In this document: in pieces, positions 1 to 64,000 of the stretch
How positions within the stretch are numbered: the first letter of the stretch is position 1
How the letters are laid out: the number at the start of each line of letters is the position of its first letter
Assembly: GCF_024138715.1 (NCBI RefSeq)
Contig: NZ_CP092074.1
Coordinates: 3,844,001 to 3,908,000 of the forward strand
Origin: Emticicia sp. 21SJ11W-3
GTDB lineage: Bacteria; Bacteroidota; Bacteroidia; Cytophagales; Spirosomataceae
Direction: 5' to 3'
DNA length: 64,000 nucleotides
The notes under the pieces: model-generated
What the model saw: only the letters and a program-made list of their open reading frames with translations
The model's database searches: none
What the model was told of the DNA's origin: nothing
Made by a program: the position numbers and the translations under genes

Positions 1-360
1 CATAAACATCCAGTTAGGTACACCTTTCTTAAACTTGGGCTCAATGTTGGCTTTGTCGTTCAGAATATCGTTATAGTAATTTTTGGTTTTCCACATCATG
101 TGAAACAAGTTATCTGAGTAGCTCGGCGAATGCGGGTCTTGCTCGGTGTCGGCATAAGCATGGTGCAGGCGGTGCATAATACCGTAAGCTTTAGGGCTGA
201 GAAACGACGACCCCTGTGTTACATACGTAACCACGTAGAAAAACCTCTCCCAACCCTTCGTCATCGTAAACATCTGGTGGGCAGCATAGCGGTGTAAAAA
301 GAAAGTTTGTGAAAACAATGATAGGTACCAGTGGGCCAGGAAAAAAATTAAGATTGCCAT
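1..360 (-). CDS. Fatty acyl desaturase, N-terminal part (gene runs off the window)
   Basis: From the ATG at 360 the minus strand stays open for 120 codons to the window edge, so the C-terminal part is missing. Two of the three histidine boxes of membrane di-iron acyl desaturases are visible: HRYAAH at residues 23-28 (HxxxxH) and HRLHH at 63-67 (HxxHH), the latter followed by a DPHSPS stretch usual in the stearoyl-CoA/acyl-lipid desaturase family. The first 20 residues are hydrophobic, as expected for a membrane segment. These enzymes insert a cis double bond in fatty acyl chains using O2 and an electron donor. The exact substrate and regiospecificity cannot be read from this fragment. A matching promoter lies just upstream (386-413). 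Confidence 0.88.
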
Positions 361-364
361 TAAG

Positions 365-415
365 AATTGTGGTTATTTTAAAGCCCAAAATTAGGTATCG
401 TTCCAAACCACAATT
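365..415 (-). promoter_or_regulatory. Desaturase promoter with flanking 10-bp inverted repeat
   Basis: On the minus strand a TAATTTTG box (386-393) matches the Bacteroidota -7 consensus TAnnTTTG, with a TTG (411-413) 17 bp upstream as a -33 element. This would start transcription near 381 and give a leader of about 20 nt to the ATG at 360. AATTGTGGTT (365-374) and its exact reverse complement AACCACAATT (406-415) bracket the -7 box, one arm on the -33 region and one in the leader. Because one arm lies upstream of the start of transcription, the repeat is more likely a DNA-binding pair than an RNA hairpin. Confidence 0.5.
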
Positions 416-490
416 ATGACCAAACGCCAATAAAAAAACTGATAGATATCATTTTTTTTAGAAGCCGATTCAAAATCTGAATCCAGAAAT

Positions 491-520
491 TTTGCTAAAC
501 GGTAGAAAACATTATTTTTG
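491..520 (+). promoter_or_regulatory. Bacteroidota-type promoter, plus strand
   Basis: TTTG (491-494), an 18-bp spacer and TATTTTTG (513-520) match the -33/-7 consensus of the Bacteroidota primary sigma factor. The predicted start is near 525. The nearest plus-strand gene begins 300 bp further on, so the product is either a long 5' leader or an unannotated small transcript. Confidence 0.45.
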
Positions 521-828
521 TAGTACCAATGTTCAATTAAACTTATTGCTGGTTTTTAAACCATTCAACACATGAAAAACCTTAAACTTTTTTCTGGCTG
601 CTTTACCGGCTTTGGTCGCAGCCTTTGCCTGCCTGCATTTATACTGCACAAACATTTTATGATGGCTTAGCCAAAGTAATAATTGACTGAAAGGCCCGTT
701 GACGCTCTTAAACTTATTCATTTTAAGGCTTTATTAGTCTTCCGGCTATTGTACGCCTATTCGGCAGAGTAGGTTAGTTCAACTTACTATACCATTCCAT
801 AAACTAACAATGTTCAAAACTAACTTTT

Positions 829-2238
829 ATGAAAACTCACTTCCGGTTTCTTTCATTTTTTATGGCTTTATGCGCAACTGTTTACGCCAAACAAGACTCA
901 ACCATTATTATCGTCGACAAAAAGAAAGCACATACGCCCATTTTTGTGCAATACAACGGTAATTTTAGTGGCTATAAGGTTTTAGAACTCAATGAAAACA
1001 AAACCGAAACTCTGGTTATTAAAGAACCTTACCCAATTAGATTGATATCAAACGACACCGACAAAAAGTACCGGTTCGGGCGTCAGCTATCTTTTGTAAT
1101 ATACCCCGGCGAAAAACTCTATCTATCTAAAAACAAAGACAATGTAACTTACATCAGAAGCCTTTCTGACAGCACCAGAAACAACGAACTTGATTTTTTC
1201 AACGAGTTCGAAAAAATATGTGGCCAGTTTGAAGGATTCGCCGTTATGCAAATACCTGTCAAAATTTCAGGAATACCCAGATACAAACAGCTTGAAGCCA
1301 ATTACAACAAAAGAATAGCTTTTTTAAATGAATACAAAAGCCGAAAACCAATACGAGAAACCTATTATCAATACCTGAAAGCCCTTTTTCTGAACGATTA
1401 CCTCGTTACCCTTGCTGCACCTTACTTTTCGCCATACGAACAAAAGCGATTACCGCAAAACAAGGAAATAACAGCCGCGTTCGAGAATAACTTCATTAGC
1501 AGCGACCAGTTCTTCTATGAATCCAACTATCGGGCCACTGTGCTGAGTTACGTATTGCTTAAGTCTGGCCAAGACCTTGAAAAAACCGGAACTGATTATA
1601 AGAAAATGGCAGAAATAGCCCTGAACAGCTTTTCTGGTGCTACGCTTGAGGCTGTTCTGCTAGACATCATCAACCTTAATAAACAGAACATCGATAAATC
1701 AATTAATCTTCATATTGCAGAAAAACTGGCATCAATTTCCCAAAATCTATTCATTCGTTCTTTTGCAACTGATAACCTCCTGCCTTTTTATAAAACCACT
1801 CAACAAATAGGAAACAACCTGCCCTTGCTAAACGGCAAGTATGAAGCGGGGGAACTGAACGACATTTTCAAAAAATCGGATAAGCGCTTTTACTATGTAG
1901 ATTTCTGGGCCAGCTGGTGTGAGCCATGCCGGGCAGAAATGCCGGCATCACATAAACTGAAAGCAGAATATGAGGAGAAAGGCATCGGTTTTGTTTATAT
2001 CTCAACCGATGAAGACCCTAACGCCTGGAGCAAAGCCATGCAACAATTGGGCATTGCACCCGGCGAATCTTATCTATTGCCAAGCGGCAATGCTTCGGCA
2101 ATTGCCAAAAAATTCAATATCAGCTCTATTCCCCGATATCTTATTGTTGATGCCCATGCACAGATAATGTCTGACAATGCCCCGAGGCCATCTGACCCAG
2201 AAGTGAAGCGAATGTTTGATAAGCTCCTGAACAATTAA
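829..2238 (+). CDS. Secreted TlpA/ResA-like thioredoxin-fold protein
   Basis: The 469-residue protein starts with a signal peptide (about residues 1-20, ending YAK). Residues 21 to about 330 match no family I recognise. The C-terminal 125 residues are a thioredoxin fold of the TlpA/AhpC-TSA type: beta strand FYYVDFWA, redox motif WCEPC with cysteines 364 and 367, and the cis-proline loop SSIPRY. Such proteins reduce or exchange disulfides in the periplasm, for example in cytochrome c maturation or stress repair; in Bacteroidota many are lipid-anchored or periplasmic with long N-terminal domains like this one. The gene lies 42 bp upstream of a TPR protein on the same strand, probably one operon. 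The ATG at 829 is kept because the signal peptide follows directly. Confidence 0.85.
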   Translation: MKTHFRFLSFFMALCATVYAKQDSTIIIVDKKKAHTPIFVQYNGNFSGYKVLELNENKTETLVIKEPYPIRLISNDTDKKYRFGRQLSFVIYPGEKLYLSKNKDNVTYIRSLSDSTRNNELDFFNEFEKICGQFEGFAVMQIPVKISGIPRYKQLEANYNKRIAFLNEYKSRKPIRETYYQYLKALFLNDYLVTLAAPYFSPYEQKRLPQNKEITAAFENNFISSDQFFYESNYRATVLSYVLLKSGQDLEKTGTDYKKMAEIALNSFSGATLEAVLLDIINLNKQNIDKSINLHIAEKLASISQNLFIRSFATDNLLPFYKTTQQIGNNLPLLNGKYEAGELNDIFKKSDKRFYYVDFWASWCEPCRAEMPASHKLKAEYEEKGIGFVYISTDEDPNAWSKAMQQLGIAPGESYLLPSGNASAIAKKFNISSIPRYLIVDAHAQIMSDNAPRPSDPEVKRMFDKLLNN

Positions 2239-2280
2239 TTTTTTGTCTGAAATCTATTCACTCATAAATATAAAGCAATC

Positions 2281-3399
2281 ATGAAAAACTTCATTTATCT
2301 TTTTGCTATTCTTTTTTACAGCCAGGCTTTGGCTCAAACTACTGCCGACAATACACTTAGCAAAGCCAAAGCACTTACGAATGATTACCGTTTTGGCGAG
2401 GCCATTCAGATGCTGGCTGGCTGTAATACCCAACCCTGCCTGCTTGAAAAAGGCTTTTGCTATGCAAAAACCGGCGATTACAAACAAAGCGATACCTTCT
2501 ACGGAAAAGTGCTGGTTGCCGATTCCAGCAATCGTACAGCCTTATTTCAGATTGCTAATAATGCCGAAAGCGCTGGCAATTACAAGAAAGCAAAAACCTA
2601 TTACAGTAAGCTGTTAAAGGTAGATTCAACCAATGCTACGTACCTCAAACTACTGGGGGTGGTTTACACTAAACTAGGGAACGATTCGCTGGCCATGGTT
2701 TTACTTCGCAAAGCCATTTCGTTGAACGACCTTGATTGCGCAAACGAACTGGGCAAAGTGTATCTGCGCAGAAACATGACCAAAAATTGTCTTAATCTGG
2801 TAGAAAGACACCTGAAGTATGATTCTGCCTACCTGCCTTTGCATCAGCTGAAAGTTAAAGCGCTATATAAAGAGATGAAGTTTCAGGAGGTGATTCCGGC
2901 CATTCGAACCCTGATGGCTCTGGGAGACTCAAGCCTTGCTTATCAACGCATGCTGGGCTTTGCCTATTACCGAACCGACAGCACCAGACAATGCATAGAA
3001 GTATTAGAAAAATACACGCAAAAAGGCGAGCCGGAAGAAGGGATAGACTATTTTCTGGGGCTGGCTTATATGAAAGAAAACAATATGGCCAAAGCCAAAA
3101 TACATTTCGAAAAAGCCATTGCCATGGGTGTATCAGAAAACATAGCCGATTATTATTATACCCTGGGCTATATAAACGAGAAAGAGAAAAACTATAGTGA
3201 AGCCATTGATGCCTATAATAACGCTTATCTGTTCGATGACCGCTCCTACCTGCTCTTTTTAATGGCCCGAACTTACGACTGGAAAAACGACAAAAACCAC
3301 GCTGTTGAGTTCTATAATAAATACCTGTTGTCGTCAGACACCGTAAAGCAGTACAGGTCTGATGCCACCAAAAGGCTGGAGTATCTGAAAGCCAGATAG
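2281..3399 (+). CDS. Exported tetratricopeptide-repeat protein
   Basis: The 372-residue product has a clear signal peptide (MKNFIYLFAILFYSQALAQ) and then TPR-like helix pairs over nearly all its length. Repeats of the A/G-x-Y-x-x-A pattern are visible, such as GNYKKAKTYYSKLLKVDS and KNYSEAIDAYNNAYLFD. TPR solenoids mediate protein-protein contacts; no enzymatic motif is present. It follows the thioredoxin-like gene after 42 bp, so the two are probably co-transcribed and may act in the same periplasmic process. The partner is unknown. A bidirectional terminator at 3476-3498 ends the unit. Confidence 0.8.
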   Translation: MKNFIYLFAILFYSQALAQTTADNTLSKAKALTNDYRFGEAIQMLAGCNTQPCLLEKGFCYAKTGDYKQSDTFYGKVLVADSSNRTALFQIANNAESAGNYKKAKTYYSKLLKVDSTNATYLKLLGVVYTKLGNDSLAMVLLRKAISLNDLDCANELGKVYLRRNMTKNCLNLVERHLKYDSAYLPLHQLKVKALYKEMKFQEVIPAIRTLMALGDSSLAYQRMLGFAYYRTDSTRQCIEVLEKYTQKGEPEEGIDYFLGLAYMKENNMAKAKIHFEKAIAMGVSENIADYYYTLGYINEKEKNYSEAIDAYNNAYLFDDRSYLLFLMARTYDWKNDKNHAVEFYNKYLLSSDTVKQYRSDATKRLEYLKAR

Positions 3400-3475
3400 A
3401 ATAAACACCTAAAACTTATTGATTCTGCTAATCGTATTAAAAACTACGCGGCAACGGAAGTTTAAAAGAAAAAAC

Positions 3476-3498
3476 CCCGAAAAATCACACTTTTCGGG
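3476..3498. terminator. Bidirectional rho-independent terminator
   Basis: Arms CCCGAAAA (3476-3483) and TTTTCGGG (3491-3498) enclose a 7-nt loop. The minus-strand reading is followed by GTTTTTTC, a good U-run. The plus reading is followed by a T-rich stretch. It separates the convergent TPR gene and the stress-protein operon. Confidence 0.7.
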
Positions 3499-3597
3499 TA
3501 AATTCTTTATTACTTTAAAGAGAAAAGTAAAATAGTGGCAGATAAATCTTTAAGGCAGTACATAAACAATTGCACATGTATAAAATACCATTGCTGG

Positions 3598-3642
3598 CAG
3601 TTCTATTGGCAGGTAAAAGTGTTTACCTACACAATAGAACTG
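3598..3642. repeat. Long interrupted stem-loop over the 3' end of the small unknown gene
   Basis: CAGTTCTATTG (3598-3608) pairs with CAATAGAACTG (3632-3642), and GGTAAA (3612-3617) pairs with TTTACC (3622-3627). Together they make a 17-bp stem with one internal loop (GCA/TACA) and a 4-nt cap. It includes the stop codon of the 3627-3974 gene. There is no U-run on either side, so it is not a classic terminator; an mRNA 3'-end stabiliser is one possibility. Confidence 0.55.
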
Positions 3643-3974
3643 TAGATATTGCGTCCAATATCATTCTGGCGTTCAAGTGTCCATTTGTTAGTAAATGCGG
3701 TATGTATCCAGGAGTTTCCCACTTTCCTGAAAACACTAATCTGTAACCCTAGTTTTTCCCAGAAATACTCTTCAATCTGCTCAATTGTCATATTCGGTGA
3801 TATAATAAACACCGAAGGATTCTTCAGGCTTGAGATATCGTTCAGAGTATGGAAGGCGTCAGTGCTCATTTCATTTCCTCTATGATACACCTCTATCTTC
3901 AGAAAAGGGTAAATCTCGTTAAATGCCCTTGCTAACTGATTAACTGACATTTCCTTATCAACAACAATCTTCAT
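3627..3974 (-). CDS. Small cytoplasmic protein of unknown function, in the stress-protein operon
   Basis: This 115-residue soluble protein has no signal peptide or membrane segment. I do not recognise a named domain. The layout looks like an alpha/beta fold: an N-terminal strand and helix (MKIVVDKEMSVNQLARAFNE), a middle segment NPSVFIISPNMTIEQIEEYF, and a C-terminal half rich in aromatic residues (VFRKVGNSWIHT, TNKWTLERQN). It starts 24 bp after the universal stress protein gene on the same strand, so it is very likely co-transcribed from the Crp/FNR-type promoter at 4847-4891 and may have a related role under stress or low oxygen. No catalytic motif is visible. Confidence 0.75.
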   Translation of the reverse strand: MKIVVDKEMSVNQLARAFNEIYPFLKIEVYHRGNEMSTDAFHTLNDISSLKNPSVFIISPNMTIEQIEEYFWEKLGLQISVFRKVGNSWIHTAFTNKWTLERQNDIGRNIYSSIV

Positions 3975-3998
3975 GTATAGTATTTTTCAGCGTTAAAT

Positions 3999-4817
3999 TT
4001 ACTGTATTGCCAAAACCGGAACCTCGGCATCAAAAACCAGTCGACGGGTATTACCTGCAAAGAAAATCTTCTCCAGAAACCCATGATGCTTCGGAAACGT
4101 AATCAAAAGTTGAGCTTTTCTGCTTTTAACAAAACTGTTAATGGTCTCAACCTGATTTTTACCAGTCACTGTCTGAAACGTATGCGGCACATTCTTCAGT
4201 AACTCACGCAAGCTTAATTCTGCTTTTTTAATATCTTCTATTGGTAATGCCGGTGTATTGGGGGCTACATATATTACATCAACCACGGTGTCAAGGTCTC
4301 TTAAAAAATAAATAGCTTTTCCTAATACGGCGGCATCTATGGGTTTGCTCAGGTCAACCCCCATCACGGCATTTTCAAAATGCTTAATTGTGTAGTTGGG
4401 CGGTAAAACCAGCATTGGTATTTTCAATGAATCAATCATTTCGGTGGCCGCACTACCAAAAAAACCAGCGCCAAGCGGAGAGTCCCCCACGCTACTCATC
4501 ACAATCAGGTCAACTTCAAATTCTTTAGTTGCGGTTTTTATGGTATCAATTACAGAACCGTGCCTGTAACAAACCTCTATTTCTAGTGGCTGATTAACCC
4601 TGGCCATCACTCTTTTTTTTAAATCACTCAGTTTTTTGGCACTAATTCTTTTCACTTCATCAATAGGCAGCCCGTAATTATCATCATAGGTATTCAAAAA
4701 ACGGTATGCATGAAACATTACCAGGCGCGCCTGCTGCTTTATTGCTATATTTGCAGCCAGATGTGCAGCCTTATTGCCTGCCCTTGAAAAATCGGTAGCC
4801 AGTAGTATAGTTTTCAT
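3999..4817 (-). CDS. Universal stress protein, tandem UspA domains
   Basis: The protein has two consecutive UspA folds, as usual for Usp proteins near 280 residues. The N-terminal domain begins with the typical KTILLATDFS strand-loop and continues to the ILVLPPNY segment; the second begins near FENAVMGVDLSKP. Upstream ATG 4841 would add eight residues, but the family starts at MKTILLATDFS and the predicted transcript starts near 4842, so I use 4817. Usp proteins bind ATP or other nucleotides and help survival in starvation, hypoxia and oxidative stress. The gene diverges from the kinase-regulator-hemN block and is followed after 24 bp by the small unknown gene. A TATGA-N6-TCATA site at 4876-4891 is positioned to activate it. 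Confidence 0.9.
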   Translation of the reverse strand: MKTILLATDFSRAGNKAAHLAANIAIKQQARLVMFHAYRFLNTYDDNYGLPIDEVKRISAKKLSDLKKRVMARVNQPLEIEVCYRHGSVIDTIKTATKEFEVDLIVMSSVGDSPLGAGFFGSAATEMIDSLKIPMLVLPPNYTIKHFENAVMGVDLSKPIDAAVLGKAIYFLRDLDTVVDVIYVAPNTPALPIEDIKKAELSLRELLKNVPHTFQTVTGKNQVETINSFVKSRKAQLLITFPKHHGFLEKIFFAGNTRRLVFDAEVPVLAIQ

Positions 4818-4846
4818 AATGCGGAATCTGGATAGTTTCATTGCAA

Positions 4847-4891
4847 CAAAATTCTATATTTTTCGGGCCATTGAATATGAGTTTCATCATA
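4847..4891 (-). promoter_or_regulatory. Crp/FNR-type site and promoter of the stress-protein operon
   Basis: TATGA (4876-4880), six bases, then TCATA (4887-4891) form an inverted repeat with the TGA-N6-TCA core used by the Crp/FNR family. On the minus strand GAATTTTG (4854-4847) resembles the -7 box TAnnTTTG, with one mismatch. The palindrome centre (4883.5) is 36.5 bp from the final G at 4847. With a start of transcription near 4842 the site is at -41.5, the class II activator position. Identical spacing is seen at the kinase and hemN promoters. Confidence 0.6.
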
Positions 4892-4936
4892 AGTAGCTAT
4901 GATAAACTCAAAAAAAAAACATTTGGGCGGTTTCAG

Positions 4937-4984
4937 AAAACTGATATTTGTCATATTTTTAGCTTACAAAACTTCTCTTCTTTG
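4937..4984 (+). promoter_or_regulatory. Crp/FNR-type site and promoter of the kinase-regulator operon
   Basis: TGATATTTGTCA (4942-4953) has the TGA-N6-TCA core with partly symmetric AT flanks. CTTCTTTG (4977-4984) keeps the TTTG part of the -7 box. The distance from palindrome centre (4947.5) to the last G (4984) is 36.5 bp, the same as at the two neighbouring sites. It implies transcription from about 4989. The site and -7 box are weaker than those before hemN. Confidence 0.5.
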
Positions 4985-5026
4985 CTGATGAAAAACAACC
5001 CAGGTACGAGGTCAACAGTTGCGGAA

Positions 5027-6223
5027 ATGGATATATTACACCAGTCGGAGGCTATTTTCTTGTTTGCCACTGAAGGAATTTTAATAGCGGATAAGCAAGG
5101 GAAAATTGTAAGAGTAAACCCAAGCGGTGCGGCAATGTTTGGGTACGAGCCTGAAGAACTGGAGAACCTGTCTATTGAAGATCTGATTCCCGGCAGATTC
5201 CGCCATACCCATACCGAACACCGCAGAGCATTTAACGAGCATCCACATGCGCGCTCGATGGGCAGCGGCATGGATTTGTACGCCCGCCGTAAAGATGGCA
5301 GTGAGTTTGCGGTTGAAATCAGCCTCAGCCCTTATCACAACAGCAAAGGTGCGTATGTGATAGCCTTTGTTATTGACATTACCATTCGTAAAAAAGCCGA
5401 AAACAGATTGGTTTCTTATAAAAACGAACTGGAAGTGGAGGTGGAAGAACGCACGCTTGTATTAAAAGAGGCCATTCAGAAACTGGAAAAAACCAAAGAT
5501 GAACTTGATAAAGCACTAAAGCGCGAGCAAGAACTGAACCTGATGAAATCCAGGTTTATTACCCTTGCTTCGCATGAATTCCGCACACCATTGGCTACAG
5601 TTTTGTCGTCATTATCACTGGTTGAAAAATACGCCGACCTTGACGAGAACGAAAAACGCGACAAGCACATTAGTCGCATCAAATCGTCGGTACGAATGCT
5701 GACCGAAATTCTGAATGATTTTCTATCGCTCAATAAACTGGAAGAAGGCAAAGTAATTGTATCGCCTGAAACATTTGACATCAGCGAGCTAATTGACGAA
5801 ATTTGCCAGCAGATGCAGGGCATTGCAAAAAAAGGGCAAAAGATCTTGTACAACTGCATTTCAGGAGACGACTCGCACCAGGTAAGAATCGACCCCAAGA
5901 TCATCAAAAACATTTTAATAAACCTTGTTTCTAACGCCATCAAGTTTTCGCCTGAGGGCGCACAAGTGTTTGTAAGCGTACGCCTGGACGAAAACAGCGT
6001 AACGCTTCGGGTACAAGATGAAGGCATTGGTATACCGGAGGCTGAGAAAAAACACCTGTTTGAGCGGTTTTACAGAATGAGCAACGCCGGCGAAATACAG
6101 GGTACTGGCTTAGGCCTCAGCATCGTGAATCAGTACGTAAATCTGTTAAAAGGAAAAATTGATTACTCAAGCCAGGAAAACAAAGGCACTGAATTTGTTA
6201 TTACCCTACCAAGACAATTATAA
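5027..6223 (+). CDS. PAS-domain sensor histidine kinase
   Basis: Numbered from the ATG at 5027 the protein has 398 residues: one PAS domain (about 1-125), a coiled coil (about 128-172), HisKA with FITLASHEFRTPLA and phospho-acceptor His183, and a HATPase domain with N box (NILINLVSNAIKF), G1 (VQDEGIGIP) and GTGLGL. No transmembrane helix is present, so it senses a cytoplasmic signal. Within the PAS domain, His62 (segment RFRHTHTEH) falls by eye at the place of the FixL haem-ligand His, but FixL's regulatory Arg is not conserved, so haem binding is only a hypothesis. The frame is open upstream, with ATG 4988 and TTG 4841 as other starts; the promoter geometry and the PAS start favour 5027. The gene is 10 bp ahead of its regulator. 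Confidence 0.9.
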   Translation: MDILHQSEAIFLFATEGILIADKQGKIVRVNPSGAAMFGYEPEELENLSIEDLIPGRFRHTHTEHRRAFNEHPHARSMGSGMDLYARRKDGSEFAVEISLSPYHNSKGAYVIAFVIDITIRKKAENRLVSYKNELEVEVEERTLVLKEAIQKLEKTKDELDKALKREQELNLMKSRFITLASHEFRTPLATVLSSLSLVEKYADLDENEKRDKHISRIKSSVRMLTEILNDFLSLNKLEEGKVIVSPETFDISELIDEICQQMQGIAKKGQKILYNCISGDDSHQVRIDPKIIKNILINLVSNAIKFSPEGAQVFVSVRLDENSVTLRVQDEGIGIPEAEKKHLFERFYRMSNAGEIQGTGLGLSIVNQYVNLLKGKIDYSSQENKGTEFVITLPRQL

Positions 6224-6233
6224 GCGAAAAGCT

Positions 6234-7274
6234 ATGAAAAAAATATTATTAATTGAAGACAACGCTGAAATAAGAGAAAACACATCTGAAATACTTGAAC
6301 TGGACGGATATGAAGTTCTGACAGCCGAGAATGGAAAAGTTGGGGTTGACATTGCCATAAAAGAACAACCAGACCTGATTATTTGCGATATCATGATGCC
6401 TGTGCTTGATGGCTACGGTGTTTTACATTTACTATCAAAGCAAGAAAAAACAGCCTCAATACCGTTTATTTTTCTTACTGCCAAAGCAGAACGCTCTGAT
6501 TTACGAAAAGGAATGGATATGGGCGCCGATGACTACATCACTAAACCTTTTGACGATGTAGAACTGCTTAGCGCCATTGAAAGCCGCCTCAGAAAAAAAG
6601 AATTATCTAAAAAGCAATACGCGCAGGATATAACCGGCCTTGACCAGCTCATTGCCGACGCCAACGGGGAACAGGAGTTAAAGAAACTGACAGAAAACCG
6701 CGAAATAAGATACTTTAAGAAAAAAACTGAAATTTACAGAGAGGGAGACTTCCCCCTTTATCTGTATTATGTACTGAAAGGCAAGCTGAAAGCCTTTAAA
6801 ACTAATGATGATGGCAAAGAGTTTATTGTAAACCTCTACCATCCCGGCGACTTTGTTGGTTACGTTGACCTGATTCAGGAAACCAATTTTACCGATACCA
6901 TTGAAACCCTGGAAGACTCAGAAATTTGCCTGATACCCAAAAAAGACTTTAACAACCTTTTATTACAAAACCCGCAGGTGGCACAGAAGTTTATTCAGCT
7001 GCTCTCAAAAAACATCAAAGACAACGAAAGCAGCTTGTTAAAACTGGCCTATAATTCGGTGCGTAAACGTGTTTCTGAGGCATTGCTCAAGTTTTTTCCA
7101 GACAACCAGGCGTCTATGAAAATCAGCCGTGAAGACCTGGCCAGCGCCGCAGGAACCTCTCTGGAAACGGCCATTCGCACTTTATCTGACTTTAAAGACG
7201 AGAAACTGGTAGAAATTGAATCAGGCAAAATAACGATTGTTAATCCCGAAAAACTAAAAAAACTCAGAAACTAG
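6234..7274 (+). CDS. Response regulator: receiver fused to Crp/FNR-type DNA-binding protein
   Basis: The 346-residue protein starts at MKKILLIEDN. The receiver (1-122) has the acidic pair Glu8/Asp9, phospho-acceptor Asp52 (CDIMMP), Thr82 and Lys104, so it should be phosphorylated by the kinase just upstream (10-bp gap). A cyclic-nucleotide-binding type beta barrel follows (about 145-265), then a Crp winged helix-turn-helix (about 283-346). The recognition helix holds Glu311 and Arg315 (LETAIRTL); the matching residues in CRP (E181/R185) and FNR (E209/R213) contact the TGA core. Only two cysteines are present, so there is no FNR-like Fe-S cluster. The barrel may bind no ligand. TGA-N6-TCA sites flank the operon on both sides, which suggests autoregulation and control of usp and hemN. 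Confidence 0.92.
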   Translation: MKKILLIEDNAEIRENTSEILELDGYEVLTAENGKVGVDIAIKEQPDLIICDIMMPVLDGYGVLHLLSKQEKTASIPFIFLTAKAERSDLRKGMDMGADDYITKPFDDVELLSAIESRLRKKELSKKQYAQDITGLDQLIADANGEQELKKLTENREIRYFKKKTEIYREGDFPLYLYYVLKGKLKAFKTNDDGKEFIVNLYHPGDFVGYVDLIQETNFTDTIETLEDSEICLIPKKDFNNLLLQNPQVAQKFIQLLSKNIKDNESSLLKLAYNSVRKRVSEALLKFFPDNQASMKISREDLASAAGTSLETAIRTLSDFKDEKLVEIESGKITIVNPEKLKKLRN

Positions 7275-7275
7275 C

Positions 7276-7323
7276 AAATATGACCGCTATCATATTTCTT
7301 TTTTTGTAAGGCATCTACCTTTG
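7276..7323 (+). promoter_or_regulatory. Perfect Crp/FNR-type palindrome and promoter of hemN
   Basis: AAATATGA (7276-7283), six bases and TCATATTT (7290-7297) form a perfect 8-bp inverted repeat with a TGA-N6-TCA core. TACCTTTG (7316-7323) is an exact TAnnTTTG -7 box and no good -33 box lies at the standard spacing, which fits a promoter that needs an activator. Centre 7286.5 to G7323 is 36.5 bp, giving a site at -41.5 if transcription starts near 7328. The leader to the hemN ATG would be about 15 nt. Confidence 0.7.
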
Positions 7324-7342
7324 TTTACAAAAAAAAGATGAG

Positions 7343-8692
7343 ATGATACAGTCAGCACTTATTGAAAAATACAACACTTCTGCACCGCGATATACCAGTT
7401 ATCCGACAGTTCCTTATTGGGACAACAGCAATTTTACCGAAGCCCAATGGAAAGAAAGCTTCATAAAAAGCTATAAAAATCAGAAGAAACTAAGTCTATA
7501 TATTCATCTTCCATTTTGCGAAAGCCTATGCACTTTTTGTGCCTGCCATAAACGCATTACGCTCAATCATCAGTTTGAGGTTCCTTATATTGAGGCTGTT
7601 CTGAAAGAATGGAACCTGTACCGCAATCTGCTGAGAGAAGCACCTCTCATTGAAGAAATTCACCTGGGCGGTGGTACACCCAGCTTTTTCTCTGCCGAAA
7701 ACCTGAAAGAACTCATTGAAGGCATCTTATCGGGTTCTAAAGTAAGCCCAACGGCAGAATTCAGTTTTGAAGGCCACCCCAACAATACCAGCGAAACCCA
7801 CCTGCAAACCTTGTATGATTTAGGTTTCCGGAGGGTTAGTTTCGGTGTGCAAGACTACGACCACACCGTACAGGTAGCTATTAACCGCCTGCAACCATTC
7901 GAAAACGTAAAGAAAGTAACCGAACTGGCACGCAAGATAGGCTATACCTCTATCAGCCATGACCTCGTTTTTGGCCTTCCTTTTCAAAATGTAGAGCAGT
8001 TTGAAAAAACCATCAGAAAAACCCTGGAGCTCGCCCCAGACCGCCTTTCTTTATACTCATACGCCCATGTGCCCTGGTTAAAAGGTAACGGCCAGAGAGG
8101 TTTTGATGAAAACAACCTGCCCAGCGCTACAACTAAACGCCAGCTCTATGAACTGGGCCGCGCCATCTTTGAAGAAAACGGCTACCACGAAATAGGCATG
8201 GATCACTTTGCCCTGCCAAGCGACTCGCTTTTTAAAGCCGGAGAAGAAGGTTTGCTTAACCGCAACTTTATGGGTTATACGACCACACAGTCTAAATGCA
8301 TGTTGGGCCTGGGCGTATCAGCCATCAGTGATAGCTGGACAGCCCTTTCGCAAAACACCAAAAGTCTTGATGAGTACATTCATCTGACAAAAAACAACAT
8401 TTTTCCATTGCTCAGAGGCCACATTCAGACAGATGAAGATATGCTCTGGAGAAACTACATACAAAACCTGATGTGCCGCTTTGAAACTGAGTTTTCGTTC
8501 GATGATTTAGACCAACACCAGATAGAACAATTGCTGGCATTGAAAAACGATGGCATTATACTTTTAGAAGATAATAAAGTTAAAGTAACTGCAGAAGGCA
8601 AAACGTTTATCAGAAACGTATGCACCGTTTTTGATAAGTACATCAGCAGTGCGGGCCAGCCACTAAGCAAAACATTCTCAAAGGCCATCTGA
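7343..8692 (+). CDS. hemN: Oxygen-independent coproporphyrinogen III dehydrogenase
   Basis: HemN is a radical SAM enzyme that decarboxylates coproporphyrinogen III to protoporphyrinogen IX without O2 in haem synthesis. The 449-residue length is usual. Diagnostic features are the N-terminal APRYTSYPTVPYW, then YIHLPFC with the 4Fe-4S motif CxxxCxxC (Cys59, Cys63, Cys66), the SAM-binding HLGGGTPSFF, and the C-terminal HemN helical domain. True HemN rather than HemW/HutW is indicated by the RYTSYPT start and the extra Cys68 (CTFCAC). The gene lies 68 bp after the receiver-Crp regulator with a perfect Crp/FNR-type palindrome between them, so low-oxygen or redox control is likely. A long hairpin terminator follows. 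Confidence 0.96.
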   Translation: MIQSALIEKYNTSAPRYTSYPTVPYWDNSNFTEAQWKESFIKSYKNQKKLSLYIHLPFCESLCTFCACHKRITLNHQFEVPYIEAVLKEWNLYRNLLREAPLIEEIHLGGGTPSFFSAENLKELIEGILSGSKVSPTAEFSFEGHPNNTSETHLQTLYDLGFRRVSFGVQDYDHTVQVAINRLQPFENVKKVTELARKIGYTSISHDLVFGLPFQNVEQFEKTIRKTLELAPDRLSLYSYAHVPWLKGNGQRGFDENNLPSATTKRQLYELGRAIFEENGYHEIGMDHFALPSDSLFKAGEEGLLNRNFMGYTTTQSKCMLGLGVSAISDSWTALSQNTKSLDEYIHLTKNNIFPLLRGHIQTDEDMLWRNYIQNLMCRFETEFSFDDLDQHQIEQLLALKNDGIILLEDNKVKVTAEGKTFIRNVCTVFDKYISSAGQPLSKTFSKAI

Positions 8693-8740
8693 TGATTTAA
8701 TTCACAGACATTTATTAATGAATCAGGAATCTGAAACATA

Positions 8741-8791
8741 AATATAAAATTAAAGCCGGACTTCTCAGAAGCCCGGCTTTAATTTTATATT
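8741..8791. terminator. 51-nt bidirectional hairpin terminator
   Basis: A 19-bp perfect outer stem (8741-8759 with 8773-8791; GC core GCCGG/CCGGC, AT-rich base) carries an inner CTTCT/AGAAG stem. The AT-rich lower part supplies T-tracts in both directions. It separates hemN from the convergent FN3 gene. Confidence 0.8.
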
Positions 8792-8805
8792 CCCATTTAA
8801 TATTC

Positions 8806-11037
8806 TCAGTACTTATAAACACGTTTCGTAACCTGTTTATCGGCAGTACGGATACTGATTGTATAAGTACCCTCTACAAAGTTACTCAAATCAAGGATAT
8901 GCTCTTTCTGACGGGCATCAATCTTGGTTTTAATAACTTCTCTGTTCATTTTATCAATTACCGTTATCACAACAGCGTTATTCTGCATAGCTTCAGGTAT
9001 AACCAATTTAACCGCGTCATTAGTTGGGTTAGGATAAACCACCCAGTTGTCAGCAGTACTTGTTGACACCGCCGCCACGGCTACTACAGCAGCAGAAGCT
9101 GCCGGTGTTGTTACAGAGGCAACATCTGAATAGTCTGAGTTACCTTTATTGTTAACGGCTTTCACACGGTACCAGAATTTCTTATTGGCAGTTACTGTTG
9201 AGTCAGTAAAGGTAGTAGTATTACGACCCAGTGTAACTAAACCAGTAAACGCAGTACCATCTACCGAACGCTCCACAACAAAATTCTCTTCTTTGTTTGA
9301 GTCATCACCCCATTTCAAAGCTACTTTAGTAGCAGAGCTGGCAGTTGCTTTCAAAGCGTAAGGTTTGTTTGGTGCCATGGTATAAACCGTTTCTACAGAA
9401 GAAACACTTGAATAACTTGATTCACCATATTGGTTGGTAGACTTTACTCTGAAATAATAAGTTACACCTTCTTCAATCGGTATACTCAGTACATCAGTTT
9501 TATTGGCAAGTACCTTCATAATGGTAAGGTCAATAGTAAAGGTGTTATCTTGAGCTCTTTCAAGAACGAAGAATTCTTCATCGTTTGAATTATCAACCCA
9601 TTTAACTTTTATATTATTGTAACCAAGATTATCAACGCTCTTTTCAGACTCTAAACCTGATGGCGCCGTTGGAGGTCCTAAGGTTAATAGAGATACTATA
9701 TTTGAATAAGGTGATGGGCCCTGATCATTAGATGCCATTACTTTATACCAGTAAGTTACTTTAGGTAAAGTAGTGTTATCTGTATATGAAGTATCTGATG
9801 GCGCAAGAGTAGCTAATTGAGTATAACCTTCACCAGCACCTGTTGCCGAACGATACACCATAATTTGTTTTGGTATTTCATAAGGACCAAACGTTGGGTT
9901 TTTCCAGGTTAAATCTACTCTGTTAGGCGTAATGCTTTTACCTTTCAGACCTAGCGGCGCAGGAGGACCCACTCTCGCCGGGGTAGTAACTTTCAATGGA
10001 ATTGAAGCCTCACCTAATCCGCCTCTGTTTCTGCCTCTTACACGGTAGTAATAAGTGGTACCTTCCCATGCATCAAGGTCATTATAGAAAGGTGCGTAAA
10101 AGGGCACACCGGTGGCAATAATAGACCAATCTGTATTATTTACTGAACGTTCAACCTGGAAATCCCAAACGATTGGATCGCGGTTTGTCCATTCAAGACG
10201 AACCTCATTCAAAGTCTGATAGGGCGAAATCAACAGAATTGGAGCTTGCGGAGGATAAGGCAATGTAAAGAAAACCGGTCCGAAAGTTGCAGTAGGTGAA
10301 AACCCTGTTCTATTCCATGATGCTACCTGATACTGGACTTTGGAATTTTGCATTAAGGTATTATCAACATAGGTAACATTATATTCTTTACCTGTACTAT
10401 CAGGGGTATTTATAAAGGCCACGTCAGTCCATGGGCCGTCATTCATACTACGTTTAATGATAAACTTGTTTTCGTTATCAGAAACATCCTTGAAAACAAT
10501 GGTTGCAGTAGTTTGTGTCCAGCCATCGGCTACACCTACTATGCTCGGCGCTACTGGTAATTCCTGCATGGTGGTTACTGCAAAAAGCGGCGACCAGCAA
10601 GAATATCTGTGAAGGCTGTCGTTCGGTACACCCGTACGGATAGAATCTGTTGCACAGGTAGCAAAGCGTGTGTGCGCATACAGTGTATCTTTGGCTGCAC
10701 GTACTGAAAACCAGTATTTCTTATTGGGGATAAGACCATTAAAATGGTAGGCACCATACGTTGTGAAAGCCTCAGTTGTGAAATAGTTAAAGTTCACGCC
10801 GTCGGTTGAGAAAGCAATCTGATACTTAACGGATTCAGTATTATTTGTTTTCCAACCCACATCCAGTTGAGACCCCGAACCAGGTACAAATGTCTTAACC
10901 AAATTAGTTGAAGTATTCAAAGGATTTACTGAATCGGCAACCGCAGGAGCACTTCCTGAAAATTCTCTACCTTTTGCCTCAACGTTCCAAAAAGCAAACA
11001 TCAACAATAATAGAGATAGAAAGTAATTTTTTCTCAT
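8806..11037 (-). CDS. Secreted multi-fibronectin type III protein with T9SS sorting domain
   Basis: The 743-residue product has a signal peptide (MRKNYFLSLLLLMFAFWNVEAKG) and at least five fibronectin III domains, seen as recurring patterns of V/I-x-L-x-W near the start and YYYRVRGRN- or YWYKVMASN-type strands near the end of each. The last 80 residues are a type A T9SS C-terminal signal: WVVYPNP near its start and TYTISIRT...KRVYKY at the end. The protein is therefore exported by the type IX system to the cell surface or medium. FN3 arrays act as spacers or carbohydrate/protein-binding modules; no catalytic domain is seen. I use the ATG at 11037; a TTG two codons upstream is also in frame. 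Confidence 0.88.
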   Translation of the reverse strand: MRKNYFLSLLLLMFAFWNVEAKGREFSGSAPAVADSVNPLNTSTNLVKTFVPGSGSQLDVGWKTNNTESVKYQIAFSTDGVNFNYFTTEAFTTYGAYHFNGLIPNKKYWFSVRAAKDTLYAHTRFATCATDSIRTGVPNDSLHRYSCWSPLFAVTTMQELPVAPSIVGVADGWTQTTATIVFKDVSDNENKFIIKRSMNDGPWTDVAFINTPDSTGKEYNVTYVDNTLMQNSKVQYQVASWNRTGFSPTATFGPVFFTLPYPPQAPILLISPYQTLNEVRLEWTNRDPIVWDFQVERSVNNTDWSIIATGVPFYAPFYNDLDAWEGTTYYYRVRGRNRGGLGEASIPLKVTTPARVGPPAPLGLKGKSITPNRVDLTWKNPTFGPYEIPKQIMVYRSATGAGEGYTQLATLAPSDTSYTDNTTLPKVTYWYKVMASNDQGPSPYSNIVSLLTLGPPTAPSGLESEKSVDNLGYNNIKVKWVDNSNDEEFFVLERAQDNTFTIDLTIMKVLANKTDVLSIPIEEGVTYYFRVKSTNQYGESSYSSVSSVETVYTMAPNKPYALKATASSATKVALKWGDDSNKEENFVVERSVDGTAFTGLVTLGRNTTTFTDSTVTANKKFWYRVKAVNNKGNSDYSDVASVTTPAASAAVVAVAAVSTSTADNWVVYPNPTNDAVKLVIPEAMQNNAVVITVIDKMNREVIKTKIDARQKEHILDLSNFVEGTYTISIRTADKQVTKRVYKY

Positions 11038-11152
11038 AGCCAAACTATTTTAGTTTTAGTATAAATGGGAGGATTTTCTTTGACGTAAATATATAATAAT
11101 TTATTGATTTAAGTCTAATTGTTACCGGCGAAAATTATTTTACGGTTGGGAA

Positions 11153-11174
11153 TTGTTTCAAGCCTTTGAAACAA
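11153..11174. repeat. 22-bp perfect inverted repeat upstream of the FN3 gene
   Basis: TTGTTTCAA (11153-11161), GCCT and TTGAAACAA (11166-11174) form a perfect 9-bp-arm palindrome. It lies 116 bp upstream of the FN3 start and 72 bp after the ridA stop. No U-run follows it on the minus strand, so an operator is as likely as a terminator. Confidence 0.5.
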
Positions 11175-11245
11175 ACCATACCGTTATCACCCGAATGCCT
11201 GCCAATATAATAGCAGTTACCCTCAGATGAAAAAATTATTAAATT

Positions 11246-11611
11246 TTACCTGACTGCAATAACTGATATTTCAACGTTTACATCTTTAGGTAAACGGGCA
11301 ACCTGCACCGTTTCTCTGGCTGGCGGATCTGCCTTAAAGTAGCTGCCGTAGACTTCATTGATAACGGCGAAATCGTCCATATTCTTAAGAAAAATGCTTG
11401 ATTTTACTATATTCGTGTAGTCCATTCCGGCTTCTGCTAAAATATGCCCGATGTTCTCCATAATCTTTGCAGCTTCTGCACGCACGTCTCCTGCTGCTGC
11501 CAGCTCAAGGGCTATCTGCCCCGACATATACAAGGTGTCTCCTGCCAGCACTGCCTGGCTGTATGGCCCTATGGCAGCGGGCGCTTTCTCAGTAAAAATA
11601 ATCTGTTTCAT
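11246..11611 (-). CDS. ridA: RidA family enamine/imine deaminase
   Basis: At 121 residues this is a typical Rid (YjgF/YER057c/UK114) protein. Signature stretches are APAAIGPYSQAV near the start, TLYMSGQI, and PPARETVQVARLP, where Arg105 is the substrate-carboxylate-binding arginine of the active RidA subgroup. RidA hydrolyses reactive 2-aminoacrylate and related enamines released by PLP enzymes, protecting those enzymes. The segment after GQI is a few residues shorter than in E. coli RidA. It is the last gene of a close-packed minus-strand run (RsmG, PH-like protein, S1 protein, RidA), 16 bp after the S1 gene. Confidence 0.92.
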   Translation of the reverse strand: MKQIIFTEKAPAAIGPYSQAVLAGDTLYMSGQIALELAAAGDVRAEAAKIMENIGHILAEAGMDYTNIVKSSIFLKNMDDFAVINEVYGSYFKADPPARETVQVARLPKDVNVEISVIAVR

Positions 11612-11627
11612 ATAGTCAATTTTAATT

Positions 11628-12458
11628 TCAGACCAGATAAATACCGTCTTCTTCTATTCTAATTAATCGTTGTTTATACAGGCTTCCTATTGCTTTTTTA
11701 AAGGTTTTCTTGCTCATCTCAAGCTGATACATCACATAGTTGGCATCGCTCTTGTCTGTCAGGTCCAGAAACCCGTCGCTGGCTTTCAACTTTTCCAGAA
11801 TCCGCTCTGCATTGGGTTCTACGTTGGCATACCCTTGTTTTTGCAGGCTTACATCAATACGGCTGTCTTCTCTTAACTGCTTAATAAAGCCTTTCACCTT
11901 ACTACCCAGTTTTATACGCTGAAAAACCTCATTTTCATAAATAAGGCCTTTGTATTTCTGGTCAATAACCACATTCAGGCCCAGGTTGGTTTCTTCAAAA
12001 ACCAGCAGGTCTACTTCCTGCCCTTCTTCCAGTTCAATGTTTTCTTTTTCAAAAAACCGGTTTACCTTACAAGAACCCACCAGTCTTTCGGTGTCTTCAT
12101 CCAGATAAACATAAACGGCGCTCCAGTCGCCTACCTCCAGCTTTCTATTCTGCTCTTTAAAGGGCACAAACAGGTCTTTTTCAAGACCCCAGTCCAGAAA
12201 TGCCCCGATGCCTGTAACAGCCATTACCTGTAAATAGGCAAATTCGTTGAGTTTTACTTTGGGCTCAAGTGTAGTGGCAATAATACGATCTTCAGAATCC
12301 TTATAAATAAACACCTCAATGTCATCGCCCACAATCACATCATCCGGAATATATTTTTTCGGAAGCAAAACATCGTTGCCGTCCTTATCTCCCAGATACA
12401 TTCCTACACTTGTACCTCTCAGAATCCTTAAAGTATTTTTAACACCTAAATTGAGCAT
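11628..12458 (-). CDS. CvfB-like S1 RNA-binding protein
   Basis: The 276-residue protein has the CvfB/YitL plan: tandem S1-like OB folds and a C-terminal winged helix. An S1 domain is clear at about 70-135 (VTGIGAFLDWGLEKDLFVPF) and another at about 145-210 (GLNVVIDQKYKGLIY, KGFIKQLREDSRIDVSLQ). The last 60 residues (AERILEKLKASDGFLDLTD ... KKTFKKAIGSLYKQRLI) form the winged helix. In Gram-positive bacteria CvfB affects virulence gene expression through RNA binding; its role in Bacteroidota is not established. It sits 11 bp after the PH-like gene and 16 bp before ridA. Confidence 0.88.
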   Translation of the reverse strand: MLNLGVKNTLRILRGTSVGMYLGDKDGNDVLLPKKYIPDDVIVGDDIEVFIYKDSEDRIIATTLEPKVKLNEFAYLQVMAVTGIGAFLDWGLEKDLFVPFKEQNRKLEVGDWSAVYVYLDEDTERLVGSCKVNRFFEKENIELEEGQEVDLLVFEETNLGLNVVIDQKYKGLIYENEVFQRIKLGSKVKGFIKQLREDSRIDVSLQKQGYANVEPNAERILEKLKASDGFLDLTDKSDANYVMYQLEMSKKTFKKAIGSLYKQRLIRIEEDGIYLV

Positions 12459-12469
12459 GTATATGTTGC

Positions 12470-12754
12470 TTAGTTAAATGCGCGCGCCACAATCAGTTCT
12501 TTAATGGTGCGGGCATCATCTTTTGTAAAGTTCTCTACAATAATTTCCTGCTCTCTGGCACGGGCTTTAATTCTGATAGTTGCAAAAAACACGCCTGAGT
12601 CAATCTCAACACCGGCTATGTCGTTATAAAAAACAAAACTCTCGCTACTGCTAAGAACCTTTTTCTCCTTAAAAGTAACCCCCTTTTCGCTGAAAATAAC
12701 TTCGTCAGGCAACAAAGGGTTTCTAAAACTACTGGCCGTAAAGCGTTCATTCAT
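12470..12754 (-). CDS. Small protein with a PH-like fold
   Basis: The 94-residue product has no signal peptide or membrane helix. Its pattern (VIFSEKGVTFKEKKVL, a strand FVFYNDIAGVEI, then IRIKARAREQEIIVE and a closing helix ending KELIVARAFN) resembles bacterial PH-like domains of the bPH/YdbT type. This assignment is from pattern only. Such domains bind lipids or proteins. It sits within a tight operon, 37 bp after rsmG and 11 bp before the S1 gene. Confidence 0.65.
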   Translation of the reverse strand: MNERFTASSFRNPLLPDEVIFSEKGVTFKEKKVLSSSESFVFYNDIAGVEIDSGVFFATIRIKARAREQEIIVENFTKDDARTIKELIVARAFN

Positions 12755-12791
12755 GGTATTGGTTCGTTTAAATAGTAGCCCGACACCCGGT

Positions 12792-13424
12792 TTAAAACGG
12801 CACGTAAACTACTTTTTTGGTTTCAAAAAACTCTTCCTCAAAATAATCAGACAAGTTATAGAGCATATATTTACCACCAAACTCTGCCAGCTCTTCATCC
12901 AGGTCTCCCCCTTTCAGGTACAGAATCCCGTTTCTTAATTCATTAAACTGGTTTCGGGTTACTTTGTTCTGCACCCAGCCATAAAAGGGTTTAAGCCTTG
13001 TAACAGCTCTGCTTACAATAAAATCAAAATCGCTGGCCACGTTTTCGGCTCTTTCGTGCTGGGCTGTCAGATTTTTCAGGCCCAGTGCCGCGGCTACCTC
13101 GGTAACCACTTTTATTTTTTTCCCGATTGAATCTACCAGATGAAACTGGCTGTCGGGGAATAAAATAGCCAAAGGAATACCCGGAAAGCCTCCTCCTGTA
13201 CCAACATCCAGAATTTCGGTACCGGGCTTAAACTGAATCACTTTGGCAATGCCCAGCGAATGCAGAATGTGTTTTTCGTACAGATTTTCAATGTCTTGTC
13301 TCGATATTACATTTATCTGGCTGTTCCAGAAAGTGTATAGATCCTGTAATTGTTCAAACTGAGCCCTTTGAGAGTCAGTGATTTTAGGAAAATATCTGGT
13401 TATTAAAGTTATGTCTGAGGGCAT
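12792..13424 (-). CDS. rsmG: 16S rRNA (guanine-N7)-methyltransferase RsmG (GidB)
   Basis: RsmG methylates G527 of 16S rRNA, and its loss gives low-level streptomycin resistance. The Rossmann SAM-binding motif ILDVGTGGGFPGIPLAI, the following FHLVDSIGKKIKVV and the SRAVTRL segment are diagnostic. From the ATG at 13424 the length is 210 residues, normal for the family; a TTG four codons upstream is in frame but lacks support. The gene follows the glycosyltransferase after 27 bp and heads a compact translation/RNA-linked run that ends with ridA. Confidence 0.95.
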   Translation of the reverse strand: MPSDITLITRYFPKITDSQRAQFEQLQDLYTFWNSQINVISRQDIENLYEKHILHSLGIAKVIQFKPGTEILDVGTGGGFPGIPLAILFPDSQFHLVDSIGKKIKVVTEVAAALGLKNLTAQHERAENVASDFDFIVSRAVTRLKPFYGWVQNKVTRNQFNELRNGILYLKGGDLDEELAEFGGKYMLYNLSDYFEEEFFETKKVVYVPF

Positions 13425-13451
13425 GGCAAAAGGCAATTAGAAAAAGTTTTC

Positions 13452-14666
13452 TTATCTCCACTTAATTTTTTTAGGGTTCGAGAAAACAGTAACAACACCG
13501 AAGATTAAATAATATACCGCGTATAGCAAGTCATAATAAGGTATCTTAAATGAGCGGATGGTGTAACTGAGCTTTTTATTTATTCTGGCCAGCACAATCC
13601 ATCTAACCAATAACCAGTAAAAAAACACTCCGGCTATCAGGCGCATCCAGTCAGAAAAAAGGTAAAAGTCCTGATAATTATATTTTTCAAGCCATTCTGC
13701 GGGTATTCTAGACCACTCAGGCGCTACAAACCAATCAGGCTTAAGCAATATTACAGGCACAAGCATAAACCAGCAAAGCATGTGGCTCATAGCTATGAGG
13801 CCAAGTAATAGTTTATCTCTGAGCTTATAGCGTTTGCCAACTGATAAGTGCCTGCGCTTTTGTTGAATCCACGAACTCCAAGTCTTTTTAGGCTCCGAAA
13901 CCATCTGGGCTTCTTCACTTACACAAACGGCAACATTCCGTTTGTCAGACACCTCATTTACAAACAAATCGTCATCGCCGCTTAATAAGCCATGATGGCT
14001 CGCAAAACCGTTACTTGCCCAGAATAAATCTTTTCTGTACATCAGGTTTCTGCCAACACCCATGTAGGGTATTCCGGCAAGGGCAAAAGAAAGGTATTGA
14101 AGGGCGGTCTGAAAAGTCTCGTAACGAATAAGCGAATTAAGTCCTGAGCTGTCGTAACTGTAAGGAGAAAACCCAAGTACAATTTTTTTATCACCTGTCA
14201 TTTGTGCCACCATCAGATCAATCCAGCGGTTGCTGGTTGGGCGGCAGTCGGCATCTGTCAGCAGAATTATTTCTTTTGATGCCTTCTTGATACCCATCGT
14301 TACAGCAAATTTCTTGGCTGTAAAGTGCGAAGGCAAAGACTCAATTCTTACAAAATTAACTTTTGAATACACCCCCTCATTGAAAAGCAGATAGTCGTAA
14401 GTACCGTCATGAGAGCGGTCATCGGCCACAATCACCTCAAAGTCCGGATACTCCTGTGCTTCAAGCAATGGCAGTAATTCTTTCAGATTCTCCAGTTCGT
14501 TCCAGGCAGCTACAACAATTGACACACCGGGTTTGCCGATTTCATTAGTTTCGGGTTCTGTATCAACGTGTGAAGCCAGACGTGTAAACACCCCAAGAAT
14601 GAAAACGAGTTGGACAACAACAGCCGAGAAAAAGAGAATCGGTAGTAAATACTGCCAAAACACCAT
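13452..14666 (-). CDS. Membrane glycosyltransferase, family 2
   Basis: This 404-residue integral membrane protein has an N-terminal helix (about 5-27), a GT-A domain (about 48-260) and three C-terminal helices (about 285-310, 345-365, 380-398). The nucleotide-sugar site is visible as VSIVVAAWNELENL, VIVADDRSHDGTYD and the DxD-like LLTDADCRP. SGDDDLFVNE and QQKRRH match the acceptor and QxxRW-like motifs of processive or polyprenyl-linked family 2 enzymes. It probably transfers a sugar to a membrane-bound acceptor for envelope polysaccharide or glycolipid; the substrate is not readable. It lies between the porin and rsmG. Confidence 0.88.
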   Translation of the reverse strand: MVFWQYLLPILFFSAVVVQLVFILGVFTRLASHVDTEPETNEIGKPGVSIVVAAWNELENLKELLPLLEAQEYPDFEVIVADDRSHDGTYDYLLFNEGVYSKVNFVRIESLPSHFTAKKFAVTMGIKKASKEIILLTDADCRPTSNRWIDLMVAQMTGDKKIVLGFSPYSYDSSGLNSLIRYETFQTALQYLSFALAGIPYMGVGRNLMYRKDLFWASNGFASHHGLLSGDDDLFVNEVSDKRNVAVCVSEEAQMVSEPKKTWSSWIQQKRRHLSVGKRYKLRDKLLLGLIAMSHMLCWFMLVPVILLKPDWFVAPEWSRIPAEWLEKYNYQDFYLFSDWMRLIAGVFFYWLLVRWIVLARINKKLSYTIRSFKIPYYDLLYAVYYLIFGVVTVFSNPKKIKWR

Positions 14667-14797
14667 GAATCAAGAGTTTAGGTTTTAAAGTATGCAAAGA
14701 TACAAATTCTTTAATTGAACAGTTTCTTAGCTAAAAATAAATAAATCAAATACGATTTCACTCTTAAGCTCCTAATAAACAGGGTAAATAGCAGTTT

Positions 14798-16753
14798 TTA
14801 GTCGAACAAAGGCCAGTTGGCGCCTAAAAAGAAAGTGCGTCTCATACCAGGATACACCGACCCCACAAAATATCCCTGTGCCGGGAAACCCTGATTGGCA
14901 TGAGCAAACTTAAGAAAAACGCGAACCTTACTTATTTTAAGATTGGCGAACAAGTCTACTACCGGATACCCCCAGGCTTTTCGTCCGGTGGCGGCATCCT
15001 GCAGGTAAAACTGACGGTTAAGAGGCATGTAGTTGTCTGCCAGATACGCCGAACGATAATAAATATCCGCACCCAGATTGATATGCAGTTTTTTGGCATA
15101 AACAAAGTCGTGCGTAATGGTGGTATTGTTGGCAATAACAGGCATACGCACATAATCTTTTTTATCGGTAGCAGCCAGGTAAATCTGGTTGGCAATGGTT
15201 AACCGTTTCCAGCGGTACTCCAGTCCAAGGCCTGCTCTGGCTATATATACAGGCGCCGACAGTTGCTGCACCTGCGCGTTTTTGTCATAATACAGGTAGT
15301 TATCTACCAAAGATAAATAGGCCGCCGGCGACACCGTTAATCTTTTAGACCCGATGGCAGTGGAAGCATAGAAGTTGGAGGAATTCTGATTTAAAAGCCG
15401 GGTTGAACCGGTGCTTAAGGCAGTGCTGCTGGCCCTGTACCAGTTTCCGTCGTTATTAATGAGATATTCATCCAGAATGGTAGCAGGTATAGAAAGAATA
15501 GTTACGCCGGCCTTCAAACGAGGGCCGATATATTCTGACTTGATACGTACATTCAGGTTGCTTTGCACATTACCAAACTCAATTTCAGCATAGGCACGTT
15601 TCAGGCTGTCAGGAAAAAAGTAATTCGCCCACGCACCTGTAATTATCTCATGGTTGTATTTGTGCCTGAAAGTGGCATACCCATTCAGATTATCGTTAAA
15701 ATCAGACGTCAGATTGTATAGCCGGTGCCTCAAATGCAGCCGGTATGAAAACCCACGATAAATGCCCTTGATGCCGACCTTGTTTTCTATCAGCCTGTAT
15801 CTTAATGCTAAAGCCAGGGTGTCTTTAATAGCACTGAGGGCATCTGCATTGGTTGGCAGTAATTGTCGGTAATAGGTACGTTTATTAATGGTATCAGCTT
15901 TGAAACTGTAATCATGATAATAATCGGTTCGATGCTGGTAATCAATGGTATGATACACCTGAAACCCATTTGAAAGCTGGTATTGCTGATAAATATGAAA
16001 TTCGTTTCGCCAGTCGCGGGCTACGCCGCTGGTTATTCTGGGCAGGTAACTCCGGTAATTACCCAGGTCTCCAACCTCTACATAGCCTATGCTGTCTACA
16101 AGCGGCTTTATGCCTCCCTGCTCAACTGGTGTATGATTAAAATGGTTGTAAGAGCCTAAAACGGTGTACCTGCCATCTTTTGACTCATAATTAACACTTA
16201 CCAGGGCAGCCCAGCTATCTACCAGCCGGTCTTCCCGGGTGGTAGGGGCTCCGTATTGTTTAGAGGTTGTAAGGCGTTTAACATCAAAAGTAGCATTTAG
16301 CCTTGGCTTAATATTCTGCGAATGCGTGAAATCAAGGTAGAGCATCCCCCCTCCCGACTGCGCGTAGTGCATGTTAGTATAAGGCGACTTAGTATTGTAA
16401 TATTTGGCCTTGCGGGCATCAAAGGCATAAAAGCCGTAGGTATTAAAACCCAGTTGCTTGCCAATTTCTTCTGCCGGCTGAAAATACAAGGGTTTAATGG
16501 CGGAGCCAATCAGGCCCAGGTCCTGATACAGCCAGCCGCTACGCAGATTCCTGTCGAAAGACAAATGGAAACCCTCAACCGTTGAATCAGGATTATAATA
16601 TGTCTTACGGTTATTAAGGATATCTTCTTCCAGTACAAAGCGGGTGGTTTTCAGGCCGTAAATCTGCCTGGTTGAATCATCCAGGATTTGAGCATGGCAA
16701 AGGCCGTAGAAAAAAGTCAATAAAACAGTGGAGTATATCTTTTTTAAGCTCAT
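14798..16753 (-). CDS. Outer-membrane putative porin (PF14121-like)
   Basis: The 651-residue protein has a signal peptide (MSLKKIYSTVLLTFFYGLCHAQ). The remainder shows the alternating aromatic/hydrophobic strand pattern of a large beta barrel, ending in a strand close to the C-terminus (TFFLGANWPLFD). The N-terminal region, with YYNPDSTVEGFHLSFDRNL and YQDLGLIGSA, resembles the Bacteroidota putative porin family PF14121; this is from memory of the family. Its transported substrate is unknown. A TTG start 30 bp upstream is in frame, but the ATG at 16753 puts the signal peptide first. Confidence 0.82.
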   Translation of the reverse strand: MSLKKIYSTVLLTFFYGLCHAQILDDSTRQIYGLKTTRFVLEEDILNNRKTYYNPDSTVEGFHLSFDRNLRSGWLYQDLGLIGSAIKPLYFQPAEEIGKQLGFNTYGFYAFDARKAKYYNTKSPYTNMHYAQSGGGMLYLDFTHSQNIKPRLNATFDVKRLTTSKQYGAPTTREDRLVDSWAALVSVNYESKDGRYTVLGSYNHFNHTPVEQGGIKPLVDSIGYVEVGDLGNYRSYLPRITSGVARDWRNEFHIYQQYQLSNGFQVYHTIDYQHRTDYYHDYSFKADTINKRTYYRQLLPTNADALSAIKDTLALALRYRLIENKVGIKGIYRGFSYRLHLRHRLYNLTSDFNDNLNGYATFRHKYNHEIITGAWANYFFPDSLKRAYAEIEFGNVQSNLNVRIKSEYIGPRLKAGVTILSIPATILDEYLINNDGNWYRASSTALSTGSTRLLNQNSSNFYASTAIGSKRLTVSPAAYLSLVDNYLYYDKNAQVQQLSAPVYIARAGLGLEYRWKRLTIANQIYLAATDKKDYVRMPVIANNTTITHDFVYAKKLHINLGADIYYRSAYLADNYMPLNRQFYLQDAATGRKAWGYPVVDLFANLKISKVRVFLKFAHANQGFPAQGYFVGSVYPGMRRTFFLGANWPLFD

Positions 16754-16918
16754 GTGCCGCCAATTACTATAAAATCGATGCAATTTACGGCAAATCTTCG
16801 GATTTTAGACAAGCCCACTCTTAATAGTTCTTAAAATTGATGATTGTTTGTTCTGCCAAACTTTCAGCAGGTAAAAAACGTTATTACCAATAGAGTATCT
16901 TAACCCATTCAGATTGCC

Positions 16919-18022
16919 ATGCCCGGTTTCCGTTTTTCAGAATTTAAGCCCGATATGAAGGGCAATACCAAATTTGAGCAACTGCTCAATATTTTTCAGC
17001 AATTGCTGCTAATAACCGCAGGAGACGTTAGCCAGGCGCTAAGTTATATGAGCGACCTGGACCGCCAGTATCAACTAACTGACGATACCTACGGTATGGC
17101 TGATTTTATTGAAGACCTGAAACAAAAAGGTTACATAACAGAAGAGAATCAGGAAGGGCAGCAATACCGCATGACAGCTAAAAGCGAGCAGGGAATAAGA
17201 AAGCAGTCTTTAGAAGAGATTTTTGGCAAACTGAAAAGAACAAAGTCGAGCGGCAGCCATCATACCCCCTACACCGGCACAGGCGACGAGATGAGCAGCG
17301 ATGTAAGAGCATTTCAGTTCGGCGATTCGCTTGAGCAAATCAGCATGACAGAATCTCTTAAAAACGCGCAGATAAACAGCGGCATTGATGATTTTATGTT
17401 GCTGGAAAGCGACCTGGAAGTGGTAGACAGGGAGTCGAAAATACAGACCTCAACCGTTTTGATGATAGATATTTCTCACTCTATGATTCTTTATGGTGAA
17501 GACCGCATTACCCCTGCCAAAAAAGTAGCGCTGGCATTGGCGGAGTTAATCAGAACCAAATATCCGAAAGATACCCTTGATATTTTAGTATTTGGCAACG
17601 ATGCCTGGCAGATACAGCTGAAAGATATACCGTACCTGGAAGTTGGCCCTTATCATACCAACACCGTTGCAGGCCTTGAACTAGCCATGGATTTGCTGCG
17701 CCGCAGAAAAACCAAAAACAAGCAGGTGTTTATGATTACCGACGGCAAACCTACCTGCCTGAAAGAGGGAATTAAATACTACAAAAACAGCTTTGGCCTT
17801 GACCGAAAAATTGTAAACAAAACCCTTACCCTGGCCGCACAGGCTCGCCGGATGGATATTCCGGTTACTACTTTTATGATCGCCTCAGACCCCTACCTTA
17901 AACAGTTTGTGCAACAATTTACCGAGGTAAATAATGGCAGGGCTTATTACAGTAACCTGAACGGGTTGGGTGGTTTTGTACTGGAGGATTTCCAGAGAAA
18001 CCGCCGCAAAAAACTAAAATAG
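16919..18022 (+). CDS. VWA-domain protein
   Basis: This 367-residue cytoplasmic protein has a helical N-terminal half (1-170) and a von Willebrand factor A domain (about 178-350). The MIDAS metal site is present: DISHS (DxSxS) at the first strand, and ITDGKPT later. Such proteins normally work with a MoxR/magnesium-chelatase-type AAA+ ATPase in metal insertion or complex assembly. No such ATPase lies within this window beside it, so its partner may be elsewhere. The gene starts at the ATG at 16919, which gives MPGFRFSEF, and ends 58 bp before nth. Confidence 0.85.
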   Translation: MPGFRFSEFKPDMKGNTKFEQLLNIFQQLLLITAGDVSQALSYMSDLDRQYQLTDDTYGMADFIEDLKQKGYITEENQEGQQYRMTAKSEQGIRKQSLEEIFGKLKRTKSSGSHHTPYTGTGDEMSSDVRAFQFGDSLEQISMTESLKNAQINSGIDDFMLLESDLEVVDRESKIQTSTVLMIDISHSMILYGEDRITPAKKVALALAELIRTKYPKDTLDILVFGNDAWQIQLKDIPYLEVGPYHTNTVAGLELAMDLLRRRKTKNKQVFMITDGKPTCLKEGIKYYKNSFGLDRKIVNKTLTLAAQARRMDIPVTTFMIASDPYLKQFVQQFTEVNNGRAYYSNLNGLGGFVLEDFQRNRRKKLK

Positions 18023-18080
18023 AGGATTTTTGCCTTTTCTTATCTATTTTAGGCCATTGTTTAAAAATTGAATTGATAGA

Positions 18081-18740
18081 ATGAGAACAAAAGAACGCTA
18101 TAAAGCGCTGGTTTCTTACTTTACAGAACATTATCCGACGGCCGAAACCGAACTGCATTACAGCAACCCTTATGAATTACTGGTAGCCGTTATACTATCT
18201 GCCCAATGTACCGACAAACGTATTAATATGATAACCCCCAGGTTGTTTGAGCGATACCCTACACCTGAGAGCCTTGCCGCTTCAACAGCAGATGAAGTGT
18301 TTGAGTACATCAGAACCGTAAGCTACCCTAACAACAAAAGTAAGCATCTGGTAGGTATGGCGCGTATATTGGTAAACGAGTTTAACTCTGAAGTACCCAA
18401 CACCATTGAAGCCCTGCAAAAAATGCCGGGCGTGGGACGCAAAACAGCCAATGTAATTGTGTCGGTTATTTATAACCAACCTGCAATAGCGGTTGACACG
18501 CACGTGTTCAGGGTGTCGCACCGGTTAGGGCTGGTACCTAAAACCTCCAAAACGCCTTTAATGGTTGAAAAAGAACTGGTCAGGTATCTGCCGGAAGAAA
18601 AAATTGCCGTTGCCCACCACTGGCTTATTCTGCATGGCCGGTACATTTGCATTGCAAGAACACCCAAATGCGGTGAGTGCGACCTGAAGAGTTTTTGCAG
18701 GGCATACGAAACCGGAGATTTCAAGACCCCATCGCTTTAA
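18081..18740 (+). CDS. nth: Endonuclease III (base-excision repair)
   Basis: Nth removes oxidised pyrimidines and nicks the abasic site. All hallmarks are present in 219 residues: the helix-hairpin-helix with catalytic Lys121 (MPGVGRKTANV), catalytic Asp139 (AVDTHVFRV), and a C-terminal 4Fe-4S site with C-x6-C-x2-C-x5-C spacing (CIARTPKC, then GEC, DLKSFC). The length matches E. coli Nth. It is followed after 24 bp by the MOSC gene on the same strand. Confidence 0.97.
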   Translation: MRTKERYKALVSYFTEHYPTAETELHYSNPYELLVAVILSAQCTDKRINMITPRLFERYPTPESLAASTADEVFEYIRTVSYPNNKSKHLVGMARILVNEFNSEVPNTIEALQKMPGVGRKTANVIVSVIYNQPAIAVDTHVFRVSHRLGLVPKTSKTPLMVEKELVRYLPEEKIAVAHHWLILHGRYICIARTPKCGECDLKSFCRAYETGDFKTPSL

Positions 18741-18764
18741 GAAAGAAATACCTGATATTAGCCA

Positions 18765-19268
18765 ATGGAAATTAAAAAACTGATGCAGACCTTTGCCCAT
18801 CATGGCAAAGTTGAATGGATTAGCTATCGTCCCGGGCCTACTTCCAGAAAACCACTGGTAGTTGCAGACAGCATTGAAGTAACGGAAAAACAGGGCATTG
18901 TGGGCGACAGATACAGGGGGACGTCGCGCAAGAGACAGGTAACACTGATACAGGCTGAACACATAGACGCCGTAGCCGGATTGCTACAAAAAGAGCGCAT
19001 TGACCCGGCTCTGCTGCGCCGAAACATTGTGGTATCGGGCATTAATCTGCTGGCCTTTAACGATGCCGCTTTTCAGATTGGCGAAGCAATTCTGCAAATG
19101 ACAGGCTATTGCCATCCCTGCAGCCAGATGGAAGAAGCCCTGGGAACCGGCGGGTACAATGCCATGAGAGGCCACGGCGGAATTACCTGTATGGTAGTAA
19201 AAGGCGGAAGAATAAAAACAGGCGACCAAGTAAAACCATTGCCTGGGTTCAGCCCCCTGCTTTTTTAG
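18765..19268 (+). CDS. MOSC domain protein
   Basis: MOSC domains (molybdenum cofactor sulfurase C-terminal) handle sulfur or pterin-bound molybdenum, as in YiiM and mARC. This 167-residue protein is a stand-alone MOSC: an SIEVTEKQGIVGDRYRG segment, then RRNIVVSGINL and the conserved cysteine region GYCHPCSQMEE. Its start (MEIKKLMQTF) follows nth by 24 bp. Its 3' end overlaps the convergent SUI1 gene by 20 bp. Substrate is unknown; a role in detoxifying N-hydroxylated compounds is possible by analogy with YiiM. Confidence 0.88.
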   Translation: MEIKKLMQTFAHHGKVEWISYRPGPTSRKPLVVADSIEVTEKQGIVGDRYRGTSRKRQVTLIQAEHIDAVAGLLQKERIDPALLRRNIVVSGINLLAFNDAAFQIGEAILQMTGYCHPCSQMEEALGTGGYNAMRGHGGITCMVVKGGRIKTGDQVKPLPGFSPLLF

Positions 19269-19587
19269 CTTTATAACCCTCTTTCAACAAAAAGGCCAGA
19301 ATTTTATCCCGGTGGTCTCCCTGAATCAGAATTTCTCCGTCTTTGGCCGTACCACCGCTGCCACAAAGATTCTGTAGCTTCTTTTTTAAGGCTTGCAGGT
19401 CATCATCTTTGGCTATCACGCCATCTATACGGCTTACTACTTTATTACCGCCTTTTCTGTCAAGCCAGATTTTCAGATTCTGCTGTTGCGGTGCCAGCGT
19501 CTCCGGCTCTTCATCTTCGCCAAAGTTAAAGGTAAAGTCAGGGTCTGTCGAGTACACCACCCCTTCTCTTTGTTTCTTGTTTTTCAT
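19249..19587 (-). CDS. SUI1/YciH family translation factor
   Basis: The 112-residue protein resembles bacterial YciH, the homologue of eukaryotic eIF1. The SUI1 core is LKIWLDRKGGNKVVSRIDGV, then LQALKKKLQNLCGSGGTAKDG and IQGDHRDKILAFLL, the expected order. It binds the small ribosomal subunit and affects start-codon selection. Its ATG overlaps the lipid kinase stop codon (ATGA at 19584-19587), so the two are probably translationally coupled. Its 3' end overlaps the convergent MOSC gene. Confidence 0.93.
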   Translation of the reverse strand: MKNKKQREGVVYSTDPDFTFNFGEDEEPETLAPQQQNLKIWLDRKGGNKVVSRIDGVIAKDDDLQALKKKLQNLCGSGGTAKDGEILIQGDHRDKILAFLLKEGYKAKKAGG

Positions 19588-20453
19588 GTCATTACCAGCA
19601 GACTTTTCTGCTTAATAGATATCGTTAATTCGTCTGTTCCCAGTTGGCGGGGTTCTCCGTCAAAATGAATCAGCAATCGGTCTTTACCTTTTAACCTGAA
19701 CAAGGTGCTACGGTAGCTTTCAGTATAGGCCGACTCATGTATGGTTTGATTGAACAAGCTGTTTACCATGCCCGGCACCCCCCACAAAGGCATAGGGCTA
19801 ATGAGGGTGCAGTCAATAAAACCGTCGTCTATCTGCGCAATGGGCGCTATATATGCGTTATTGCCAAATTGCCTGGCATTACCGAAAGTGATACTGAACA
19901 CCTCATATTCATTTCCTCCAAAAAGGCAGGCCACTGGCTTATAAGACCAGAACTCGCTAAACCCCGCTTTTACATAATTCATCAACCCCCTGCCTTTCAT
20001 TCCGGCAAATACATAAGCGCATTGGGCATCAAAGCCCAGCCCGGCCGTGCAAAAAAATGGCATTTCGTTGGCATAGCAGGTGTCAATGGCTCTTAAAGAA
20101 GCATTATTCAATTGCTGAATAGCATTTACGGCATTCATTGAAATGCCCAACTCCCGAGCCAGCCCATTACCAGAACCCATAGGCAAAATACCCAGGGCTG
20201 ACGCGCTGCCAACCAATGCCTTTGCGGTTTCGTTCACGGTGCCGTCGCCTCCCATAGCCACTATATAGGGCACCTCCTTAGCAGCAGCTTCGGCAGCTAT
20301 ATCGGTAGCATGACCAGCCGCACGGGTCTCAATAATACGGTGCTTATATCTTTGTTTATCTAAAAGGCTTTCAATCAGATTCACCACCTTCTGATGGTTC
20401 TTCACCCTACCCGAAAACGGGTTAACCACAAACCAGATTTCCTGCCTGTTCAC
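19584..20453 (-). CDS. YegS/DgkB-type lipid kinase
   Basis: The 289-residue protein has the diacylglycerol kinase catalytic fold: FVVNPFSG at the start, the nucleotide-binding GGDGT at 68-72, and LPMGSGNGLARELGI. The C-terminal beta-sandwich contains FDAQCAYVFAGMKGRG and IDDGFIDCTLISP. Members phosphorylate diacylglycerol or related lipids in phospholipid turnover, or make lipid second messengers. The gene overlaps SUI1 by four bases and heads that two-gene unit, with the NTF2-like gene divergent. Confidence 0.92.
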   Translation of the reverse strand: MNRQEIWFVVNPFSGRVKNHQKVVNLIESLLDKQRYKHRIIETRAAGHATDIAAEAAAKEVPYIVAMGGDGTVNETAKALVGSASALGILPMGSGNGLARELGISMNAVNAIQQLNNASLRAIDTCYANEMPFFCTAGLGFDAQCAYVFAGMKGRGLMNYVKAGFSEFWSYKPVACLFGGNEYEVFSITFGNARQFGNNAYIAPIAQIDDGFIDCTLISPMPLWGVPGMVNSLFNQTIHESAYTESYRSTLFRLKGKDRLLIHFDGEPRQLGTDELTISIKQKSLLVMT

Positions 20454-20553
20454 AATTATTAAAATAAATTTATATTTTAGTGCAAATATAGTAACAAGGG
20501 CAGCAAAATGTCTGCCAAGTATCTAACATTATAAAAACTACTCGACCAAAGGT

Positions 20554-20985
20554 ATGAAAACAATTATTGCAGCTCTGTTTTGCCTTCTACTGTCTTTACA
20601 GGTATCGGCACAAAATCAAAAAAATCGGCAGGAAGTTTTAAAGGTGCTGAGCCGCCAGAATGAAAACTGGAACAAAGGAGACATCAGGGCTTTTATGGAA
20701 GATTACTGGAAGTCTGACTCGCTGATGTTTATCGGAAAAAACGGGGTAATATATGGCTGGAAAGCAACGCTGGAGCGCTATAACAAAACATACCCCGACC
20801 TGGCCACTATGGGTAAGCTAAAGTTTGATATTAAGAAAACTGAGTTTTACTCACCCACAACCTGCTGGGTATTGGGCAAATTTCATCTTACACGCCCTGA
20901 GAAAGGAGATGCAGAAGGTTATTTTACGCTGATAATGAAAAAAATCAAAGGAAAATGGCTTATTGTATCAGACCACACCAGTTAA
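20554..20985 (+). CDS. Exported NTF2/SnoaL-like protein (DUF4440 type)
   Basis: The 143-residue protein has a signal peptide (MKTIIAALFCLLLSLQVSAQ). The mature part shows the cone-shaped NTF2-like pattern: a first helix VLKVLSRQNENWNKGDIRAFMEDYW, then YGWKATLERYNKTYPD, and closing strands CWVLGKFHL and GYFTLIMKKIKGKWLIVSDHTS. It matches small secreted DUF4440/SnoaL-like proteins, whose functions vary. Its stop codon abuts that of the convergent LytTR gene with no gap. Confidence 0.8.
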   Translation: MKTIIAALFCLLLSLQVSAQNQKNRQEVLKVLSRQNENWNKGDIRAFMEDYWKSDSLMFIGKNGVIYGWKATLERYNKTYPDLATMGKLKFDIKKTEFYSPTTCWVLGKFHLTRPEKGDAEGYFTLIMKKIKGKWLIVSDHTS

Positions 20986-21336
20986 TCAGCCGGCTTTCAT
21001 AAATTTGGAAACTGTATCCAGAAAAATTTCTTTTCTGCGGCGCGAAAGGCTCACCTGGTGGTCTTCCTGTAGTTTCACCAGCAGCCCTTCGTGTATCTGG
21101 TAACCCGTTACAAAGTTTAAATTAACCATGTACGATTTATGCGTGCGGAAAAAATCATAGCAACTGAAACGCTTTTCCAGTTCTTTCAGCGTTTTTGACA
21201 CCAGCAGTTTTTCGCCGTCCTGCAAAAACACTTCTGTATAGTTTACATCTGCTTTCAGGTAAAGAACATGTGCCGGATTTACCTTCTTTTTTCCTGCCAG
21301 TTTTATTGAGGCATTTTTGTGTAGATTTGTTTCCAT
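20986..21336 (-). CDS. Stand-alone LytTR DNA-binding protein
   Basis: LytTR domains are beta-sheet DNA-binding modules normally placed after a receiver in AgrA/LytR-type regulators. This 116-residue protein is almost only that domain: LYLKADVNYTEVFLQDGEKLLV, the SKTLKELEKRF helix, FFRTHKSYMVNLNFV and VSLSRRRKEIFLD are in the expected order. No receiver or sensor part is present, and no histidine kinase lies adjacent. It could be controlled by its own level or by a partner protein. Its ATG at 21336 is the only good start. Confidence 0.9.
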   Translation of the reverse strand: METNLHKNASIKLAGKKKVNPAHVLYLKADVNYTEVFLQDGEKLLVSKTLKELEKRFSCYDFFRTHKSYMVNLNFVTGYQIHEGLLVKLQEDHQVSLSRRRKEIFLDTVSKFMKAG

Positions 21337-21437
21337 AGTTATTGAGATTTTTAGCTTTTTATCTTAAAGACTCCTAATTTCTCTCAATAGTTGTAACAAA
21401 ACCAATAAAATTATTAAAATAATCAAGATACCACCGC

Positions 21438-23999
21438 TTAATTATTTTTGGTGGTATCTTTAGGCGGAAACGTAATCACATCCTGCTGAATGGTGTTGGT
21501 TGTGTCGGGGTTGATATCTAAAGAATCAGACTCCAGAATACCGCCAATATCACCTCCGCAATTCTGATATTTCTTGTTGATTGTTACTCTTGGTTTTGGA
21601 AATGGCCCCGGCACATACCCCAGTTTTCTGTCGGTATAAACGCTTTGCATAAACTTACCGAAAATAGGAAGCGCAGAACGAGAGCCCTCACCCATACGCG
21701 AACGGAAATGGATACTTCGGTCGTCGCCTCCCACCCACACGCCGCAAACCAGGTCTTTGGTAAAGCCCATATACCAGGCGTCTGAATAGTTAGAGGTTGT
21801 TCCGGTTTTTCCGCCTGCCTGCCCGCCGTTGGCAAACAAGGCACTGCTGTATTCCCACAAGCCCTGCGATGTTCCCCCCGGCTCTTCTATACCACCGCGT
21901 AGCATATATTGCATCAGAAATCCTGACTCCGGGCTTATTACCTCACGTTTCTTTATTTCGGTTTCAAAGATAACCTTGCCTTTTGCATCTTCTATTTTAG
22001 CTACCAGGGTAGGCTCAACGTATTCGCCGCCGTTGGCAAAAACACCATAGGCAGCAACCAGTTCATATAATGACACGTCTGACGACCCAAGCCCGATAGA
22101 GGCCACAGGGTCTAGCGGGGTGGTAATACCCAGCTTGCGGGCGTACGAAACCACCGTTGATGGTTTTACCTCGTCGGTAAGTTTGGCGGCTATTGAGTTA
22201 ATTGACTTGGCCATCGCTCGTCGCAGAGTCATACTGGCATAAGTAAACACGCCGTCGGCATTTCTGGGAGCCCAGGTTTTGGGTTCGCCTTTTTCAATCC
22301 ATTCTTTTTTAAACGGTTCGTCAACGCGTCTGTCGCAAGGCGACAGATTCAGCGGGCCATCAATGGCCGATACATACACAAATGGCTTAAAGGTTGACCC
22401 CGGCTGGCGACGCCCCTGCCGAACGTGGTCATATTTAAAATAATTATAGTCTATGCCGCCAACCCAGGCTTTAATATAACCATTGTAAGGGTCCATGGCC
22501 ATCATGCCAGTCTGTAAAAAACGTTTATAGTGCACAATTGAGTCAATAGGGCTCATGAGCATATCTTCTTCTGACGCACCCTCTTTACCCCACACAAAAA
22601 CCTTGGTCATTTTTTTCTTTTCATACATATAGTAATGTATCGAGTCGGCATTATTACCGAATTTCTGAACCAGACGTTTGTAAATTGGTGTTCGTTTGGC
22701 TACCGTATCTATATAACCCGGAATCTCCTGCCCGTTCTCATATATCCAGGGGTTTTTACCTTTCCACTCAGTATCAAAAATCTTTTGTAAACGGCGCATG
22801 TGGCTAGACACCGCATTTTCGGCGTAGTCTTGCATGCGTGAGTCAATAGTGGTATATATCTTCAGGCCATCTTTGTACAAATCAAGGTCTATTTCATTAT
22901 TTTTGGCCCAGTTTTCAATATATCTGGCAAGCGCGGTTTTAAAATAATTCCCACGGCTGTCGGCATCAATTTCTGTATCTACCACCAGCTTAATATCTGT
23001 TTTGCTAAGTTCGTCGGCTTCTTTCTTGCTTAATGCTCCGTTATTGGCCATTAACTGCAAAACCGTATTGCGGCGTTTTAAAGCATTTTTAGGATTTCTG
23101 ATCGGGTTATACAAAGTAGTACCTTTTTGCAGCCCCACCAGCACGGCTGCTTCTTCGGCTGTAAGCTTATCCGGCTCTTTACTGAAATACGTACGGGCGG
23201 CAGTTCTGATACCATAAGCATTATTTCCGTAGTCGACAGTATTCAGATACATCGTCAGAATTTCTCCTTTCGTAAATCGTCTTTCAAGCCTTATGGCCGT
23301 AAACCACTCTTTGGTTTTGTACACAATGGTGCGCAACACAGGCACATAATACAGCAAACCGCGCATTTCGCTGCGGCGTGTATTATATAGGTTTTTGGCC
23401 AATTGCTGAGATACCGTACTACCACCCCCACGCTCGCCACCGCTAAAGATACCAACGGCTACACCGCCCATCGACCGTAAGTCGATACCTGAGTGTTCAA
23501 AAAAACGTTTGTCTTCGGTGGCAATAAGGGCTTTAAATAACCAAGGCGACATCTGTGCGCTATCAACTGTCTGCCGGTTTTCGGTGTAGAATTTGCCGAG
23601 TTCAACGCCATCGCTTGAATAAATAGTAGAAGACTGCGCAATTTTGGGGTTAGTCAGTTGCTCTATACTGGGCATACCGCCACACAACCACAAAAAATTG
23701 GTTTCAATACAAAACCAGTAAAACAGCACAAACAGAACAACTCGGGCCGTAATTTTATAAATACGCTTGATAACCAAAAAGTACTGACCCTCCTGGTCAA
23801 ATTTTGACTGAAACGCGCTTTTCAGGTCATCAATTACTTTATAAAAAGTAGCTACAACCCATTCAATTCGTTTTTCACCAAATATTTTGCTCAATAAACG
23901 ATAAACCTGATCTAACAACCATCCCCAGGAATCGCTGATTTTTGCTGCTGCGTCTGTCAAAAATTGCCTGTCAAGGCGTTTTCTATTTTTTTCTTCCAT
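21438..23999 (-). CDS. mrcA: Bifunctional penicillin-binding protein 1A
   Basis: This 853-residue class A PBP polymerises and crosslinks peptidoglycan. After an unusually long cytoplasmic N-terminus (about 80 residues) there is a membrane anchor (84-106). The glycosyltransferase domain GT51 has catalytic Glu162 (ATEDKRFFEHSG) and GGGSTVSQQLAKN. The transpeptidase has SxxK with Ser535 and Lys538 (PGSTFKP), the SIN motif (AKSINSIAAK) and KTG at Lys731 (GGKTGTTSNYSD). Residues 350-500 between the domains form the linker. It is monocistronic between the LytTR gene and a divergent membrane protein. Confidence 0.96.
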   Translation of the reverse strand: MEEKNRKRLDRQFLTDAAAKISDSWGWLLDQVYRLLSKIFGEKRIEWVVATFYKVIDDLKSAFQSKFDQEGQYFLVIKRIYKITARVVLFVLFYWFCIETNFLWLCGGMPSIEQLTNPKIAQSSTIYSSDGVELGKFYTENRQTVDSAQMSPWLFKALIATEDKRFFEHSGIDLRSMGGVAVGIFSGGERGGGSTVSQQLAKNLYNTRRSEMRGLLYYVPVLRTIVYKTKEWFTAIRLERRFTKGEILTMYLNTVDYGNNAYGIRTAARTYFSKEPDKLTAEEAAVLVGLQKGTTLYNPIRNPKNALKRRNTVLQLMANNGALSKKEADELSKTDIKLVVDTEIDADSRGNYFKTALARYIENWAKNNEIDLDLYKDGLKIYTTIDSRMQDYAENAVSSHMRRLQKIFDTEWKGKNPWIYENGQEIPGYIDTVAKRTPIYKRLVQKFGNNADSIHYYMYEKKKMTKVFVWGKEGASEEDMLMSPIDSIVHYKRFLQTGMMAMDPYNGYIKAWVGGIDYNYFKYDHVRQGRRQPGSTFKPFVYVSAIDGPLNLSPCDRRVDEPFKKEWIEKGEPKTWAPRNADGVFTYASMTLRRAMAKSINSIAAKLTDEVKPSTVVSYARKLGITTPLDPVASIGLGSSDVSLYELVAAYGVFANGGEYVEPTLVAKIEDAKGKVIFETEIKKREVISPESGFLMQYMLRGGIEEPGGTSQGLWEYSSALFANGGQAGGKTGTTSNYSDAWYMGFTKDLVCGVWVGGDDRSIHFRSRMGEGSRSALPIFGKFMQSVYTDRKLGYVPGPFPKPRVTINKKYQNCGGDIGGILESDSLDINPDTTNTIQQDVITFPPKDTTKNN

Positions 24000-24198
24000 A
24001 TTTAAATATTTCGCCGAAAACCCAACAAATAACTAAATTCTGATGCAAATAATCAAACAAACCGAAAAGGTTTTTTAGATACTTAACCATTTAGTAAAAA
24101 AGCATGGTTATTTATGCATTTAAGCCGAAGCAATTACAACAAAGCCAGGCGCATGCTTGTTAAAGATGAGTATATCCACATAAAACTTATCAATTATT

Positions 24199-24627
24199 AT
24201 GAATCTGATACCTGCCGACAAACCGCTTGAAAAAGAATTGCTGCCGCTGTTTACACAATCTATCTCATTTCAGATACCAGCTACCTGGAAAGACTTTCTG
24301 GTAAAGGTTATTCCGTGGCTGCTTGTGCTTATGATACCCATCTATATTATCAGTATAGGCCTTAATTCTATTGGCAGCCTTTTCAGTGCCTTCTCTGCTC
24401 ATTTACTGGCCTCATTAGCCATGCTGTTTGTTTGCCTTGGCCTTATTTGCAATTTGTTATCACTTAGCGGTATGTTTAAACGCCAGCGTCAGGGCTGGGT
24501 TTACAACTATTATGCTTTTCTGTTTTCTCTGGCCGCAGACTTATTCTATCTGCAATTTATTGAGGCCATTCTCAGTTTTTTGTTTTTCGGGTATCTGCTT
24601 TTTCAGATACGCAGTTATTATAAATAA
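24199..24627 (+). CDS. Small integral membrane protein of unknown function
   Basis: The 142-residue protein has four probable membrane segments (about 34-54, 58-90, 105-118 and 122-136) with a short hydrophilic N-terminus carrying SFQIPATWKDF. No domain that I recognise and no signal peptide are present. A strong terminator 34 bp downstream (24661-24688) indicates that it is transcribed alone. It is divergent from the PBP1A gene. Confidence 0.65.
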   Translation: MNLIPADKPLEKELLPLFTQSISFQIPATWKDFLVKVIPWLLVLMIPIYIISIGLNSIGSLFSAFSAHLLASLAMLFVCLGLICNLLSLSGMFKRQRQGWVYNYYAFLFSLAADLFYLQFIEAILSFLFFGYLLFQIRSYYK

Positions 24628-24660
24628 GTTCAGAAGGATTTTTAATTATGCCTTACGTCT

Positions 24661-24688
24661 GAATCCATTAAGAATTCTTAATGGATTC
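24661..24688 (+). terminator. Rho-independent terminator with 28-bp perfect palindrome
   Basis: Arms GAATCCATTAAGAA and TTCTTAATGGATTC make a perfect palindrome with no spacer, followed by TTTATTTTTTG. It ends the small membrane protein gene. Confidence 0.8.
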
Positions 24689-24794
24689 TTTATTTTTTGT
24701 GCCTTTCATGAATGAATAAGTCCATTTATATATATTTCTTTATTACTTTTGAATTGACCATTATTTTTGAGCCACTAAACCAAATAAACCAACC

Positions 24795-25709
24795 GTGAAT
24801 AACATTTTAGAAGTACACAATGTTGTGAAACGCTATGCCCAGCACACGGCTCTCAACGATGTAAGCATTAATGTTCCGAAAGGCGTAATCTTTGGCTTGC
24901 TAGGGCCCAACGGAGCCGGAAAGACCTCACTGATACGTATTATTAATCAGATTACTGCTCCCGACGAAGGGTATGTGTTGTTTGACGGACAGAAACTCCA
25001 TCCTGAACACATCAAGCAAATCGGGTACCTGCCGGAAGAACGCGGGCTTTACAAAAAAATGAAAGTCGGCGAGCAACTCCTATATCTGGCGCAGCTAAAG
25101 GGTTTGTCTGAAAAGCACGCCATGGAAAAGCTGAAAGAGTGGTTCATTAAGTTTGACATCAAGACCTGGTGGACAAAAAACGTAGAAGACCTCTCAAAAG
25201 GTATGCAGCAGAAAATTCAGTTTGTGGCTACCGTGCTGCACGAACCACAGTTGATTATTCTCGACGAACCCTTCTCCGGTTTTGACCCCATCAATGCCAA
25301 TCTCATAAAAGACGAGATTCTTGAACTGAAAAAGAAAGGCACTACCATTATATTTTCAACTCACCGTATGGAATCGGTTGAAGAACTCTGCGACAACGTA
25401 GCACTTATCAATAAATCGCACAAGGTTTTAGACGGGCCCAAGAAAGAAATCAAAGAACAGTTTAAAACCCATACGTATAATGTTGAGTATATGGGCGACC
25501 TTAACAATCTGTTTGAAGACTTTGAAGTTTTAGAGACACATACCATTGAAGACAACTACAAGAAGTCTACGTTAAAACTAAAACCTGAAGTACCTGTTAA
25601 CAAGCTGGTAAGACAACTGATAGACAACGTAGAACTGCGCACCTTTGGCGAGAACATACCAAGCATGAACGATATCTTCATTGCTGCCGTGAACGAGATT
25701 CCGCAATAA
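24795..25709 (+). CDS. ABC transporter ATP-binding protein (NatA-like)
   Basis: The 304-residue protein has a full ABC nucleotide-binding domain: Walker A GPNGAGKTS at 37-45, a Q loop, the signature LSKGMQQK, and Walker B LIILDEPFSGFDP followed by the H-loop STHRMESVEE. A C-terminal 80-residue extension (YNVEYMGDLNNLFEDF onwards) is typical of ABC-2 exporters in the NatA/YhaQ group. The start is a GTG at 24795; no in-frame ATG fits the family start. It is paired with the ABC-2 permease 44 bp downstream. Confidence 0.93.
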   Translation: MNNILEVHNVVKRYAQHTALNDVSINVPKGVIFGLLGPNGAGKTSLIRIINQITAPDEGYVLFDGQKLHPEHIKQIGYLPEERGLYKKMKVGEQLLYLAQLKGLSEKHAMEKLKEWFIKFDIKTWWTKNVEDLSKGMQQKIQFVATVLHEPQLIILDEPFSGFDPINANLIKDEILELKKKGTTIIFSTHRMESVEELCDNVALINKSHKVLDGPKKEIKEQFKTHTYNVEYMGDLNNLFEDFEVLETHTIEDNYKKSTLKLKPEVPVNKLVRQLIDNVELRTFGENIPSMNDIFIAAVNEIPQ

Positions 25710-25753
25710 ACCATCTGGCCGATTTTGTTTTAAATCAAAAAGCACAAACAACT

Positions 25754-27088
25754 ATGAAGAATATTTTCCTGGTTCTGAAAAGAGAATACCTGACGAGAGT
25801 CCGTAAGAAGTCATTCATTGTTATGACCATCCTTGGCCCGCTGTTGATAGCCGCCTTCTACGGCATTATCGGCTGGACGGCCATGTCGTCAATCAGCCTT
25901 AAAAAAATTGAGGTAATTGACCAGAGCAATCTGTTCAAAGAAAAATTTAAGAATTCAGAAGAACTGAATTATACCTTTTCGGCAGAGGCGCTGGAAAACG
26001 CCAAAAAAAGCTTTGCCAAAAGTGGCTATGATGCCCTTGTTTTTATACCCAACGACATCATGACTAACCCCAGGGGCGTAAAGATTTTTTCAGAAAAGAG
26101 TCTTTCAATTGAGCTGCAAAGGGGTATTGAAAAGAATATTGAGCGTGAAATAGAAACGATTAAACTAACCGAAGCCGGAATTACGCAAAAAGTGCTGGAA
26201 GATGCCAAAATGAACGTAAGCAGCGAGACCATCAGCCTGAGTGCCGAGGGAGAAAAAAGCAACAGCTCGGTGGCTGCAACTGTAATTGGCTATGTTTGTG
26301 CCTTTTTGATATACATTACCGTTTTTATTTTTGGAGTGCAGGTAATGCGTAGCGTAATGGAAGAAAAAACCAGCCGTATTGTTGAGGTGATAATCTCTTC
26401 TATTAAACCATTTGAATTGATGATGGGTAAAATTATAGGTGTGGCGCTGGTGGGTCTTACTCAGTTTGCACTCTGGATTCTGCTCACGTTTGCCATCACA
26501 ACCGCTGTAACTTCATTGTTCGGCGAGAAGTTTTCAGCCTCGCCCGAAAAACGTCTGGAGCAGGTTAAAAAGATGCCACAGGCACAAGAAATAGAAAAAC
26601 AGGTTGTAAAAGAAACAAACGGTGGCAGCCCTTATGTAAAAATAATGAATGCCATTCAAACGCTTCCCTGGGTTACAATTCTGGTTTGTTTTATTTTCTA
26701 CTTCCTGGGCGGATACCTCATGTACAGTGCTTTGTTTGGGGCTATCGGCTCGGCAGTAGATAGCGAGACGGACGTCCAGCAGTTTATGTTCCCTATTACC
26801 ATGCCTATTATATTCTCTATTGCCATAGCCCAGTTTGTAATACGTGAACCGGATGGAGCCCTGGCATTCTGGACCTCCATGATTCCGTTTACCTCACCAA
26901 TTATTATGATGGTGCGTATACCATTCGGCGTACCAACCTGGCAGATCATCCTGTCAATGGTTATTCTGAGCGCGGGCTTTATTGGCACCACCTGGCTGGC
27001 TGGCCGTATTTACCGTGTAGGTATTCTTATGTTTGGCAAAAAACCAACATTTAAAGAAATTGGTAAATGGATATTTTATAAAGGTTAA
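25754..27088 (+). CDS. ABC-2 type permease (NatB-like)
   Basis: The 444-residue permease has the ABC-2 plan: one N-terminal helix (about 20-42), a large extracytoplasmic domain (about 45-175), then five or six helices from about 180 to 425. The motif RSVMEEKTSRIVEVIISSIKP, with Glu and Arg in the coupling region, is typical of NatB/YhaP-like sodium or lipid/peptide exporters. It works with the preceding ATPase. The substrate is not readable from sequence. A hairpin terminator follows at 27165-27210. Confidence 0.92.
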   Translation: MKNIFLVLKREYLTRVRKKSFIVMTILGPLLIAAFYGIIGWTAMSSISLKKIEVIDQSNLFKEKFKNSEELNYTFSAEALENAKKSFAKSGYDALVFIPNDIMTNPRGVKIFSEKSLSIELQRGIEKNIEREIETIKLTEAGITQKVLEDAKMNVSSETISLSAEGEKSNSSVAATVIGYVCAFLIYITVFIFGVQVMRSVMEEKTSRIVEVIISSIKPFELMMGKIIGVALVGLTQFALWILLTFAITTAVTSLFGEKFSASPEKRLEQVKKMPQAQEIEKQVVKETNGGSPYVKIMNAIQTLPWVTILVCFIFYFLGGYLMYSALFGAIGSAVDSETDVQQFMFPITMPIIFSIAIAQFVIREPDGALAFWTSMIPFTSPIIMMVRIPFGVPTWQIILSMVILSAGFIGTTWLAGRIYRVGILMFGKKPTFKEIGKWIFYKG

Positions 27089-27164
27089 AACAGATTCATT
27101 ATCAGGCTTGAATTTGCCACTGCTATTCAAAGCAGGTAGCGTAATTCAATTAATATAAAATCGA

Positions 27165-27210
27165 TTTCCCGTAGGGCGGATAGCAATAGCTTACCTACGG
27201 GAAATTTTTT
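27165..27210 (+). terminator. Rho-independent terminator after the ABC-2 pair
   Basis: TTTCCCGTAGG (27165-27175) pairs with CCTACGGGAAA (27194-27204), followed by a TTTTTT run. The loop is 18 nt. It separates the ABC-2 pair from the convergent M23 gene. Confidence 0.8.
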
Positions 27211-27223
27211 GTACAAGCGGCTA

Positions 27224-27850
27224 TTAAAACCCAAGCAAAAAATCAGGGTTCAGGCATATAGCAGCATATTTTGCTTTGTCTTCTTCGGCACACACCCCGG
27301 GGAAATCTCCACTATGCCCCAGCATATCTGTCATTACCTGAAAATGCAAATGTGGCGGCCAATCGCCATTATCAGGGTAATTACCTATTTCGCCAATCTT
27401 TTCATCAGCGGTTATGGGCTTACCTTCATAAAGATTTTCTAAAGATCTTAAAGAAAGATGCCCATAGAGTGTAAACAATGGCTTACCCTCATATTCATGT
27501 TCCAGAATAATCGTCGGCCCGTAGTCGCCAAACCCGGCATTATTTTTAAAGCTGTGCACCCGGCCACTTAATGGCGCATAAACCGGGGTACCTGCTTTAG
27601 CCCAAAGGTCTACCCCCAGATGTATATTTCTTGGCACCTCACCAGCCTTCATAAAATGGCTGCTGCGCCAGTAAATAACCCGGTTTTCCATATAACCGCC
27701 TATTCCCATTTGTGCTCCGGCAGCATAAATACGGTTGAAAACATACTCAGAAAAACCGGCTGTATTTACGAGGTCAAGGGTGGCTAAGTCGGTATTGGCG
27801 GCTGTGAAATCAAGCCTGACGAACGAGTCGATACGTAATACTTTAGACAT
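27224..27850 (-). CDS. M23 metallopeptidase-fold protein without export signal
   Basis: The 208-residue protein carries the LytM/M23 zinc site: first ligands HLGVD (HxxxD), the LYGHLS segment, and the HLHFQ motif (HxH). M23 enzymes usually cut peptidoglycan cross-bridges outside the cytoplasm, but no signal peptide or membrane helix precedes the domain. The ATG at 27850 (MSKVLRIDSFV) is chosen because an upstream ATG at 27928 would add a Cys/His-rich stretch that looks non-coding. Cytoplasmic M23-like proteins linked to aminotransferase or phosphotransferase modules exist, so a non-peptidoglycan role is possible. It stands alone between two ABC systems. Confidence 0.82.
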   Translation of the reverse strand: MSKVLRIDSFVRLDFTAANTDLATLDLVNTAGFSEYVFNRIYAAGAQMGIGGYMENRVIYWRSSHFMKAGEVPRNIHLGVDLWAKAGTPVYAPLSGRVHSFKNNAGFGDYGPTIILEHEYEGKPLFTLYGHLSLRSLENLYEGKPITADEKIGEIGNYPDNGDWPPHLHFQVMTDMLGHSGDFPGVCAEEDKAKYAAICLNPDFLLGF

Positions 27851-27995
27851 GGGCGTTTCAATCAGAATAGAATTGCAATGATAAGGCTTAAAAATAAAAA
27901 AATGCTTTATTAAGCACGTTTTACTCAATAAAAAGCGCTTTTGAAATAAAAATATCTAAAAAATAGCGTCATTTGCAGTTGTTTAGAATTACCCC

Positions 27996-29780
27996 ATGAA
28001 CAATCCCTATATATCACTTCTGCGCACCGCCTGGAAGTACGCCCGTCAGGAAAAGAAAAAGTACGTTTTCATCTACAGCCTTTTTGTAATGGCCAATGTA
28101 ATGAATGCGCTTAACCCACTGCTATACGGTTGGTTTATTGACAGTATTCAGAAAGACAGCTCTAAAATATGGAACAACGTTTTGTTGTATGCCGGGTTGT
28201 TTTTGTTTTTGAAACTGTTGGAGTGGAGTTTTCATGGCCCCGCCCGCATTATGGAGCGAGACCTGGCCTTTAGCCTGAGCCGTAATTTTCTGGAAGAACT
28301 CTACCACCAGACCCTGCATTTACCTATCCGCTGGCACCAGGACAACCACAGTGGCTCTACCATTAACCGAATCAGAAAAGCATACGATGCCCTGAAACAC
28401 TTCTTTCAGGATGGATTCATGTTTCTGCATGCCATATTCAAGTTTGTGTTTTCTTTTGGCGCCATGCTTTACTTTTCTCCGCTTTTTGGGGGTGTCGGGG
28501 TTCTGTTGGGTATTCTCACTATCTGGGTAATTTTTAAATTTGACAAACCATTCATTAAAGCGCTTGACGAAACCAATGAGAAAGAACACGTGGTATCGTC
28601 GACACTTTTTGATAGTCTTTCCAATATTATTACCGTTATTACCCTGCGCCTTGAAAAACGAATGGAAAACAGCCTGATGAAAAAGGTTTTTGAAGTACTG
28701 CCTCCGTTCAGGCGTAATGTACGTATCAACGAGTGGAAATGGTTTGTGGCCGACACACTGGTAACGCTCATATACTGCGTTATTGCAGTGGGGTACGTTT
28801 ACCAGCACTATACACCCGGCCAGCCTTTTTATATTGGCGGTTTGGTAACTTTATTAGGCTATGTTATTCAGTTTACCAGCGTTTTTCATGATGTAGCCTG
28901 GCAATACACCAACATTGTGCAGTATAACACCGATGTACAGACCGCCCGAACCATAGGTGCGGCCTATACAACACACCATAGGCCGGATGACGAAAACTCA
29001 TTACCAGCCGACTGGAAAAAAATAACAATTGAAGGCCTTAATTTCTCTCATAATGAAGTTTACGAAGCCAACAAAGTTGCTCACAGCCTGCATAATCTGA
29101 ATATCAGCATTGAGCGAGGCAAAAAGATAGCTTTTATTGGTGAAAGCGGCAGCGGTAAAAGTACCTTGCTGAAATTGCTGAGAGGATTGTATGACTCAGA
29201 ACCCGATGTAAAGGTTTCTGTTGACGGGGTGGAAACTGATTCGCTGGCTATAATTTCTGATACCATTACGCTGTTTCCGCAAGAACCGGAAATTTTTGAG
29301 AATACCATTGCCTATAACATTACGCTGGGGCTGCCGTTTGAAACCGAAGAAATAATGAAGGTAAGTGAAACGGCCCACTTTAAGGAAGTAATTCAGCAAC
29401 TGCCCCGGGGGCTGGAATCTAGCATACAGGAAAAAGGTGTGAACCTGTCTGGAGGACAAAAACAGCGGCTGGCACTGGCTCGGGGTGTGCTGGCGGCGCG
29501 TCTGAGCGAAATAGTGCTGCTAGACGAGCCAACCAGTAGCGTTGACCCCAAAACAGAAGTGCAGATTTATAACAAACTATTTAAGGAATTCAAAGACAAG
29601 GCCGTTTTGTCGTCATTACACCGCCTTCACCTGCTTACCAGGTTTGACTACGTATATATTTTACAGAATGGCCGCATTGCAGACGAAGGAACTTTTACCA
29701 ACCTGAAAGAGCACAGCACAATTTTTCAGGAACTTTGGAAACACCAGGAACACCTGCAAACCAGAGATGATAATCAATAA
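27996..29780 (+). CDS. ABC exporter, fused membrane and ATPase domains
   Basis: The 594-residue half-transporter has six transmembrane helices in residues 20-310 and an ATPase in 340-590. Motifs: Walker A GESGSGKST, signature NLSGGQKQR, Walker B EIVLLDEPTS, and an H-loop written SSLHRL. It should act as a homodimer or with a paralogue elsewhere. The family includes lipid, peptide and drug exporters; nothing here fixes the substrate. The Q-loop region reads LFPQEPEIF. It converges with the M56-TonB gene with a gap of only 4 bp. Confidence 0.93.
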   Translation: MNNPYISLLRTAWKYARQEKKKYVFIYSLFVMANVMNALNPLLYGWFIDSIQKDSSKIWNNVLLYAGLFLFLKLLEWSFHGPARIMERDLAFSLSRNFLEELYHQTLHLPIRWHQDNHSGSTINRIRKAYDALKHFFQDGFMFLHAIFKFVFSFGAMLYFSPLFGGVGVLLGILTIWVIFKFDKPFIKALDETNEKEHVVSSTLFDSLSNIITVITLRLEKRMENSLMKKVFEVLPPFRRNVRINEWKWFVADTLVTLIYCVIAVGYVYQHYTPGQPFYIGGLVTLLGYVIQFTSVFHDVAWQYTNIVQYNTDVQTARTIGAAYTTHHRPDDENSLPADWKKITIEGLNFSHNEVYEANKVAHSLHNLNISIERGKKIAFIGESGSGKSTLLKLLRGLYDSEPDVKVSVDGVETDSLAIISDTITLFPQEPEIFENTIAYNITLGLPFETEEIMKVSETAHFKEVIQQLPRGLESSIQEKGVNLSGGQKQRLALARGVLAARLSEIVLLDEPTSSVDPKTEVQIYNKLFKEFKDKAVLSSLHRLHLLTRFDYVYILQNGRIADEGTFTNLKEHSTIFQELWKHQEHLQTRDDNQ

Positions 29781-29784
29781 GCCA

Positions 29785-31599
29785 TTACTTTTTCAGTTCG
29801 GCATAACCTATGGTGTGTATAATTACGGCACCATCTTTGGCGCGCTTACCGTAACTGTTTATGGCCAGCTGGTCTTTTAAAACACTTATTTCGCTTATAT
29901 CATTGTGGTTTATTCTGGCCAGTTCGTCTTTATTTGTTACTTTGCCATCCAGAACAAACAAAACATCTTTGTCTGATTCCAGTCCGCTTAACTTCAGTTG
30001 GCCTGAATTGTCTCTGGCTGGCAAACTAATCACCATTTTCATATCCGGCTTTGCCTCAGTTACAAAACTAATTGGCATGGTAAATATTACATTAACCGGT
30101 TTGCCATTTACTTTGCCGGGTTTCCAGCGGGGCATTTGCGATATCACCCTGATTGCCTCTTCTTCACAACCATAGCCAATGCCTTTCAGCACTTTAAAGT
30201 CGCTGATGGTGCCATCAGTATGCACCACAAATTTAATAAACACTTTACCGGAAACATTCTTGCGCTGGGCTTCAATAGGATAGCGGAGATTACCAGATAT
30301 AAACTCATACATGGCTTTTAAACCACCGGGATATTCAGGATGCTCATCTACAACATCAAAAATCTGGTCATCGGTTAAAACTGTGGTTGTTTGGGGCTTA
30401 CTTATTTCTACTTCTGCAAGGGCAATATTGGCAAGAGCTTTTTCTTTCAATACAACATCAATTACATTTTTAGCTGCTACAGGCACAACCAATGTTTCAA
30501 AACCTGCCATGCTAAACTGTAGTGTATCGTTTTCAGCCACGTTGATTCTGTATTTCCCCTCTGCATCGGTAATGGTTCCGTGGTTGGCGTTAACAACCAA
30601 AACACTTACTCCGGGTAACCCCATGCCGCCAGACTTTGAAATTACCTTGCCGCTTACTTCTAAATTTTTAGTTTCTGTAATACCAATTTGAGGCGTTGCC
30701 AGTGGGTTTAAACTTACGCTGCTATTTTTAAGACCCGAGAAATTTACCTCTACAATTTCAAGCATTTCATTTTTGGCAATAGTAGCCGAAGACAGCACAA
30801 GCATAAGAATAAACAAAGGCACAGACATACCGTATTTCAACAACATAATCTTGCGAGAGCGTGGCTTACTAAGCATCTGTATCCGGCGCTTTAGGGTTGA
30901 GTGCGTAAAAAAACGATTGGTGAGGTAATCGGGCTGCAAGCCGAACTCCTGCGTAAAAAGAAGCAGGGCGTAGTCGGCCTTTGAAGATTCGCTTTGTGAA
31001 GCAACCTCATCAGCAATAAACTCGTGTATGTGCTTAATATCTCTTTTATATAAGTACACCACCGGGTTGAACCAGTTCAGAATGGCGATAATCTCAAAAA
31101 GCATTACATCGGCCGAATGAAGCTGCTGCATGTGTACGTGCTCATGAGCCAGAATAGTATCTCGTTTTTTCAGGGTTTCGTCAACAAAGCTGTAGCCAAA
31201 AAACGAAAACGCCGTAAATTTCTCAAAATCCTTGTTACGAAGCACAACTATCAGCTGCATGAGTGTTACCAATAGCCGCACCGTAAAAAGACTGATACCG
31301 GCAATATAGAGTAACTTTAGTACATCGCCCCATGTAAAATTTATTCCGTCAGCCGGATGAATACCAATCACTGAGGGGTTGTACAAGTTATAAAAAACCA
31401 AATTGATTTCTCTGGTTATAAACCACGACTGCACATATTCGGAGTACCAAAGCGGAATGCCGAATGATAACAGCGCTGATAAAACCAGATAGAACCGGTT
31501 CAGGTTATGGAATGTTTCGCCAAAAAGTATTAGGCGATAAAAACCGTAAAAGAGAATAAAGTACAAATTAACCTGAACCAGATAAAATAAAAAATCCAT
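29785..31599 (-). CDS. M56 (BlaR1-like) peptidase fused to carboxypeptidase-regulatory and TonB domains
   Basis: The 604-residue chimera has an N-terminal four-helix membrane region (1-125) and an M56 zinc peptidase loop with HExxH at 152-156 (AHEHVHMQQL) and HEFIADE. A further membrane helix follows at about 258-272. Then come a CarboxypepD_reg-like beta domain (VSGKVISKSGGMGLPGVSV), a TonB C-terminal domain (EYPGGLKAMYEFI to MPISF) and a C-terminal plug-like segment (ISEISVLKDQLAIN). BlaR1-type proteins sense a signal and cleave BlaI. Here the sensing part is replaced by TonB/receptor modules. The start overlaps the tonB stop codon (TAATG), so it is last in the blaI operon. Confidence 0.9.
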   Translation of the reverse strand: MDFLFYLVQVNLYFILFYGFYRLILFGETFHNLNRFYLVLSALLSFGIPLWYSEYVQSWFITREINLVFYNLYNPSVIGIHPADGINFTWGDVLKLLYIAGISLFTVRLLVTLMQLIVVLRNKDFEKFTAFSFFGYSFVDETLKKRDTILAHEHVHMQQLHSADVMLFEIIAILNWFNPVVYLYKRDIKHIHEFIADEVASQSESSKADYALLLFTQEFGLQPDYLTNRFFTHSTLKRRIQMLSKPRSRKIMLLKYGMSVPLFILMLVLSSATIAKNEMLEIVEVNFSGLKNSSVSLNPLATPQIGITETKNLEVSGKVISKSGGMGLPGVSVLVVNANHGTITDAEGKYRINVAENDTLQFSMAGFETLVVPVAAKNVIDVVLKEKALANIALAEVEISKPQTTTVLTDDQIFDVVDEHPEYPGGLKAMYEFISGNLRYPIEAQRKNVSGKVFIKFVVHTDGTISDFKVLKGIGYGCEEEAIRVISQMPRWKPGKVNGKPVNVIFTMPISFVTEAKPDMKMVISLPARDNSGQLKLSGLESDKDVLFVLDGKVTNKDELARINHNDISEISVLKDQLAINSYGKRAKDGAVIIHTIGYAELKK

Positions 31600-32003
31600 T
31601 ATTTTGATGTTTTTTCTCCTAATGCAAACATAATTGGCAAAACAAGAGAAGAACGGACGGTCGTATTACCGTTGCGGCCGGGTGTCCACCGGGGCATGGC
31701 CTTCACCACGCGGGTAACTTCTTCGTCGCAACCATAACCCAGACTTTTAACAATCTCGGTTTCGCTGATTCTTCCGTCTTCTTCCACAATTAATTTAATA
31801 AACACTTTCCCCTGAATATTCTTGTCGCGAGCGGCTTTAGGATATTTAAGATGGGTGCCCACAAACGCTAACAGACCTTTCATTCCTCCGGGGTATTCGG
31901 CAACTTGTTCTACCTGCGCAAGGGGTTCATTCTTTTGGGTTTGAGCAGAAAGACCTGTGGCAGAAAATACGCCAAGAGTTAAAATAAAAAATAGCTTTTT
32001 CAT
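31599..32003 (-). CDS. TonB C-terminal domain protein
   Basis: The 134-residue protein starts at ATG 32003 with a signal peptide (MKKLFFILTLGVFSATGLSAQ); an ATG seven codons upstream is less likely. The remainder is a TonB C-terminal domain: EYPGGMKGLLAFVGTHLKYP, KVFIKLIVEEDGRISETEIV, CDEEVTRVVKAMPRWTPG. It lacks the usual membrane-anchored proline-rich linker, so it may be a periplasmic TonB-like adaptor rather than an energy transducer. The domain is very similar to that in the 604-residue neighbour, so local duplication is likely. Stop and next start overlap as TAATG. Confidence 0.88.
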   Translation of the reverse strand: MKKLFFILTLGVFSATGLSAQTQKNEPLAQVEQVAEYPGGMKGLLAFVGTHLKYPKAARDKNIQGKVFIKLIVEEDGRISETEIVKSLGYGCDEEVTRVVKAMPRWTPGRNGNTTVRSSLVLPIMFALGEKTSK

Positions 32004-32068
32004 AAAATTTGTATAGTTGAACATTTGTTAATATTTGAATACTGTTATTGACTTTCACCAGGCACCCC

Positions 32069-33334
32069 TCATTCAGCCGTTAAAGCCTGACTTTTCCGTG
32101 TTGCGTTTTCGTTGGTCTGGGTTACCACAATTTTATTATGCTTACCAAGGGTTAACCTCATAAAAACTCTCGATTCTACCACCTGTTTTCTTTTTACGGC
32201 CGGAATCCAGTATGGCATGCCTTTCAGTATGCTGCCAACCCTGCCGTTGTAATCTGCCCTGATGCCTTTATCAACCACTACATTGGTTATCTCGCCATCG
32301 GTGCCTACCGTAAAAGACGCATAAATGTCACCTTCCTTAGACGGTCCTTCCGGATATTTAAACTCAGCAGCAATGTATTTTTCAAAGGCTTTGTTACCAC
32401 CTTTGAACTCTGCCGGGGTCAGGTCAGAATCTTTTACTCTTCTTACATCTTGTGCCACCACAAAATAACCCATGCACACAATCAGCGGAATTAAAAAAAT
32501 ATACTTACCGGCTAACCAAATGGGGCTACGCTCCTTCATCATCATCTGAATCCGCTCTTTTAGCAGCGAATCCCTGAAAAAATCATTGCCCAGGTTACTG
32601 GCATTCACTCTGAAATTATACTCGAACAGAAACTGGGCATAAGGTACTTTTTCTTCTCCTTCCACTATGCTGTCGGCCAGAAACTCATGCAGTTTACGAA
32701 GCGAATTTTTATAAAGTATCAGAATAGGATTAAACCAGCAGAAAATCTGGGCGATTTCGATAAAGAAGATGTCCCAGCTATGGCCCTGGCTAATATGTAC
32801 CTCTTCGTGGTCTGTAATAATGCCACGGTTATAAAAAACGTCGTCACGGTTGAGAATCAGAAAATTAAAAAACGAGTATGACGAATAAGATTTATTGGTA
32901 CGCAAAAGCCAGTAATTTTGTCCGCTGCGGGTTTCAGGCTTGCCTATTGGCTCGCTTTCGCGTAGAAGTATATAAACACTCACCAGCGCCACAATAAACC
33001 TGAGACAAAAATAGGCTGCCCCAACCAGATAAAACACAGTAACCAGGTCCATCCAGTTAAAAGTAAAGGTTCGGGCTGTCTGAAAAACCGGCTGATATAC
33101 CACCGCCTTTAGTGATTCGGTCGGTATTTCGTTAAGCGTATGTGGTAAAGGGGCATCAAAATTATAGGTATGCCTTACCTTCAGAACGGGCATCATGAAA
33201 GACGCCAGCACTGATAATAACAGATAAAATCTATTAGCCTGAAAAAAGGTATTTCTACGAAGAAAAACCCAATAAAAAGCAAAAAAAGCTGCCAATACCA
33301 GATTGACTTTCAGAAGGTAGATAAGTACGCTCAT
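32069..33334 (-). CDS. M56 (BlaR1-like) membrane peptidase with degenerate TonB domain
   Basis: The 421-residue protein has M56 architecture: membrane helices in 1-125, a zinc-peptidase site HExxH at 176-180 (DHEEVHISQG) and HEFLADS, and another membrane helix at about 276-291. The C-terminal 120 residues (FKGGNKAFEKYIAAEFKYP to SRVFMRLTLGKH) are a divergent TonB-like domain. It follows blaI after 73 bp. In this gene pair the M56 protein is the expected sensor/protease that relieves BlaI repression. The partner below (604 residues) is a paralogue. Confidence 0.9.
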   Translation of the reverse strand: MSVLIYLLKVNLVLAAFFAFYWVFLRRNTFFQANRFYLLLSVLASFMMPVLKVRHTYNFDAPLPHTLNEIPTESLKAVVYQPVFQTARTFTFNWMDLVTVFYLVGAAYFCLRFIVALVSVYILLRESEPIGKPETRSGQNYWLLRTNKSYSSYSFFNFLILNRDDVFYNRGIITDHEEVHISQGHSWDIFFIEIAQIFCWFNPILILYKNSLRKLHEFLADSIVEGEEKVPYAQFLFEYNFRVNASNLGNDFFRDSLLKERIQMMMKERSPIWLAGKYIFLIPLIVCMGYFVVAQDVRRVKDSDLTPAEFKGGNKAFEKYIAAEFKYPEGPSKEGDIYASFTVGTDGEITNVVVDKGIRADYNGRVGSILKGMPYWIPAVKRKQVVESRVFMRLTLGKHNKIVVTQTNENATRKSQALTAE

Positions 33335-33407
33335 ATAATGCCACGTTAAAAGTTTTACATAAACACTTTTTTTTACCGTTTTTTATATTGTTTCGGGTTG
33401 AGGAGGT

Positions 33408-33779
33408 TTAATGCTTTTTCATTTTCTCAATCAGTTTCAGTATCTCGTCTGCTTCTTTCACATCAATCTTTTTTTCTCTCACAAAAAACGAGAACATTTC
33501 TTCTACCGAATTTTCAAAATATCCCTCCATCAGTTTTCCGGTGGCAAAAGATTTATATTCTTCTTTGCTTACCAATGAGTAATACTCGTGGGTTTTACCA
33601 TAGGCCTTGTGGCCAATAAAACCCTTCTGCTCCAGAATACGCACAATGGTTGACACCGTGTTGTATGCCGGGCGAGGCTCAGGAAATTCTTCCAGAATAT
33701 CTTTTACAAAGGCGGGTTCGCGATTCCATAATATTTGCATTACTTCCTCTTCCGCACGAGTCAATTCTCTGAGTTCCAT
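33408..33779 (-). CDS. blaI: BlaI/MecI/CopY family repressor
   Basis: The 123-residue protein starts MELRELTRAEEEVMQILW, the classic BlaI N-terminus, followed by the winged helix (PAYNTVSTIVRILEQKGFIGHKAYGKTHEYY) and the dimerisation helix. A long frame extension to 33992 is non-coding and includes the promoter. BlaI repressors bind palindromes and are cut by M56 proteases such as the two encoded just downstream. The promoter at 33822-33868 carries two matching palindromes, so it probably represses its own operon. Despite the name, no beta-lactamase lies here. Confidence 0.93.
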   Translation of the reverse strand: MELRELTRAEEEVMQILWNREPAFVKDILEEFPEPRPAYNTVSTIVRILEQKGFIGHKAYGKTHEYYSLVSKEEYKSFATGKLMEGYFENSVEEMFSFFVREKKIDVKEADEILKLIEKMKKH

Positions 33780-33821
33780 CGTATTTTCTAATTGATTATG
33801 TTTTTTCGGCTTTCTCTGAAA

Positions 33822-33868
33822 CAAATGTATAACTAATAATTTAGTTTCAAAACTATTTCGATAGTTTT
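33822..33868 (-). promoter_or_regulatory. blaI promoter with two tandem BlaI-like operators
   Basis: On the minus strand TTTG (33851-33848), an 18-bp spacer and TACATTTG (33829-33822) match the Bacteroidota promoter exactly. Operator 1 (33831-33846, AACTA-N6-TAGTT) fills the spacer. Operator 2 (33849-33868, arms AAAACTAT/ATAGTTTT, spacer TTCG) covers the -33 box. Centres are 33838.5 and 33858.5, 20 bp apart, so both face the same side of the helix. Repression by BlaI is the natural reading. Confidence 0.72.
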
Positions 33869-33942
33869 TTTCAAATAAACAAAAAAAATCCTGTGCCTGC
33901 CTAAGCAAACACAGGGTAATATAACTTAAAGGCTCAGGAAAA

Positions 33943-34455
33943 TCAGTTACCCGGCCGTGGTCTTGCACCATTACCTTGTACTTTCGGGCCATCGTGCGGG
34001 GGTTCTTTCATCTCGTTGTGGCAAGATATACAACCCATTACCACCGGCTGGCGGAAGGTCTTCAGGCTGGCCAGTATCTCACGGTTCAGGCGGTTGGTCA
34101 TGTCAAACATTTCGCGGGTCTGATTAAAATGGCGTGGTTTTTCAGAGGCAAAGTCGTTCAGGTCATGGCAAAACTTGCAGGTAACACCCAAAGCATGGCC
34201 CCAGCTGTTCATGATACTTAGTACCTGCTCGGCCGATTTCCCTTTCAGCACCTTGATATTTTTAAAAACCGAGTCTGCCGCAACATTTTCTTTGCCACGG
34301 ATAGAATCTTTGTAGGCTTTCAGGTATTTCTCGCGATCGGCCATCAATGTATCTTTCCATACAATGGCTTCGCTGTCTTTTTTTGAGGTGGTACCAATGG
34401 TAACAAAAGACGAAATGCCGATAATGATAAACAAGACAGGAACAAGCAACTTCAT
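33943..34455 (-). CDS. Exported c-type cytochrome, dihaem
   Basis: The 170-residue protein has an N-terminal signal/anchor (about 4-22) and two CxxCH haem sites, Cys93-His97 (CKFCH) and Cys142-His146 (CISCH). The pattern VLKGKSAEQVLSIMNSWGHALGVTCKFCH resembles the reaction-centre cytochrome c subunit family (PF02276-like), often seen as small orphan cytochromes in Bacteroidota; the resemblance is by eye. It should carry electrons in the periplasm. A Gly/Pro-rich tail ends it. It lies between the blaI promoter and the dienelactone hydrolase gene on the same strand. Confidence 0.85.
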   Translation of the reverse strand: MKLLVPVLFIIIGISSFVTIGTTSKKDSEAIVWKDTLMADREKYLKAYKDSIRGKENVAADSVFKNIKVLKGKSAEQVLSIMNSWGHALGVTCKFCHDLNDFASEKPRHFNQTREMFDMTNRLNREILASLKTFRQPVVMGCISCHNEMKEPPHDGPKVQGNGARPRPGN

Positions 34456-34538
34456 AGGCTTATAAGAGTTTAGAGTCGTAAAGATTAAAAAACGGCGGAA
34501 TTTAAATAAAAACGGGAACTTATCAGGTGCCCGCCAGA

Positions 34539-35405
34539 TTAAAATTTCTTTTTAAGGTAAGCTAAAGACATGCCATAGGCTTCTTTGGCAAGGGCCTCGT
34601 CATACTTGGGGTTACTTGGGTTGGCAAATCCGTGCACGCCGTTAAAGATTTTGTAAGTAAGGGTTTTACCGGCGGTTTTCATGTTGGCAGCAAACTCTTC
34701 AATTACTTCTTTAGAGATACGGGTTTCGGTAGCAAACAAACCCATTACATCGCTGTTCAGGGTTTTCAGTTTTTCTACGTCTCTTACAGGCATGCCGTAA
34801 TACATTACAGAGCCCACCGTTTGCTTACCGCCCAAAAGTGCCGACTGCAACGACAAACTACCTCCAAAACACCAGCCAACATTGGCAATTTTTGCATTTT
34901 TGCCAGCAAACGCTATCCCACCTTTCATGATGGCTTCCAGACGTGCCTCGTTGGTTTCAGACATAAACTTGCCCGCCTCTTGTGGGTTGGCAGTAACTTT
35001 GCCATCGTACATATCCAATGCCAATACGTTTACGTCTTCGCCCAGGTCTTTGTAGTAGGTGTCTGACTGGCGCTTGATGTAGTCGTTCAGGCCCCACCAC
35101 TCCTGATACACCAGCAACCATTTGTTGCTTTTGCCTTTAGCTTTAATTAAATAGCCACGGGCTTCTTTGCCATCAGGTGTCTGGAAGGTAATATCAGTAC
35201 CGGTTGCCTGATAATTAATAGCCAGTGGTGCAGGATGCAAAGCCTGAAAGGCGGGGTCGAGCGCAAATTGTTTCATGCCATTTTCCGGGGCGGTATGGCA
35301 TATTGTAATTTCTGAAGCAGGTGTGGTTTTTTCGGTATTTCCGAAAAAGAACAAACCCCACACACCCAATAGAAACGCGTGCAATACAATGAAAGATTTA
35401 ATCAT
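34539..35405 (-). CDS. Exported dienelactone-hydrolase-like protein
   Basis: This 288-residue alpha/beta-hydrolase has an N-terminal signal or anchor (MIKSFIVLHAFLLGVWGLFF). Active-site parts of the DLH family are Glu102 (QEWWGLND), nucleophile Cys179 (GWCFGGSLS) and His258 (NGVHGF). The triad Asp expected in the LFGxxD segment is not there: the sequence reads LFATETRIS, with Glu227/Thr228 at that place. The real substrate is unknown; DLH-like proteins hydrolyse lactones and esters. It lies 83 bp upstream of the cytochrome gene. Confidence 0.85.
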   Translation of the reverse strand: MIKSFIVLHAFLLGVWGLFFFGNTEKTTPASEITICHTAPENGMKQFALDPAFQALHPAPLAINYQATGTDITFQTPDGKEARGYLIKAKGKSNKWLLVYQEWWGLNDYIKRQSDTYYKDLGEDVNVLALDMYDGKVTANPQEAGKFMSETNEARLEAIMKGGIAFAGKNAKIANVGWCFGGSLSLQSALLGGKQTVGSVMYYGMPVRDVEKLKTLNSDVMGLFATETRISKEVIEEFAANMKTAGKTLTYKIFNGVHGFANPSNPKYDEALAKEAYGMSLAYLKKKF

Positions 35406-35577
35406 GGTCAGAATAAAGTTTAGATTGATTTGATAACAGAACAGTTATTGAGCTTTTTTGTTAATTGTTTTTTGTCGTTGCCGGCAAATACAATTGCCAA
35501 TATACATAATCGGCGATGTAAAACTAAAATGTGTAGATTAATTATGTGTTATTACATATAAATTGGCTAAAAAAATA

Positions 35578-35596
35578 GCCCCGCCATTGGCAGGGC
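35578..35596. terminator. Hairpin terminator inside the 35.4-36.0 kb intergenic region
   Basis: GCCCCGCC and GGCAGGGC (one mismatch) pair around an ATT loop. The minus-strand reading is followed by TATTTTTTTAG and the plus reading by CTTTCTTATTC. It stands 170 bp from the nearest gene start and follows no gene end. Confidence 0.6.
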
Positions 35597-35743
35597 CTTT
35601 CTTATTCTTTTATTCTAAGCAAAATTAAACCTTAAACATCTGCCGATACCTCGTTATCATCCTCTCATTTTGGCGTTCAAACCCACAAATAGAAGTACCA
35701 GCACACAAAAATAAAAAATTACTTAATGCGAAACAAGTAAAAG

Positions 35744-35759
35744 TAGCGAAATTTCGCTA
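35744..35759. promoter_or_regulatory. 16-bp perfect palindrome, operator candidate
   Basis: TAGCGAAA and TTTCGCTA are directly joined. GCGAAA/TTTCGC motifs also occur at 35728 and 35788 on either side, so the same 6-bp word appears four times within 66 bp, in both orientations. A dimeric regulator for the dienelactone hydrolase or POT gene could bind here. Confidence 0.4.
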
Positions 35760-35924
35760 TAATACATTTCACTTAATACCCGGTCTGTTTCGCTAATCCG
35801 CCAGGCACATAAGCAACCGCCCCGCATCATTACAATTGTCTAAAAAATGAAGCCTCTTACCCCTTTAGCAGAAGATTTTTGAACCGGTATAGATAAAATT
35901 TTCTAAATTGTGCGTTACTTACCA

Positions 35925-35932
35925 TAAATTTG
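35925..35932 (+). promoter_or_regulatory. -7 box before the POT transporter gene
   Basis: TAAATTTG is an exact TAnnTTTG match and predicts a start near 35937 with a leader of about 50 nt. The nearest TTG (35908-35910) is only 14 bp upstream, so the -33 element is poor. Confidence 0.4.
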
Positions 35933-35986
35933 CGGATTAATTAAACTTGATTCATCAACTGACAACACATCTAAACTCTAAACTTA

Positions 35987-37465
35987 ATGAACGATAAAAC
36001 TTTATTCGGGCACCCCCGCGGTTTGTTTGTATTATTCTTTACCGAAATGTGGGAGCGTTTTTCTTATTACGGGATGCGCGCCATTCTTCTACTTTTTTTA
36101 TTAGACAAAACCAGCGGCGGCCTGGGCCTGAACGAGGGCGAAGGCGGCGCCACTTATGGCTTATACACTTTTTCGGTTTATTTACTTTCATTACCCGGCG
36201 GGTGGCTGGCAGATAACGTGCTGGGCCAGCGCAAAGCAATATGGTATGGTGGCATAACCATTATGCTGGGGCATATTGTATTGGCGTTCCCGTCTTCACA
36301 AGCCGTGTTTTTTTTAGGTCTGGCTCTGGTTGCCATTGGCACCGGGCTTTTAAAACCCAATATCAGTTCTATTGTTAGTGAACTTTACCCCGAAGGTGGC
36401 GCCGTGAGAGATGCCGCCTTTTCTATTTTCTATATGGGTATTAACCTGGGGTCTTTTCTGGGCATTACCATCGTTGGGTATCTCGGACAAAAAGTTGGCT
36501 GGCATTATGGTTTTGGAGCAGCAGCGGTAGCCATGTTTCTGGGCTTGATTAACTACCGCGTTTTTGCTACCAGATACCTGCAAGACAAAGGGTTGTATCC
36601 GAAAGTTGCCAAAACCACTACCGAAACCGGAGCCCCGGTTAAACTACAACCCCTTAGCTGGATTCTACTGGCAGCTCTGGTAATATTTATTATAGCCATG
36701 CAGCTAAACGGTACCTTTGCCTGGGATAGCAAAAAGGGCGTTGCCACCTCAATGGGTGTAATATGCGTGGCTGTTGTACTGGTTTACTTTGCAAATCTGC
36801 TGTTTGCGTCAGGCCTCTCAAAAATAGAAATGAAAAGAGTGGTTATTCTGTTTATTCTTTTCTGGGGAGCAGTTTTATTCTGGGCAGGTTTTGAGCAACA
36901 AGGCTCATCATTACAGATTTTTGCCGACCGTTACTCCGAATTACCATTCGGTATGCCATCCAGTTGGTTTCAGAACTTCAACGCTTTCTTTATACTGCTT
37001 TTTGCACCAATGGTAGGCGGTATCTGGGTTTTTCTTGAAAAACGCAAAGCCAACCCGCCGTTGCTGGTTAAATTTGCCATTGCGCTATTTCTGGTGGCAG
37101 TAGGTTACTATGTAATGGTTATAGGCGCCAAAGTTGCCGTTCAGGGCCTGAAAGCCTCTGCCTTTGTGCTTACTTTTACCTATGTGTTTCACACCATTGG
37201 CGAGCTTTGCCTCAGCCCCGTTGGCTTAAGTGCATACACCAAGCTGGCTCCAAAACAGTATTTAAGCCAGCTGATGGGCATCTGGTTTGTAGCCACTGCC
37301 TTAGGAAATTTATTTGCAGGCTTGTTTGCAGGTGGCTTTGACGAAGAAAACGTACAGCAAATGCCGCAGATGTTCATGAGCATCGTGTGGTTCTGTTTGA
37401 TTGTTGGCGGTATCATTCTGGTATTACAAAAGCCATTGAAAAACTGGACAGGCGGCATAAAATAA
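35987..37465 (+). CDS. POT/PTR family proton-dependent oligopeptide transporter
   Basis: The 492-residue permease belongs to the major facilitator superfamily, POT group, which brings in di- and tripeptides with protons. The signature ExxERF on helix 1 is present (Glu20, Glu23, Arg24 in FFTEMWERFSYYGMRA). GTGLLKPNISSIVSELYP and FSIFYMGINLGSF are the PTR2 signatures, and FEQQGSSL is the helix 7 motif. About 12-14 helices span the protein. It is transcribed alone, 100 bp before the PASTA gene. Confidence 0.94.
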   Translation: MNDKTLFGHPRGLFVLFFTEMWERFSYYGMRAILLLFLLDKTSGGLGLNEGEGGATYGLYTFSVYLLSLPGGWLADNVLGQRKAIWYGGITIMLGHIVLAFPSSQAVFFLGLALVAIGTGLLKPNISSIVSELYPEGGAVRDAAFSIFYMGINLGSFLGITIVGYLGQKVGWHYGFGAAAVAMFLGLINYRVFATRYLQDKGLYPKVAKTTTETGAPVKLQPLSWILLAALVIFIIAMQLNGTFAWDSKKGVATSMGVICVAVVLVYFANLLFASGLSKIEMKRVVILFILFWGAVLFWAGFEQQGSSLQIFADRYSELPFGMPSSWFQNFNAFFILLFAPMVGGIWVFLEKRKANPPLLVKFAIALFLVAVGYYVMVIGAKVAVQGLKASAFVLTFTYVFHTIGELCLSPVGLSAYTKLAPKQYLSQLMGIWFVATALGNLFAGLFAGGFDEENVQQMPQMFMSIVWFCLIVGGIILVLQKPLKNWTGGIK

Positions 37466-37564
37466 AAAGTCTTTGCATTTTCCAATAAATCCCTTTTTTT
37501 TGCATTGATTCTATAAGAACGACAATCGTTTCCGGAGTAGAATCCTGAATGCAAACCTATACAA

Positions 37565-38347
37565 ATGGCAAAATTTAGTACAAGTTCACGTGCAGATATT
37601 TTCACGCATATTGGTATCATCATTGCAATTTGTCTGATACTTTTCTTTAGTTTTTTCTTTCTGTATCTGCCCTGGAGCACCAACCACGGGCAGTCTATTA
37701 CCGTACCAGAACTGAAAGGAATGAGCCTGGAAGAAATGGAGAAATCGCTTGATGACCGTGACCTGGAATACGAAGTAAGCGACTGTACTTTTGTGGCAGG
37801 AGCCAAACCGCTGACTATTTTGACGCAGTTTCCAAAGGCGGGTTCAAGCGTAAAAGAAGGCCGTAAAATATACCTTACCATTGTGTCAGAAACGGCGCCA
37901 ATGGTTAAAATACCAGATATCATCAACAGGTCTTTATCAAGTGCTAAAAACCAGTTGCTGAGCAATGGGCTGATAGCCGGAAACCCTGAATACATACCCG
38001 CGCTGGAAGGCAATTCGGTACTGAAAATAAAAGTAAACGGCAGAGAAGTAAAACCTGGCGATGCCGTACCTAAAGGCTCTAAGGTAGTACTGGTGGTAGG
38101 CGATGGCCTGGGCGACCAGATGGTTGAAGTACCCAATCTGATAGGTATGCTGGCAGACGAAGCTGAAATTTTGGTTTCGGGCCAGAATCTGAACATAACC
38201 ATTCATTATGTTGGCCCGGTTGATGGCACGCCAGATGGCACCATTGTGAAACAGCGGCCCGCCTCTGAAGGAAATAAAATCCGTATAGGTGATGTAATAG
38301 ACGTAGAAGTAGCCGGAATGGACCCTAATTCGGTAATACCAAATTAA
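37565..38347 (+). CDS. Membrane-anchored triple PASTA-domain protein
   Basis: The 260-residue protein has a short cytoplasmic N-terminus, one membrane helix (about 15-37) and three PASTA domains: about 44-110 (ITVPELKGMSLEEMEK), 113-178 (VKIPDIINRSLSSAKN) and 186-254 (VEVPNLIGMLADEAEI). PASTA domains bind peptidoglycan or muropeptides in kinases and PBPs. Here neither a kinase nor a PBP domain is attached, so it may be an accessory cell-wall factor. A hairpin terminator lies at 38373-38408. Confidence 0.9.
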   Translation: MAKFSTSSRADIFTHIGIIIAICLILFFSFFFLYLPWSTNHGQSITVPELKGMSLEEMEKSLDDRDLEYEVSDCTFVAGAKPLTILTQFPKAGSSVKEGRKIYLTIVSETAPMVKIPDIINRSLSSAKNQLLSNGLIAGNPEYIPALEGNSVLKIKVNGREVKPGDAVPKGSKVVLVVGDGLGDQMVEVPNLIGMLADEAEILVSGQNLNITIHYVGPVDGTPDGTIVKQRPASEGNKIRIGDVIDVEVAGMDPNSVIPN

Positions 38348-38372
38348 GCGAACCATTCTTGCCCGTAAATAC

Positions 38373-38408
38373 AAAGCAGATCTGTACGCATTGCAGGTCT
38401 GCTTTTTT
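38373..38408 (+). terminator. Rho-independent terminator after the PASTA gene
   Basis: AAAGCAGA (38373-38380) pairs with TCTGCTTT (38398-38405), extended inward by CT/AG, followed by a run of six T from 38403. Confidence 0.75.
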
Positions 38409-38504
38409 ATTCGTAAAAGGCTAAACTACCTTATTTATAACTGCATTAAGCCTGTTTTTTTTCAAATTTCTTACCAGATAGAATTTAATTGTAGCAATTG
38501 TAGT

Positions 38505-38533
38505 TTTGCATTTAGCAACAATCCTTATTTTTG
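38505..38533 (+). promoter_or_regulatory. Promoter of the rhodanese-nuoA-nuoB unit
   Basis: TTTG (38505-38508), a 17-bp spacer and TATTTTTG (38526-38533) match the Bacteroidota promoter consensus. The predicted start is near 38538 and the leader to the ATG at 38559 is about 20 nt. Confidence 0.6.
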
Positions 38534-38558
38534 TAAAATCCGAAATAAAGAAATACCA

Positions 38559-38870
38559 ATGGACAAGAATTATGACATTACCGCCGGGCAACTGAAAGAG
38601 CTGCTTGAAGGTGGCCAAGCCATCAACCTGATTGATGTTCGTGAAGATTATGAATACGAAGACGATAACCTGGGTGGCCAACTGATTCCGCTGGGTGAAA
38701 TACCCGATAGAATTGCAGAACTGGAAGCCCTGAAAGGCCAGCCGATTTATCTGCAATGCCGCAGCGGCGCCCGCAGTGGCAAGGCTAAAGCGTTTCTGAT
38801 TGCGCAAGGCTTTGAAGACGTTCACAATGTTATTGGTGGCATTATGGCCTACCGCCAGCTAGAGAACTAA
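38559..38870 (+). CDS. Single-domain rhodanese-like sulfurtransferase
   Basis: The 103-residue protein is one rhodanese domain: INLIDVREDYEYEDDNLGG, then the active-site loop LQCRSGARSG with Cys67, and HNVIGGIMAY. The intact CRSGARS loop suggests thiosulfate or polysulfide transfer of the GlpE/PspE sort. The frame is open further upstream to 38391, but the promoter lies inside that part, so the ATG at 38559 is the start. The stop is 4 bp before nuoA, so the two are co-transcribed; a sulfur role in Fe-S supply to complex I is possible but not shown. Confidence 0.9.
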   Translation: MDKNYDITAGQLKELLEGGQAINLIDVREDYEYEDDNLGGQLIPLGEIPDRIAELEALKGQPIYLQCRSGARSGKAKAFLIAQGFEDVHNVIGGIMAYRQLEN

Positions 38871-38874
38871 GCTT

Positions 38875-39345
38875 ATGCTATCTGATTTCGGCATAATTCT
38901 ACTGGCATTTATATTTGCGGCACTGGCAGTAATGCTGGTTTTTGGCATTTCAAGGTTGCTTCGACCCAAAAGACCAACTGTTGAGAAACTGATGACCTAC
39001 GAGTCAGGCGAAGACCCTATTGGCAATGCCAATATCCGCTTCAATGTTAGATACTACGTAGTGGCTTTGATTTTCATTTTGTTCGATGTTGAATTGGTTT
39101 TCCTGTTTCCATGGGCTACAGTTTTTGGTAATAAAGAACTGATTGAACAGACAAACGGACAGTGGGGATGGTTTACTTTAGCTGAAATGGTTATTTTCAT
39201 TGCAGTACTTGCTTTGGGGCTTGCTTATGTTTGGGCAAAAGGCCATCTGGAATGGGTACGCCCTGAGATGAAAGAACCCAGAATAGACAGCAAGGTACCA
39301 ATGAGCATGTACGAAAACGTGAATAAAAAGTACGAAGAAAAATGA
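38875..39345 (+). CDS. nuoA: NADH-quinone oxidoreductase subunit A
   Basis: NuoA is a three-helix membrane subunit of respiratory complex I. The protein has 156 residues with helices at about 5-27, 67-90 and 105-125. The diagnostic loop [20 protein letters not shown] and [15 protein letters not shown] are present. The C-terminal 25 residues are a polar tail longer than in E. coli. Its stop overlaps the nuoB start by four bases (ATGA). The upstream neighbour is the rhodanese gene. No further nuo genes follow nuoB here. Confidence 0.96.
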
Positions 39346-39851
39346 ATTTCGAATCGCTTGAAAAAGACGTGCATATTAAAACCGGCGAGAGTGAAGTAAT
39401 ACTTACGTCGATTGATGAACTGGCCAACTGGGCAAGGGCCAATTCAATATGGCCTATGGGTTTTGGCCTGGCCTGTTGTGCCATTGAAATGATGGCCACC
39501 TATGCCTCAAGCTATGATCTGGAGCGATTCGGGGTTTTTCCCCGTAACTCTCCCCGTCAGTCAGACCTCATGATTATTTCAGGAACGGTAACCTTCAAAA
39601 TGGCCGACCGCATCAGCCGTTTGTATGAACAAATGCCCGACCCTAAATATGTAATATCAATGGGTAGCTGCTCTAATTGCGGTGGTCCGTATTGGGAACA
39701 CGGGTATCATGTAGTGAAGGGCGTTGACAGAGTTATACCGGTAGATGTGTACGTACCCGGCTGCCCACCCAGGCCAGAAGCCCTGATTGGTGGAATACTG
39801 AAACTGCAGGAGAAAATAAAGGGGCAGTCGCTGGCAGAATTGAAAAACTAA
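39342..39851 (+). CDS. nuoB: NADH-quinone oxidoreductase subunit B
   Basis: NuoB carries the terminal N2 4Fe-4S cluster of complex I. The four ligands are visible: Cys45, Cys46 (GLACCAIEM), Cys110 ([10 protein letters not shown]) and Cys141 ([11 protein letters not shown]). The 169-residue length fits. It starts four bases inside nuoA. A terminator at 39875-39910 and an unrelated lipoprotein gene follow, so nuoC onwards must lie outside this locus. Confidence 0.97.
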
Positions 39852-39874
39852 AAACAAAACACAATAGAGACCAG

Positions 39875-39910
39875 ACGTGATGCGTGATTTTCATGCATCC
39901 CGTTTTTTTT
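39875..39910 (+). terminator. Rho-independent terminator after nuoB
   Basis: ACGTGATGC (39875-39883) pairs with GCATCCCGT (39895-39903) with one mismatch, followed by a run of eight T. It closes the rhodanese-nuoA-nuoB unit. Confidence 0.8.
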
Positions 39911-39996
39911 GTTTTAGGGCGCACCTAAAACTTTAAGTAAAGAAAAAGTGTATATTGCACACGTATTATAAATACCTTTGAATCAACCGATTTTTA

Positions 39997-41148
39997 ATGA
40001 GAACTATTATTTATTTCATTACATCTATTTCTTTTTTAGTACTGACCGCATGTACCAGAAGTGGCACCAAAGCATTAGAGCAGGGCAATTATTATGAGGC
40101 TGTGTTTCAGGCAACAGAAAAATTATCAAAAGATACAGATAACAAAAAAGCTTCTGCTGTATTGCCGGAAGCCTACAAGCATGCGCAACAAGAATTTTTA
40201 AGAGATATAGAACGCACCAAAGCTGCCAACCAGCAGTTCAGGTGGGAAGTGGTGCTCAATTACTACATCAGGCTTAATGACATGCAACGCGCCATAGACC
40301 GCTGCACCGCATGCCGCAGACTGGTGAATCCGCAAAGTTATTTCAGCGAGGAACAAAGCGCCCGTGAAAAAGCCGCAGCAGAACGCTATGCCCTTGCAAC
40401 AGATTTATTAAACAGCCGCCCAATGAGCCGCGAAGCAGCCAGAGCTGCTTACAATCATCTGGAACGCATTACCACTTATGCGCCCAACTATAAAGATGCA
40501 GGGCAACGCATGGACGACGCCCTGAATGCCGCCTCTTACCATATAGTGCTGGAGCAACCGAAAATCAACTCACGCCTGTTTCAGTACAGCAATGAGTATT
40601 TTCAGGACAAAATTGAGGAATTTGTAAGAACCAACAGACGCATGAACCGCTTTGTGCAGTTTTACTCGCCTGATGAAGCCACCAAAATGCAACTCAAACC
40701 AGACCAGGTAGTTAGGCTTGAAATTGTAGATTTTGTAGTTGGCGAAACCAACCTGACCAACGACCGTGCCACCGTTACCAGCAAAGACAGCGTAAAAACC
40801 GGTGAAGCTACCATTAACGGCAAGAAAGTACCGGTTTACGGCAAAGTAACGGCACAACTTACGCGCTCTCGAAAGGTGGTGCGCTCAAGAGGTTTACTGG
40901 CTTTAGAAATTTTCGATTTTCAGACCAACAAAGTATTGTTACGAGAGGAGATTCCGGGAGAATATAACTGGGTAAATGAATGGGCGACCTTTAATGGAGA
41001 TGAGCGCGCCCTGACACCCGCCGAAAGGGCGTTGGCTGAACGCCGCGAGTTGATGCCGCCGCCACCCCAACAATTGTTTATTGAGTTTACCAAACCCATT
41101 TATGACCAGGTAACCGGTAGAATCAGAAGATTTTATGATAGATATTAA
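39997..41148 (+). CDS. Lipoprotein with TPR-like helical N-terminal region
   Basis: The 383-residue protein has a lipobox (FLVLTAC, Cys19) and so is a lipoprotein. Residues 20-180 form helical repeats like TPRs (KALEQGNYYEAVFQATEKL, AARAAYNHLERITTYAPNY). The C-terminal part (about 225-370) is beta-rich with VRLEIVDFVVGET and VRSRGLLALEIFDF. I do not recognise a named family, though similar Bacteroidota envelope lipoproteins are common. It could be an envelope assembly or scaffold factor. Its nearest neighbour is the Gfo/Idh gene 69 bp downstream. Confidence 0.75.
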   Translation: MRTIIYFITSISFLVLTACTRSGTKALEQGNYYEAVFQATEKLSKDTDNKKASAVLPEAYKHAQQEFLRDIERTKAANQQFRWEVVLNYYIRLNDMQRAIDRCTACRRLVNPQSYFSEEQSAREKAAAERYALATDLLNSRPMSREAARAAYNHLERITTYAPNYKDAGQRMDDALNAASYHIVLEQPKINSRLFQYSNEYFQDKIEEFVRTNRRMNRFVQFYSPDEATKMQLKPDQVVRLEIVDFVVGETNLTNDRATVTSKDSVKTGEATINGKKVPVYGKVTAQLTRSRKVVRSRGLLALEIFDFQTNKVLLREEIPGEYNWVNEWATFNGDERALTPAERALAERRELMPPPPQQLFIEFTKPIYDQVTGRIRRFYDRY

Positions 41149-41217
41149 TACACAGCAGGTGCATAACTGTGGTGTATTCCATTAAAATTTCAGTATTCAT
41201 CTTAACGCTCAAAAACT

Positions 41218-42306
41218 ATGTTTACCCGTCGAGACGCAATCAAATCTTTAGCTGTAGGTGGAGCGGCCACCTTGTTTTCGCCGCATACTTTGCTGGCCGG
41301 TACGGCTCCTAAAAAAGACAAACTGGGCATTGCCCTGGTGGGGCTGGGTTATTATAGCACCGACCTGCTGGCACCGGCTTTACAGATAACCGAAAAATGT
41401 TATCTGGCCGGAATCGTAACCGGAACCCCTGCCAAAGCAGAACAATGGAAAAAGAAATATAACATACCTGATAAAAACATTTATAATTATCAGAACTTCG
41501 ATTCAATAGCCAATAACCCGGATATTGACGTGGTTTATGTGGTACTGCCCCCTAGTATGCACCGCGAATACGTAGTACGGGCGGCCAAAGCGGGTAAACA
41601 CGTGTTTTGCGAAAAACCCATGGCAACCAGTGTTGCCGACTGCAAAGCAATGATAAAAGCCTGCCAGGATAATAAAGTGAGCCTGGCTATAGGTTACCGC
41701 TGCCAGCATGACCCCAACACCCAGGAGTTTATGCGCATTGGCCGTGAAAAAATATATGGTAAGCCACGCATGATTGCCTGCGGCGCAGGCTATGTAGACG
41801 GCCGTACTACCCATTGGAAACAACAGAAAGCCCTGGGTGGCGGCTGTATGCCTGATATGGGCGTTTATGCCTTGCAAGGTGCCAGACTTGCAACCGGCGA
41901 AGAACCCATCAGTGTTTCGGCGCAGGCTATTGTGCATAGGCCTGAAATCTACAAAGAGGTTGAAGAAACCATGCTGTTTCAATTGCAGTTTCCGAGTGGA
42001 GCCGTTGCAGCCTGCCATACCAGCTTTGGTATTCAGATGAACTACCTGCAGGTAAATTATGACAAGGGCTGGTTGAAAATGGAGCCTTTCTCTGCCTATA
42101 ATGGTAATAAAGGCAGCCATTCGGGCGGAGTAATAGATTACCCCATCAAAAGCCAGCAGGCCAAACAGTTAGATGAAGATTGCCTTGCCTTAATGAATGG
42201 TACAAAACTGATTGCCCCCGGCGAAGAAGGGTTGAGAGATATAATTGTAGTTGAAGCAATTTATAAAGCAGCGCAATCTGGCGGAACAGTCAAGATTACA
42301 GACTGA
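41218..42306 (+). CDS. Exported Gfo/Idh/MocA family oxidoreductase
   Basis: The 362-residue protein has a Tat-type signal (TRRDAIKSLAVGGAATLF). The Rossmann domain begins with LGIALVGLGYYSTDLL and holds the EKP motif at 132-134 (CEKPMATS), typical of glucose-fructose oxidoreductase and GH109-like members. The C-terminal domain includes GGGCMPDMGVYALQGARL. Such enzymes use tightly bound NAD(P) to oxidise or rearrange sugars in the periplasm. The substrate is not readable. A strong terminator at 42327-42355 follows. Confidence 0.92.
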   Translation: MFTRRDAIKSLAVGGAATLFSPHTLLAGTAPKKDKLGIALVGLGYYSTDLLAPALQITEKCYLAGIVTGTPAKAEQWKKKYNIPDKNIYNYQNFDSIANNPDIDVVYVVLPPSMHREYVVRAAKAGKHVFCEKPMATSVADCKAMIKACQDNKVSLAIGYRCQHDPNTQEFMRIGREKIYGKPRMIACGAGYVDGRTTHWKQQKALGGGCMPDMGVYALQGARLATGEEPISVSAQAIVHRPEIYKEVEETMLFQLQFPSGAVAACHTSFGIQMNYLQVNYDKGWLKMEPFSAYNGNKGSHSGGVIDYPIKSQQAKQLDEDCLALMNGTKLIAPGEEGLRDIIVVEAIYKAAQSGGTVKITD

Positions 42307-42326
42307 CAATAAATATTTTATTTTTT

Positions 42327-42355
42327 AAAGCCACCTCTGCCGGGGTGGCTTTTTT
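42327..42355 (+). terminator. Rho-independent terminator after the Gfo/Idh gene
   Basis: AAAGCCACC (42327-42335) pairs with GGTGGCTTT (42344-42352) around an 8-nt loop, followed by T-rich sequence. Confidence 0.85.
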
Positions 42356-42500
42356 GTTGGTCAAAAAATTCAATTTTCAATTTTTGCAACATTGTTACAT
42401 ATTTAGCTTAATCTAAATATATATTTAGCAATATTTTGAAATTTAATTTTATAGTTCTAATTTTGAATTGTGGAATTTTAAAATTTTTGATTAGAACAAT

Positions 42501-44714
42501 ATGAGGATTTTATATATACTTATTTTTTATTCACTTTTTTGCTGGATTACACCTGTTATGGCAGGCGAAATAAGAGGTACTGTGGTATCTAAAGACAAGC
42601 CTGTGAGTTTTGCCAGCATAACCATAGCCCGTACAACCGTAGGCGCCCAGGCCAATGAAGATGGCAAATTTGTAATATTGAATGCCCCAATGGGCAAACA
42701 AACGCTGCTGGTATCAAGTGTTGGATATAAAACAAAGACACTGACCGTTAATGTACCTGCCGATAAAGCCGTGAATCTGCTAATTGAAATTGAAGAAGAA
42801 AACGCACAACTGAATGAAGTAGTAGTAACCGGAACCATGAAAGAAACCGGCATAAATGATTCTCCGGCACCGATACAGATACTGAATCCTACGTTTTTCA
42901 GAAAAAACCCTACACCTAGTCTATTTGAATCACTTTCGATGGTCAATGGGGTTCGTCCGCAACTGAATTGTAATGTTTGCAACACCGGCGACATCCATAT
43001 CAATGGCATGGAAGGCCCCTATACAATGGTGCTGATAGATGGCATGCCCATTGTTTCGGCCTTGTCAACAGTTTATGGGCTCAGTGGTATCCCCAATTCC
43101 ATTGTTGAGCGCATTGAGGTAATGAAAGGCCCCGCCTCTACCATTTATGGTTCTGAGGCAGTCGGCGGGTTGATTAATGTTATAACCAAAAATCCGACAA
43201 AGGCACCTAAACTGAGTTTCGACTGGAACACGACCAGTTACCTGGAAAACAATTTCGATGCCGGAATCAAGGCAAAAGTCGGCAATGCCACAACGCTGTT
43301 TTCCGGCAACTATTTTGTATTTGGCAACAGAGTAGATATCAATCAGGATAATTTTACCGATGTTACGCTCCAGAACAGAGTATCGTTATTCAACAAGTGG
43401 TCATTTCAAAGACCGCAAAACAGGGCTTTTAATCTGGCTGCCCGCTATGTGTATGAAGACCGATTTGGAGGAGAAATGCAGTGGCAGAGAATAAACAGAG
43501 GCGGCAGTGAAGTTTACGGCGAGTCTATCTTTACTAAACGCTGGGAGCTGCTGGGTAATTATCAGCTGCCGTTCGACAAAGAAAAAGTTACGCTTAATTT
43601 CTCCATCAATCAGCACGACCAGAACTCGGTATATGGAACAACCGCCTATGTAGCCGTGCAAAAAATAGCTTTCGGGCAATTGCTTTGGGACAAAAAACTG
43701 CACAAAAACCATGACGCACTGTTCGGAGCAACGCTCCGAAATACGTTTTATGATGACAACACCGTAATTACCCAGACACCCGGCATTGGCAATGCGCCAG
43801 ATAAAATATGGCTGCCGGGTATATTTGTGCAAGACGAAATTACGGCTGGCGCCAAAAACAAAATGCTGGTTGGCCTGCGCTACGACTATAACTCAAAACA
43901 TGGCGGTATTTTCTCACCCCGTTTCAACTGGAAGTTCACGCCCGACAAAGACAATATTTTCAGATTAAGCCTTGGTAATGGCTACCGCGTGGTAAATCTC
44001 TTTTCAGAAGACCACGCCGCTCTGACAGGCTCGCGTAAAGTAGTGATAAAAAATGAACTGAAACCTGAACGCTCTTTCAATGCTAACCTCGACTACCATA
44101 AATTCTTTGCCTTAAGTAACGGCTATGGCAACATTCAGTTCAATACCTTCTATACCTATTTTGCCAATAAAATCATTGCCGATTACGACCAGGACCCGGA
44201 GTTGGTAGTGTACGACAACCTGAAAGGGCATGGTATTTCTAAAGGAATAGCACTGAATGGCGAATTAGCCTTTACCTCAGGCATTAAAGCATTTATTGGC
44301 GCAACGCTGATGGATGTGTACCGGATTGAAAAAGACGGCACTAAAATCAATCAGATTCAGACGCCCAACTTTACCGGCAATTATTCATTAAGCTATGCCT
44401 TTGAAAAAGCACAGCTAACAATAGATTTAACCGGCAATCTTTACAGCCCTATGCGTCTGCCGGTGGTTCGGGAATACGGCGACACCCGCCCGGAATACTC
44501 CCCCTGGTTCGGGCTGCATAACATACAACTGACCAAACGCCTGAAAAAAGGTTTACAACTTTACGGGGGTTTAAAAAACTTCACCAATTTTATACCTCAG
44601 CACCCGATTTTCAGAGCTGATGCTCCTTTCAGCGAACAGTTTGACCCCAGCTATAACTATGCCCCGATGCAACGTATCAGAGGGTTTATAGGTGCCAGGC
44701 TCAACGTCTTCTAA
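42501..44714 (+). CDS. TonB-dependent receptor with CarboxypepD_reg N-domain and CxxC plug
   Basis: The 737-residue protein has a signal peptide (ends PVMAG), a carboxypeptidase-regulatory-like domain (about 23-105), a TonB box region (QLNEVVVTG), a plug (about 115-235) and a 22-strand barrel to the C-terminal Phe (GARLNVF). It lacks the SusC length and has no SusD partner, so it resembles siderophore or metal receptors. The plug contains Cys157 and Cys160 (LNCNVCNTGDIHINGMEG), which is unusual and may bind a metal ligand. GxxxGLINVITK closes the plug. An AT-rich 194-bp promoter region precedes it; its substrate is unknown. Confidence 0.92.
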   Translation: MRILYILIFYSLFCWITPVMAGEIRGTVVSKDKPVSFASITIARTTVGAQANEDGKFVILNAPMGKQTLLVSSVGYKTKTLTVNVPADKAVNLLIEIEEENAQLNEVVVTGTMKETGINDSPAPIQILNPTFFRKNPTPSLFESLSMVNGVRPQLNCNVCNTGDIHINGMEGPYTMVLIDGMPIVSALSTVYGLSGIPNSIVERIEVMKGPASTIYGSEAVGGLINVITKNPTKAPKLSFDWNTTSYLENNFDAGIKAKVGNATTLFSGNYFVFGNRVDINQDNFTDVTLQNRVSLFNKWSFQRPQNRAFNLAARYVYEDRFGGEMQWQRINRGGSEVYGESIFTKRWELLGNYQLPFDKEKVTLNFSINQHDQNSVYGTTAYVAVQKIAFGQLLWDKKLHKNHDALFGATLRNTFYDDNTVITQTPGIGNAPDKIWLPGIFVQDEITAGAKNKMLVGLRYDYNSKHGGIFSPRFNWKFTPDKDNIFRLSLGNGYRVVNLFSEDHAALTGSRKVVIKNELKPERSFNANLDYHKFFALSNGYGNIQFNTFYTYFANKIIADYDQDPELVVYDNLKGHGISKGIALNGELAFTSGIKAFIGATLMDVYRIEKDGTKINQIQTPNFTGNYSLSYAFEKAQLTIDLTGNLYSPMRLPVVREYGDTRPEYSPWFGLHNIQLTKRLKKGLQLYGGLKNFTNFIPQHPIFRADAPFSEQFDPSYNYAPMQRIRGFIGARLNVF

Positions 44715-44806
44715 ACCCACCGGAACAGAAATATTATTTTAATGGCGCTTACTGATTTTCTGAATAAAAGATGAGAACTTTGCCCAAAATTCACTCATCA
44801 GTATCT

Positions 44807-45679
44807 ATGAAAAAATCATTGGTTATGGCAGGCATTGTCTTGTCGCAATTTGGTGTAAATGCACAAAGTATTTCAGCTTACAAGCCAGACCACACCAAAC
44901 CCAAAACAATAGCAGGTATGAAACTCATCTGGCATGATGAGTTCAACAGCAATGGCAAGCCAGACCCCAATTACTGGCAATACGAAAAAGGGTTTGTGAG
45001 GAATCAGGAAACACAATGGTACCAGCCAGACAACGCCACAATAAAAAATGGGGTGCTGCTAATTGAAGGCCGCAAAGAGGCTGTCAAAAACCCGAACTAT
45101 GAGTCAGGCAGCACTGATTGGCGAAAAAACAGAGCCTACTCTGAATATACCTCTGCCAGTATCCAGACCCGTGGCTTGAAACAATGGCAATTTGGAAGAG
45201 TTGAAGTGAGAGCACGTATAGACTCCGCTTTGGGTTCATGGCCTGCCATCTGGACCCTGGGCATCAGCAAACCCTGGCCATCAAACGGTGAAGTTGACCT
45301 GATGGAGTTTTATAGGGTAAAAGGAATACCAACCATACTGGCCAATGTAGCCTGGGGAACCGACAAACCTTATGTGGCCAAATGGGATGAAGAGAAAATA
45401 CCGCTGGCGAAATTCACCGCCAGAGATAAAGACTGGGTGAAGAAATTTCATATCTGGCGCATGGATTGGGACAAAGACGCCATCCGCCTGTATCTGGATG
45501 ACGAGCTGCTCAACACCACACTGCTTACCGAAACAATTAATGCCGACGGCAGCAACGGCTTTTTGCAAGAACATTACCTGTTGCTTAACCTGGCACTGGG
45601 CGGCAATGGCGGCAAACCCCAAAAAGACCTGATTACCTACGAAGTAGACTACGTAAGGATATACCAAAAGGGCGACTAA
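44807..45679 (+). CDS. Secreted family 16 glycoside hydrolase (beta-glucanase type)
   Basis: The 290-residue enzyme starts at MKKSLVMAGIVLSQFGVNAQ, a signal peptide; an ATG 36 bp upstream is less likely. The GH16 fold is plain: MKLIWHDEFN near the start, then WPAIWTLG, and the catalytic ExDxxE motif with Glu162, Asp164 and Glu167 (NGEVDLMEF). DYVRIYQK ends the fold. GH16 enzymes cut beta-1,3/1,4-glucans, laminarin and related polymers. It follows the TonB receptor by 92 bp, but no regulator or SusD gene is present, so this is not a full polysaccharide utilisation locus. Confidence 0.92.
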   Translation: MKKSLVMAGIVLSQFGVNAQSISAYKPDHTKPKTIAGMKLIWHDEFNSNGKPDPNYWQYEKGFVRNQETQWYQPDNATIKNGVLLIEGRKEAVKNPNYESGSTDWRKNRAYSEYTSASIQTRGLKQWQFGRVEVRARIDSALGSWPAIWTLGISKPWPSNGEVDLMEFYRVKGIPTILANVAWGTDKPYVAKWDEEKIPLAKFTARDKDWVKKFHIWRMDWDKDAIRLYLDDELLNTTLLTETINADGSNGFLQEHYLLLNLALGGNGGKPQKDLITYEVDYVRIYQKGD

Positions 45680-45690
45680 CTCGCCCTTTT
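45666..45690. terminator. Bidirectional terminator between GH16 and rodA
   Basis: AAAAGGGCGA (45666-45675) and TCGCCCTTTT (45681-45690) pair around CTAAC. It overlaps the GH16 stop codon region and sits 4 bp before the rodA stop, so it serves both convergent genes. Confidence 0.8.
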
Positions 45691-45694
45691 GCTT

Positions 45695-46969
45695 TTATAC
45701 TCTGTAGCTCCGGTGGGCGTCCAGCTTTAAGAAGATAAATAAAAGAATGGTAAACGACCAAAGCGACGACCCCCCATAGCTTAAGAAAGGCAACGGAATA
45801 CCAATAACGGGCATCAGGCCGATGGTCATACCGATATTAACCAGCAAGTGAAAAAACAGAATTGAGGCCACGCAGTAGCCGTAAATCCTGGCAAATTTGC
45901 TTCGTTGCTTTTCAGCCAGATTAATAATACGGTTAAGCAATGCTGCAAAAATCAGTATTACAATTAAACTACCCAGAAAGCCCCACTCCTCGCCTACGGT
46001 ACAGAAAATAAAGTCAGTTGACTGCTCAGGTACAAAATCAAACTTGGTTTGAGTACCCTGTAAATACCCTTTGCCAATTAACCCACCAGAACTGATGGCA
46101 ATTCTTGATTGTGTAACGTTCCAGCCATCACCCAACGGATCCGAGTCCGGGTTCACCAATATCTGAATACGCTTTTGCTGATGTGGTTTCAACACCTTGG
46201 TTATAAAGAAATCGGTACTGAATACAAATATTGAGCCTATGGCAAACACGGCCACAAGCCTGAAGATATTCTGGGTGGTGCGTTCGTAGCGTTTCAGGAA
46301 AAAATACCAGAATAACCCACAAAGCACCGCAATACCCAGTATGATGTATAATTTAGAGAAAAACAGTGTAAGCACAAACAAAATTGCCAGCGATATACCC
46401 AATGCCGGATAGATACCCGGTAGGCCTTCGCGATAAAAAACAGCTATAAAAGCAGCAAAAGTAAGCGCCGAGCCGGTTTCCTTTTGTAAAATAATAATTA
46501 CAGGCGGCAGCAGCACTATTACGGCAGCCACCAGGGCATCTTTAAAACGGGTGATGTTCACGTTCTGGGTACTCAGAAACCGAGATAAAGCCAAGGCCGT
46601 AATAACTTTGGATATTTCGGCGGGTTGAAGCGAAAAGGTGCCTATTTTAATCCAGGATTTAGAACCCTTAATTTCAGTGGCCAGAAATATGGTGGCAATG
46701 AGTACAAGAATAATAAACCCATAAAATATGTAGGCGAAGGAGTCATAGAATTTATAATCTATAAACAATACAATAAGAATCAGAAAAAATGATGTACCAA
46801 TAAATATCAGCTGCCTGCCAGCATTGTGTGATAAAGAAATAATTTCAATAGGGTTTTCAGGGTTATATACCGCTGCGTAGATGTTCAGCCAGCCAAAAAA
46901 AACCAGGGCTATATAAAGCCAGATGGTTGTCCAGTCAATTCCTTCTCTGATGTCAATGTCACGTGCCAT
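45695..46969 (-). CDS. rodA: Rod-shape SEDS glycosyltransferase RodA
   Basis: RodA is the SEDS peptidoglycan polymerase of the elongasome and pairs with PBP2. The 424-residue protein has about 10 membrane helices. SEDS signatures include GSKSWIKIGTFSLQPAEISK and, near the C-terminus, GIPLPFLSYGGSS. Residues 210-260 form an inserted long helix region with basic residues before PHQQKRIQILVNPDSDPLG. It is 61 bp downstream of mrdA on the same strand, the expected pairing. Confidence 0.96.
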   Translation of the reverse strand: MARDIDIREGIDWTTIWLYIALVFFGWLNIYAAVYNPENPIEIISLSHNAGRQLIFIGTSFFLILIVLFIDYKFYDSFAYIFYGFIILVLIATIFLATEIKGSKSWIKIGTFSLQPAEISKVITALALSRFLSTQNVNITRFKDALVAAVIVLLPPVIIILQKETGSALTFAAFIAVFYREGLPGIYPALGISLAILFVLTLFFSKLYIILGIAVLCGLFWYFFLKRYERTTQNIFRLVAVFAIGSIFVFSTDFFITKVLKPHQQKRIQILVNPDSDPLGDGWNVTQSRIAISSGGLIGKGYLQGTQTKFDFVPEQSTDFIFCTVGEEWGFLGSLIVILIFAALLNRIINLAEKQRSKFARIYGYCVASILFFHLLVNIGMTIGLMPVIGIPLPFLSYGGSSLWSFTILLFIFLKLDAHRSYRV

Positions 46970-47030
46970 GTTTTCTAATTATGCTTAGCTGATTATTTAT
47001 TAGGTGCTGTAAAATTTCTTAGTAATTATT

Positions 47031-48932
47031 TTAATGCTTGGGCTGCGCTGCCAATGCCAACGCATGGCTATTTGTTTTTGTCGGTACACCGGCCTGCTTC
47101 CTGGCAGCCATGGCCTCAACTGTTTTTATTGACAGGTTAACCATCCTTTCTTTTAGTTCCTGACGTTCCACTTTCCTTTTCAGGTATTTCTCAATCAGCA
47201 ACGTGGCAATCGGCGCAGCAACAGAGCCTCCGGCACCGGCATTCTGCACCATTACCGCAATGGCAATTTTAGGATTCTCTCTTGGTGCAAACGCTATAAA
47301 AACCGAATTATCCTTCCCTTTCTTATTCTGAGAAGTACCTGTTTTGCCGCAAATAGCTATGCCCTGCACAATTCCTGCTCCACCAGATACCGTTCCGCGC
47401 TCTACAGCATCCTGCATACCCCCAATAATGGCTTCAAAGTGCTTCGGGTCAATATCTGTTTTATGCACCTCTTTCAGTGCCGTATTCACCCCTTTAGCCT
47501 GCTGCCCTACTCCATTTACAAGGTGTGGGGTTATCCAATAGCCCCGGTTCGCAATTGTGGCTGCTAAGTTAGCCATTTTCAGCATATTTACAGATACTTC
47601 TCCTTCACCTATGCTTAAAGAGTAAATATTTGAGAATTTCCACTGATGCGCACCATAGCGTTTGTCATAATATTTTATACCCGGCAGCAAACCGCTTGAT
47701 TCGGTTGGCAGGTCTATGCCCAGTTTGCTTCCGTAACCGAATCTGGCCACCATTTGTTGCCATTTACTAAGCATTACCGGCGCTTCTCTGAAAGGGTTGG
47801 TCTCGGTACCCATGGCCATGGTCTTGCGGAATACATGATAAAAGTAAGGATTACATGAAAACCGGACAGCATTGTGCAAGTCGTTGGGTGAACCGGCATG
47901 CGGATGGCATTTTACCGGCGCGCCACCTAGCGGAAAGGCGGTTGACGGACTGATGGCTCCCATTTGCAGGGCTACCAGTGCCTGCACAAGCTTAAACGTA
48001 GAGCCGGGTCTGAAAAAACCGGTTGCCACACGGTCGTTCAGTGGTTTGTCCGGATTCCTGTATAATTCTTTAAAATTTCTGGCAAACTGTTTTCCAGACA
48101 GTATGTTGGGGTCGTAGTAAGGGTAAGAACCCATAGCCAGAATCTCGCCTGTTGATGGCTCAATGGCAACGGCGCAGCCGGTTTTACCATTAAAAAGGCT
48201 ATCGGCCAGTTGCTGTACCTCTATATCAATAGACGTGTATAAATTTTTACCAATTACAGCCAGTGTATCATACTTGCCATCAGCATAAGAGCCTTTAAAT
48301 TCTCCTTTTACGTTCATCATCGTAAATTTTACACCTCGCCTTCCTCTCAATTCCATTTCATATTGTTTTTCAAGGCCGGTTATGCCCACATAGTCTCCAC
48401 GCCTGTAATACTCCACTTCCTGATTCTCATAAGCCTTTTTACTTATTTCGCCAATATACCCTAAGGCATTGGCCATCGTATGCGCCGGATAGGTTCGAAA
48501 AAAAGACAACTCAAACGAAAACCCCGGAAAATTAAGCATGGCATCAGACACCCTCGCGTAATCTTCTTTAGACAATTGCCGTAGAAACAACGACGCCCTG
48601 TTGCGCGAATATGACCGGGCCGCTGCCATGGTGCTGTCTATGTAGTTTTTGGTTATACCCAGCAAAGCACAAAACATAGAAGTATCCAGTTTTTTTACTT
48701 TGCCCGGCACCACATACATATCGTAGACGTCTTCATTAGCCACCAGCAAATTACCGTTACGGTCATAGATCTGTCCGCGAACAGGCACCTGCCATTCTTT
48801 TCTGATGGCATTTGTTGACCCTACCGAATGGTAGGTTTTGTCTATCACCTGCAGATATAACAACCTTGACAGGTAAACAGCACAAATAGCAAAGAAAACG
48901 CCTAGGATTACCTGCTTGCGGTCCTGAAACAT
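47031..48932 (-). CDS. mrdA: Penicillin-binding protein 2 (elongation transpeptidase)
   Basis: The 633-residue class B PBP crosslinks peptidoglycan in side-wall growth. A membrane anchor (about 7-27), the dimerisation domain and the transpeptidase are present. Motifs: SxxK with Ser311 and Lys314 (RPGSTFKLV), SCN (RFSCNPYFY) and KTG (ICGKTGTSQN). The tail of about 30 residues (KQAGVPTKTNSHALALAAQ) is low in complexity. mreB, mreC and mreD do not lie upstream in this window; the next gene (tsaE) is divergent. Confidence 0.96.
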   Translation of the reverse strand: MFQDRKQVILGVFFAICAVYLSRLLYLQVIDKTYHSVGSTNAIRKEWQVPVRGQIYDRNGNLLVANEDVYDMYVVPGKVKKLDTSMFCALLGITKNYIDSTMAAARSYSRNRASLFLRQLSKEDYARVSDAMLNFPGFSFELSFFRTYPAHTMANALGYIGEISKKAYENQEVEYYRRGDYVGITGLEKQYEMELRGRRGVKFTMMNVKGEFKGSYADGKYDTLAVIGKNLYTSIDIEVQQLADSLFNGKTGCAVAIEPSTGEILAMGSYPYYDPNILSGKQFARNFKELYRNPDKPLNDRVATGFFRPGSTFKLVQALVALQMGAISPSTAFPLGGAPVKCHPHAGSPNDLHNAVRFSCNPYFYHVFRKTMAMGTETNPFREAPVMLSKWQQMVARFGYGSKLGIDLPTESSGLLPGIKYYDKRYGAHQWKFSNIYSLSIGEGEVSVNMLKMANLAATIANRGYWITPHLVNGVGQQAKGVNTALKEVHKTDIDPKHFEAIIGGMQDAVERGTVSGGAGIVQGIAICGKTGTSQNKKGKDNSVFIAFAPRENPKIAIAVMVQNAGAGGSVAAPIATLLIEKYLKRKVERQELKERMVNLSIKTVEAMAARKQAGVPTKTNSHALALAAQPKH

Positions 48933-49152
48933 AAAAAAAACTTACAAAAAAAGGAATTGGGAAAAAGTGAAAGGATAACCACACGGGGGCGTAGTTTTCG
49001 TTTAACAAAGTTCATGAAAAAACAACATAAAAACATATTTTGAAGCCAGAAAAAGTAAATTTTCTTTCAGAAATTTATTAAATACCAACCGATTGGAATA
49101 TTTCATGGATTTATGCGATTTTTGTATTGATTACTTAACGGGTATTAAATTT

Positions 49153-49557
49153 ATGACATATACCATTCATGATCTGGACAGCACTGCCGACACTATTATT
49201 GGCAAGGCAAACGGAAGGACTATCTGGATATTTGAAGGCGAAATGGGCGCCGGTAAAACCACACTCATTAAGGCTATAGGAGGCAGAATGGGCATTACAG
49301 GGGCTGTACAAAGCCCTACTTTCTCCATTGTAAATGAATACCTCACTGCCACAGGTAACACCGTTTACCACTTTGATTTCTACCGACTTAAGCGGGAATC
49401 GGAAGCGCTTGATTTCGGGGTGGAAGAATATTTCGATTCGGGCAATATATGCCTGCTTGAATGGGCCGAAAAAGTAGAATCTCTTCTGCCTGAAAATTGT
49501 TATACAATACGGCTATCGGTTATTGATGAAAAAAGCCGAAATTTGTGGTTGAATTAA
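49153..49557 (+). CDS. tsaE: tRNA threonylcarbamoyladenosine ATPase TsaE
   Basis: TsaE is the small P-loop ATPase of the t6A37 tRNA modification complex. The 134-residue protein has Walker A at 29-36 (GEMGAGKTT) followed by SPTFSIVNEY and the HFDFYRL motif, and later LLEWAEKV, all diagnostic. An open frame continues upstream to a TTG at 49093, but the ATG at 49153 (MTYTIHDLDS) fits the family length. It precedes the alanine dehydrogenase family gene by 32 bp. Confidence 0.95.
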   Translation: MTYTIHDLDSTADTIIGKANGRTIWIFEGEMGAGKTTLIKAIGGRMGITGAVQSPTFSIVNEYLTATGNTVYHFDFYRLKRESEALDFGVEEYFDSGNICLLEWAEKVESLLPENCYTIRLSVIDEKSRNLWLN

Positions 49558-49589
49558 TACAACGTAGCAAACTAAATAATAACTAACCT

Positions 49590-50807
49590 ATGACAGGCCA
49601 ATCTGTTTCTGAACTAGCAAGGCAATCGGTGCTTTACACGCAGGAGTCGCCCGAGATGATAAAAAAGGGAGATAAAAGCCTATTTATTGGCCTGCCAAGG
49701 GAGACATCGCTGCAGGAAAGCCGCATTGCCCTTACCCCTGATGCCGTAAGCCTGCTTGTAAGAAATGGCCATGAGGTAATTCTGGAAAGTGGCGCTGGCG
49801 ATGCCGCCAAGTTTACCGACAACGAGTACAGCGAAGCCGGAGCCAGAATTGTCTACTCGCAGGCGGAAGTTTTTGAGGCCAATATTATACTTAAAATAGA
49901 GCCGCTTACCGAAAAAGAAACCGAGTATCTGAAAACAGACCAGACGGTGATATCGGCATTGAATGTACCCAATCTTGACAGGAAATATTTTGAACGACTG
50001 AATGAGAAAAAAATAACCGGTATTGCTTTTGAGCTAATTCAGGACAAAGTTGGCGGCTTGCCCATTATAAGGGCCATGAGCGAAATTGCCGGAAACACAG
50101 TAATGTTGGTTGCGGCAGAATTGTTAAGCAGCGTACACAACGGAAGAGGGATTATTCTGGGTGGTATTACCGGCGTGCCGCCTACCAAGGTGGTTATACT
50201 CGGGGCAGGCACCGTTGGCGAATATGCCGCACGTGCCGCTTATGCACTTGGGGCAGAAATAAAGGTTTTCGACCAGCACATTTACAGGCTGCAAAGAATA
50301 AAATATACCATTGGGCAACAGATTTACACTTCTATTATTGATTCTGAAACACTGGGTGCCGAATTGTCGGGCGCTGACGTGGTAATTGGCGCCATGCGCG
50401 CCGAAGACGGCATAGCTCCGGTAGTTGTAACAGAAGAAATGGTTTCGGCCATGAAGAAAAACTCTATTATTATTGATGTATCTATTGACCAGGGCGGTTG
50501 TTTTGAAACCTCAGAAATGACAACTCACAAGCAGCCTACATTCCAGAAATACGGTGTAACCCATTATTGTGTACCCAACATTGCATCTCGTGTGGCGCAT
50601 ACGGCCAGCATTGCCCTGAGCAATGTTTTTACACCTTTTTTACTTAAAACAGGCAAAGTAGGCGGCATTGAAGAAATGATTTTTGCCAAACAATGGTTTA
50701 CCAAAGGGGTATATAGCTACAAAGGCAGCCTTACCAACCTTCCGCTGGCGCAAAGGTTTAACCTGCGCTATAAAGACCTTGGCCTGCTAATTGCGGCCAG
50801 AATGTAA
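49590..50807 (+). CDS. Alanine dehydrogenase/transhydrogenase family protein
   Basis: The 405-residue protein has the two-domain alanine dehydrogenase/PntA fold. Arg45 (ESRIALTP) and Lys102 (ILKIEPL) match substrate-binding residues of Ald, GAGTVG (205-210) is the NAD site, and Asp300 (DVSIDQGGCFET) matches the catalytic Asp. The catalytic His of Ald (in the YLHLA segment) is replaced: the same place reads SALNVP with Asn125. An N-terminal extension of about 25 residues precedes the fold. So a pure alanine dehydrogenase function is uncertain. It follows tsaE by 32 bp and likely shares its transcript. Confidence 0.85.
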   Translation: MTGQSVSELARQSVLYTQESPEMIKKGDKSLFIGLPRETSLQESRIALTPDAVSLLVRNGHEVILESGAGDAAKFTDNEYSEAGARIVYSQAEVFEANIILKIEPLTEKETEYLKTDQTVISALNVPNLDRKYFERLNEKKITGIAFELIQDKVGGLPIIRAMSEIAGNTVMLVAAELLSSVHNGRGIILGGITGVPPTKVVILGAGTVGEYAARAAYALGAEIKVFDQHIYRLQRIKYTIGQQIYTSIIDSETLGAELSGADVVIGAMRAEDGIAPVVVTEEMVSAMKKNSIIIDVSIDQGGCFETSEMTTHKQPTFQKYGVTHYCVPNIASRVAHTASIALSNVFTPFLLKTGKVGGIEEMIFAKQWFTKGVYSYKGSLTNLPLAQRFNLRYKDLGLLIAARM

Positions 50808-50873
50808 AAGATTGTCGGTAAAGGCAATTTTATTTATCAGTGCAATCGTTCAATCAATCAGTAAAAAAAAGAC

Positions 50874-51278
50874 ATGATTAACCATTCAAACGAAAATACA
50901 ATACTTGACGACGCTAATTCGCCCGAATTAGACAAAAAAATAATGGGTAAGATTTCAGAAGATTTTATCATTGTGGCCGATCACCTGAAAGAAGCATCTT
51001 ATCAGATTCGTAAACGTGGGTTTTCTGAACACCCAGTTTTTGTAGTAACCCGCACACCTGTTGAAGTAGGTCAGTTACTTTTCGGCCGGGGAGACTTCAA
51101 GACCAAGTTTGATTACAAAGCCTCATTTCTTGATGAATTTGTGCAACGCAATCTAATTGGTGAAGAGTCGGTAGAGTTGTTTAAAGAAAACTATAAAAAC
51201 CCTGAGGAATACTGTTGCCTTTTTGTGATTGAAAACGAATTTGCCGGTTTTGTTTTTGTGCCATTTCCGGAAGACTGA
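50874..51278 (+). CDS. Conserved-looking small cytoplasmic protein of unknown function
   Basis: The 134-residue protein has no signal peptide or membrane helix. It is acidic at the start (residues 1-25), then helical (ISEDFIIVADHLKEASYQIRKRG) and ends in beta strands (CCLFVIENEFAGFVFVPF). I recognise no domain. It is the third gene of the tsaE - alanine dehydrogenase family unit, 66 bp after the latter, and converges with panC after 12 bp. Function is unknown. Confidence 0.72.
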   Translation: MINHSNENTILDDANSPELDKKIMGKISEDFIIVADHLKEASYQIRKRGFSEHPVFVVTRTPVEVGQLLFGRGDFKTKFDYKASFLDEFVQRNLIGEESVELFKENYKNPEEYCCLFVIENEFAGFVFVPFPED

Positions 51279-51290
51279 TTGTCTTTGGAA

Positions 51291-52133
51291 TCAGAACACG
51301 ATATTGTCAATCAGCCTTACTCCATCCAGAAAAGCCGCCACGCAAATGGCAGTTTTTCCTGGTTCACCGGCCTGGCTTATTGGTTCAAGTGTATCAAAAT
51401 CAGCAATTTCAAAATACTCAGGCTCAATGGCCGGTATAGTTTTAAAAAAAGTGTCAATGGTGCACTGAGTTTCTGACGAAGATGCGCCTTCTTGAAGTTT
51501 TTCTTTAGCTAACTGCAAGGCCTTGTAAATGTTGGGTGCTAATTGACGGCCTTCGGCTGACAGCCGTCTGTTTCTGGATGACATAGCCAGACCGTCTGCC
51601 TCACGAAGTGTTGCACAGGGAACAATCTCGAGGTCGAAACTCAAATCTGCTACCATTCTTCTGATAACCGCTACTTGTTGCAGGTCTTTCAGCCCGAAAT
51701 AGGCTTTATCTGGCTTTACGATATTAAAAAGTTTGGAAACCACTATTCCTACGCCATTAAAATGACCGGGACGGAATTTGCCTTCCATTACTGTTTCCAG
51801 AATACCAAAGTCAAACTTCATCAGAGGTAAGGCCGGATACATTTCATCGGCCGATGGGGCAAATACAACATCGCATTCTGCTGCCTCAAGCATCTCATTA
51901 TCTGCCTCAAGTGTGCGCGGATATTTCTTAAGGTCGTCGGCATTATTAAATTGTGTGGGGTTCACAAAAATACTACAGACCGTCAGGTTGTTTTCTTGTT
52001 TCGAAGCCTCAATCAAAGAGATATGACCTGCATGAAGCGCCCCCATGGTAGGCACAAAGCCAATTGTTTTACCAGCTTTTTGCTGATTTTTTAAGAAAGA
52101 CTGTATGGCTGATATAGAAGAAAAGACAATCAT
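51291..52133 (-). CDS. panC: Pantothenate synthetase
   Basis: PanC joins pantoate and beta-alanine with ATP in pantothenate (vitamin B5, CoA) synthesis. The 280-residue protein has the HIGH-like HAGH at 34-37 (MGALHAGHISLI), the FGLKDLQQVAVIRRMV stretch and the SSRNRRLS segment that acts as KMSKS. Other pan genes are not in the window. A -7 box at 52183-52190 just upstream suggests its own promoter overlapping the end of the response-regulator gene. Confidence 0.95.
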   Translation of the reverse strand: MIVFSSISAIQSFLKNQQKAGKTIGFVPTMGALHAGHISLIEASKQENNLTVCSIFVNPTQFNNADDLKKYPRTLEADNEMLEAAECDVVFAPSADEMYPALPLMKFDFGILETVMEGKFRPGHFNGVGIVVSKLFNIVKPDKAYFGLKDLQQVAVIRRMVADLSFDLEIVPCATLREADGLAMSSRNRRLSAEGRQLAPNIYKALQLAKEKLQEGASSSETQCTIDTFFKTIPAIEPEYFEIADFDTLEPISQAGEPGKTAICVAAFLDGVRLIDNIVF

Positions 52134-52182
52134 TTGCTGAATAAATTTGGTGGTTGCCCATACCCGGCAGATATTAACACCG

Positions 52183-52190
52183 CAAATTTA
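52183..52190 (-). promoter_or_regulatory. -7 box before panC
   Basis: On the minus strand TAAATTTG exactly fits TAnnTTTG and is followed by CGG, as at the POT gene. The predicted start near 52178 gives a leader of about 45 nt. No clear -33 box is seen. Confidence 0.35.
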
Positions 52191-52201
52191 ACAAATAATG
52201 C

Positions 52202-52603
52202 TTATTTCTTAACCAGTTTTCTGAGGAGGTCGGTGGTGATAGGCTTAGATATATAACCAATAATGATTGGATATTGCTTGGCTTTTTCTTTATCGAAAGG
52301 ATTAGTAGACGACGACAAAATAACTACTTTCGTATCCGGGAACCTGGGGTATAGCTCCGCCACAAATTCATCAAGATACTCCCAACCGCTCATAACAGGC
52401 ATATTTACATCAAGAAAGACCAGGCTCGGGTAGTCTGATGTGTCTTCTTCGGGCTTATCAAGCAGCGTTTTATAGTAGTCAAGAGCTTCTTTACCACTTA
52501 ATGCTGTAATCACCTCTTTCGTAAAAGCTGATTTTTCAGTCACCATTTTAATGAGCATCAATGTGGTCATGTCATCATCAATGCAAAGTAGCTTGTTTAT
52601 CAT
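52202..52603 (-). CDS. Single-domain response regulator
   Basis: The 133-residue protein is one receiver domain of the CheY type: LLCIDDDMTT acidic pocket, phospho-acceptor Asp65 (VFLDVNMPVMSG), Ser near LSSS and the Lys in ISKPI. It has no output domain, so it acts through a partner or as a phosphate relay. It overlaps the upstream hybrid kinase gene by 26 bp, so the two are translated in close coupling; the kinase is its obvious phosphodonor. Confidence 0.93.
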   Translation of the reverse strand: MINKLLCIDDDMTTLMLIKMVTEKSAFTKEVITALSGKEALDYYKTLLDKPEEDTSDYPSLVFLDVNMPVMSGWEYLDEFVAELYPRFPDTKVVILSSSTNPFDKEKAKQYPIIIGYISKPITTDLLRKLVKK

Positions 52604-55600
52604 ACCTAACTTTAAATTTTAAAATAAACATGGTACCGCAATCAATTTTGCTTTCAACATCAATAGCGCCACCCAATGCTTCAAGTTGTGATTTAACCAG
52701 GTACAAACCCATGCCTTTACTATCGGGCCGGTCATGAAACCGCTGGTACAAACCAAACATTTTTTCACGGTGTCGCTTCATGTCAATACCAATTCCATTG
52801 TCTTCGAAAGTCAAAATAACAAAATCTCCTTCATATTTTGTCTTAATGTTTATTTTTACTTTTCGGGAGTATGACCGATATCTGATTGCATTGGTGGTCA
52901 GATTCATCAAAATGCTTTCAAGGTAAGTATCGTTGAACACCACTGCGGGTGCCATGCTGAAGTCAGTAGTAATTTCTGCTTCTGATTCTTCCACCTGATA
53001 ATTCAGTTGTGTTAATACCTTTTTCATAATCTTATCGAACCGCACATGGCCAATCTCGATTGAACCGTTGTCTCTGATAACCAGAATATCAATAAGATCG
53101 CTGATGGTATCATTCAGCAAATGTGTTGAAACCCTGAAACCCTGAATAATCTGTAACAATACAGGGTTATCGATAGACATTTCGTCAACAATATTAAGAA
53201 ATCCGATAAGATTTGACAAAGGTGCCTTAAAATTATGAGAAGTTATATATGAAAAGTGTTTTAAATCTTCATTGCTTTGGTTCAATTCCTTTATTAACTG
53301 CTCTTTTTCAAGCTCCCGCTGTTTTCTATCGGTTATGTCTCGCTGTATAGAAATCCAGTGGGTAAACCTTCCGCCGGGGTCTGCCACCGGTGCCACAGAT
53401 ACATTCATCCAGAAATCTTCACCGTTTTTTCTTTGGTTTTTCAGCTCAACCTCACAGTGTTCACATTTAATAAATGCCTCTTCCAATTTGCTTAACTCTG
53501 CTACGCTTGGGCTCTGCCTCAAAAAAGCCAGCAGGGGTTGACCAATCAGTTCGCCGGGTGTGTGGCCTGTCATCAGAGCGCAGGCATCGTTTACATATAT
53601 TATAATTGGGTTGGCGCTGTCGTTACCAATTGTATTGGCAATGAGAACCGCATCTTTTGTGTTTGTAATAACAGACTCCAATTGCCTCAACCGGTTTTCT
53701 TCTTCTTTCTGGCGGGTTATATCCTGCATAGCGCCAATGATTCTTACAGGGTTCTTCTCTTCGTCTAACATAATAAAACCGCGGTCATATACATATTTAT
53801 ATGAGCCGTCGGCACAGCGGAAACGGTACTCTAACTTTATGTTTGATTGTTTTTTTTCAAATACATTATTAAGAAAATCATATACTTTCTTCTTGTCTTC
53901 CTGGTGTACGGTTTGTTCCCACCACAGGCGGGCATCATTTACCTGAACATATTCTGGCGGGTATCCAAAAACCTTGTTAATCCCTTTGTTATAGGTGATG
54001 CGGTTTCTGGTAAGGTCCATATCCCAGATGGTATCGCTGGTGGCTTTCATCACAATATCATATCTCTCTTTAGACCTCCTCAGCTTTTCACCGGCCTCGC
54101 GGTTGTCGAGCAAAATACCTACAAGGTTGGCTGCTCTCTCAATGAATTTAACTTCGTGGTCTTTCGGAGACTTTGGGGTAGTATAGTAAGTAGCAAAACT
54201 GCCTGACACCACCCCATTGCTTTTTTTACATGGCACCGACCAGCACGCTTTAAAGTTAAATGCAGCAGCCAGCACCCGAAAATCTTCCCAAAGTACATCG
54301 GTTTCAATATCTGTAACAATTACTTTTTCGCCGCGCCACATGGCAGTACCGCACGAGCCTGTACGTGGCCCGATGGCCAGCCCGTCTATCGCCTTTGAGA
54401 ATTCTGCAGGAACAGAGCTACCCGCAACTTTGTTGATTCTGTTTTCTTCGTCCAGCATTACTACAGAGCAAATGGCACCGGTAATAAGACGCTCAATCTC
54501 AACAGTCAGTTTTTCAAGAATGCGCTCAAATGGCACGTCTCCGGTGGCATTAATCTCAAAAATTTCCCGCTCTATTTCCAGCATGGTTTCGTGGTACTTT
54601 CTGCTGGTTATATCTTGTTTGGCACCGTATATACGTATGGGTTGGTCTTGCTCGTAAATAACAAATGCCCTCTCTAATACATACACGTAGTCGCCGTCGG
54701 CACGTTGAAAACGATACTCAACAGCAAACTGCTCATTTTTTCCGGTTAAAGCCACCTCAATTTCCTTCTTCACTCGGCAGGCATCATCAGGATGTATGTG
54801 GTCTTCCCAGAAATTGGCTTCCAGGTAATCATTTACTACCGGATACCCGAATAACTTCAGGTAGCCGTCGCCCGAAACAAAAGTACGTTTCACCCGTAAA
54901 TCATAATCCCAGATGGCATCGCTTGTTGCCTGAGCCACAGCCGCATAACGCTCGTTAGACTCGCGAAGCATTCGCTCATATTCCAGTCTTTTTCCTACGT
55001 CTCTCGAATTGGAAACAATTCCTCGCACCGTGTGGTCTTTCAGCAGATTAGTAATGGTGGTTTCCATCCAGACCCAGCTACCATTGGTATGCATAACCCG
55101 GTAAGGCGCAATTGTAATGCTGCCTTGCAGCCTAAGCCCCTTAGCTGCGGCTGAAACCCTGGGGGCATCATCAGGATGTATAAAGCTGAAGGCATTCTGG
55201 TGTATTAAGGTATCAGGTGAATAGCCCAGTATAGATTCATGATTAGGGCTTACGTACTGAAAAGTAAAGTCGTTGTCAATAATTGTCATCAGGTCGGCAC
55301 CTTCCTGTACCAATGCCCTGAAACGTTGTTCGCTGATACGCAGTGCGTTTTCGGCTTTCAGCTTTTCTGTTATGTCTGTCGACAACACTAATCTTGCTTT
55401 TCTGCCCGAGAAATCAATCATGTTACCTGCAATTTCAACATGAATAATCTCTCCGTTCTTTTTCAGGTGTCGGGTAATCCGCTTAAGCCGCTTCCCTTCA
55501 TTCTTAAAGTCGTTTATGAGCGCAATTACTTCTGGTATGTTTACTTTAGGGCGGATGTCAAGAATATTCATTTTCAGAAACTCTTCTTTAGAATACCCGT

Positions 55601-56123
55601 AATAATCAATGGCCGCCTGGTTTACATCCAGAAACTGAAATGAATTAATTTCATATACCCACATAGGTACCGGGTTCAGATGAAACAATTCTTTGTAACG
55701 TTTTTCTGACTCCCTGAGTGAGATGAGATTTTTTTTGCGTTCAAGGCTGTAAAGAATGCTTTTGTAAAGAAGCGAAGCGCTCAGTTCGGGTCTGAATAGA
55801 AAATCGGCGGCACCCATAGAAAGGCTTCTGATACTAAAGTTTTTATCGACCGAATCGCTGATAATGATAACGGGCAGGTCCATAGACGAGCTCAGGGCCT
55901 CTTGCAGCCTTTCTTCAGCATTATAGCAATTGGCATCTACAACAAACAGAATAATATCAAAGGGTTTGCTTGCCAGCAGCTGAACTTTCATTTCAGCCAG
56001 GCTTCTGACATAAAAGACCTGATTATTAAGTACGCCGTCAGAAAGATATTTTTCTACACGGAAAACGTCATCCGGGTTATCCTCAACAACCAGAATGTTA
56101 AACTGTTTGGTAAAAACGGACAT
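52578..56123 (-). CDS. Large cytoplasmic multi-PAS/GAF sensor kinase with N-terminal pseudo-receiver
   Basis: The 1181-residue protein lacks membrane helices. Order: receiver-like domain (1-125), three PAS domains (about 138-260, 262-385, 390-515), a GAF domain (about 520-675), two PAS domains (about 683-805 and 810-935), HisKA with His963 (SYITSHNFKAPLSNL) and HATPase (NLTTNAIRY, DNGIGIDMKR, KGMGLYLV). The receiver keeps acidic Glu14/Asp15, but the phospho-acceptor position reads Val61 in ILFVVDANC and the usual Lys is Arg111, so it is probably a sensing or dimerising pseudo-receiver. It overlaps its response regulator gene by 26 bp. Signals could include redox, light or small ligands. Confidence 0.92.
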   Translation of the reverse strand: MSVFTKQFNILVVEDNPDDVFRVEKYLSDGVLNNQVFYVRSLAEMKVQLLASKPFDIILFVVDANCYNAEERLQEALSSSMDLPVIIISDSVDKNFSIRSLSMGAADFLFRPELSASLLYKSILYSLERKKNLISLRESEKRYKELFHLNPVPMWVYEINSFQFLDVNQAAIDYYGYSKEEFLKMNILDIRPKVNIPEVIALINDFKNEGKRLKRITRHLKKNGEIIHVEIAGNMIDFSGRKARLVLSTDITEKLKAENALRISEQRFRALVQEGADLMTIIDNDFTFQYVSPNHESILGYSPDTLIHQNAFSFIHPDDAPRVSAAAKGLRLQGSITIAPYRVMHTNGSWVWMETTITNLLKDHTVRGIVSNSRDVGKRLEYERMLRESNERYAAVAQATSDAIWDYDLRVKRTFVSGDGYLKLFGYPVVNDYLEANFWEDHIHPDDACRVKKEIEVALTGKNEQFAVEYRFQRADGDYVYVLERAFVIYEQDQPIRIYGAKQDITSRKYHETMLEIEREIFEINATGDVPFERILEKLTVEIERLITGAICSVVMLDEENRINKVAGSSVPAEFSKAIDGLAIGPRTGSCGTAMWRGEKVIVTDIETDVLWEDFRVLAAAFNFKACWSVPCKKSNGVVSGSFATYYTTPKSPKDHEVKFIERAANLVGILLDNREAGEKLRRSKERYDIVMKATSDTIWDMDLTRNRITYNKGINKVFGYPPEYVQVNDARLWWEQTVHQEDKKKVYDFLNNVFEKKQSNIKLEYRFRCADGSYKYVYDRGFIMLDEEKNPVRIIGAMQDITRQKEEENRLRQLESVITNTKDAVLIANTIGNDSANPIIIYVNDACALMTGHTPGELIGQPLLAFLRQSPSVAELSKLEEAFIKCEHCEVELKNQRKNGEDFWMNVSVAPVADPGGRFTHWISIQRDITDRKQRELEKEQLIKELNQSNEDLKHFSYITSHNFKAPLSNLIGFLNIVDEMSIDNPVLLQIIQGFRVSTHLLNDTISDLIDILVIRDNGSIEIGHVRFDKIMKKVLTQLNYQVEESEAEITTDFSMAPAVVFNDTYLESILMNLTTNAIRYRSYSRKVKINIKTKYEGDFVILTFEDNGIGIDMKRHREKMFGLYQRFHDRPDSKGMGLYLVKSQLEALGGAIDVESKIDCGTMFILKFKVRYDKQATLH

Positions 56124-56422
56124 TAGTAATCATTTTGGGCTGAGATAGGGCAACATGTAACCGATCAAATTCTGGGTAGAATTCGGTTAAGCATGATGTC
56201 TTTACCTGTAGTTTAAATATTCTTAACTCAAGTTTAGCAATTAATAATCTTTAACAGTTTATAGTTTTATCGCTTAAGAATAAGCAAGCAGAAACGGAAG
56301 AAGTTGAAAAACTCTCCGGTTGAACCCTTATTCACTCAAAGCCAGCAATCAGGCTAAACTAAAAAACCGGGCAGCTTACCAGCGCCTGGTGTTTCAGCAT
56401 ACAAAAGTAATGAAATAAAATC
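56124..56422. other. Intergenic region without a recognised gene
   Basis: About 300 bp between the hybrid kinase and the phosphodiesterase-like gene, both minus strand. An imperfect inverted repeat lies near 56158-56188 (AATTCT/AGAATT plus AACCG/CGGTT with a 4-nt bulge). I see no tRNA, promoter of good quality or open frame worth supporting. Confidence 0.35.
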
Positions 56423-57169
56423 TTATTTTAATACAAAATTATTCAGTAACTGCAAATCATCAGTACCGATAAAGTCAACACCTAGTTTTTTTAATGTCTC
56501 AAACGTCAGCAATGTATTGGCAGTACCCCATAACCTTACCCTTTTTCCTCTCGCATGGTTAAACATCACAAACTCACTTATTTTCTGGTAGGTTTCTTCG
56601 GGCATCTCCTGCTTACCGGGCCAGTACTTGCCAAAATCTGTAAAGCTGGCGCTCACCATGTCTACACGTTTGTAGGCTTTATCAGAATAAACCGTTGTTT
56701 TCCGGCCGTCAAAGTAAAAAAGTTTGTCGTACTGCTCAAATTCTTCCGGCTTGGGCATGTCGCCACTTATGGTAATCTGTACGTGTTTCAGTTCTTTTCT
56801 ATGTGGTTTCAGCAGTTTTTCCAGTTCTGCCATTATCAACCTGCCATCTTTTTTCAGATCCAGCAGCAGATAAAGCTTTTTCTTATCCGGGTAGGCATAG
56901 CCTTTGTTGGCTTTTATCCGTGCTAGAAGGGGCTCCAGATACAAAGCTTTGAAAGTGCGGTCTTCTGCAATGTTTTTCCAGTCATGGGCCACATACAGGT
57001 CTCCGTCTTTCAGATACAAATCGGCCTCAATTGAGTCAAACCCCAGGTCATAGGCATCATAAAACGGTCTTGCATGTTCGTAATCGTTATGCGAGTGCAT
57101 GAGCTGTCCGAAAGCCTGATTAGCCATAAGCAACATACTAATGATGGCGAGTCTGATATTTTTTTTCAT
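56423..57169 (-). CDS. Exported PLC/GDPD-like phosphodiesterase
   Basis: The 248-residue protein has a signal peptide (MKKNIRLAIISMLLMANQAFG). The start of the mature part, HSHNDYEHARPFYDAYDLGFDSIEADLYL, then LYVAHDW, matches the PLC-like TIM barrel with the HxN/ExD metal-binding pattern of glycerophosphodiester phosphodiesterase and PI-PLC-like families. VRLWGTANTLLTFETL and GVDFIGTDD near the end fit the GDPD C-terminal strands. It may cut glycerophosphodiesters in the periplasm. Its coding region overlaps the upstream kinase gene by 32 bp. Confidence 0.85.
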   Translation of the reverse strand: MKKNIRLAIISMLLMANQAFGQLMHSHNDYEHARPFYDAYDLGFDSIEADLYLKDGDLYVAHDWKNIAEDRTFKALYLEPLLARIKANKGYAYPDKKKLYLLLDLKKDGRLIMAELEKLLKPHRKELKHVQITISGDMPKPEEFEQYDKLFYFDGRKTTVYSDKAYKRVDMVSASFTDFGKYWPGKQEMPEETYQKISEFVMFNHARGKRVRLWGTANTLLTFETLKKLGVDFIGTDDLQLLNNFVLK

Positions 57170-58124
57170 AAGTTACTAACCAGTTATATAATTTATTTGC
57201 GTCTTCTTTTTTAAACAGTTGGGTGCCATCGTTCATAGTAGCCGCCGACCCACAGGCTACACCCCAGAGCAGCATTTCTATCACACTTTTACCCTCAGAC
57301 AAAGCCCATACCATACCCCCAACCATGCTGTCGCCGGCACCTACGGTACTTCTTTTCTGAACAGACGGCGCAGGCACGTGCCTGCAGGTATCAGCAGTAA
57401 CCAGAATAGCACCCTGCGGCCCCAGCGACACCACCACAATTTCACATTTCCCTTTGGCTATAATTTCGGTAGCTGCGTCATCTACTTCATTAATTTCCAG
57501 TTTATCAGTTTTTACAAGCCTGGCAAGCTCGCTCAGGTTCGGTTTTAACAGATAAACGCCTTCTTCAATGGCTTTTTCTAAAGGTATGCCAGACGTATCT
57601 GCTACCAGCCTTGAGTTGGTTTTTTTAGCAATAGCTGCTACTTTTTCGTAGAAATCGTTATCAACCCCTGCCGGAAGGCTGCCGCTGGCCACCAGATAAT
57701 CGGGTTTCAGTGCCTCAATGGCTTTTAATAAAGCCGCCGTTTCGGCTTCTGTAACCATTGGAGCAGGCATACCAAATCTATATTGGGCATTGGTGTTGGT
57801 ATCTACTGCAATAAAATTTTCACGGGTTTCGCTGGCGGTTTTTACAATATGGCAATCAATACCTTCGTGCTTTATCAATTCCTGCAGCATATCGCCTGAG
57901 GCCCCGCCCGCCGTAAAAACGGCCAGGCTATTGCCCCCCAGCCGGTTAATGGCCTTTGACACATTAATACCTCCGCCGCCTGCGTCATACTGTGGCGCGT
58001 CACATCTTATTTTTTGCTCGGCCACCAGGCCGGCAAATTTGGTGCTTTTGTCAACAGCAGGGCTGGCTGTAAGGGTAACAATTTTGTGTTGGTTCATATT
58101 CATCTGTTTTACGGATTTAATCAT
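57138..58124 (-). CDS. PfkB-family sugar kinase, 1-phosphofructokinase/tagatose-6-phosphate type
   Basis: The 328-residue protein is of the ribokinase-like PfkB superfamily in the hexose-phosphate branch: TASPAVDKSTK, GGGINVSKAINRLGG, LKPNLSELARL and the ATP/anion-hole motif GAGDSMVGG with its catalytic Asp. It probably phosphorylates fructose 6-phosphate, fructose 1-phosphate or tagatose 6-phosphate. Starts at 58124, 58103 and 58097 are all possible; 58124 is 3 bp after the xerD stop and fits coupling, while the domain itself begins near 58085. It overlaps the downstream phosphodiesterase gene. Confidence 0.9.
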   Translation of the reverse strand: MIKSVKQMNMNQHKIVTLTASPAVDKSTKFAGLVAEQKIRCDAPQYDAGGGGINVSKAINRLGGNSLAVFTAGGASGDMLQELIKHEGIDCHIVKTASETRENFIAVDTNTNAQYRFGMPAPMVTEAETAALLKAIEALKPDYLVASGSLPAGVDNDFYEKVAAIAKKTNSRLVADTSGIPLEKAIEEGVYLLKPNLSELARLVKTDKLEINEVDDAATEIIAKGKCEIVVVSLGPQGAILVTADTCRHVPAPSVQKRSTVGAGDSMVGGMVWALSEGKSVIEMLLWGVACGSAATMNDGTQLFKKEDANKLYNWLVTYEKKYQTRHH

Positions 58125-58127
58125 TTC

Positions 58128-59045
58128 TTATTGTTTGGGGTGCGAATCCTCCCGGGGGTGATAACTCCGGAGGGTTTCCTGCAAAAACGCTCTGTCGAGG
58201 TGTGTATATATCTCGGTGGTAGTAATTGACTCATGCCCCAGCATTTCCTGCACGGCGCGGAGGTCTGCCCCGCCCTCAATGAGATGCGTAGCAAAAGAAT
58301 GCCTGAAAGTATGTGGCGAAATACTTTTATGAATACCTGCACGTTCGGCCAGTTCTTTTATTATCAGAAAAATCATTACCCGAGTTAAAGGCCGTCCCCG
58401 CCGATTTAGAAAAACCACATCCTGTGCGTCAGGCTTGATATCCAGATGATTCCTTACCGTTTCAAGATAAATATTGGTAAACTTAACGGCGTCTCGCCCA
58501 ATGGGTACCAGTCTCATTTTATTGCCCTTACCAATTACACGCACAAAACCAATATCAAAGTAACAATTGGTTAGTTTCAAATCAACCAGTTCAGACACCC
58601 TCACGCCGCAACTATATAGCACTTCCAGAATTGCCCTGTTTCGGGTGCCTTCATTCGTAGACATATCAATTATGCCCAGCATTTGCTCAATTTCAGGAAA
58701 CGACAGCGTGTCTGGAAGTTTCCTGCCGGTTTTAGGGCCTTCAATTAACTGGGTGGGGTCTGTTTTGATGAGGTTTTCAAGCGCCAGATATTTGTAGAAA
58801 GATTTGATACCAGATAAAATGCGCGCCTGAGAAGTGGCCGTAAGCCCGAATTGATTGATGTAGGCCAGAAAATCAGAAATATCCTGATCGTTGATTTGCT
58901 CCGGACCCGGATTATGGTCGGTCATGGCGGCAAACTGGCTTAGTTTTTCAACATCTCTTAAGTAGGCTTCAATGGAGTTTTCGGACATAGACCGCTCCAG
59001 CCGAAGGTAATTCTTAAAATGTTGAATATAGATGGGCCAATTCAA
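58128..59045 (-). CDS. xerD: Tyrosine recombinase XerD
   Basis: XerD with XerC resolves chromosome dimers at dif. The 305-residue protein has all catalytic residues: Arg149 (CGVRVSEL), Lys174, His245 and Arg248 (HTFRHSFATHL), His271 (LGHESITTT) and Tyr280 (EIYTHLD). The N-terminal SAM-like domain matches XerC/D. The start is a TTG at 59045, since the conserved W at residue 3 and FKNYLRLER come before any ATG. No integration signature or cargo is nearby, so this is the housekeeping enzyme. It heads the unit with the PfkB gene. Confidence 0.92.
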   Translation of the reverse strand: MNWPIYIQHFKNYLRLERSMSENSIEAYLRDVEKLSQFAAMTDHNPGPEQINDQDISDFLAYINQFGLTATSQARILSGIKSFYKYLALENLIKTDPTQLIEGPKTGRKLPDTLSFPEIEQMLGIIDMSTNEGTRNRAILEVLYSCGVRVSELVDLKLTNCYFDIGFVRVIGKGNKMRLVPIGRDAVKFTNIYLETVRNHLDIKPDAQDVVFLNRRGRPLTRVMIFLIIKELAERAGIHKSISPHTFRHSFATHLIEGGADLRAVQEMLGHESITTTEIYTHLDRAFLQETLRSYHPREDSHPKQ

Positions 59046-59129
59046 AACCGTAATTTTTATACAGTAAACACGAATGGTTTTCGTAACTTGCCATAAAAAT
59101 ACTCAATCATCTATTCAATTGTTTTTCTG

Positions 59130-59558
59130 ATGAAGAAAATAATTATAATTAACGGACCCAACCTGAATCTGCTTGGTAAAAGAGAGCCACATATTTATGG
59201 AAGCCAGACTTTTGAGGATTATCTAGCCGAACTAAAGCAGTTATTTCCTGATATTGAACTTCATTATTATCAGTCTAACCACGAAGGCAGCATTATTGAC
59301 AAAATTCATGAAGCCGGCTATGGTCAGGTAGCATTTGATGGCCTCATTATCAATGCAGGCGCTTACACGCATACATCAGTTGCCATTGCCGACGCCCTAT
59401 CGGCCATTAAAACCCCGGCAGTAGAGGTGCACATCTCTAATATACATGCCCGCGAGGCATTTAGGCATCATTCTTACCTTACCAGCCGATGCAAAGGCAT
59501 GATTTGCGGCCTGGGCTTGAAAGGTTACGAAATGGCCATACGGTATTTTATAGTGTAG
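59130..59558 (+). CDS. aroQ: Type II 3-dehydroquinate dehydratase
   Basis: AroQ dehydrates 3-dehydroquinate in the shikimate pathway. At 142 residues it is a normal dodecameric type II enzyme: INGPNLNLLGKREPHIYG with catalytic Tyr23, NHEGSIIDKIHEA, INAGAYTHTSVAI and the EVHISNIHAREAFRHHS histidine region. It diverges from xerD and is alone on its transcript. No other aromatic-pathway gene lies nearby. Confidence 0.96.
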   Translation: MKKIIIINGPNLNLLGKREPHIYGSQTFEDYLAELKQLFPDIELHYYQSNHEGSIIDKIHEAGYGQVAFDGLIINAGAYTHTSVAIADALSAIKTPAVEVHISNIHAREAFRHHSYLTSRCKGMICGLGLKGYEMAIRYFIV

Positions 59559-59920
59559 CCTGCCAAAAACCACATAAAGGGGCTTACAGGCCAATAAATC
59601 TGCCGGTTGAAAAAAGCTATTCAAAAGCCACCTTTCAGTTTTAAATTTAAGCATTTATTTATGTTCTCTTAATACTGATTTTATGCTTAAAACCGGGCAT
59701 TTATGCTTATGATACGTTTTTCAATGAATAGTCGTCAAATTAGACTAATTTGTCGTTTATTTAATCAGACAATGACATTTATCATTTAACTTCGTGAATT
59801 ATAGCGTTGAAATTCAGTTGGGCATATTAATATAATCCATAACCTTTTACATACGCTAGCCGTTTATTAAATACTTATACCTTTTATTTACTAACTCTCT
59901 CTAAAAAGAAAAATCTTAAA
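59559..59920. other. Promoter region of the RND efflux operon with repeats
   Basis: No gene is seen in these 362 bp. It contains ATGCTTA twice in direct repeat 20 bp apart (59683-59689 and 59703-59709), the inverted TAAGCAT at 59648-59654, and a 17-bp palindrome at 59736-59752. I could not find a full -33/-7 pair. The repeats are likely operators for the pump genes downstream. Confidence 0.45.
59736..59752. promoter_or_regulatory. 17-bp perfect palindrome upstream of the RND operon
   Basis: CAAATTAG (59736-59743), one A and CTAATTTG (59745-59752) are exact complements. Position and symmetry suit a TetR- or MarR-type operator. No regulator gene of that kind lies in the window. Confidence 0.5.
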
Positions 59921-61036
59921 ATGCGTTCTATGCGTACCATACTTACCATTGTTGCAATTATTGTAGTTTTAGTGCTAGGCAAAATTTTCTTATTCAGCAA
60001 ACCTGATGATAAAATGGCCGGGGGGCCCGGTGGTGGCGGTGGCGCCGGCAAAGGGGGTGACAAAGGAGGTGCCAAAGGCCCCGGTGGTGGTGGCCCTGCA
60101 ACAGCCGTAAATATTTTTGTAACAGGTTTTGCACAGCTTGACAACGCCGTTACGTCGCCGGGTACGGTGTTTCCAAACGAAGAAGTACAGCTAATGCCCG
60201 AGGCATCTGGCAGAATCGTTTCTCTTACCATTAAAGAAGGTGGCCGCGTTGCCGCAGGGCAAACAATTGCCAAAATAAGAGATAACGACTTACAGGCACA
60301 GTTGAAGAAACTAAACTACCAGATTGAGCTGGCTAAACAAACCGATGCCCGCCAGAAAAAATTACTTGAAATTAATGCGATCAGCCGCGAGGAGTATGAA
60401 ATTACTTCTAACACCTTGAATACCCTTGCTGCCGATAAGGAATTTATAGAAACCAGCCTGGACAAAACAGTTCTTAAAGCCCCGTTTGCAGGTAAAATAA
60501 GTTTCAAAAATGTCAGCCTTGGTGCTTATGTAACGCCAAGTATCAGCCTTGCCACACTGGTACAGACCAATCCGGTAAAAATTGATTTTGCTGTTCCTGA
60601 AAAATACTCAACTCAGTTAAGGCTAGGCTCAGCGGTTAAGTTTGAAGTAGAAGGGCAAAGCCAGATTTACACTGCCACTATTAATGCCATTGACCCTAAA
60701 ATTGACCCGAACCTGCGCACGCTGAAAGTTAGAGCCATTGCTCAGAACCCTAATGACAGACTTATACCCGGTATGTTTGTAAAAGTAACCGTAGACCTTG
60801 ATATATCGCAAGCAATTATGGTTCCAACAGAAGCCATCATTCCTATTCTGAAAGGTAAAAAGGTATATGTAATGCAAGATGGGAAAGTGACCGAAAAAAT
60901 GGTTGAAACAGGCTTGCGTACCGACAAAAGTATTCAGATTACGAGCGGACTGGTACCCGGAGACTCGCTGATTGTGAGTGGTATAATGGCATTGAAAAAA
61001 GATGCTCCTGTAAAAGTAAAACAGGTTGTAAAATAA
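59921..61036 (+). CDS. RND efflux periplasmic adaptor (membrane fusion protein)
   Basis: The 371-residue adaptor links the inner membrane pump to an outer membrane channel. It has an N-terminal membrane helix (about 5-26), then a Gly/Lys-rich linker at about 34-58 (PGGGGGAGKGGDKGGAKG), which is unusual. The rest is normal: lipoyl half-motifs GRIVSLTIKEGGRVAAGQTIAKI and APFAGKISFKNVSLGAYV, an alpha-hairpin (about 125-175), a beta-barrel (KIDFAVPEKYSTQLRL) and the membrane-proximal domain. The ATG at 59921 is used. It is 33 bp upstream of the pump gene. No TolC gene lies within the window. Confidence 0.92.
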   Translation: MRSMRTILTIVAIIVVLVLGKIFLFSKPDDKMAGGPGGGGGAGKGGDKGGAKGPGGGGPATAVNIFVTGFAQLDNAVTSPGTVFPNEEVQLMPEASGRIVSLTIKEGGRVAAGQTIAKIRDNDLQAQLKKLNYQIELAKQTDARQKKLLEINAISREEYEITSNTLNTLAADKEFIETSLDKTVLKAPFAGKISFKNVSLGAYVTPSISLATLVQTNPVKIDFAVPEKYSTQLRLGSAVKFEVEGQSQIYTATINAIDPKIDPNLRTLKVRAIAQNPNDRLIPGMFVKVTVDLDISQAIMVPTEAIIPILKGKKVYVMQDGKVTEKMVETGLRTDKSIQITSGLVPGDSLIVSGIMALKKDAPVKVKQVVK

Positions 61037-61069
61037 GGTTTTTAGCATTGAATTGAAATTCGTAAAAAT

Positions 61070-64000
61070 ATGTCTATATCAACCATATCCATTAAACGCC
61101 CGGTTTTAGCCATAGTGATGAACCTCATCATTATCTTATTTGGTGTTATTGGTTATACTTATCTGGGTGTACGTGAGTACCCGTCTATTGACCCGCCGGT
61201 GGTGTCGGTCAGAACTGCCTATGCCGGAGCCAATGCAGATATCATTGAGTCTCAGATTACCGAACCCCTTGAAAAAGCGCTGAACAGCGTTGAGGGTATC
61301 AAATCTATCAGCTCTTCTTCAAACGTCGGCTCAAGCCAGATTACGGTTGAGTTTGAGCTTGGCGTAGACATGGAACGTGCTGCCAACGACGTACGCGACA
61401 AGGTATCGGGTGCTGTGCGCCAGTTACCACAAGATATTGATGCCCCTCCGGTTGTATCTAAAGCCGATGCCAACTCAGACCCTATCATGAGTATGTTGCT
61501 TCAGAGTGAAGCCCGTACCCACCTGGAGGTGAGTGACATGGCCGAAAACGTGGTAGCTCAACGTCTGCAAACTATTCAAGGTGTTAGCTCGGTAATGATA
61601 TGGGGGCAGAAAAAATATGCCATGCGCCTTTGGATGGACCCAACCCGTATGGCGTCGCAGGGTGTAACCACCCAGGATGTAAAGCAGGCGCTTGACCGCG
61701 AAAACGTAGAGCTGCCTAGCGGTAAGCTGGCAGGTGACAACACCGAACTAACCGTAAAAACAGTTGGACGTTTTAAAAACGAAACTGACTTTGAAAATCT
61801 GATTGTAAAAACAATTGGCGATAAAATCATCCGCTTTAAAGATATTGGCACCATTCAGCTTGGGCCGGAGAACGAAGAAACGATTCTTCGCCTCAACGGA
61901 ATCCCGATGATTGGTCTGGCTATTGTCCCTCAGCCGGGTTCTAACTACCTGGAGATTTCAAAAGAAATCAAGAAAAGAGTAGAGGAAATTAAGCGCGACC
62001 TGCCCAAAGATTATAAAATGGACGTATTGCTTGACAATACCGTTTTCATAGAAAACTCGGTGGAAGAGGTAGGCGAAACCCTGATTATTGCCATTGTGCT
62101 GGTTGTGATTATCATTTTCCTTTTCTTCCGCGACTGGATTATTGCCGTAAGACCATTGATAGACATACCTGTTTCATTGATAGGTACATTCTTCGTGATG
62201 TATCTGCTGGGTTACTCGGTTAATGTGCTAACGCTACTGGCTATCGTACTGGCAACCGGTCTTGTGGTTGACGACGGTATAGTTGTAACTGAAAACATCT
62301 ATAAGAAGATTGAAGAAGGCATGAAACCCATTGAGGCCGCCATTAAGGGGTCTAATGAAATCATATTTGCCGTTATCTCTACTTCCATTACGCTTGCGTC
62401 GGTATTCTTACCGGTTATTTTCATGCAGGGTTTTGTAGGTAAGCTGTTCCGTGAATTTGGTATTGTGCTTGCCTCGGCGGTTCTGATATCCGCCTTTGTG
62501 TCTTTGACACTTACCCCGATGCTTAATGCTTATCTGGTAAGAAAAGACCACAAACGCTCGTGGTTTTATGAAAAAACAGAGCCGTTTTTTGAGAACATGA
62601 TTAACAGTTATCGTGAACGCCTGAAAGGCTTTATGAAAATGCGTTGGCTGGCTGTGCCTATTCTGTTCGCAACGATGGGGATTATCTGGTTCTTCGGCAA
62701 AGACATTCAGCAGGAGTTGGCGCCACTTGACGACCGCAACTGGTTCCGTATTTCTGCCACAGCCCCCGAAGGCTCTTCTTTTGAATACATGGACAACTAC
62801 ATGTTGAAAATGGGTAAAATGTTGCAGGATTCTATTCCGGAAGCCAAAGGTATCATGACCATCACAGCACCCGGCTTTTCGGGTTCGGGTTCACCTAATA
62901 CAGGTATGGTACGCGTGGCATTGAAAGACAAAAAAGACAGGAAACGCTCGCAGCAGGAAATAGTAGATTTTGTAACCAAAAAGCTGAAAGGTATGCCTGA
63001 TGCCCGGTCTTTTGCTATTCAGCAACAAACCATTTCGGTTGATGCCCGCGGAGGGTTGCCGGTGCAATATGTAATTCAGGCGCCTGATTTTGGGAAACTG
63101 CGCGAATACATGCCTAAGTTTATGGATGAGGTATCTAAAGACCCTACGTTTGTGGTGTCTGACATGAACCTGAAATTTAATAAACCAGAGCTGGAAGTAA
63201 CCATTGACCGCGAGAAAGCCAAAAGCATGGGTATTTCGGTATCTGATGTGGCGCAAAATATGCAATTGTCTTTTGCAGGGCAGCGTTTCGGGTACTTTAC
63301 CATGAACGGCCGCCAGTATCAGGTTATTGGTCAGTTTGACCGCGCCAATCGTGACGAACCTCTTGATTTGAAGAGTACTTTCGTAAAGAATAATCTGGGT
63401 GAAATGATTCAGCTGGATAACATCATAAAAACTGAAGAGCAAAGCAGCCCGCCACAATTATACCACTTTAACCGGTATATGAGCGCCACGGTTTCTGCGG
63501 GTCTTGCGCCTGGTAAAACCATCGGTGACGGTATTAAAGCAATGGATGCCATCAGAGACCGTCTGAATGATGAGTCAATCAGAACGGCGCTTTCAGGTTC
63601 ATCGCGCGACTTCGCCGAAAGTTCATCCAATACATTATATACTTTCATTCTTGCGCTTGTTTTGGTTTATCTGATTCTGGCTGCCCAGTTTGAAAGTTTC
63701 GTTGACCCTTTCATTATTATGCTTACCGTACCACTTGCCGTGGCCGGTGCAATGTTCTCTTTATGGTATTTTAACCAGACATTGAATATTTTCAGCCAGA
63801 TTGGTATGATTATGCTCATAGGTCTTGTAACCAAGAACGGTATCCTGATTGTAGAATTTGCCAATCAGCTACGCGAAAAGGGCATGGGCATAAAAGAAGC
63901 AGTTATTGAAGCAGCGGCCATGCGTTTCCGCCCTATTCTGATGACCACCTTCGCCACCGTGCTGGGCGCTGCACCAATTGCATTTGCATTGGGCGCAGCC
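61070..64000 (+). CDS. RND multidrug efflux pump, HAE-1 family (3' end beyond the window)
   Basis: 977 codons are open from ATG 61070 to the window edge, of about 1030-1060 expected. It shows the AcrB/MexB plan: helix 1 (about 10-29), two large periplasmic loops, helix 4 with the proton-relay Asp pair (TGLVVDDGIVVTENIYKKI) and later helices including VYLILAAQFESFVDPFII and MIGLVTKNGILIVEFANQ. It exports drugs or other amphiphiles using the proton gradient together with the adaptor just upstream. The last about 60-80 residues are outside the window. The start (MSISTISIKRPVLAIVMN) is typical. Confidence 0.93.
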   Translation, partial: MSISTISIKRPVLAIVMNLIIILFGVIGYTYLGVREYPSIDPPVVSVRTAYAGANADIIESQITEPLEKALNSVEGIKSISSSSNVGSSQITVEFELGVDMERAANDVRDKVSGAVRQLPQDIDAPPVVSKADANSDPIMSMLLQSEARTHLEVSDMAENVVAQRLQTIQGVSSVMIWGQKKYAMRLWMDPTRMASQGVTTQDVKQALDRENVELPSGKLAGDNTELTVKTVGRFKNETDFENLIVKTIGDKIIRFKDIGTIQLGPENEETILRLNGIPMIGLAIVPQPGSNYLEISKEIKKRVEEIKRDLPKDYKMDVLLDNTVFIENSVEEVGETLIIAIVLVVIIIFLFFRDWIIAVRPLIDIPVSLIGTFFVMYLLGYSVNVLTLLAIVLATGLVVDDGIVVTENIYKKIEEGMKPIEAAIKGSNEIIFAVISTSITLASVFLPVIFMQGFVGKLFREFGIVLASAVLISAFVSLTLTPMLNAYLVRKDHKRSWFYEKTEPFFENMINSYRERLKGFMKMRWLAVPILFATMGIIWFFGKDIQQELAPLDDRNWFRISATAPEGSSFEYMDNYMLKMGKMLQDSIPEAKGIMTITAPGFSGSGSPNTGMVRVALKDKKDRKRSQQEIVDFVTKKLKGMPDARSFAIQQQTISVDARGGLPVQYVIQAPDFGKLREYMPKFMDEVSKDPTFVVSDMNLKFNKPELEVTIDREKAKSMGISVSDVAQNMQLSFAGQRFGYFTMNGRQYQVIGQFDRANRDEPLDLKSTFVKNNLGEMIQLDNIIKTEEQSSPPQLYHFNRYMSATVSAGLAPGKTIGDGIKAMDAIRDRLNDESIRTALSGSSRDFAESSSNTLYTFILALVLVYLILAAQFESFVDPFIIMLTVPLAVAGAMFSLWYFNQTLNIFSQIGMIMLIGLVTKNGILIVEFANQLREKGMGIKEAVIEAAAMRFRPILMTTFATVLGAAPIAFALGAA

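Follow-up and report, generated by a model that had tools for sequence, protein, structure and literature searches.

The window, a 64,000-nucleotide stretch of the Emticicia sp. 21SJ11W-3 genome, contains adjacent genes for a PAS histidine kinase and a REC-CRP response regulator, with a universal stress protein (Usp) gene on one side and hemN on the other. Three palindromes of the TGA-N6-TCA type lie between these genes, each accompanied by a promoter-like box (Table 1).

Table 1. Genes, palindromes and promoter boxes at the locus (positions within the window)
Feature	Position	Strand	Description and basis
P115	3627..3974	-	Small conserved protein, no Pfam match; 24 bp after the Usp gene, same strand
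Universal stress protein	3999..4817	-	Two Usp stretches (PF00582)
-7 box, Usp promoter	4847..4854	-	GAATTTTG, degenerate TAnnTTTG; N27 from site 1; sequence
Site 1	4876..4891 (core TGA...TCA 4878-4889)	.	TATGA-N6-TCATA; predicted centre -41.5 for the Usp promoter; pattern search
Site 2	4942..4953	.	TGATATTTGTCA, then TATT; predicted centre -41.5 for the kinase operon (autoregulation); pattern search
-7 box, kinase operon	4977..4984	+	CTTCTTTG, degenerate; sequence
PAS histidine kinase	5027..6223	+	PAS, HisKA, HATPase_c; FixL-like heme PAS predicted from PDB matches in sequence and in fold; ATG 4988 lies in the same open frame
REC-CRP response regulator	6234..7274	+	Receiver (Asp52), cNMP-binding fold, HTH_Crp (Glu311, Arg315); Pfam and residue reading
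Site 3	7276..7297 (core 7281-7292; TATGA...TCATA 7279-7294)	.	AAATATGA-N6-TCATATTT; predicted centre -41.5 for hemN
-7 box, hemN	7316..7323	+	TACCTTTG, perfect TAnnTTTG; sequence
hemN	7343..8692	+	Oxygen-independent coproporphyrinogen III oxidase; TIGR00538 above cut-off (421.8 vs 324.95)

The kinase and the receiver-Crp regulator

The kinase gene lies immediately upstream of the REC-CRP gene in 100 of 109 loci, and NCBIfam offers no specific name for either product. The solved sequences nearest to its PAS domain are heme PAS domains, which also make up the top 21 of the 50 fold matches listed, LOV flavin domains appearing lower, from rank 23. Once weak or truncated matches had been excluded, 102 kinases were available for residue counts and 99 for the analysis of upstream regions. 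The presumed heme ligand His75 is present in 101 of the 102 kinases, and Asp52, Glu311 and Arg315 of the regulator in 140 of 140 REC-CRP sequences, counts that are not independent: loci L031-L060, L101-L180 and L271-L299 share species, and the window enters both sets twice, as the query and as L031. The position aligned with Arg220 of BjFixL and Arg97 of EcDOS, which we take to be the distal arginine, is occupied by Met95 in the window kinase and by Arg in 35 of the 102. Because the kinase possesses a heme-PAS-like domain, oxygen is its likely signal.

The regulator is a response regulator with a Crp-type output, in which a receiver bearing the phosphoacceptor Asp is fused to a cNMP-binding fold and HTH_Crp (Pfam). 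FNR and class II Crp activators recognize a TGA-N6-TCA core centred at -41.5 by means of a Glu and an Arg in the recognition helix, and the core, the predicted centre and both residues have counterparts here, Glu311 and Arg315 being exactly as an earlier note on this DNA had described them. FNR also carries a characteristic N-terminal cluster of cysteines. In contrast, the only cysteines of the regulator are Cys51 and Cys232, so an FNR-type Fe-S cluster would not be expected, and identity with canonical FNR is ruled out. In a hand alignment, Glu72 and Ser83 of E. coli CRP, which contact cAMP, correspond to Tyr210 and Asp221 of the regulator; dependence on cAMP is thus unlikely. The NCBIfam CRP and Fnr models give partial matches to the regulator, far under their cut-offs. 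HTH_Crp_2 scores above its cut-off in two other proteins (L301 and L302), whose recognition helices differ and which have no FNR-like N-terminal cysteine cluster.

Spacing of palindromes and promoter boxes

The earlier note placed three inverted repeats at equal distances from TTTG-type boxes on both strands. A pattern search located all of them, with the perfect arms of site 3 apparent by direct reading, and returned exactly 27 nt between core end and TTTG in each case (two on the plus strand, one on the minus), equivalent to 36.5 bp from the palindrome centre to the last G at G4847(-), G4984(+) and G7323(+). There are 28 matches to TGA-N6-TCA in the window, and TTTG follows at N27 in these three only. 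Among the boxes, that of hemN alone is a perfect TAnnTTTG; read directly, the hemN promoter lacks a TTG at -33, which is an element of the promoter consensus. In Flavobacterium psychrophilum, TAnnTTTG occupies -12 to -5, according to the relevant passages of PMC9723704. Provided that the same box position holds here, the three palindrome centres would fall at exactly -41.5, in keeping with the proposed class II placement, and the predicted transcription starts at 4842, 4989 and 7328 are recovered. If transcription does begin at 4989, the kinase would not start at ATG 4988, and the in-frame ATG 5027 is the more likely initiation codon.

A genome-wide scan for such spaced sites, set beforehand as a test of the arrangement, found them enriched. 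In the 5.18-Mb genome, TGAN6TCA-N27-TTTG occurs 38 times compared with 12 for the reversed control, and the extended form TGA-N6-TCATATT-N23-TTTG occurs exactly six times, three of them in the window. When the right half is relaxed to TCATAWT, seven of 26 matches have N23, and each of the other spacings among the 31 possible is found at most twice; the Poisson probability of the excess is ~5e-6, or 0.004 without the three window sites. Three of these seven sites cluster at the REC-CRP locus. Across 11 congeneric genomes, the window's included, the TCATAWT form gives 61 matches vs 2 for the reversed control. Of these 61, 38 were fetched, 15 belong to the REC-CRP/Usp locus type, seven to the window's own genome, and one (G085:C3:537518) was skipped; four of the 38 fall within an ORF, and certain others stand ahead of genes that seem unrelated. 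Regions were compared for six own loci and 60 fetched ones, 22 of the latter having been chosen by hand from among the family sites outside the genus. Two approaches were discarded: a motif search permitting two mismatches is poorly selective in this genome (112 matches vs 86 for the control), and N27 cannot serve as an exclusive mark of this regulator, since sites of other sequence types, beside other Crp-like genes in this genome, share it.

Paired sites and downstream genes in relatives

The distances between palindrome and TTTG at 80 loci from relatives show two peaks, at 27 nt (117 sites) and, 22 bp further, at 49 nt (96 sites), the mean for other distances being 11.4. By an ORF criterion, 112 of the 117 and 87 of the 96 are non-coding. 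TAnnTTTG is found at 52 of the 27-nt and 49 of the 49-nt sites, vs 0-2 at 18 other distances. Because the F. psychrophilum box lies at -12 to -5 in the passages cited (PMC9723704), the two positions would correspond to centres at -41.5 (class II) and -63.5. Among the 99 kinase upstream regions, 72 contain a palindrome (shuffle mean 11), 21 with N27 (shuffle 0.1) and 13 with N49 (shuffle 0.12).

A scan of the phylum for a strict tandem pattern, in which both positions are used, yielded 83 sites, distributed over 31 of the 296 genomes, and none for the reversed control. The pattern is present in 26 of 43 genomes with a full-length REC-CRP (best E below 1e-60) vs 5 of 253 others (Fisher 3.6e-21), and within the class in 26 of 43 vs 3 of 30 (1.1e-5), with genomes treated as independent in both comparisons; it is absent from 17 of the 43. 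The same scan found no strict tandem site in the Emticicia genome under study, where the nearest form lies upstream of ccoNO and has a degenerate proximal site. In each of the 10 congeneric genomes with a readable ccoNO upstream region (ccoN starts located by tblastn), TGA-N6-TCA stands at N49 from TAATTTT(A in eight, G in two), and a TCA half site follows exactly 22 bp downstream.

The computed spacing of these sites, and the fact that they recur ahead of particular genes, support the targets that had been suggested, namely the Usp operon, the kinase operon itself and hemN, and extend the candidate set well beyond three promoters. The Usp orthologue has an N27 site directed towards it in all 11 congeneric genomes (10 of 10 besides the window's). 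Kinase-facing sites occur at four of the 11 congeneric loci L031-L041, window included, one of the seven loci without being truncated. Sites facing hemN likewise occur at four of 11, namely the window and L032-L034, the three congeneric loci with an adjacent hemN. Genes recurring downstream of sites include ccoNO, a ccoI-type ATPase, hemN, hemA and Usp, and relatives of P115 also turn up repeatedly; by position, candidate sites thus precede genes for the cbb3 oxidase and oxygen-independent heme synthesis (CcoNO, HemN, HemA), as in a FixK/FNR-type regulon. A survey covered 30 loci, each from a different one of the 31 pattern genomes, and brought 34 of the 83 tandem sites into view: 14 precede genes for CcoNO (4), CcoI-type (4), HemN (2), HemA (1), Usp (2) or BON (1) proteins, 18 precede genes unmatched in the reference set and two more precede weak matches. 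Other genes after sites encode the iron-sulfur repair di-iron protein RIC (TIGR03652), which we associate with nitric oxide, and the protein L253, which carries a propeller repeat of the nitrous-oxide-reductase kind.

A predicted low-oxygen switch and its alternatives

The kinase and regulator probably form a two-protein switch that activates a low-oxygen programme in a FixL/FixK-like manner. We infer its signal, phosphotransfer, DNA binding and direction of control as follows. The FixL/DosP-like heme-PAS kinase would sense oxygen and, as adjacency and domain content suggest, phosphorylate Asp52 of the neighbouring receiver-Crp protein. By analogy with the Crp/FNR family, the active regulator may then bind TGA-N6-TCATAWT palindromes through Glu311 and Arg315 and, from -41.5, activate TAnnTTTG promoters in the class II manner; -63.5 would also be used in relatives and at ccoNO here, often as paired sites 22 bp apart. 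Predicted targets are Usp-P115, the kinase-regulator operon and hemN in the window, and ccoNO, a copper-type P-type ATPase, acetyl-CoA hydrolase and peroxiredoxin outside it.

It could be that the sites belong to another member of the Crp/FNR family, the REC-CRP operon being just one target. Small cNMP-binding-domain genes in this genome are adjoined by N27 sites whose sequence type differs (among them TGATTTTTGTCAAGACC and TGATTTGAATCA), stand-alone Crp genes adjoin tandem sites in genomes G295 and G315, so that such sites may be shared with other Crp proteins, and five of the 31 tandem-pattern genomes lack a full-length REC-CRP. However, the TCATAWT-N23 type is concentrated at the REC-CRP locus, tandem sites follow the presence of REC-CRP across genomes, and L301 and L302 differ in the features noted above, making this explanation improbable. 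Coincidence in AT-rich intergenic DNA, conceivable for a palindrome core of just six bases and a pattern that loses selectivity when two mismatches are allowed, is exceedingly remote and was rejected: as the earlier note had surmised for the spacing, enrichment holds against reversed patterns (61 vs 2 and 83 vs 0), shuffles and other distances, and the sites are conserved at Usp and ccoNO.

Alternatively, the system may operate as described but respond to nitric oxide, redox state or light, or act by repression. The methionine at the presumed distal position, the LOV domains in the fold list and the RIC and L253 genes lean in this direction, but the leading fold matches are all heme PAS domains, the downstream genes are mainly those for cbb3 oxidase and the synthesis of heme, and the predicted -41.5 centres and absent TTG at hemN suit activation. 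This variant, slightly less improbable than a different Crp/FNR protein, is still unlikely.

The oxygen-responsive switch invites comparison with the rhizobial FixL-FixJ-FixK cascade, in which FixJ and FixK are separate proteins. The kinase PAS has the fold of the FixL heme PAS, and its His75 would be the counterpart of the heme-ligating His of FixL; as with FixK, palindromes with a TGA core precede cbb3 oxidase, ccoI-type ATPase and hemN genes. Unlike that cascade, the receiver is fused to a Crp/FNR-type protein, so that the FixJ and FixK steps reside in one protein, the promoters are of the Bacteroidota TAnnTTTG type with paired -63.5/-41.5 sites, and Met95 replaces the distal Arg. E. coli DosP (EcDOS) matches the PAS domain at E 2.6e-9, and no gap is needed to align the presumed heme His, although here the domain is joined to a histidine kinase and the Arg97 position is Met. 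The closest solved sequence (E 2.6e-14) is 10jx, the heme-binding PAS of FG214, which its structure title presents as belonging to a one-component transcription factor, unlike the present kinase.

No description of this kinase/REC-CRP system was found in open-licence PMC papers, nor any regulator assigned there to the way in which aerobic Bacteroidota switch on cbb3 oxidase and make heme independently of oxygen. In F. psychrophilum, oxygen limitation strongly induces cbb3 oxidase and heme synthesis enzymes, and the relevant passages of PMC9723704 name no regulator for this. A study of the CRP/FNR meta-regulon of an anammox reactor considers CRP/FNR homologues from Flavobacteriales and Saprospiraceae genomes (PMC8510549); unlike the present assignment, these are treated as MalR-like, and the word receiver is absent from that text.

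Somewhat less assured than the switch itself, yet favoured, is a mode of oxygen control present in many Bacteroidota, in which a heme-PAS kinase would directly phosphorylate a Crp/FNR-type activator, condensing FixL-FixJ-FixK into two proteins. Its promoter code would consist of two dimer sites, at -63.5 and -41.5 and so separated by 22 bp, on TAnnTTTG promoters, and several uncharacterized conserved proteins (the P115 family and one of ~127 aa resembling a coiled coil) would be newly recognized products of low-oxygen genes. The analysis offers a kinase, a regulator, a predicted site at a precise distance from the promoter box and a list of targets, all testable in culturable species; if true, the scheme would constitute a second way of coupling heme-based sensing to an activator of the Crp/FNR type.

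Spaced palindromes in the window and its genome

Three TGA-N6-TCA palindromes of the window share one promoter geometry: the equal palindrome-to-box spacing that the earlier note had claimed for three sites on both strands holds exactly, at 27 nt from palindrome end to TTTG. Also common to all three is a promoter-proximal half extended to TCATATT. About 21.5 bp from site 1 lies a near-palindrome, TGATAAACTCA (window 4900-4910), whose spacer is five bases rather than six; it may be the degenerate remnant of a second site in the promoter of the universal stress protein (Usp) gene.

Positions of the palindromic sites (sites 1-3 in window coordinates; G000, genome of the window; L134, one of the loci compared)
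Feature	Position	Box	Setting
Site 1, TGA-N6-TCA	4878-4889	TTTG on minus strand, 27 nt beyond palindrome end	Faces Usp gene
Site 2, TGA-N6-TCA	4942-4953	27 nt to TTTG	Faces PAS histidine kinase gene, then receiver-Crp regulator (Pfam)
Site 3, TGA-N6-TCA	7281-7292	27 nt to TTTG	Faces hemN (TIGR00538 above cut-off)
Paired-site example	L134 from 5582		Loci set L101-L180
-63.5-type site and half site upstream of ccoNO	G000:C1, about 3838400		About 5.6 kb before window

A genome-wide scan for spaced sites, proposed in the earlier note, found them enriched on the single contig of 5,177,490 bp, in which the window spans 3844001-3908000: TGAN6TCA-N27-TTTG has 38 matches, against 12 for the reversed control. 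The extended TGAN6TCATATT-N23-TTTG occurs exactly six times, three of them inside the window and three upstream of genes for acetyl-CoA hydrolase, a copper-type P-type ATPase and AhpC peroxiredoxin. Across spacings of 8-38 for the TCATAWT form (26 matches), N23 accounts for seven and every other spacing for two or fewer. The reversed control and this N23 excess rule out a chance origin of the spaced sites in this genome; with two mismatches permitted, the extended pattern is barely above its control there (112 vs 86).

Six of the 30 N27 sites inspected belong to another type and have small Crp-like genes as neighbours, and all four distinct small Crp-like proteins scanned contain a cNMP-binding domain. 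The spacing therefore looks general for Crp-type activators in this genome, with specificity in the half-site. TGATTTT(T/A)-type sites continuing TCAAGACC, also with N27, are found near small cNMP-binding-domain genes at G000:C1:2340049, 3023820 and 3025986 (L012, L022, L023) and appear to belong to other Crp paralogues. At G000:C1:2473670 and 2476208 (L016, L017), about 2.5 kb from each other, are two identical 43-nt site stretches, each adjoining a near-identical 195-aa Crp-like gene, and these pairs are a recent duplication.

Single and paired sites in relatives

Among eleven congeneric genomes, TCATAWT-N23 gives 61 matches and its control 2. All eleven have an N27 site facing their Usp orthologue, and kinase-facing and hemN-facing N27 sites occur at 4/11 congeneric loci. 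The best 80 named loci around genes for REC-CRP (the receiver-Crp regulator), a set hence biased to this neighbourhood, show peaks in the palindrome-to-TTTG distance at 27 nt (117) and 49 nt (96), with a mean of 11.4 over distances other than 27 nt, in which the 49-nt peak is itself counted. By an ORF criterion, 112 of the 117 and 87 of the 96 are non-coding. TAnnTTTG boxes number 52 at 27 nt and 49 at 49 nt, compared with 0-2 at 18 other distances tested. Upstream of the kinase gene, 72 of 99 regions contain a palindrome (shuffles: mean 11, maximum 20). Control matches, other distances and shuffles rule out chance as the origin of the spaced sites in relatives.

The 49-nt peak lies exactly 22 bp, approximately two helical turns, upstream of the 27-nt peak; in the best 80 loci both positions are filled at 64 boxes, 27 nt alone at 53 and 49 nt alone at 32. 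A passage of PMC9723704 places TAnnTTTG at -12 to -5 in Flavobacterium psychrophilum. With that box position the palindrome centres would fall at -41.5 and -63.5, and the sequence pattern suggests a paired -63.5/-41.5 promoter class.

The upstream regions of ccoNO in the genus were examined after the target-gene list had been compiled. FixO is present in 11/11 genomes, the 11th contig ending inside the gene and leaving 10 readable upstream regions. All 10 contain TGA-N6-TCA 49 nt before the TTT(A/G) of TAATTTT(A/G), and a TCA half site follows the palindrome at an offset of exactly 22 bp. The final base of the box is A in eight and G in two, and most ccoNO boxes therefore depart from TTTG.

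Phylum-wide, tandem palindromes 22 bp apart with N27-TTTG occur at 83 sites in 31 of 296 genomes (reversed control, 0), and full-length REC-CRP (best E below 1e-60) in 43 of 296. The main alternative to recognition by REC-CRP is use of the TGA-N6-TCA sites by some other protein of the Crp family. Gene and tandem pattern coincide in 26 genomes, with the gene alone in 17 and the pattern alone in 5 (Fisher 3.6e-21, and 1.1e-5 within class, kinship of genomes ignored). The strict tandem pattern is absent from the window's genome, though the REC-CRP gene is present.

Crp-only matches, without a receiver match, adjoin tandem sites in two genomes (G295:C2 23871-24652; G315:C2 523210-524113), which suggests regulators sharing the same site code.

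Genes downstream of the sites

BLAST against a reference set was used on the neighbours of 30 tandem sites out of 83, taken one from each genome, with 34 sites in view. The next gene encodes CcoNO (4), CcoI-type ATPase (4), HemN (2), HemA (1), Usp (2) or a BON protein (1), is a weak P-type ATPase match in 2 cases, and is without a match in the reference set in 18; four of these 18, when scanned, gave D-2-hydroxyacid dehydrogenase domains (2), an Hsp20 domain (1) and a nitrous-oxide-reductase propeller repeat (1). In three genomes (L265, L266, L269) the gene after a tandem site is D-lactate-dehydrogenase-like, and both proteins scanned from this trio have 2-hydroxyacid dehydrogenase domains.

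In the best 80 loci, the next genes include those for the kinase itself, Usp, hemN, hemA, CcoI-type ATPase, a cbb3-like COX1 protein, DoxX, an iron-sulfur repair di-iron protein, the P115 family and a TerB-like protein (below its cut-off). Genome-wide in congeners, they include genes for hydrogenase small subunit, fatty acid desaturase, acetyl-CoA hydrolase, AhpC and a hemerythrin-domain protein (just above cut-off). P115 itself, a 115-aa protein encoded after the Usp gene (window 3627-3974, minus strand), has no Pfam match. Its relatives recur directly after sites in many Bacteroidota loci, and P115 may therefore be a low-oxygen protein. A protein of about 127 aa, coiled-coil-like by eye, follows sites in several genera (L199:1597-1977, minus strand; L188, L216, L222, L223, L234, L239), with no Pfam match in the single member scanned.

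The kinase and regulator proteins

The kinase gene is directly upstream of the REC-CRP gene at 100 of 109 loci. By sequence, its PAS domain matches the solved heme PAS domains 10jx (2.6e-14; titled a heme-binding PAS domain), EcDOS (2.6e-9) and FixL (8.2e-8). The first 21 fold matches of an AlphaFold2 model of the domain (18 sequences, pLDDT 87.7) are all to FixL, 10jx and EcDOS, and LOV and other PAS domains are among those ranked later. His75, present in 101/102 kinases, aligns without gaps with an EcDOS histidine that we take to be the heme ligand. At what is presumably the distal Arg position of FixL, the window's kinase differs from the textbook protein in having Met; 35/102 kinases have Arg.

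Asp52, Glu311 and Arg315 are present in 140/140 REC-CRP sequences. Unlike FNR, the window's regulator is devoid of FNR-type cysteines on sequence inspection, and in a hand alignment it does not keep the CRP residues that we assume to be cAMP contacts. NCBIfam gives neither kinase nor regulator a specific name, every listed match being below cut-off. Among the matches listed in a search of related proteins, the regulator's nearest named relative is from Emticicia agri (92% identity).

Computation shows that the spaced sites exist, are enriched and recur at the same genes, that kinase and regulator genes are paired, and that the residues named above are conserved. In the mechanism proposed beside these observations, the kinase PAS domain would hold heme and oxygen would be the signal sensed; the kinase would transfer phosphate to Asp52 of REC-CRP, which may bind the spaced palindromes and activate its target genes at low oxygen. 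The earlier note had likewise proposed a phospho-regulator activating the Usp operon, its own kinase operon and hemN from class II Crp/FNR sites.

In a passage of PMC8510549, the CRP/FNR homologues in Flavobacteriales and Saprospiraceae are regarded as MalR-like. No description of the kinase and REC-CRP system was found in searches of the open-licence PMC literature, and it may be described elsewhere. Its parts are of known kinds; in combination, kinase and REC-CRP read as a two-protein counterpart of the three-protein FixL-FixJ-FixK system.
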